From: a virus | Strand: one strand, 5' to 3' | DNA length: 20,340 nt | IMG/VR virus record: IMGVR_UViG_3300046010_013987 | Location: 1-20,340 of that record | Shown: positions 1-20,340 of the stretch, one piece after another | Numbering within the stretch: the first letter of the stretch is position 1 | Layout: each line of letters opens with the position of its first letter | The notes under the pieces: model-generated | Told to the model about the DNA's origin: nothing | Database searches by the model: none | What the model saw: only the letters and a program-made list of their open reading frames with translations | Position numbers and translations under genes: made by a program

Positions 1-19
1 AGAGAAGGAGAGATAAGTG

Positions 20-118
20 ATGAAGAAACTCAACGTACTTCAACTCATCAAAGAGCAGAAGCAAAAAGAGCAACGTCGTCACCAAGCACTCCTTGCAAAC
101 GCAGGAGCAGGTAAGTGA
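20..118 (+). CDS. Small basic hypothetical peptide (32 aa)
   Basis: A 32-codon reading frame starts at an ATG preceded by AAGGAG at 5-10, a good ribosome-binding site with a 9-base gap. The product is hydrophilic, rich in Lys, Gln and Arg, and likely forms a single helix (a KEQKQKEQRR core) with a short Ala/Gly-rich tail. No family is recognised. Its end overlaps the next small frame at 115, as in compact phage operons. The start of the operon lies outside the window, so it could also be a late cistron of a longer early transcript. The ribosome-binding site and coupling are the only support for it being real. Confidence 0.5.
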   Translation: MKKLNVLQLIKEQKQKEQRRHQALLANAGAGK

Positions 119-201
119 TTGCTACAATTGCGGCTATTGCAGGTGCATCAACGGCATTCATTTATCTAATTTATTTTGAAGTTCTATTGCTAAACAAGTA
201 A
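115..201 (+). CDS. Tiny single-span membrane peptide, GTG start (28 aa)
   Basis: The frame opens with GTG at 115, overlapping the stop of the preceding gene. An AGGAG at 103-107 stands 7 bases upstream, which is near ideal and is the reason for choosing this start. The product is almost wholly hydrophobic (Ile, Ala, Leu, Tyr over about residues 2-26) with one Glu and a C-terminal Lys, so it should be a single transmembrane helix. Its stop TAA overlaps the ATG of the next gene (TAATG). No function can be assigned; small membrane peptides like this are common in phage accessory regions. Confidence 0.45.
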   Translation: MIATIAAIAGASTAFIYLIYFEVLLLNK

Positions 202-356
202 TGGATAATTACCATTACCACTATGATGATGCAGACAAGGACAGTAGAGGTCCCGCTTGTTATCTTTTAACATATCGTGGATGTCGTTATTGGTCTTGTT
301 ACCGTATTCATCTTGTGGAATGGTTTGAAAAAATGTTTAAATCAGAGGGGTCTTGA
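201..356 (+). CDS. Small Cys/Tyr-rich hypothetical protein (51 aa)
   Basis: The ATG overlaps the stop of the preceding gene (TAATG), so translation is probably coupled; no separate strong ribosome-binding site is visible. The 51-residue product begins with a His/Tyr/Asp-rich stretch (MDNYHYHYDDAD) and has three cysteines (about residues 20, 28 and 33) in a segment rich in Tyr, Arg and Trp. The cysteines might bind a metal, but they do not form a known motif. The stop codon lies inside the terminator hairpin and inside the -35 hexamer of the next promoter. No family is recognised. Confidence 0.45.
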   Translation: MDNYHYHYDDADKDSRGPACYLLTYRGCRYWSCYRIHLVEWFEKMFKSEGS

Positions 357-372
357 CACCCCTCTTTTTTTT
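344..372 (+). terminator. Rho-independent terminator
   Basis: The stem AGAGGGGT (344-351) pairs perfectly with ACCCCTCT (358-365) across a six-base loop and is followed by eight T residues (365-372). It ends the transcript of the three small ORFs. The stem starts inside the last codons of the 201-356 gene. Confidence 0.88.
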
Positions 373-381
373 GACTATAAT
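353..381 (+). promoter_or_regulatory. Consensus sigma-70 promoter nested in the terminator
   Basis: TTGACA at 353-358 and TATAAT at 376-381 are both perfect consensus hexamers with exactly 17 bases between them. The -35 box lies in the loop of the preceding terminator and the T-run forms part of the spacer. Transcription is expected to start near 388 and run into the gene at 404 and on to thyX and phoH. A host sigma-70-type early promoter is the natural reading. Confidence 0.85.
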
Positions 382-403
382 ACCTTTGTTGAGGTTGATA
401 AAA

Positions 404-583
404 ATGGATAGAGAAAAGCTTAAGCTAATTGTCAAAAACCTTGAGTCTCTGGTAGAATGTCTTAAGTCAGAAGTTTATTCTGATGTAGATTCATATAAGA
501 TGAACTACGAAGAGATTTCACAACACATTACTGATTACGACGAAGTATTTTATGAAGGAGATGACGATGGATACCCAGATTGA
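404..583 (+). CDS. Small acidic hypothetical protein (59 aa)
   Basis: The frame is open further upstream, but the first ATG after the promoter is at 404. It is preceded by GAGG at 391-394 and lies about 16 bases from the predicted transcription start, so 404 is chosen. The N-terminal half is a probable amphipathic helix rich in Lys and Leu. The C-terminal half is strongly acidic, ending in an EGDDDGYPD tail. It is the first gene of the operon and overlaps thyX by 17 bases. It is not recognised as a named family. Proteins of this kind are often early host-takeover proteins, but that is only inference from position and promoter. Confidence 0.7.
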   Translation: MDREKLKLIVKNLESLVECLKSEVYSDVDSYKMNYEEISQHITDYDEVFYEGDDDGYPD

Positions 584-1286
584 TGAGTTTGAGTTTATGA
601 AACCAGAAGTAAAACTCATTAGTGTTACACCCGATGCAGAGAAGCACATGGCATATTGTGCTCGGGTAAGTAATCCTGCTAATCAAGAAAACGAAAAGTT
701 CTCTGGTCTGCTTAAGTATTGCATTCAGCATCAACACTGGAGCATTTTTGAACAAGCAACTATGACCGTAGAGATTAATACTACTCGTGGTATTGCAGCC
801 CAGATACTTCGTCATAGGTCATTTACATATCAAGAATTTTCTCAGCGTTATGCTGATGCAAGTCTTCTAAACAAAACTATTCCTCTTCCTGAACTTCGTC
901 GTCAGGATGATAAGAATCGTCAGAACTCAATTGATGACATTCCTGATTATTTGCGTCTGACTCTGACAGAAGATATCCGTGTTCATTTTGAGCACTCTCT
1001 ACGACTCTACAACCGTCTTCTAGAGAAAGGTGTGGCAAAGGAGTGTGCAAGGTTCGTACTGCCTCTGGCGACCCCTACACGCCTCTATATGACGGGTTCT
1101 GTGCGGTCTTGGATTCACTACATCGATCTACGCTCTGCACACGGTACACAGAAGGAACATATGGAGATTGCTGAACTCGTTCGTTGTATCTTTACTTGTC
1201 AGTTCCCTGCAGTATCTGAAGCTCTTGGTTGGACTCGTGATGGATGTTCTGAATGCGTAGATGCACCTTCCATTACGATTGAATAA
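567..1286 (+). CDS. thyX: Flavin-dependent thymidylate synthase ThyX
   Basis: ThyX methylates dUMP to dTMP using methylenetetrahydrofolate, FAD and NADPH, and so supplies thymidine for phage DNA synthesis. The diagnostic ThyX motif RHR-x7-S is present at residues 82-92 (RHRSFTYQEFS). Other family segments are ARVSNP (32-37), HWSIFEQATM (57-66) and the C-terminal stretch ECARFVLP ... RSWIHYIDLR ... HGTQKEHMEIA (159-202). The length of 239 residues is normal. Start choice: an in-frame ATG at 552 lacks a site, whereas the ATG at 567 has AAGGAG at 555-560, so 567 is preferred. It overlaps the previous gene by 17 bases. The frame is complete with no missing key residue. Confidence 0.96.
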   Translation: MDTQIDEFEFMKPEVKLISVTPDAEKHMAYCARVSNPANQENEKFSGLLKYCIQHQHWSIFEQATMTVEINTTRGIAAQILRHRSFTYQEFSQRYADASLLNKTIPLPELRRQDDKNRQNSIDDIPDYLRLTLTEDIRVHFEHSLRLYNRLLEKGVAKECARFVLPLATPTRLYMTGSVRSWIHYIDLRSAHGTQKEHMEIAELVRCIFTCQFPAVSEALGWTRDGCSECVDAPSITIE

Positions 1287-1289
1287 ATA
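1282..1289 (+). promoter_or_regulatory. Possible T4-type late promoter (AATAAATA)
   Basis: AATAAATA fits the NATAAATA late element of T4-like cyanophages. It overlaps the thyX stop and lies 25 bases before the TTG start at 1315. It may provide late expression of the downstream genes. In AT-rich DNA such octamers arise by chance, so support is modest. Confidence 0.35.
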
Positions 1290-1314
1290 TCGTTACATAC
1301 TATGGAGGATTATT

Positions 1315-1563
1315 TTGGCAACATACCCTGTTATTAATAAAGAAACTGGTGAACAAAAAGAAGTTACTATGAGTGTTCATGAATGGGACCAGTGGAAAAA
1401 AGATAATCCTGACTGGGATAGGGATTGGTCTGATCCCAGCACTTGTCCTTCTTCTGGAGAAGTTGGAGAGATCTATGATAGACTGAAAAAATCTCATCCT
1501 GGATGGAATGATGTTCTGTACAAAGCATCAAAAGCACCTGGATCAAAAGTAAAACCTATCTGA
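1315..1563 (+). CDS. Conserved Trp-rich T4-like cyanophage protein, TTG start (82 aa)
   Basis: Start choice: the open frame extends back to an ATG inside thyX. A strong GGAGG (1304-1308) sits 6 bases before a TTG at 1315, giving a protein beginning (M)ATYPVINKETGEQKEV, so the TTG is taken as start. The product is charged, with four Trp in WDQWKKDNPDWDRDW and a GEVGE ... HPGWNDVL segment near the C-terminus. The beginning resembles the beta-hairpin start of FmdB-type zinc-ribbon regulators, but there is no CxxC pair; the only cysteine stands alone. I recall similar proteins in other cyanomyoviruses, without a known function. It may be a decayed ribbon protein or a small structural or binding protein. 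Confidence 0.75.
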   Translation: MATYPVINKETGEQKEVTMSVHEWDQWKKDNPDWDRDWSDPSTCPSSGEVGEIYDRLKKSHPGWNDVLYKASKAPGSKVKPI

Positions 1564-1569
1564 TACTAT

Positions 1570-2325
1570 ATGCCTGCAAAAAGAAATACGCCAAAGACAC
1601 CAGTACCCTTTGGAATGAGCAACAGACAGATGAAAAGAAAAAAACCAATTAGTTCTGACTTGATGAGGACTATTGAACCTCTAACAGAAAATCAAGAAGA
1701 ACTTTTTCGTTGTTATAAGTTAGATCAAAACCTTGTTGCATATGGTTGTGCAGGTACAGGTAAGACATTTATTACTCTGTATAATGCTCTTCGTGATGTA
1801 TTAAATGAAAAAACACCTTACGAAAAGATTTATATTGTAAGAAGTCTTGTTGCCACAAGGGAAATTGGTTTTCTTCCTGGAGACCATGAAGATAAGTCTT
1901 CGCTTTACCAGATTCCATATAAGAATATGGTAAAGTATATGTTTGAGTTGCCATCTGAAGCAGACTTTGAAATGCTCTATGGCAATCTTAAAACACAAGG
2001 TACAATTAGTTTTTGGAGTACTTCTTTCATTCGTGGTACTACGTTAGACAACGCTATTATTATCGTAGATGAATTCCAAAACTTGAACTATCATGAACTT
2101 GATAGTATCATTACTCGTGTAGGTGAGAATAGTAAGATTATGTTCTGTGGCGATGCTACTCAATCCGATCTTATTAAAACAAATGAGAAGAATGGAATTA
2201 TTGATTTCATGAAAGTTCTTCGCATTATGCCTTCAATTGATATTATTGAATTTGGAGTTGAAGATATTGTTCGCTCTGGATTTGTGAAAGAATACATCTT
2301 GGCAAAAATGGAAGTTGGTCTATGA
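1570..2325 (+). CDS. phoH: PhoH-like P-loop ATPase
   Basis: A 251-residue PhoH-family ATPase. The Walker A motif GCAGTGKT is at residues 59-66, Walker B IIIVDEFQN at about 163-171, and the sensor-type GDATQSD at about 194-200. The basic N-terminal 35 residues are an extension. PhoH proteins bind ATP and are linked to RNA or phosphate metabolism, and phage copies are very common in marine cyanophages; the biochemical role during infection is unsettled. The gene stops at TGA 2323-2325, overlapping the ATG of the next gene (ATGA), which implies translational coupling with the exonuclease. It is an auxiliary metabolic gene by family, but here it sits within the replication operon rather than next to a phosphate gene. 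Confidence 0.95.
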   Translation: MPAKRNTPKTPVPFGMSNRQMKRKKPISSDLMRTIEPLTENQEELFRCYKLDQNLVAYGCAGTGKTFITLYNALRDVLNEKTPYEKIYIVRSLVATREIGFLPGDHEDKSSLYQIPYKNMVKYMFELPSEADFEMLYGNLKTQGTISFWSTSFIRGTTLDNAIIIVDEFQNLNYHELDSIITRVGENSKIMFCGDATQSDLIKTNEKNGIIDFMKVLRIMPSIDIIEFGVEDIVRSGFVKEYILAKMEVGL

Positions 2326-3002
2326 GTTTTATTCATCATAATTATCTGGGTGATATTGAATTAAATTGTAAAACAACAGAAAGCATCCGTCTCTACGAAC
2401 TTCCTAGTGGAGATTGGGTGCCTTCTATTACTTCTGTCACTTCATTCTATAATCGACAAATCTTTGTGAAGTGGCGAGAGCGTGTTGGTCTTGAAGAAGC
2501 AAATCGTATTACAAAAAGAGCAACTGCAAGAGGAACTGATTTTCACCAAGTCTGTCAAGATTATCTGGAAAACAAAGAACTAAACTGGGATGATTATCAA
2601 CCCCTGACAAAGTTTATGTTCTATCACCTTAAACCAGAGCTTGATAAGATAAATAATATTCATGCAATTGAAAGGACTCTTTATTCTGAATACTACGGAC
2701 TTGCGGGAAGAGTTGATTGTATTGCAGAATATGAAGGAGAACTTGCTGTAATTGACTTCAAAACATCTGACAAAATCAAACCAGAAGAATGGATTGAAAA
2801 TTATTTTGTTCAAGAAATGTTTTATGCTGCTGCATATTATGAACTAACTGAAATTCCCATTAAAAAACTTATTACTTTAATGGTTACTCCTAGTGGAGAA
2901 GTTAAAGTATTTGACAAAAGGAACAAAGGGGATTATATTAAACTATTAGTTCGCTACATTAAAGAATTTGTACATCACAATATTAGGTCAGATGGAGAAT
3001 GA
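2322..3002 (+). CDS. PD-(D/E)XK exonuclease (RecB/Cas4/MGME1-like)
   Basis: A 226-residue nuclease of the PD-(D/E)XK superfamily. The motifs are in the expected order: RGTDFH with His75 (70-75), GRVD with Asp132 (129-132), DFKTS giving Asp145-x-Lys147 (145-149), and a conserved Gln at about 164 followed by an aromatic helix. This layout matches RecB-like single-domain exonucleases such as Cas4 and the mitochondrial MGME1 exonuclease. There are no four-cysteine Fe-S cluster ligands as in Cas4, so an MGME1-like ssDNA exonuclease is the better comparison. It is translationally coupled to phoH (ATGA) and overlaps the gp33 start by 11 bases. The likely role is processing of replication or recombination ends or host DNA breakdown; the substrate is inferred, not shown. 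Confidence 0.85.
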   Translation: MSFIHHNYLGDIELNCKTTESIRLYELPSGDWVPSITSVTSFYNRQIFVKWRERVGLEEANRITKRATARGTDFHQVCQDYLENKELNWDDYQPLTKFMFYHLKPELDKINNIHAIERTLYSEYYGLAGRVDCIAEYEGELAVIDFKTSDKIKPEEWIENYFVQEMFYAAAYYELTEIPIKKLITLMVTPSGEVKVFDKRNKGDYIKLLVRYIKEFVHHNIRSDGE

Positions 3003-3249
3003 ATTACAAAGAGAATTAGAAAATAAATTTCTATGTCCATCAAAATTTGCACAAGAAATTGAAGGATTGGTTCATACTCATAAAGATATGAATTATATTG
3101 ATGCGATCATTCATTATTGTGAAGAAAATAATATTGATGTTGAGTCTGTTCCTAAACTTATTTCAAAACCTCTAAAGGAAAAAATTAAGTATGAAGCAAT
3201 GGAACTTAACTTTCTCAAGAGGAGTTCGAGAGCAAGATTACCACTTTGA
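2992..3249 (+). CDS. 33: Late transcription coactivator gp33
   Basis: An 85-residue protein whose ATG at 2992 overlaps the end of the exonuclease gene. The sequence has the pattern I recall for gp33 of T4-like cyanophages: an acidic helical N-terminus, MNYIDAIIHYCEENNIDVESVPKLIS in the middle, and a basic C-terminus ELNFLKRSSRARLPL. It also sits directly before gp59, matching the 32-59-33 cluster of T4. In T4, gp33 binds RNA polymerase and the gp45 sliding clamp so that late transcription depends on replication. It is shorter than T4 gp33 (112 residues). The family is very divergent, so the call leans on synteny as well as sequence. Confidence 0.75.
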   Translation: MENELQRELENKFLCPSKFAQEIEGLVHTHKDMNYIDAIIHYCEENNIDVESVPKLISKPLKEKIKYEAMELNFLKRSSRARLPL

Positions 3250-3252
3250 TAA

Positions 3253-3849
3253 ATGATGCCTGTTGATGCTTATCGTTGTTATTTGTCTTTAAAGAATCAC
3301 TTTACTAAAGACAGTTATGATTACCACAAGTATTGTGGTAAGAGTCGTGCAACTGTACAATCTTTCTACAAACGTAAAGATCGTTTTTGGTTTGAGAAAG
3401 TTTCACGCCAAAAGACTGATCAAGAAATAGTTGAGTTCTTTGTATCTAACTTTATTACATGTACTGACCCAAGCAAACTTTGGATTGGTGAAATGATGCG
3501 AGAAGGGGAAGGTAGATATGAAGCATGGAAAAAAAGAAATCAATCTCTTTCGTATGTGTTTAAAGAAGAGACTCAGACTTTGTTCGAAAACAAAAAGGTA
3601 GATGATATCTTTGATTGTTCTAAAGGTCATCCACCAGTTCTTAAAAATTTCCTGAGCGGGAAAATTAGCCCCGAAACACTAGTCATTTATGATAAGATTT
3701 TCCTGTTCGGGAAAGATTTTGATAAGAAACTTCAAGACCCAGTATGGGAAACCGTCAGTAAAAAAATAAAAAAGTATAGCCCATTCCTAAATATTGATGT
3801 ACAGCGTTATCGCAAACTATTAAAGGAAATTATTCTAGGAGAAAAATGA
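3253..3849 (+). CDS. 59: Loader of DNA helicase, gp59
   Basis: A 198-residue homologue of T4 gp59 (217 residues), which binds fork DNA and gp32 and loads the gp41 helicase. Segments that line up with T4 gp59 from memory are VDAYRCYLSLKNHFT (start), YHKYCGKSR, YKRKDRFWFEKVSRQ, VEFFVSNFI, LWIGEM, and the C-terminal ISPETLVIYDKI ... VW ... KIKKYSPFLNID. The protein is basic overall and probably all-helical. Two ATGs in tandem (3253 and 3256) could both serve. The gene overlaps the DUF1825 gene by four bases (ATGA). It lies close to its partner gp32, as in T4. Confidence 0.92.
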   Translation: MMPVDAYRCYLSLKNHFTKDSYDYHKYCGKSRATVQSFYKRKDRFWFEKVSRQKTDQEIVEFFVSNFITCTDPSKLWIGEMMREGEGRYEAWKKRNQSLSYVFKEETQTLFENKKVDDIFDCSKGHPPVLKNFLSGKISPETLVIYDKIFLFGKDFDKKLQDPVWETVSKKIKKYSPFLNIDVQRYRKLLKEIILGEK

Positions 3850-4190
3850 GTTTCTTCAGTTCTGAAGTTGTCCGCGCAGAGATGACTGAAATTGGTGAAA
3901 TGCAAGAAGAGGTTTATAAAAACGTCTTCAAGTTTCCCACTATGTCAAGAGAAGAAAAACTAGATCATGTTAAACTTCTAGAAAAACTTCTTGACAAACA
4001 AAAAGTTCTTTACACTCGTCTGAGTTTATCTGACGATCCTGAAGCAATTCAGATGAAAGAACGTATTGCTGAGTCTGCTTCGATGATGGGTCTTCCATCA
4101 AATGTCGATATGAATGTAATCTTTAATAACATGTCAAAAATGCTTGATGTGATGAAGGAACAGATTGACAAGACAGGTTCTGACCTGTAG
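3846..4190 (+). CDS. DUF1825 family protein (114 aa)
   Basis: The sequence starts MSFFSSEVVRAEMTEIGEMQEE and continues as a helical protein with a LEKLLDKQKVLYTRLSLSDDPEA centre and a Met-rich C-terminal helix. This matches my memory of DUF1825, a family of unknown function nearly confined to cyanobacteria and their phages, and it supports a cyanobacterial host. It is translationally coupled to gp59 (ATGA overlap) and immediately precedes gp32, so it is placed inside the replication cluster. Its last codons carry the -35 hexamer and part of the spacer of the gp32 promoter, which may constrain its C-terminal sequence (IDKTGSDL). The biochemical role is unknown; a replication accessory or host-mimic function is inference only. 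Confidence 0.82.
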   Translation: MSFFSSEVVRAEMTEIGEMQEEVYKNVFKFPTMSREEKLDHVKLLEKLLDKQKVLYTRLSLSDDPEAIQMKERIAESASMMGLPSNVDMNVIFNNMSKMLDVMKEQIDKTGSDL

Positions 4191-4193
4191 AAT
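4165..4193 (+). promoter_or_regulatory. Sigma-70 promoter of gene 32 with inverted repeat in the spacer
   Basis: TTGACA (4165-4170) and TAGAAT (4188-4193) are separated by exactly 17 bases; only one base departs from consensus. The spacer holds a perfect inverted repeat, ACAGGT (4173-4178), TCTG loop, ACCTGT (4183-4188), with no T-run after it. The repeat could therefore be an operator rather than a terminator. The start of transcription would be near 4200, giving a leader of about 40 bases before gp32. Confidence 0.75.
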
Positions 4194-4211
4194 AACGAAG
4201 TACACAAAAGC

Positions 4212-4238
4212 CAAATCCGTACAAATCCGAGGTAATCC
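4212..4238 (+). repeat. 10-base-period AATCC repeats in the gp32 leader
   Basis: CAAATCCG occurs at 4212-4219 and 4222-4229, and a third shorter TAATCC at 4233-4238, all in a 10-base register. The last copies flank the GAGG ribosome-binding site (4229-4232). The leader is A/C-rich and poor in pairing. T4 gp32 represses its own mRNA by cooperative binding to an unstructured leader, so this could be the equivalent operator; that function is inference. Confidence 0.5.
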
Positions 4239-4240
4239 TA

Positions 4241-5182
4241 ATGTCTTTTTCTGACCTTAAAAAACAATCTTCTCTTGGTTCACTAACTTCCAAACTGGTA
4301 AAGGAAGTAGAGAAGATGAGCAATACTTCTGGTGGCGCAGATGAGCGTCTCTGGAAACCCGAAATGGACAAGACTGGTAATGGTTTCGCAGTCATCCGTT
4401 TCCTCCCTGCCCCTGAAGGTGAAGAACTTCCCTGGGCAAAAATGTATTCTCATGCATTCCAAGGTCCTGGTGGTTGGTACATCGAAAATTCTTTGACCAC
4501 TATCGGGCAAAAAGATCCACTTGGCGAATACAACCGCGAACTTTGGAACAGCGGTTCTGAAGCGAACAAAGAAACTGTTCGCAAACAAAAGCGAAAGTTG
4601 TCTTACTACAGCAACATTTATGTTGTAAAGGATCCTACAAATCCACAAAACGAAGGTAAAGTCTTCCTGTTTAAGTATGGTAAGAAGATCTTTGACAAGA
4701 TCATGGAAGCAATGCAACCTGAGTTTGAGGATGAAACTCCCATCAATCCTTTTGACTTCTGGCAAGGTGCTAATTTCAAACTCAAAATCGTAAAGAAAGA
4801 TGGGTATTGGAATTATGATAAATCAGAGTTTGGTTCAGTTGAACCACTACTGGATGATGATGATGCTCTTGAAACAATCTGGAAGAAGCAGTATTCTCTG
4901 ACTGCAATTACCGCTCCAGATCAGTTCAAATCATACGAAGATCTTGAGCGTCGTATGAATATGGTTCTTGGTAAGAAAACCTCACCTACTCAGTCTCGTG
5001 CTGTGCTTGAGCAAGAGGATGAGTATGAAGAATATATGGAGAAAAATTCGGTTGAGACTAAAGTTGTCGATGAACTTGAACAATCATATTCCCGTTCAAA
5101 GTCTCCTTCTCTTCCTACAATCAACACTTCCGATGATGAAGATGATGCTCTCTCTTACTTCCAACGTCTAGCAGAAGAGTGA
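4241..5182 (+). CDS. 32: Single-stranded DNA-binding protein gp32
   Basis: A 313-residue gp32 homologue that coats ssDNA during replication and recombination and works with gp59. The N-terminal basic region leads to the OB-fold core beginning near NGFAVIRFLP. The segment KQKRKLSYYSNIYVVKDP ... NEGKVFLFKYGKKIFDKI aligns closely with T4 (KRKTSYWANILVVKDP...). WQGANFKLK follows, and the C-terminal tail is acidic (EQEDEYEEYME; SDDEDDALSYF), as needed for partner binding. T4 gp32 carries a His/Cys zinc site; this protein has no cysteine at all, so the zinc site is lost. It uses frequent codons, consistent with high expression. It has its own promoter and leader, and it stops with zero bases before the stop codon of the convergent gp53. 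Confidence 0.95.
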   Translation: MSFSDLKKQSSLGSLTSKLVKEVEKMSNTSGGADERLWKPEMDKTGNGFAVIRFLPAPEGEELPWAKMYSHAFQGPGGWYIENSLTTIGQKDPLGEYNRELWNSGSEANKETVRKQKRKLSYYSNIYVVKDPTNPQNEGKVFLFKYGKKIFDKIMEAMQPEFEDETPINPFDFWQGANFKLKIVKKDGYWNYDKSEFGSVEPLLDDDDALETIWKKQYSLTAITAPDQFKSYEDLERRMNMVLGKKTSPTQSRAVLEQEDEYEEYMEKNSVETKVVDELEQSYSRSKSPSLPTINTSDDEDDALSYFQRLAEE

Positions 5183-5851
5183 TTATTCAAATAGTCTAAT
5201 ATTATCTCCTTTTTTAAGGGTGTCATTCACATATTGAGTGGCACCTTTTTTATATTTCATAATATCTTCCATATCATCAACTATAATATTTAAGTATCTT
5301 GGTTTTAGTATAAAAATATTTCTTTTATCATTTTCAATTTTTTCTTCATATTCATAGTTTGTTATTGGTATAGCAATATTTCCTGTGTCAATAGTTTGTG
5401 AAGTGCCGTAATCATAGTAGTTAACTGAAAAGTTATTTTCTACTTGAAGTCCGCCGGGGAAAATAACGACTCCTCTACTATCTTTTATTTCCCTACTTTC
5501 ATAATGGTGAATTCCATTATAGAGTGTGTCATAGTCTTGGTATTTTGTGATAACATAATTATCAAATGACTGCTGTGTTAAAGGCCACTCTGATTGAATA
5601 TTGACAATATTATTAGATAAAAGAACAACCCAATCTAAAGTTGGATCATTATAAACTTCGAAAGCAACATTATCTGGTCTGTCGTCTCCAATAATTTTAT
5701 ATTTTTCAAAAAACTTTAACTCTTGATATATGTCATCACGAATTTTTCCTCTTTTAAATAGATTCTTTACATTAATATAATCGGATATTTTAGCATTTGG
5801 AAGTCTGCTAATGTATTCAAAATCTGGAACTTGTCTGAAGTAAGGTGCCAT
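5183..5851 (-). CDS. 53: Baseplate wedge protein gp53
   Basis: A 222-residue homologue of T4 gp53 (196 residues), the wedge subunit that joins neighbouring wedges around the hub. Recognisable features are the N-terminal MAPYFRQVPDFEYISRL, the DPTLDWVVLLSNNIVNIQSEWPLTQQSFDNYV segment typical of gp53, and a C-terminal stretch (ILKPRYLNIIVDDMEDIMK) like the gp53 tail. It is the last gene of the minus-strand operon, starts 1 base after the gp48 stop, and its stop abuts the gp32 stop. Its 3' end also encodes the terminator for gp32. It is more AT-rich than the replication genes. Confidence 0.9.
   Translation of the reverse strand: MAPYFRQVPDFEYISRLPNAKISDYINVKNLFKRGKIRDDIYQELKFFEKYKIIGDDRPDNVAFEVYNDPTLDWVVLLSNNIVNIQSEWPLTQQSFDNYVITKYQDYDTLYNGIHHYESREIKDSRGVVIFPGGLQVENNFSVNYYDYGTSQTIDTGNIAIPITNYEYEEKIENDKRNIFILKPRYLNIIVDDMEDIMKYKKGATQYVNDTLKKGDNIRLFE
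5219..5251 (+). terminator. Terminator of gp32, embedded in the gp53 coding region
   Basis: On the plus strand GGTGTCATTCA (5219-5229) pairs over all 11 positions (two G-U pairs) with TGAGTGGCACC (5235-5245) across a CATAT loop, followed by six T residues (5246-5251). It lies 37 bases after the gp32 stop, inside the last 25 codons of the opposite-strand gp53. On the minus strand there is no T-run, so it acts only on gp32 transcripts. Confidence 0.85.
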
Positions 5852-5852
5852 C

Positions 5853-7166
5853 TTAGTATCCTATTACTGTGTCTGAATTTCCGCCAGGTAGTTTACTATA
5901 GTCATCATTATAAATTGGTTCAAGTTCGCTAAATTGCATTTGAATTTGGTATGATGTCATGGCACCATCTGCAAATGTCATATAATTTTGTTCTGGTGTA
6001 TAATCAACAGAAAAAGATTGTAATGCACACTCTTTGATTCTGTTTATATATGGATGATCATCATTTTTATGTAAATATTGAATCTTAAATGTGTGTGGTG
6101 ATTTTAGGAATAGGTTTGATTGAGATCGTTGAGCAGCCATTCCTTGTTTAAAAAATCTAATAATCTGTCTGATTTGATCAGTATCTGCTTTATTTCTTGC
6201 AGAAAGTTTAAATGTAAACGTAAATGGTCTAAGACTAGGACCTTGAAATAATAATTCAAGGTTTTGATTTAAAATCCCACCCGTTGTTCTTGCTAAAATT
6301 CCTGGAACACCTGTTGCTTGTTCTGTGAAAAATCCAGCAAATGCTGCTTTTCCTTCTGGTAAATTTTTTCTAATATTTTCTAATTCTTTTCCAGCCTGAT
6401 TTGCCATTTCTTCACCACCCCCAAGTATCCCAGAAAGAGCAAGGTTTGCTAAAATTGCTTGCCCTGCCGTCATTCTATCTTCTCCCCAACTCACGGAGTT
6501 TGTATCATTTATTCCACCTTGAATTGGTAAGATAACTGATCCTATGATGTTTGTATCAGTAATTGCTCTTCTTTCTGAAAATCCAAAAGTTCCTCCTGTT
6601 GAAAAACTCTTTGGAGCATATTCAACCATATTAAATTTAATTACATCCTGAACTGTGTTTTGTAAATCGGCAGGGTACTTTAAATTTTTAAATGATCCTT
6701 TTCCTTTTCTTGTCTCAGCATTTGCAGATATTAATTGTGTAAGTTGTTCTGCAGAAATTGGAGGAGCATTACCAGATTCAGTTGATGCATTTTGTAAAGC
6801 ACTTTTATATTGTGTTGTTCCACCTATTTTTGATTTTTCTTCGGATGAAGATAATGCATCAATTGCTTTTGCAGCATTTTGTTTATTCTGATTATCTAGA
6901 GTCGTGTATAAAGATGTATTAGAACCTATTTCAGATTCATATGCAGATCCCTTTGTTACTTTACCACTTGTATCTGTACCGGATATTATATCTCTTTCTC
7001 TTGTAATTTTATTAACTGAATATAGTTTTCTTGCTCCTGTGGAAACATCTACTACAGTCGCATATCTCTTTCCATTAGTTGAGTTCCACTCTGCAGAATA
7101 CTCATTTGGATTTGTACTACTTGGAGCTTTCTGCCACCCTTCAGGTGGATTAGGTCTATCTGCCAT
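5853..7166 (-). CDS. 48: Baseplate tail-tube cap gp48
   Basis: A 437-residue protein, longer than T4 gp48 (364). The C-terminal half carries the gp48 signature: PFTFTFKLSARNKADTDQIR with QIIRFFKQGMA, HTFKIQYLHKNDDHPYINRI, and a final strand with TSYQIQMQFSELEPIY. The N-terminal 130 residues (Ser/Thr/Asn-rich, starting MADRPNPPEGWQKAPSS) look like an added domain not in T4. gp48 sits on the gp27-gp5 hub and forms the platform on which gp54 and the gp19 tube polymerise. It is in the gp4-unknown-gp48-gp53 operon. No clear ribosome-binding site precedes the ATG; a weak late-type element is 16-23 bases upstream. Confidence 0.88.
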   Translation of the reverse strand: MADRPNPPEGWQKAPSSTNPNEYSAEWNSTNGKRYATVVDVSTGARKLYSVNKITRERDIISGTDTSGKVTKGSAYESEIGSNTSLYTTLDNQNKQNAAKAIDALSSSEEKSKIGGTTQYKSALQNASTESGNAPPISAEQLTQLISANAETRKGKGSFKNLKYPADLQNTVQDVIKFNMVEYAPKSFSTGGTFGFSERRAITDTNIIGSVILPIQGGINDTNSVSWGEDRMTAGQAILANLALSGILGGGEEMANQAGKELENIRKNLPEGKAAFAGFFTEQATGVPGILARTTGGILNQNLELLFQGPSLRPFTFTFKLSARNKADTDQIRQIIRFFKQGMAAQRSQSNLFLKSPHTFKIQYLHKNDDHPYINRIKECALQSFSVDYTPEQNYMTFADGAMTSYQIQMQFSELEPIYNDDYSKLPGGNSDTVIGY

Positions 7167-7180
7167 CAGACATAGGGTTT

Positions 7181-7567
7181 TTATTTATTTAGACGGAACT
7201 TTTCATATGGAATACTTAGTAGATCATCTAATTCATTTTGTCTAACTAAATGCATTTGTCCAGCAAGTTCTTCCCATGTATAATTTCTAGTTTTTCTCCA
7301 ATGAAAATTTAGACCTTTAAATCCCCATTTTTGGATTTCTGTACAGGCAATTAATGGATGTTGATCATATTCAATATCAGGGGTCTTTGGGTTATATATG
7401 AATGTATAAAATTTTCCTACTTCTGGTATCCAACTCTTCTCAGTCAACACAGTTAATATTTCTATCATCATATCCTCTGGGTCAGTCAACTTGTCAATCT
7501 TACTTCTTATTGGTTCAATTCTATTTGAAGTTTTTGATGGTACATATTGACCAAAACCTTTTGCCAT
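7181..7567 (-). CDS. Conserved T4-like cyanophage hypothetical protein (128 aa)
   Basis: The ATG overlaps the gp4 stop by one base (TAATG), so it is coupled to gp4. The 128-residue product has a basic N-terminus with an IEPIRSKIDKL segment. It is followed by a beta-rich centre, GKFYTFIYNPKTPDIEYDQ then HPLIACTEIQKWGFKGLNFHW, and ends in an Arg/Leu-rich helix with YEKFRLNK. The FYTFIY ... YDQHPL ... GFKGLNFHW pattern recurs in small proteins of many T4-like phages, but I do not know a proven function. Placement between head completion (gp4) and the tube cap (gp48) makes a structural or assembly role plausible. Confidence 0.8.
   Translation of the reverse strand: MAKGFGQYVPSKTSNRIEPIRSKIDKLTDPEDMMIEILTVLTEKSWIPEVGKFYTFIYNPKTPDIEYDQHPLIACTEIQKWGFKGLNFHWRKTRNYTWEELAGQMHLVRQNELDDLLSIPYEKFRLNK
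7182..7189 (-). promoter_or_regulatory. Possible late promoter before gp48 (AATAAATA)
   Basis: The minus strand reads AATAAATA (7189 to 7182), fitting NATAAATA and overlapping the stop of the upstream gene. The transcript start would be only about 10 bases from the gp48 ATG at 7166, so the leader would be very short. It may be chance in AT-rich DNA. Confidence 0.3.
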
Positions 7568-8010
7568 TACTTGATACCTAAATCTTTTTCTGTTATTACT
7601 TTAAACTCTAGAAGTCTATCCTTACAAAATTCATCTGCTGCTTTCCATTTTGCTTGATTGACTGCGTAAGTTCGACATTCATGAAGGTATGATTTTGTCA
7701 CTCTTGATTTCTTTTGGGGAGGAGTTGTTTGTTTTTCCGGTTTTACTTCAACAACATAGGTTTTGATTTTATCATTTTTATCTTTAATTTTTATGATGAA
7801 ATCTGGAAAATATCTATGAACTTTGTTGTCTACTGGAGAGACATATGGAATACAAAATTCTTCAGATGCCCAAAAAATTACACTTGGATTGTGATCACAC
7901 CAGTAACAAAATTTTCTTTCCCAACTACTTCTACAAATAATATTATCTGAATTGCCTTTATATTTTTCAGGATAAGATGGTTTGTATTTGCTTTTAATAC
8001 TCTCTGCCAT
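7567..8010 (-). CDS. 4: Head completion protein gp4 (gp50/gp65 type), TnsA-like nuclease fold
   Basis: The protein starting MAESIKSKYKPSYPEKY is 147 residues, matching T4 gp4 (150). In T4, gp4 acts after DNA packaging to complete the head so that the tail can join. The sequence carries a PD-(D/E)XK-type layout: SSWERKF with Glu31, YFPDF with Asp70, and VVEVKP with Glu88-x-Lys90, as known for gp4 homologues. Start choice: the frame continues upstream to 8076, but the ATG at 8010 gives the homologous N-terminus and lies just after a late promoter. It is the first gene of the minus-strand operon. Confidence 0.88.
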   Translation of the reverse strand: MAESIKSKYKPSYPEKYKGNSDNIICRSSWERKFCYWCDHNPSVIFWASEEFCIPYVSPVDNKVHRYFPDFIIKIKDKNDKIKTYVVEVKPEKQTTPPQKKSRVTKSYLHECRTYAVNQAKWKAADEFCKDRLLEFKVITEKDLGIK

Positions 8011-8042
8011 TATCTCTGCTACATAATATATAAGGATAAAAT

Positions 8043-8050
8043 TATTTATA
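8043..8050 (-). promoter_or_regulatory. T4-type late promoter (TATAAATA) for the gp4-gp53 operon
   Basis: The minus strand reads CTATAAATAA at 8051-8042, a perfect match to the T4 late -10 element TATAAATA. Transcription would start near 8037 and leave a leader of about 26 bases before the gp4 ATG at 8010. The element touches the gp54 ATG on the other strand, so the two divergent units share a 41-base gap. Confidence 0.75.
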
Positions 8051-8051
8051 G

Positions 8052-8990
8052 ATGGTCGCTCCAAACCCACGTCCAAGAACTATATCTGAAGTTAAAAGTA
8101 AATTATTAAGTCCTGCTCTTACATCACATTATGAACTTTACATGAATTTGCCAAACAGTAGTGACTTTAATTCTGTAATGCAAGCGAATGGAATTAATTA
8201 TGCAATATCTCAAGACAATATACAACTTGCATGTTCGGAAGCAACCTTACCTGGTTCTTCTTTAGCAACTCACGAAATTACAGGAGACTATACTGGGGTA
8301 ACTGAAAGACATGCGTATAGAAGAATATATGATGATAGAATCGATCTGACTTTTTATGTCGATACTAATTATACCGTTATACGATTTTTTGAAACATGGA
8401 TAAAATATATTGTTTCTGAAAGTATTTCTCCAGGATCTGATGGTAGATTGGGTTTAAGAAGTCCAAATTATTTTTATACGGTTAGATATCCTCAAGAATA
8501 TCAAACAGAATTTAGTATTACTAAATTTGAAAAAACTGGTTATAATAATTTCTATAATGGATCTAAATTGGTTTATACCTTTATGAAGGCATATCCAATT
8601 AGTATTACATCGATGCCAGTTTCTTATGAAACATCATCTCTTTTGAAGTGTACTGTTTCATTTAACTACACTAGATACTTCATAGAGAGTTTGGCAGGAT
8701 CTCCAGCACCTGCATCTGGATCTCCTCAAGCAACTCTTGGATCTAATTTAACCACTCCTCTTCAGCAGGGATTATTTAATGCAGATTCCGTGTTTATTAA
8801 TCCAGAATTTGGAATTGATACCACGGGAGGACTATCAATATCTAATGCTTTATCTTCAGGCAATAGTATTCAACAATATGAAGGAGATGAAATTATTGGT
8901 GCTATAAATTCTAATCAGAGACCTGTAGAAGCTGGTCTTCCTTATGTCGGAAGAAATGTAGGACCTATTGCACCTTTTAATGGAATATAA
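8052..8990 (+). CDS. 54: Baseplate tail-tube initiator gp54
   Basis: A 312-residue protein, close to T4 gp54 (320). It has the fold pattern of the tube-protein superfamily: a long beta-rich central region with ATLPGSSLATHEITGDYTG, a RIDLTFYVDTNYTVIRFFETW segment, and a later strand pair (YTFMKAYPISITSMPVSY; LLKCTVSFNYTRYF) typical of gp19/gp54-like tube proteins. gp54 sits on gp48 and starts tube polymerisation. Its neighbours gp48, gp53 and gp26 agree with this. The C-terminal 90 residues are Ser/Gly/Asn-rich. The nearest AGGA is 15 bases before the ATG, so the ribosome-binding site is weak. A gp19-type tube paralogue is the alternative. Confidence 0.78.
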   Translation: MVAPNPRPRTISEVKSKLLSPALTSHYELYMNLPNSSDFNSVMQANGINYAISQDNIQLACSEATLPGSSLATHEITGDYTGVTERHAYRRIYDDRIDLTFYVDTNYTVIRFFETWIKYIVSESISPGSDGRLGLRSPNYFYTVRYPQEYQTEFSITKFEKTGYNNFYNGSKLVYTFMKAYPISITSMPVSYETSSLLKCTVSFNYTRYFIESLAGSPAPASGSPQATLGSNLTTPLQQGLFNADSVFINPEFGIDTTGGLSISNALSSGNSIQQYEGDEIIGAINSNQRPVEAGLPYVGRNVGPIAPFNGI

Positions 8991-9012
8991 AAAAGAGGGT
9001 CATATGACCCTC
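8989..9012 (-). terminator. Rho-independent terminator, minus strand
   Basis: A perfect 18-base palindrome GAGGGTCATATGACCCTC (8995-9012) forms a 7-bp stem with an ATAT loop. On the minus strand it is followed by six T residues (8994-8989). It ends the small minus-strand unit at 9363-9011 and overlaps the stop codon of gp54 on the plus strand. No T-run follows on the plus strand. Confidence 0.85.
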
Positions 9013-9121
9013 AGTTTGGAGTTGGTAATTCAACTTCTATGTTATTGAGACAATTATATGCAATTATACTACCAAAAATAAGAAAAGGTGTGATTGCAAG
9101 AGAGAGAAAAAATATTTTCAT
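9011..9121 (-). CDS. Small membrane or exported peptide (36 aa)
   Basis: The minus-strand ATG at 9121 overlaps the stop of the upstream gene (ATGA), a typical coupled start. The 36-residue product reads MKIFFLSLAITPFLIFGSII at its N-terminus: one Lys followed by a hydrophobic stretch of about 20 residues, then AYNC and a polar tail (NNIEVELPTPN). This could be a signal-anchor. A lipobox is conceivable, but the residues before Cys do not fit well. Its stop codon overlaps the terminator hairpin. The coupling, hydrophobic start and terminator placement make it likely real. Function unknown. Confidence 0.6.
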   Translation of the reverse strand: MKIFFLSLAITPFLIFGSIIAYNCLNNIEVELPTPN

Positions 9122-9363
9122 TTGTCCTTCTTTAGACCTTGAGAAAGACCAATTGCACTAACCACACCAGTCAGTCCATAGATTCCCCCCCACAGTCCCA
9201 ACCAAAGAGAATTGTTTCGGTGAATTTGGGAAACTTCTGGAGCAACTTTATGGTATTTGTAAGCAGTATCATATTCTTGAACATACCATACAAAACATGC
9301 ACCAGTAGCGACAGTTGTCACCGAAAGTGCAGATGCCAGGTAGAAGTTAAGAAGTCCTTTCAT
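9118..9363 (-). CDS. Two-span membrane protein (81 aa)
   Basis: The frame is open back to a TTG at 9450, but the only ATG is at 9363 and a TATAAT lies 22 bases upstream, so 9363 is chosen. The protein has two hydrophobic segments, about residues 4-28 (LLNFYLASALSVTTVATGACFVWYV) and about 52-74 (LWLGLWGGIYGLTGVVSAIGL), separated by a polar loop, with a lysine-rich end (LKKDK). The size and topology resemble small phage inner-membrane proteins, holins among others, but no motif proves that. It is transcribed against the surrounding late genes, with its own terminator after the next gene. Family not recognised. Confidence 0.65.
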   Translation of the reverse strand: MKGLLNFYLASALSVTTVATGACFVWYVQEYDTAYKYHKVAPEVSQIHRNNSLWLGLWGGIYGLTGVVSAIGLSQGLKKDK

Positions 9364-9384
9364 GTGTTTGTTTGAACTGTAGTT

Positions 9385-9390
9385 ATTATA
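9385..9390 (-). promoter_or_regulatory. Possible promoter -10 (TATAAT) of the membrane-protein unit
   Basis: TATAAT is present on the minus strand 22 bases before the ATG at 9363. No -35 hexamer is visible at 16-18 bases; the inverted repeat at 9402-9415 occupies that place. It may need an activator, or it may be chance. Confidence 0.4.
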
Positions 9391-9401
9391 GCGTGTATTG
9401 T

Positions 9402-9415
9402 CTCCCCTTGGGGAG
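9402..9415. repeat. Inverted repeat CTCCCC-TT-GGGGAG
   Basis: Two perfect 6-base arms separated by TT lie in the divergent gap between the membrane-protein unit and gp26. They cover the position where a -35 box would be expected for the minus-strand TATAAT. It is GC-rich against very AT-rich surroundings and has no T-run on either side, so an operator site is more likely than a terminator. Confidence 0.45.
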
Positions 9416-9457
9416 TTAGTAGACGGTTTCCTTTCTGGCACACCATACAATAATTTC

Positions 9458-9465
9458 CATAAATA
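9458..9465 (+). promoter_or_regulatory. T4-type late promoter (CATAAATA) for gp26 and the hub genes
   Basis: CATAAATA fits the NATAAATA late element. The transcript would start near 9471, leaving about 24 bases to the gp26 ATG, with an AGGA at 9487-9490. It is well placed to drive the long plus-strand hub/tail operon. Confidence 0.6.
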
Positions 9466-9494
9466 ATCACACCTGAAATTTTCTATAGGACATT

Positions 9495-10214
9495 ATGCCA
9501 TTACCTAAGATTTCTACGCCAATTTATGAACTTGAATTGCCATCAACAGGAGAAACGGTTCAATATAGACCCTTTCTGGTAAAAGAAGAAAAGGTACTAG
9601 TAATTGCTTTAGAGAGTGAAGATACTAAACAAATTACTACTGCCATTAAAACAGTTATTAAGAACTGCATTCTAACTAAGAATATAAAAGTAGAAGCACT
9701 TCCGACGTTTGATATAGAATATCTTTTCCTTAATATTAGGGGTAAGTCTGTTGGGGAAGAATTGGAAGTCAATATCATTTGTCCAGACGACGGAGAAACA
9801 CAAGTTCCTGTAAAAATTGATATTGATTCAATTAAAGTTCAAAAGAACGAAGATCATACTAATAGAATCAAAGTTGATGATAGTATCATGATGGAAATGA
9901 GATATCCATCATTAGATCAATTTATTAAAAATAATTTTGATTTTAATGATAAAAATGCCATGGATCAATCATTTGATCTAATTGCAAGCTGTATTGATAA
10001 AATTTATACTGAAGATGAAGTTTGGTCTTCTGCAGACGTTACTAAAAAAGAATTGAATGAATTTTTAGAGCAGATGAACTCTTCACAATTTAAACAAATT
10101 GAAAAGTTCTTTGAAACTATGCCAAAACTTTCACATACAATTCAAGTTAAAAATCCATCTACCGGTGTTGAAAGTGATGTCGTGCTTGAGGGTCTATCAA
10201 GTTTTTTCGTGTAG
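9495..10214 (+). CDS. 26: Baseplate hub assembly protein gp26
   Basis: A 239-residue member of the T4 baseplate gp26 family (T4 gp26: 208 residues). Features seen: an N-terminal MPLPKISTPIYELELPSTGETV with YRPFLVKEEKVL, the most recognisable stretch of the family; a helix EDTKQITTAIKTVIKNCI; a central EYLFLNIRGKSVGEE(L)EVNIICPDDGE with a following beta-strand; and a C-terminal helical part (LDQFIKNNFDF ... FDLIASCIDKI ... FLEQMNSSQFKQIEKFFETMPKLSHTI). gp26 is needed for hub assembly in T4 and resembles tail-assembly chaperones that precede the tape measure in other phages. It is the first gene of the plus-strand late operon and is followed 2 bases later by the gp51-like frame. Confidence 0.9.
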   Translation: MPLPKISTPIYELELPSTGETVQYRPFLVKEEKVLVIALESEDTKQITTAIKTVIKNCILTKNIKVEALPTFDIEYLFLNIRGKSVGEELEVNIICPDDGETQVPVKIDIDSIKVQKNEDHTNRIKVDDSIMMEMRYPSLDQFIKNNFDFNDKNAMDQSFDLIASCIDKIYTEDEVWSSADVTKKELNEFLEQMNSSQFKQIEKFFETMPKLSHTIQVKNPSTGVESDVVLEGLSSFFV

Positions 10215-10218
10215 GCAT

Positions 10219-10232
10219 GATCCATATGGATC
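10219..10232. repeat. 14-base perfect palindrome at the gp51-like start
   Basis: GATCCATATGGATC is fully self-complementary and spans the ATG at 10226. In RNA it could form a 5-bp stem with an ATAT loop and hide the start codon, which would make translation depend on ribosomes coming from gp26. Confidence 0.45.
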
Positions 10233-10402
10233 TTGAGAACTATTTTCGTCTAAATTTTGCCTTAATGCAGTATCATAAATATTCATTAACGGAGATAGAA
10301 AATATGATGCCTTGGGAAAGAGACATTTATGTTACTCTTTTACAACAACATCTTGAGGACGAAAAATTAAAGCACGATCAAGAAAATGCCAATTTCCTCT
10401 AA
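10226..10402 (+). CDS. 51: gp51-like hub assembly / tail-chaperone-like small protein (58 aa)
   Basis: Start choice: ATGs at 10217 and 10226 are both in frame. The second has AGG at 10213-10215 at a 10-base distance and gives MDLENYFRLNFALMQYHKY, so it is preferred. The short protein continues with LTEIENMMPWERDIYVTLL and a charged helix. The MPWERDIY element resembles the end of tail-assembly chaperones, and by synteny (gp26 followed by gp51) similar cyanophage genes are labelled gp51. T4 gp51 is far longer (249 residues), so homology is uncertain and the symbol should be read as syntenic. The gene overlaps the next large gene by 17 bases. Confidence 0.6.
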   Translation: MDLENYFRLNFALMQYHKYSLTEIENMMPWERDIYVTLLQQHLEDEKLKHDQENANFL

Positions 10403-13041
10403 ACCCGATGAGATTACAGACGATAAAATTTTAAGATACAAAAGAAAAAATAAAAATTAAAAAAACTAAAATAACTGCAGAAAGTTTTGGAGTTAAAAAA
10501 ACAGAAGACTTTGTTCCCAAAGCCCTTCTTGGTGGGACAGGAGTTTCTGCAATTATTAAAAGACCCGAATCTTCTTTATATAAACCAGAAACTCTAAAGA
10601 AGGATGAATCTAAATCTTTAGAAAACTCTTTAGTCACCATAAAAGATTCTTTAAATTCAATTCTGGAAAGTTTAACAAACCAGAATAAAACCAAACAAAA
10701 AGATGCTGAATTTGAAAGAAAGAAAAAGGAAAGAGAAAAGAGAGATACTGCAGAATCGAAGTTAGAAAAAAGATTTGATACTCTTAAAAAAATAGCGAGT
10801 AAAATTATTGCACCAGTAAAGGGAATTCTTGATAAAATTATTAATTTCTTTGTGCAAATTTTTCTTGGTAGAGTAGTAATCAAATTACTTGAGTGGTTAG
10901 CAGATCCTCAGAACGCAAATAAAATTAAATCTATTTTGAGATTTATTGGAGATTGGTGGCCTGCTCTTCTTGGATCTTATATTTTATTTGGAACTACATT
11001 TGGTAGATTTATAAGAGGTACGGTTGGATTACTGAGTAGATTTATATTTCAAATAGGAAAGGTTGCAATACCCAGACTTCTTGGTCTTATTGCAAAGAAT
11101 CCACTAGCGGCTTTAGTAGTTGGAACCTCTGTTGCTGGAACATTAGCAAGAACTGGAGAAAGAGAAAAATTAAAACCGGAGTTAGAAAAGCAAAGAGAAA
11201 GTGTAAAGAAAACGGAAGAAGATAAAAATGCTCCTTGGTATCAAAAACTTGGGGGATTTTTTGCTAAACAGGAATTAACAGTTGGGCAACAGAATCAAAG
11301 TATAGTTGCACCAGTTCCTGGAGCTATGTTTAGTGGTGGCGGACTCGCTGGTGGGTTTGTAAGTGGAGAGAAAGGTGTAGATAAAGTTCCTGCCATGCTT
11401 AGTGATGGCGAATTTGTAATGTCTCGTGGTGCCGTCTCTAAGTTTGGACTTCCATTTTTGGAGTCACTTAATCTTGCAGGTGGTGGAACAAACAAACCTA
11501 AAGTGATGAGTGGAACCACCTATGCTGCTGGAGGTGGATTAGTGGGATCTGATAAAAAAACAGATCCTTCTTATAGAAAAAATGAATTTTCCTTAATGAG
11601 GCAAAAGAAGGAAGAAAATAAGGTAATACAGTCTCTTCAGGGATATGCAAAATCTTTTCTTCCAAATTCTAAAAATGATCTGTTAAATTCTATTGATAGT
11701 TTAGTAGATACCCTAAAAAATAAATCAAGTGGTGGTCCAGATGTTGGATCTGTAATGGGAAAGGATAGTAATATTTCATCTGAAAAAGTTTCTACCGGAT
11801 CTTTATTAACAGATCCTATGGGGGCAATAAGGAGGATTGCTTCTAAATCTAGTACTCCTAAGATACCTGAATTACCTTCCGGTGGATTTAAGATACCCAA
11901 ACTATCTTCCGTTGGATTTAAGATACCTGAATTACCAAGTCCTAAAAAAGGCGGATTTGTAGATAGTCTTAAAAGTGCAACTTATAGAGATGCTGGATCA
12001 ATTTATGCAAAACAAATGCTTGGTGGGTTTGGTGGTCCTGTAAGTGAAAGAGATTTGTCAAAAGAATCTCAAGCAGAATTGCAAAAAGCAATTCAAAGAG
12101 CAAAAAAGAGAACTGGTTCTGAGATTGCAAAAGCGGAAGCAAAAATAAAAGAACTAGAAGCTTCTGGTGCAAATAAAACTCCTAAAGGTAGAGAATCTTT
12201 AGCAACACAAAGAAGTTTCTTGAAAAAATTAAAGGAAGGTGGAATTAGAGTTCAGTATACAGATTATGCTGATGAAAAAGGAAACTTAAGCGAATCTGCT
12301 AAGAATGCTAAGAATATTCTTGGGCAATTCTGGGCTAAAGAAAGAGGTAAAAAAGAAGGTGGGGGATATCGTATTGAAGATAAGTATGACTTTGATATGA
12401 TAAAAATAAAGGATGCAAAGACTGGTAAAATGCGTGATATGACTGGTGGAGAACTTCTCAGTCAGGGTGTATTTGGAAAAGATAAAACAACTCAACAAAG
12501 ACTTCAGGCAGCGTATTTATTAAATCCTTTCAGAGGTAAAGGTGATGTTGATATGGTTCTTGGTGGAAAGAGAACTGCAGCAGAGTCTTTAGGATTGACA
12601 GGAAGTAAAACTTTATTGGGCGGAATGCTTGGTATTTCTGGGAAACCGAAAGATAAAAATACTCAAGCACTTGAAGCAAAGCGTCCTTGGTGGGACAAGA
12701 TGGGTATGTTTGGGGGCACTTCTGCTCAAATGGCAAGAGATCAGAAAGCAAAACAGGATTTTGTAAAGAAGAACCCAGCAGCAAAACTTTATGATAAACC
12801 TCAAAAAAATAAAGGACAACCTTATAAATCTAGATTTGCTAGACCAAAAAATGCTGGAATTGCTTTACCAAAACCACCGGCAAAACCAAAACCAAAAGTT
12901 ACTGTTGTTAAATCAAATCAATATAGAGGTGGACAAAGAGGTAGTGGAGCAAAACCAGCAACTCAATCAACACCAAAATTTAGTGCTCAGCATAAATCGG
13001 GAGCAACTAAATCTGCATCAGCATATGGAATTCATAGGTAG
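10386..13041 (+). CDS. Large tape-measure/hub-like tail protein, reading frame broken near 10445-10460
   Basis: Reading from ATG 10386 gives MPISSKPDEITDDKILRYKR and then a stop at 10458-10460. The next frame (+1) is open from 10435 through to TAG 13039-13041 and clearly continues the same protein (KKTKITAESFGVKKTEDFVP...). Dropping one A from the A6 run at 10445-10450 joins them into about 884 residues. Domains: a charged coiled-coil-like segment with the core FERKKKEREKRDTAESKLEKR; hydrophobic helices (INFFVQIFLGRVVIKLLEWL and following); the tape-measure-type DKVPAMLSDGEFVMSRGAV motif at about residue 330; a 10-residue tandem repeat; Lys/Pro/Gly-rich remainder. No in-frame ATG lies before the hydrophobic region; the only alternative is GTG at 10852. 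It is the best candidate for the tail tape measure (gp29 role) together with the next gene. Confidence 0.75.
11860..11939 (+). repeat. 30-base tandem repeat encoding KIPELPSGGF units
   Basis: Units start at 11860, 11890 and 11920 (third incomplete), with a few base differences. They encode KIPELPSGGF, KIPKLSSVGF and KIPELPS. The repeat forms a Pro-rich linker inside the large tail protein and could vary in number by slippage. Confidence 0.85.
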
Positions 13042-13050
13042 GTGATGTAA

Positions 13051-16000
13051 ATGGCAGTTAATACTCAAAAACTTTTACCACCTTCAAAAAAATCAAGTGC
13101 TATAGTTGCTAAAAAAACTATGGTTCCTTCTAAGTTTCTTGGAAGAAAAGAAGAACCACAAAAAGTACCATTAGTAATTAAAAAATTATCTTCTGAAATT
13201 CAATCGTATAAAGAAGATGGTGTTCAGGATGATATTATTGAAGTTCAGGTAAAAGTTATTAGTATAGACAAGTTGCTAAAGGGTTCTGTTGCCTTTGATA
13301 AAAAACAAGTTGATGATAAGAGAAAGTCATATGAGAAAGAAAGGGCATCAAAAAAAGAAGATACCTTAGAAAAAAAGGCTAAAAAAGAAGAACCAACAGG
13401 TAAACTTCCATCTCTTCCAAAACTTGGATTTCTAGACTGGATAAAAAACTTTATCACAAATGTGGTACTTGGATATTTTGCAGTAAGACTTCTTGAACAT
13501 TTACCGAAACTTAAGGGTGTTTTAAATTTTGCTGGAGCAGCATTTGATTTTGTTATTGATTGGGGTGGAAAAATACTTAATGGACTTGTAACATTTATTG
13601 ACTGGGGATATAAAGCATACGATGCAACAAGAGGTTTTATAAAAAATCTTTTTGGTGAGGGTGGAGTAAAACAATTTGACCAACTATCAAGTCTTCTAAA
13701 TCAGTTTTTAAATCTTGCAATTATTGCAGGAATGGCTGTTGCTGGTTCTGGTATTGGTAAAGGTGGTAAAGGAACTGCTGCCGCAAAACCCAGAACTGGT
13801 GTGGGCGAAAAGCCGAGAGTAACTACTTCTGGAGGACGTGCTACTGGAAGACCTGATATTAGAAATCCATTTAGACAAAGACCGCAAGTAACTGCTGGTA
13901 CAGGAGGAACCCCAAGATTTAGACTTCCTGAAACTGCTCCAAAAGTAACGATTGGTTCAAAAGGAGTTACTAAATTTTTAGGTAAGGGACTTGCTAGAGT
14001 TCCTATTGTTGGTGGATTAATTGATTTTGCATTAAATTTGGCGTTGGGTGAGAAACCTGGAAGAGCAGCAGCCAAAGCAGTTGGTTCAACCGCAGGTGCA
14101 GCTTTAGGAACTCTTATTCCTATTCCAGTAGCAGGTACGATATTGGGTGGTATATTGGGTGATATTGTTGGAGGAACTTTATATGATGCATTAATGCCTA
14201 AATCAAAAATGGCAGGTGGTGGAAGAGTTTCGCGTGATGGTGAGAATAAAAGTGGTGTTGGTAGAACTGTAAAAGGTGCTTTTAGTAAAAAGGGTAAAGG
14301 GGGTAAAGGAAGAAGAAAATTGGCACCAAGAAAACCAACTGATGTTGAGTTTAGTAGTCCTGGTGCTGATATTGGTGGAGAGGAAAAACTATTTGGATTG
14401 TTTCCTAATCCATTAAAAATGGCTCAGCAAGCAATTGATGTAATTAATCCTTTTAAAACAGTTGAAAATACGGGAAAAAATTTAGGTAAGACAGATTACT
14501 TTGGACCAATACTTGCAATTACTTCCAAGATAACCCTAGGTCAAAAACCATCTCAACAAGACTATGAAAGAGTTGGAATGGGTATTAATTTATTGTTTGC
14601 TGAGGGAATTAATAAGGGACAGATAGTTGGTGGTGTTGCCGCTGCTTTTGCTGAGGGTGGACTAGTTGATCCTAAAACTCTTGAAGCAATAACTAGTGGT
14701 GGAGATATTACAAAATGGGTTGCTTCAACTTTTAAAGATGCTACAGAATCTAATGCTCAAAGAACTTTAAGAGAGATAAAAGAAAATGCTAATAAAAAGG
14801 GAGAAGTTGTAGGTCCTGATAAAAGTGATCCGACTTTGCCTACAGATGATGAAGGTGGTGCTGGAGGAATGACAAAGGGGCAATGGGGTCCTTTGTTAGA
14901 TCTTATTGCAGGTAAAGAATCTGGTGGCAATTATGAAGCGATGTATCCAAGCACTACATTAAAAGGTGCAACTAAAATGACTATTGCGGAAGTTGCCCGA
15001 AGGGCAACCGGAGCGGTTGGAAAATATCAACAACTTCCACAATATCTTGTTGGAAGAGCAAAAGCAGCAGGTCTTAATGTGAATAAGGATCTTTATAGCC
15101 CCGAGAATCAAGAAAAAATAATTATAAATGTGAATATTAAAGGAAGGGGTGGGCAAAAATGGTTAGAAAATAAAATAAGTGATGAGGAATTTATGCAAGG
15201 TCTTTCTCAAGAATTTGCATCTCTACCAAACGCACAAGGTAAATTTTATTATCCTGGACAAAGAAGTTCTATGACTTCTGCAAAAGTTAAAGAAGCTCTT
15301 GCAAAAGTTAAAAAGGGTGGATATTCTAAAGATGAACTTGCAAAGGGTGGTGACATAGTTAGTGGTAAGAGTGGAAGTTATACTCAGTTATCAAATAATC
15401 CTGATGCAAAAAGGGGATCAAAACTTGCAGGAGAATTGGGAAGATTTCTTGACAGTAAAGGATTAGGAAAATGGGGTTCTGGTGTTCACCAACATCCAGA
15501 ACATCGTCCATGGAGTCCTGAAAGTGGTCATAGCCCAGGATCCTTGCACTATGCATCTAAAGGCGCAAGAGCAATTGATATTGGTGGATATGGTAGAAGT
15601 AGAGGATATGATGATCAGGATCAAATTCTTGCAGGGATAGCTCAATTTAATAAAATGAAGGGTGTAAAACCAGTTCAATTATTAAAAGATGGGTATCCTG
15701 GTCATGATAATCATGTTCACGTTGCCTATGAAACTGGTGGGGAAACTTTAGATGGTCCACATCTTGCCATGATTGGTGAAAAAGGAAAAGAGATTGTTAT
15801 TGATAATGACAGTACAATATCAGATCCTCAAGTTAAGAACATGTTACTTGCTATCAACCAAGCAAGTAATAGAAAAAGTGTGATTGATGCAATTAGGCAA
15901 TATGCACCTTATGATGTTAATTTTAACGATGAGATTATTGTAGTTAATGATGATGGGAATTCTTCTTATGGCGAATATTATCAAGACCAATCTTCATCTG

Positions 16001-16062
16001 TTGTTGTTATTGATAGTGGTGGATATCACGATCCTTTTGAATCCTTGGATATGATTGGGTAA
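13051..16062 (+). CDS. Large tail protein with glycine-zipper, lysozyme-like and M15-like peptidase domains (1003 aa)
   Basis: AGGTGA at 13040-13045 precedes the ATG. Layout seen: residues 1-120 charged, coiled-coil-like (SYEKERASKKEDTLEKKAKK); about 125-200 hydrophobic and Trp-containing (LDWIKNFITNVVLGYFAVRLLEHL); about 317-383 a Gly/Ala zipper (AAAKAVGSTAGAALGTLIPI and GTILGGILGDIVGG), as in membrane-inserting ejection or tape-measure proteins; about 610-760 a lysozyme/transglycosylase-like domain with LLDLIAGKESGGNYEAM (possible catalytic Glu623) and VGKYQQLP; about 780-895 an M15-like zinc peptidase pattern, SLHYASKGARAIDIGG (His833, Asp843) and HDNHVHVAYE (His888, His890). The end carries another GPHLAMIGEKGKEIVI motif. 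Inferred role: a tail protein that cuts peptidoglycan during DNA entry. Tape measure or hub extension cannot be told apart here. Confidence 0.75.
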   Translation: MAVNTQKLLPPSKKSSAIVAKKTMVPSKFLGRKEEPQKVPLVIKKLSSEIQSYKEDGVQDDIIEVQVKVISIDKLLKGSVAFDKKQVDDKRKSYEKERASKKEDTLEKKAKKEEPTGKLPSLPKLGFLDWIKNFITNVVLGYFAVRLLEHLPKLKGVLNFAGAAFDFVIDWGGKILNGLVTFIDWGYKAYDATRGFIKNLFGEGGVKQFDQLSSLLNQFLNLAIIAGMAVAGSGIGKGGKGTAAAKPRTGVGEKPRVTTSGGRATGRPDIRNPFRQRPQVTAGTGGTPRFRLPETAPKVTIGSKGVTKFLGKGLARVPIVGGLIDFALNLALGEKPGRAAAKAVGSTAGAALGTLIPIPVAGTILGGILGDIVGGTLYDALMPKSKMAGGGRVSRDGENKSGVGRTVKGAFSKKGKGGKGRRKLAPRKPTDVEFSSPGADIGGEEKLFGLFPNPLKMAQQAIDVINPFKTVENTGKNLGKTDYFGPILAITSKITLGQKPSQQDYERVGMGINLLFAEGINKGQIVGGVAAAFAEGGLVDPKTLEAITSGGDITKWVASTFKDATESNAQRTLREIKENANKKGEVVGPDKSDPTLPTDDEGGAGGMTKGQWGPLLDLIAGKESGGNYEAMYPSTTLKGATKMTIAEVARRATGAVGKYQQLPQYLVGRAKAAGLNVNKDLYSPENQEKIIINVNIKGRGGQKWLENKISDEEFMQGLSQEFASLPNAQGKFYYPGQRSSMTSAKVKEALAKVKKGGYSKDELAKGGDIVSGKSGSYTQLSNNPDAKRGSKLAGELGRFLDSKGLGKWGSGVHQHPEHRPWSPESGHSPGSLHYASKGARAIDIGGYGRSRGYDDQDQILAGIAQFNKMKGVKPVQLLKDGYPGHDNHVHVAYETGGETLDGPHLAMIGEKGKEIVIDNDSTISDPQVKNMLLAINQASNRKSVIDAIRQYAPYDVNFNDEIIVVNDDGNSSYGEYYQDQSSSVVVIDSGGYHDPFESLDMIG

Positions 16063-16085
16063 ATAAAAAGAAGAGGAATAAAATA

Positions 16086-17426
16086 ATGACAACACCACTA
16101 ATTTCAAGAGCAGCAGAAAGTTCTTTTATAGAGTATATAAATGTTTACTCTAATAAGGATCAAAGTAAAAAAATTGCAATTGCTAATGGTATCATCAGAT
16201 TGGAATATTTTGAAAGCATTATGCGACCAACACTAAGAGCATCTGTTGTTTTTGCCGATGCTGGTAAGGTAGTTGATGGGAAAACTGTTGTGGATGGATT
16301 GCCTTTAGTTGGAGAGGAAAAAGTTGAAATTAAGTTCAAGGATAATAATGATATAACATTAACTTTGGTTATGTATGTCAATAAAATTACACCACTTGTT
16401 AATGAAACTACTAAATCTTTAGTTGCACTTGACTTAGTTTCTAGAGAACTTATTCTTAACGAAAAGGTTAGATTGAATAATAGATTTGATGGAAAAATAT
16501 CAGATCATATAAGAAGAATTTTTACGGATCAAAATTACCTTTCAATACAAAAACCAATTGATATTGAAGAAACTTCAAACAATTATAACTTCATAGGAAA
16601 TAATAGAAAACCACTATATGCTGGTGTTTGGTTATCAAAAAAAGCAGTTCCAAATATCTCCCAAGCACAAGGAAATACTGCAGGATTCTTTCTGTATGAG
16701 ACATCAGAGGGATTTAAATTTAAATCAATTGATGGATTACTAGCACAAGAAAAGAAAAAGTCTTTGATCTTTAATCAAACACCAGATTCTAGAGGTGATA
16801 ATATACCTGCAGGATATGATGGTAAAATATTGGAATATGATGTTGACAATAGAGTTGATGTTTATGAGAAGTTAAAAATAGGTGCCTTTTCAACGAGAAC
16901 AATTTTGTTTGATCCCTTCAACTGTTATTATGAAGTAATTACACCAAACGCAAAAGATAAGGAAGCAGCACTTAAACTTGCGGGAAAAGAATTACCTGTT
17001 TTAAATCCAGAATTCAATCGTCCTGGTCAAAACAAAGAGTTTTCTAGAACAACCTATATGCTAATTGATAAAGGATCATTACCTTCTGGTGATACTACTC
17101 AGCAAATAAACAAATCTACGGAACAAAATTTTGATCCAAAAAATATTTTGAACCAATCAATAATGAGATATAATCAGTTATTTTCTGTTCAAAGCACTAT
17201 TACAATACCTGGAGATTTTTCTTTGCACGCAGGTGATGCTATCTTTATTGATTCTAAATCACTCGAATCATCTGATGAACAAATAAATACTCAGTATGGT
17301 GGTCTATATATTATAGCAGATCTTTGTCATTACATTTCTCCAGTAGAAACTTACACCAAATTAAATTTGGTTAGAGATTCTCTAGGTAGAACCGGTAATC
17401 ATACCTCAGGATCAATACCACTATGA
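16086..17426 (+). CDS. 27: Baseplate hub subunit gp27-like
   Basis: A 446-residue protein (T4 gp27: 391) with an AGAGGA (16072-16077) before its ATG. The N-terminal part, with YINVYSNKDQSKKIAIANGI then LEYFESIMRPTLRASVVFAD, and the EKVEIKFKDNN segment fit the first tube-like beta domain of gp27/gpD-type hubs. The C-terminal SVQSTITIPGDFSLHAGDAIFID and QYGGLYIIADLCHYISPVETYTKLNLVRDS are typical of the final hub domain in this superfamily. gp27 trimers bind gp5 and form the socket under the tube. Its place two genes before gp5 agrees. Sequence identity to T4 is low, so the call depends on pattern and synteny. Confidence 0.82.
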   Translation: MTTPLISRAAESSFIEYINVYSNKDQSKKIAIANGIIRLEYFESIMRPTLRASVVFADAGKVVDGKTVVDGLPLVGEEKVEIKFKDNNDITLTLVMYVNKITPLVNETTKSLVALDLVSRELILNEKVRLNNRFDGKISDHIRRIFTDQNYLSIQKPIDIEETSNNYNFIGNNRKPLYAGVWLSKKAVPNISQAQGNTAGFFLYETSEGFKFKSIDGLLAQEKKKSLIFNQTPDSRGDNIPAGYDGKILEYDVDNRVDVYEKLKIGAFSTRTILFDPFNCYYEVITPNAKDKEAALKLAGKELPVLNPEFNRPGQNKEFSRTTYMLIDKGSLPSGDTTQQINKSTEQNFDPKNILNQSIMRYNQLFSVQSTITIPGDFSLHAGDAIFIDSKSLESSDEQINTQYGGLYIIADLCHYISPVETYTKLNLVRDSLGRTGNHTSGSIPL

Positions 17427-17641
17427 ACAATAAAACAATTCACGATCATATTAATAATGATATGAATGAAATTGATAATCCAAATACAAGCGGACAGCGA
17501 CGTAGACATTTGGAGACTGAATTAGATTCTCTAAGAAAATATAAAGATAATCATCCTAATGACGATCACGATCCCACTCCTTTAGAAATGTTTTGTGATG
17601 AAAATCCAGATGCTCCCGAATGTAGAATACATGATATTTGA
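17423..17641 (+). CDS. Small acidic hypothetical protein between gp27 and gp5 (72 aa)
   Basis: The ATG overlaps the gp27 stop (ATGA). The product is hydrophilic and rich in Asp, Asn, His and Arg: an N-terminal HDHINNDMNEIDNP stretch, a helix GQRRRHLETELDSLRKYKDN, and a C-terminal DHDPTPLEMFCDENPDAPEC with two cysteines 13 residues apart. I recall comparable small proteins at this spot in other cyanomyoviruses but no function. Being translated between two hub proteins, it might be an assembly factor or minor hub subunit; that is inference. Confidence 0.75.
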   Translation: MNNKTIHDHINNDMNEIDNPNTSGQRRRHLETELDSLRKYKDNHPNDDHDPTPLEMFCDENPDAPECRIHDI

Positions 17642-17647
17642 TAACTA

Positions 17648-19531
17648 ATGGAAGGTGCTACTTTATTCAACCAAGGATTTTTAGGTGCTGGCGGTTTCCA
17701 TTGGTGGATAGGGCAAATTGCCGATGACTCAACTTGGAGAGATAATATATCAGCATCTAAAATTCCAAGTGCAAATCAAATTCCTGGATGGGGATATCGA
17801 TATAAAGTTAGAATTATAGGGTATCATGATAGAGAGGAAGCAACGATTTCTTCCGACCAATTACCCTGGGCTCAAGTAATGTATCCCATCACCGCTGGTG
17901 GTGGGCAAGCAAAAGCAGGACAAACTCCAAATATCAGACAGGGAATGTTTGTATTTGGATTCTTCCTTGATGGGGCAGACGCACAGAATCCGGTTATCAT
18001 GGGAGTGTTGGGTAATAATCCACAAACTCCTCTTGGTACAACTATTGGTAATGATAAATCCAACTATGGACCAACTAGTGGATTTGCTCAAGGAACAAAT
18101 CCCGATCCAAATATTAAACCACCAGATAATTCTTTAAAGACTGAGAAACCTACTCCACCAGGAACACCATCAACATCTTTGAAACCTGGGGTTGTATTAG
18201 ATAAATTTGGTAGAGATCCTTCTAGACCACCAACTTCAAGAGAGTTGGCAGCTGCCCAATCTGCCAGAACTGAAGCAGACAGATTGGGTCTTAGAGGTGA
18301 AGCAAGAGAACGTCTGATTGCTGAAGCAACTATTGCAGCTACAAGACAAGAAGCAGCAGAAAAACAATCACCCCTCTCACCAAACGTACCCGGTACAACA
18401 TGGGAAGACGTTGCTGGAGTTCACTTACTGACAGCAGCTGATGTAATCCGAAACGATCTTTATATTAAGAAAACAACACTATCGAGTCCATGTAAAGGAC
18501 AGAAGAGTGATCTTAAAAATATTCAAATTGCAATTGAAAATTTAACAAACGATATCAATAAAATTCAACAGGCTGCTACTTCATATATTGATGCAGTATC
18601 AAATAAACTATCAAGTGTTCAAAGTTTGATTGATAATGCAAGTTCCCAAATAGCAGCATTTATGAAGAGTATTTTTGATCAAGTTAGAGGGTATGTTTTA
18701 AAAGAAATAAATGCTAAGGTTGCACCGACTATTGATAAATTATTTCCCAATCAAAGAAATCAACTTATGGATTTAAAAGATAGAGCAACTGATACTCTAT
18801 CTTGCGTTTTTAATAAAATTATTGGTAGACTGGTTGGATTGATTGGTGGATTTTTGGGGGATTTATTTCAAGATCCAGCAGATCCGACAGGAAATACTGT
18901 AAGACAACTTTCCCCCGTTCCAAATAGTTTTCCAGTTACTCCTATTTGTAGTGTTGAGCAATTAACTGGTAATGTCTTAGGAAATACTTTACCAGATTTA
19001 ACTTCTGAGATTGATAAAGTACTTGCACCAATTAGCAATTTTATATCTGATAATTTGACAACAATCGGTCAACTTGGAGGTGGATTAGGATTGAATGCTG
19101 TAACTGGTGCATTTAGTGGAGATTCTCTGGCAGGAAATCTTTCTACTTTAATTAGTGGGCAAATTAATCCAGCAGCAAATGTTGCTTCAAATGCAACTAA
19201 TGCAGCAACCTCTGTTTTAAGTCAAGCAACTTCTTTAATTGGTGGTATTACTGGCAATCTAACAAGTGCTCTTGGATTTATTAATGCTATTATTTCATTT
19301 TTTACTTGTGATGATGAACCATCTTGTCCTGCTAATGATCATCATACCTTACAAAATGGTGGAGGAGCAACTGAACAACCAGAGGAACCAAACAATACTT
19401 CAGTTGCAGTTCAAGCAGAAAATCCAAAACCTGCTACATCTACGACGGAAATTCCTTTTGCAACTCCATTAAGAGATACTCAAGACCTAATTACATCATC
19501 ATATACTGGACAAATAGATGTTATCCGATGA
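17648..19531 (+). CDS. 5: Baseplate hub gp5 (OB-fold), no recognisable lysozyme domain
   Basis: A 627-residue gp5 homologue. The N-terminal about 140 residues form the gp5 OB-fold, with FHWWIGQIADD, GYRYKVRIIGYHDREEATI, DQLPWAQVMYPIT and GMFVFGFFLDGADAQNPVIMGVL. In T4 this fold sits on gp27 and leads to a lysozyme domain. Here the OB-fold is followed by a Pro/Ala-rich linker, a helical coiled-coil-like region (LKNIQIAIENLTNDINKIQQ), hydrophobic Gly/Leu/Ile helices (KIIGRLVGLIGGFLGDLF; repeated in the TTIGQLGGGLG region), and a Ser/Thr/Pro-rich tail. I see no T4-lysozyme E-D-T arrangement. The ATG follows the previous stop by 6 bases with no clear ribosome-binding site, suggesting coupling. 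Confidence 0.85.
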   Translation: MEGATLFNQGFLGAGGFHWWIGQIADDSTWRDNISASKIPSANQIPGWGYRYKVRIIGYHDREEATISSDQLPWAQVMYPITAGGGQAKAGQTPNIRQGMFVFGFFLDGADAQNPVIMGVLGNNPQTPLGTTIGNDKSNYGPTSGFAQGTNPDPNIKPPDNSLKTEKPTPPGTPSTSLKPGVVLDKFGRDPSRPPTSRELAAAQSARTEADRLGLRGEARERLIAEATIAATRQEAAEKQSPLSPNVPGTTWEDVAGVHLLTAADVIRNDLYIKKTTLSSPCKGQKSDLKNIQIAIENLTNDINKIQQAATSYIDAVSNKLSSVQSLIDNASSQIAAFMKSIFDQVRGYVLKEINAKVAPTIDKLFPNQRNQLMDLKDRATDTLSCVFNKIIGRLVGLIGGFLGDLFQDPADPTGNTVRQLSPVPNSFPVTPICSVEQLTGNVLGNTLPDLTSEIDKVLAPISNFISDNLTTIGQLGGGLGLNAVTGAFSGDSLAGNLSTLISGQINPAANVASNATNAATSVLSQATSLIGGITGNLTSALGFINAIISFFTCDDEPSCPANDHHTLQNGGGATEQPEEPNNTSVAVQAENPKPATSTTEIPFATPLRDTQDLITSSYTGQIDVIR

Positions 19532-19536
19532 TATCT

Positions 19537-19544
19537 GATAAATA
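19537..19544 (+). promoter_or_regulatory. Possible late promoter (GATAAATA)
   Basis: GATAAATA stands 5 bases after the gp5 stop codon and 40 bases before the next ATG at 19585, in one of the few intergenic gaps. It fits NATAAATA and would start transcription near 19550. An overlapping GATATC ... GATATTTATC-like partial symmetry surrounds it. Confidence 0.5.
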
Positions 19545-19584
19545 TCAACAAGTGGATATGGAAAAAATAGGTAGATAATCAAGA

Positions 19585-20340
19585 ATGTCTGGAAGCACTT
19601 TATTTGGACCTACACCAAGTTCTGCTATTACTGTTGGATATATTGACCCAACAGGTGGGTATGTTAGTGGTATAAGTGTAAATGATGCTAATAAATATGC
19701 AGAATTAAATCCTGGAACGGTTTTTATATTCGAAGATGGTGATAGAAATATAAGATACTTAAACATTAATGAAGTAAATTTACTTACTCCAAACGATTTA
19801 CTTCGTACAATACCTTGCAATTCTGATCCAACAATATATGATGATCCAAATACTGATTTGGATAATTTAATAGATGGAACTAGTGGAATAACTAATAGAG
19901 AAGAATATCTTCGTAGAATATCACGACTAAGAAAGTCAAAACCAAAAATACAATTCTGGGGTGGATCTGGAATAGGTGCAGCGGCAAATCCTATCATTAG
20001 TCAAGATGGATCTCTTCTTGCGGTTGATCTTGTGCGTCCTGGTAATGGATATAAAACTCCACCTTTTGTTACCCTAAAGGATGATAGTAAAAGAGGTAAT
20101 GGTTCTAGGTTAGAATCTGTTATTGGTAATATTGCAACAGTTACTGAAGAGTTTGATGCTGAAGAAGATTTTGAAGAATATAAGATTCTAGAAGATGAAG
20201 ATTTAAATCCAACATATTGGGGTCCTAATGGAGAAAATTTAGGTAAGTGGAATCCAGATGAATATTTTAGTTTGGGTGAAGACCCAATTGCTAGAGAAAT
20301 TGATTTATATCAAAAGTCTATTACTAAATTAAAGAATCTC
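19585..20340 (+). CDS. Large virion structural protein, 5' part (runs off the window)
   Basis: An open frame from the ATG at 19585 stays open to the window end (252 codons seen). It begins MSGSTLFGPTPSSAITVGYI with DPTGGYVSGISVNDANKYAE. It contains VDLVRPGNGYKTPPFVTLKDD followed by GNGSRLESVIG, a form of the PGxGY-x-PPxV ... GxGA element I recall as repeated in long cyanophage structural proteins. An unusually acidic stretch (EEFDAEEDFEEYKILEDEDL) follows. Position after gp5 and a possible own late promoter point to a baseplate or tail-tip protein. A fibre or periplasm-contacting protein is possible; the full length is unknown. Confidence 0.75.
   Translation, partial: MSGSTLFGPTPSSAITVGYIDPTGGYVSGISVNDANKYAELNPGTVFIFEDGDRNIRYLNINEVNLLTPNDLLRTIPCNSDPTIYDDPNTDLDNLIDGTSGITNREEYLRRISRLRKSKPKIQFWGGSGIGAAANPIISQDGSLLAVDLVRPGNGYKTPPFVTLKDDSKRGNGSRLESVIGNIATVTEEFDAEEDFEEYKILEDEDLNPTYWGPNGENLGKWNPDEYFSLGEDPIAREIDLYQKSITKLKNL

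Follow-up and report, generated by a model that had tools for sequence, protein, structure and literature searches.

A two-gene unit read leftward between the gp54-like and gp26-like genes of a T4-like cyanophage is likely to be a mobile, interchangeable accessory cassette of the moron type, as judged from comparative sequence analysis, the steps by which it would be expressed and would exclude other phages being putative. The unit lies in a 20,340-base virus record (the window, meaning the whole stretch of DNA analysed), which is itself a fragment. Judged by comparison with related IMG/VR contigs, the slot between gp54 and the late promoter of gp26 is demonstrably either empty or filled with one of at least three types of cargo, and phages that are otherwise almost identical have demonstrably swapped cargo, the breakpoints falling in the terminator and in a dyad element.

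The cassette as a whole occupies positions 8991..9458, its right edge being set by the empty site and its left edge being approximate. Its neighbours, both read rightward, are a member of the gp54-like tail tube family (8052..8990, +; PF23849, E 2e-20; PHROG 45, E 3e-33) and a gp26-like baseplate hub gene (9495..10214, +; PF12322, E 3e-78; PHROG 150, E 1e-82). The first of its two open reading frames (ORFs), m81 (9118..9363, -), has 81 codons and encodes an 81-aa protein predicted to form a two-helix membrane hairpin, whilst the second, p36 (9011..9121, -), has 36 codons and specifies a one-span peptide of 36 aa with a conserved tail, ELPTPN. An ATGA overlap joins the m81 stop to the p36 start. 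The first-pass annotation, made from the window alone, had described just such a leftward pair, an 81-aa two-span protein and a coupled 36-aa frame; both ORFs are borne out by their recurrence in relatives and by codon-level selection (dN/dS), the flanking genes are now identified through Pfam and PHROG, and AlphaFold2 returns the hairpin. Leftward of p36 lies an intrinsic terminator (8985..9012, -), in which a 7-bp stem (9012..8995) leads into TTTTTTATAT, with the T-tract at 8994..8985. A terminator scan rates it as good, its RNA fold has an energy of -12.8 kcal/mol (z -3.9) and it is found with all three cargo types (m81, c79 and c114). Its stem had been thought to overlap the gp54 stop; the terminator is present, but the stem is clear of the stop codon (8988-8990), which is overlapped by the T-tract instead. 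At the other end, the -10 element TATAAT of a predicted leftward promoter (9385..9390, -), conserved in position across cassettes, is followed by a 21-nt leader, and a 22-bp imperfect dyad (9420..9441, -; consensus TGGACAGATNNNNAAGTGTCCA) lies 29 bp upstream of it. Outside the cassette is the T4-type late promoter of gp26, ATAAATA (9459..9465, +), which is also present in empty sites. The ORFs, the -10 element, the terminator and the spacing go beyond chance, since they recur in dozens of contigs and m81 has a dN/dS of ~0.035.

Homologues of m81 were found in 43 IMG/VR loci, a profile search giving the same number, and in nearly all of these the gene sits between gp54 and gp26, always opposite in strand to both. 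In the sister contig L044/L045 the gp54 stop runs straight into the gp26 leader with nothing between. The 35-nt leader, TAAATAATCACACCTGAAATTTTCTATAGGACATT (TAAATAATCACACC...GGACATT), is common to this contig and the window, and the genes on either side are closely similar (gp54, 95% aa identity and 543/600 nt at the 3' end; gp26, 98% aa identity and 657/701 nt). A gap of ~23-43 bp separates gp54 from gp26 in six cultured cyanophages (S-SM2, Bellamy, S-SCSM1, S-PRM1, S-SRM01 and Syn9), and slot lengths overall are bimodal, at 23-53 bp versus ~395-528 bp. After filtering, 148 distinct slots were retained, comprising 94 empty, 31 with m81, 17 with c79/c42, 4 with c114 and 2 with borders only. 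These proportions do not reflect natural frequencies, as the cargo itself served as the query by which many of the loci were retrieved; more than 600 gp26 loci are on record. On a gp26 tree, most of whose forks are weakly supported, these non-randomly surveyed slots require at least 18 changes of occupancy and at least 35 changes of cargo state. The description of the unit as moron-like is thus upheld by its absence from the same position in close relatives (the sister contig and the 94 empty slots), together with a promoter (-10 and dyad) and a terminator recognisable by sequence in those occupied slots that were inspected. A 101-bp gap in L062/L063 contains a terminator-like stem and half a dyad with no genes, and is apparently a cassette scar. 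An 819-bp slot in contig L237 was rejected as an artefact of the broken reading of gp54 and gp26 there. The psbA-family match of that contig lies in several pieces with stops, and the contig probably carries many sequence errors, since psbA, gp26 and gp54 all read broken.

Other genes occupy the same slot, between the same borders, in contigs L047-L051. The c79/c42 cargo (24 loci) consists of a 79-aa two-helix protein and a one-span peptide, again ATGA-coupled, and the c114 cargo (5 loci) encodes a product with a signal-peptide-like start that is predicted to be secreted. Contigs L042, with m81, and L226, with c79, have flanks that are identical at 598/600 nt of the gp54 3' end and 701/701 nt of gp26, and this identity ends within the dyad at one border and within the terminator stem at the opposite border. 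L031 and L235 likewise carry different cargo between flanks matching at 570/600 and 682/701 nt. As far as contig comparison can establish it, these two pairs demonstrate that the unit moves as a cassette and are the strongest evidence for this. From the positions of the breakpoints we infer that swapping would take place during co-infection, through homologous recombination at the border elements that the phages have in common. The m81-p36 pair is also found at two other locations. In L033 (4001-4353) and L034 (3556-3908) it is flanked by o61 and the large gene that comes next, and is accompanied by a late-promoter-like sequence and the dyad, the usual gp54-gp26 slot being empty in both contigs. 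In L037 (4001-4350) and L041 (4001-4353) it lies near glycosyltransferase-like genes, a porin gene and HLIP-like ORFs (names read from sequence, not database matches), with the 30-bp promoter spacing kept. As a separate observation, the large gene that follows o61 in the window (open frame 10435-13041) has no normal start at 10386-10470, and in relatives it opens with an ATG where o61 ends; this A-rich stretch is likely to contain a one-base frame difference, caused by faulty assembly or by a genuine frameshift.

Across the 43 loci, m81 identity ranges from 62 to 99%. Its median dN/dS is 0.035, against 0.077 for gp26, ~0.30 for p36 and 0.40 for gp54, the last value being affected by saturation, and on this measure m81 is under very strong purifying selection. 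The p36 peptide accompanies most m81 cassettes and is ~50% identical among them. AlphaFold2 models m81 as helices 2-38 and 42-78 (pLDDT 88) and gives c79 a near-identical outline, with helices 2-37 and 40-78 (pLDDT 85); in both proteins the second half opens with an HRxN motif. Contig L250 (4512-4802, -) encodes, in the usual slot, a 96-aa protein that is a divergent relative of m81 (~30% identical) and has the HRxN motif as in c79. Profile comparison of m81 and c79 with hhalign was not significant with A1/A2 and reached E 0.00036 at a probability of 37% once this divergent member was added. A distant relationship between the two proteins through the L250 member is plausible, short of proof, and is best taken as a lead because the alignments were picked after the motif had been seen. 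The protein m81 has no match in Pfam (E up to 1), NCBIfam or PADLOC, and its PHROG matches all have E > 0.05; divergent members have no Pfam match at E up to 5, nor has c114 even at permissive E-values. Searches with tblastn of m81, c79 and c114 against 50,697 GenBank phage records, and of m81 against plasmids, returned no homologue. Short queries do work in such searches, since a 46-aa control protein found 330 GenBank phage records. A scan of 84,980 bacterial and archaeal species, which sees conserved short patterns only, returned no relative of m81, and an origin of the gene in the host was rejected on that pattern-limited result. Structure and PDB searches with the two-helix hairpin gave weak matches only, none with E < 0.001.

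The unit had also been credited with its own promoter. The TATAAT at 9390..9385 (-) is conserved in relatives, but a consensus scan calls no sigma-70 promoter there; in this plain scan the site is passed over and the region has no excess of promoters, and the case for a leftward promoter is therefore comparative. The first-pass annotation missed the dyad at 9420-9441, which in the window is degenerate, keeping 11/18 consensus positions, and is accompanied by no obvious -35 element. The distance from dyad to -10 is 28-31 bp in 51/53 distinct units by scripted scoring; in the two exceptions (L136 and L240) the script took another -10, and on visual inspection a better candidate obeys the spacing. 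A histogram of this spacing over all loci is biased, as some loci were fetched with the pattern itself, and a restricted version is confined to protein-fetched loci. The distance is also kept in the ectopic units, and the sequence in between is not conserved. In the window this spacer contains a perfect palindrome, CTCCCCAAGGGGAG (9410-9420, within 9393-9440, -), which is not conserved in relatives, and the spacer that includes it folds no better than shuffles. Amongst the late promoters of the loci, a hairpin-like dyad was found at 14 occupied gp26 slots and at one unrelated site. The dyad was considered as an RNA hairpin and rejected: its pairing (228 cells versus 219.8 in shuffles, with 50/2000 shuffles as high) is barely above shuffles and is broken in the window, and it is consequently treated as a DNA element.

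When IMG/VR was scanned for exact occurrences of the composite dyad-N28..31-TATAAT, 60 stretches were returned (L250-L303, some in earlier loci). The composite also lies upstream of PHROG 249 genes (porphyrin biosynthesis, CobS-like), of PHROG 685, a 46-aa gene, and of other small ORFs. By eye, the homologue of the PHROG 685 gene in the cultured phage S-PM2 has a similar arrangement. The cultured phage Syn9 has a few good individual sites before small ORFs, and the spacing from half-site to -10 in its genome has no clear peak. No further strong copy of the border element was found in the same genome among the loci examined, which are partial genomes of the carriers. It is quite possible, at somewhat less than an even chance, that dyad-N29/30-TATAAT defines a promoter class of its own in T4-like cyanophages, to which a putative early regulator binds and which controls the slot cassettes, the CobS-like gene and small conserved ORFs whilst also serving as a recombination border. 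If promoter and border are indeed one element, any cargo swapped into the slot would arrive correctly wired. In Syn9 a novel regulatory element, reportedly described by Doron and colleagues in 2016, is said to control early genes, and the dyad-TATAAT element may be the same; were this so, the element would be already known and only its role as a border would be new.

The hosts of these phages are cyanobacteria, as judged from psbA/psbD-family genes on related contigs and from a Kyanoviridae gene set, and are most likely Synechococcus-like. Such genes are present on contigs L017 (m81 in the slot), L033 (m81 at the second site), L231 (c79) and L063 (scar), with fragments on L037 and L237; the window, a fragmentary record, has no psbA. 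In such a host the cassette would be transcribed leftward from a promoter of the type used by host RNA polymerase, its TATAAT assisted by a dyad-binding factor; this promoter is not of the late ATAAATA type. Transcription would take place before or apart from late transcription and would end at the terminator, so that the rightward late genes would be left undisturbed. The two products would be co-translated and would enter the host inner or thylakoid membrane, where, in the least secure step of the scheme, they may alter the envelope to the benefit of the phage.

Two readings that would deny the unit its accessory character have little left to them. Recurrence at the same place in many contigs might mark an ordinary conserved component of the tail locus that only looks like an insert, but the first-pass annotation had suggested a search for the two ORFs in relatives, and this search revealed empty sites, other cargo and copies at two other locations; the empty sister site refutes the reading, which is now very improbable. 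That the frames are spurious ORFs in a non-coding spacer might be argued from their small size and the lack of Pfam and NCBIfam matches, but synonymous sites are near saturation whilst few amino acids have changed (dN/dS ~0.035 for m81 and 0.30 for p36), a signature of codon-level selection that refutes the idea for m81 and reduces its probability to almost nothing.

The function of the cargo is less settled. T4 Imm and Sp are superinfection-exclusion proteins; m81 resembles Imm in size and two-span topology and c114, which is predicted to be secreted and is ~100 aa long, resembles Sp. Because the cargo consists of small membrane proteins or a secreted protein, like Imm and Sp, exclusion is the favoured role, and the suggestion in the first-pass annotation of an exclusion or host-membrane function plausibly fits the topology. 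That m81 and p36 block the entry of competing phages is nevertheless proposed tentatively, from topology and analogy, at a chance distinctly below even. No sequence match to the T4 Imm family was obtained for m81 (Pfam, E up to 1) or for divergent members (E up to 5), and the near-invariance of m81 counts against it, being unusual for competition genes, which often diversify. The same near-invariance could instead suggest a conserved partner, as expected of an auxiliary metabolic gene whose product would sit in the thylakoid or plasma membrane and adjust electron flow, photosynthetic or respiratory, in infected cells; the position of the L037/L041 unit, with HLIP-like ORFs, a porin gene and further host-like genes nearby, and the psbA fragment on the L037 contig, are in keeping with this. 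The absence of homologues in the short-pattern scan of bacterial and archaeal species, the weak PDB matches and the acceptance by the slot of secreted c114, a better fit to an envelope role, make it unlikely. More unlikely still is a lysis module, with m81 as a class II holin-like protein and p36 as its partner or antiholin. The size, two-helix topology and basic C-terminus of m81 would suit a class II holin, and one member has a non-significant holin PHROG match (E 0.39), beyond which there is no sequence relation to holin families, but two-span topology is generic, lysis is an essential function although most relatives and cultured phages have no such unit, the promoter is not of late type and the cassette is exchanged with one for a secreted protein. 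Roles other than exclusion, metabolism and lysis retain the remaining weight, about a third.

Returning to the interpretation as a mobile accessory cassette, the unit, like the morons of tailed phages, is optional, lies between genes common to relatives and carries a promoter and a terminator of its own by which it would be transcribed. Morons have classically been described in temperate phages, where they are expressed in lysogens; in contrast, the carriers here are T4-like and presumed lytic, and expression of the unit is predicted from sequence. The promoter-early stem-loop (PeSL) cassettes of T4-type phages (Arbiol et al. 2010; Comeau et al. 2014, as cited in PMC4503421) likewise consist, as summarised there, of small accessory ORFs bordered by a promoter and a stem-loop terminator, and their shared borders apparently mediate shuffling; breakpoints at shared promoter and terminator elements, as in PeSL-type exchange, are found in L042/L226 and L031/L235. 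Unlike PeSL cassettes as so summarised, the unit fills one slot amid late structural genes, is read against their direction, and is bordered by the dyad and -10 at one end and by the terminator at the other. Puxty et al. (PMC4503421) judged PeSLs an unlikely explanation of the S-PM2 ORFanage. The cyanophage hyperplastic region between g15 and g18 (Millard et al. 2009, as described in PMC2984593) is, by that description, another hot spot for optional genes inside the cyanomyovirus structural block, but it takes 4-14 genes, including metabolic ones, whereas the slot described here lies elsewhere in the genome and takes one cassette of ~470 bp. A limited literature search found no description of the gp54-gp26 slot. 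Taken with these systems, the evidence supports a cassette whose mode of action resembles that of a moron and that of the PeSL cassettes in T4-type phages.

Near-isogenic natural phage pairs that differ in one cassette make the gain, loss and exchange of optional genes directly testable. A putative two-part promoter, with its fixed spacing, is common to the cassettes and to other cyanophage genes and offers a way to look for the factor that would bind it. The cargo families, strongly conserved, are absent from cultured phages, and a phenotype for them would thus be new infection biology in freshwater, estuarine or marine cyanobacteria.
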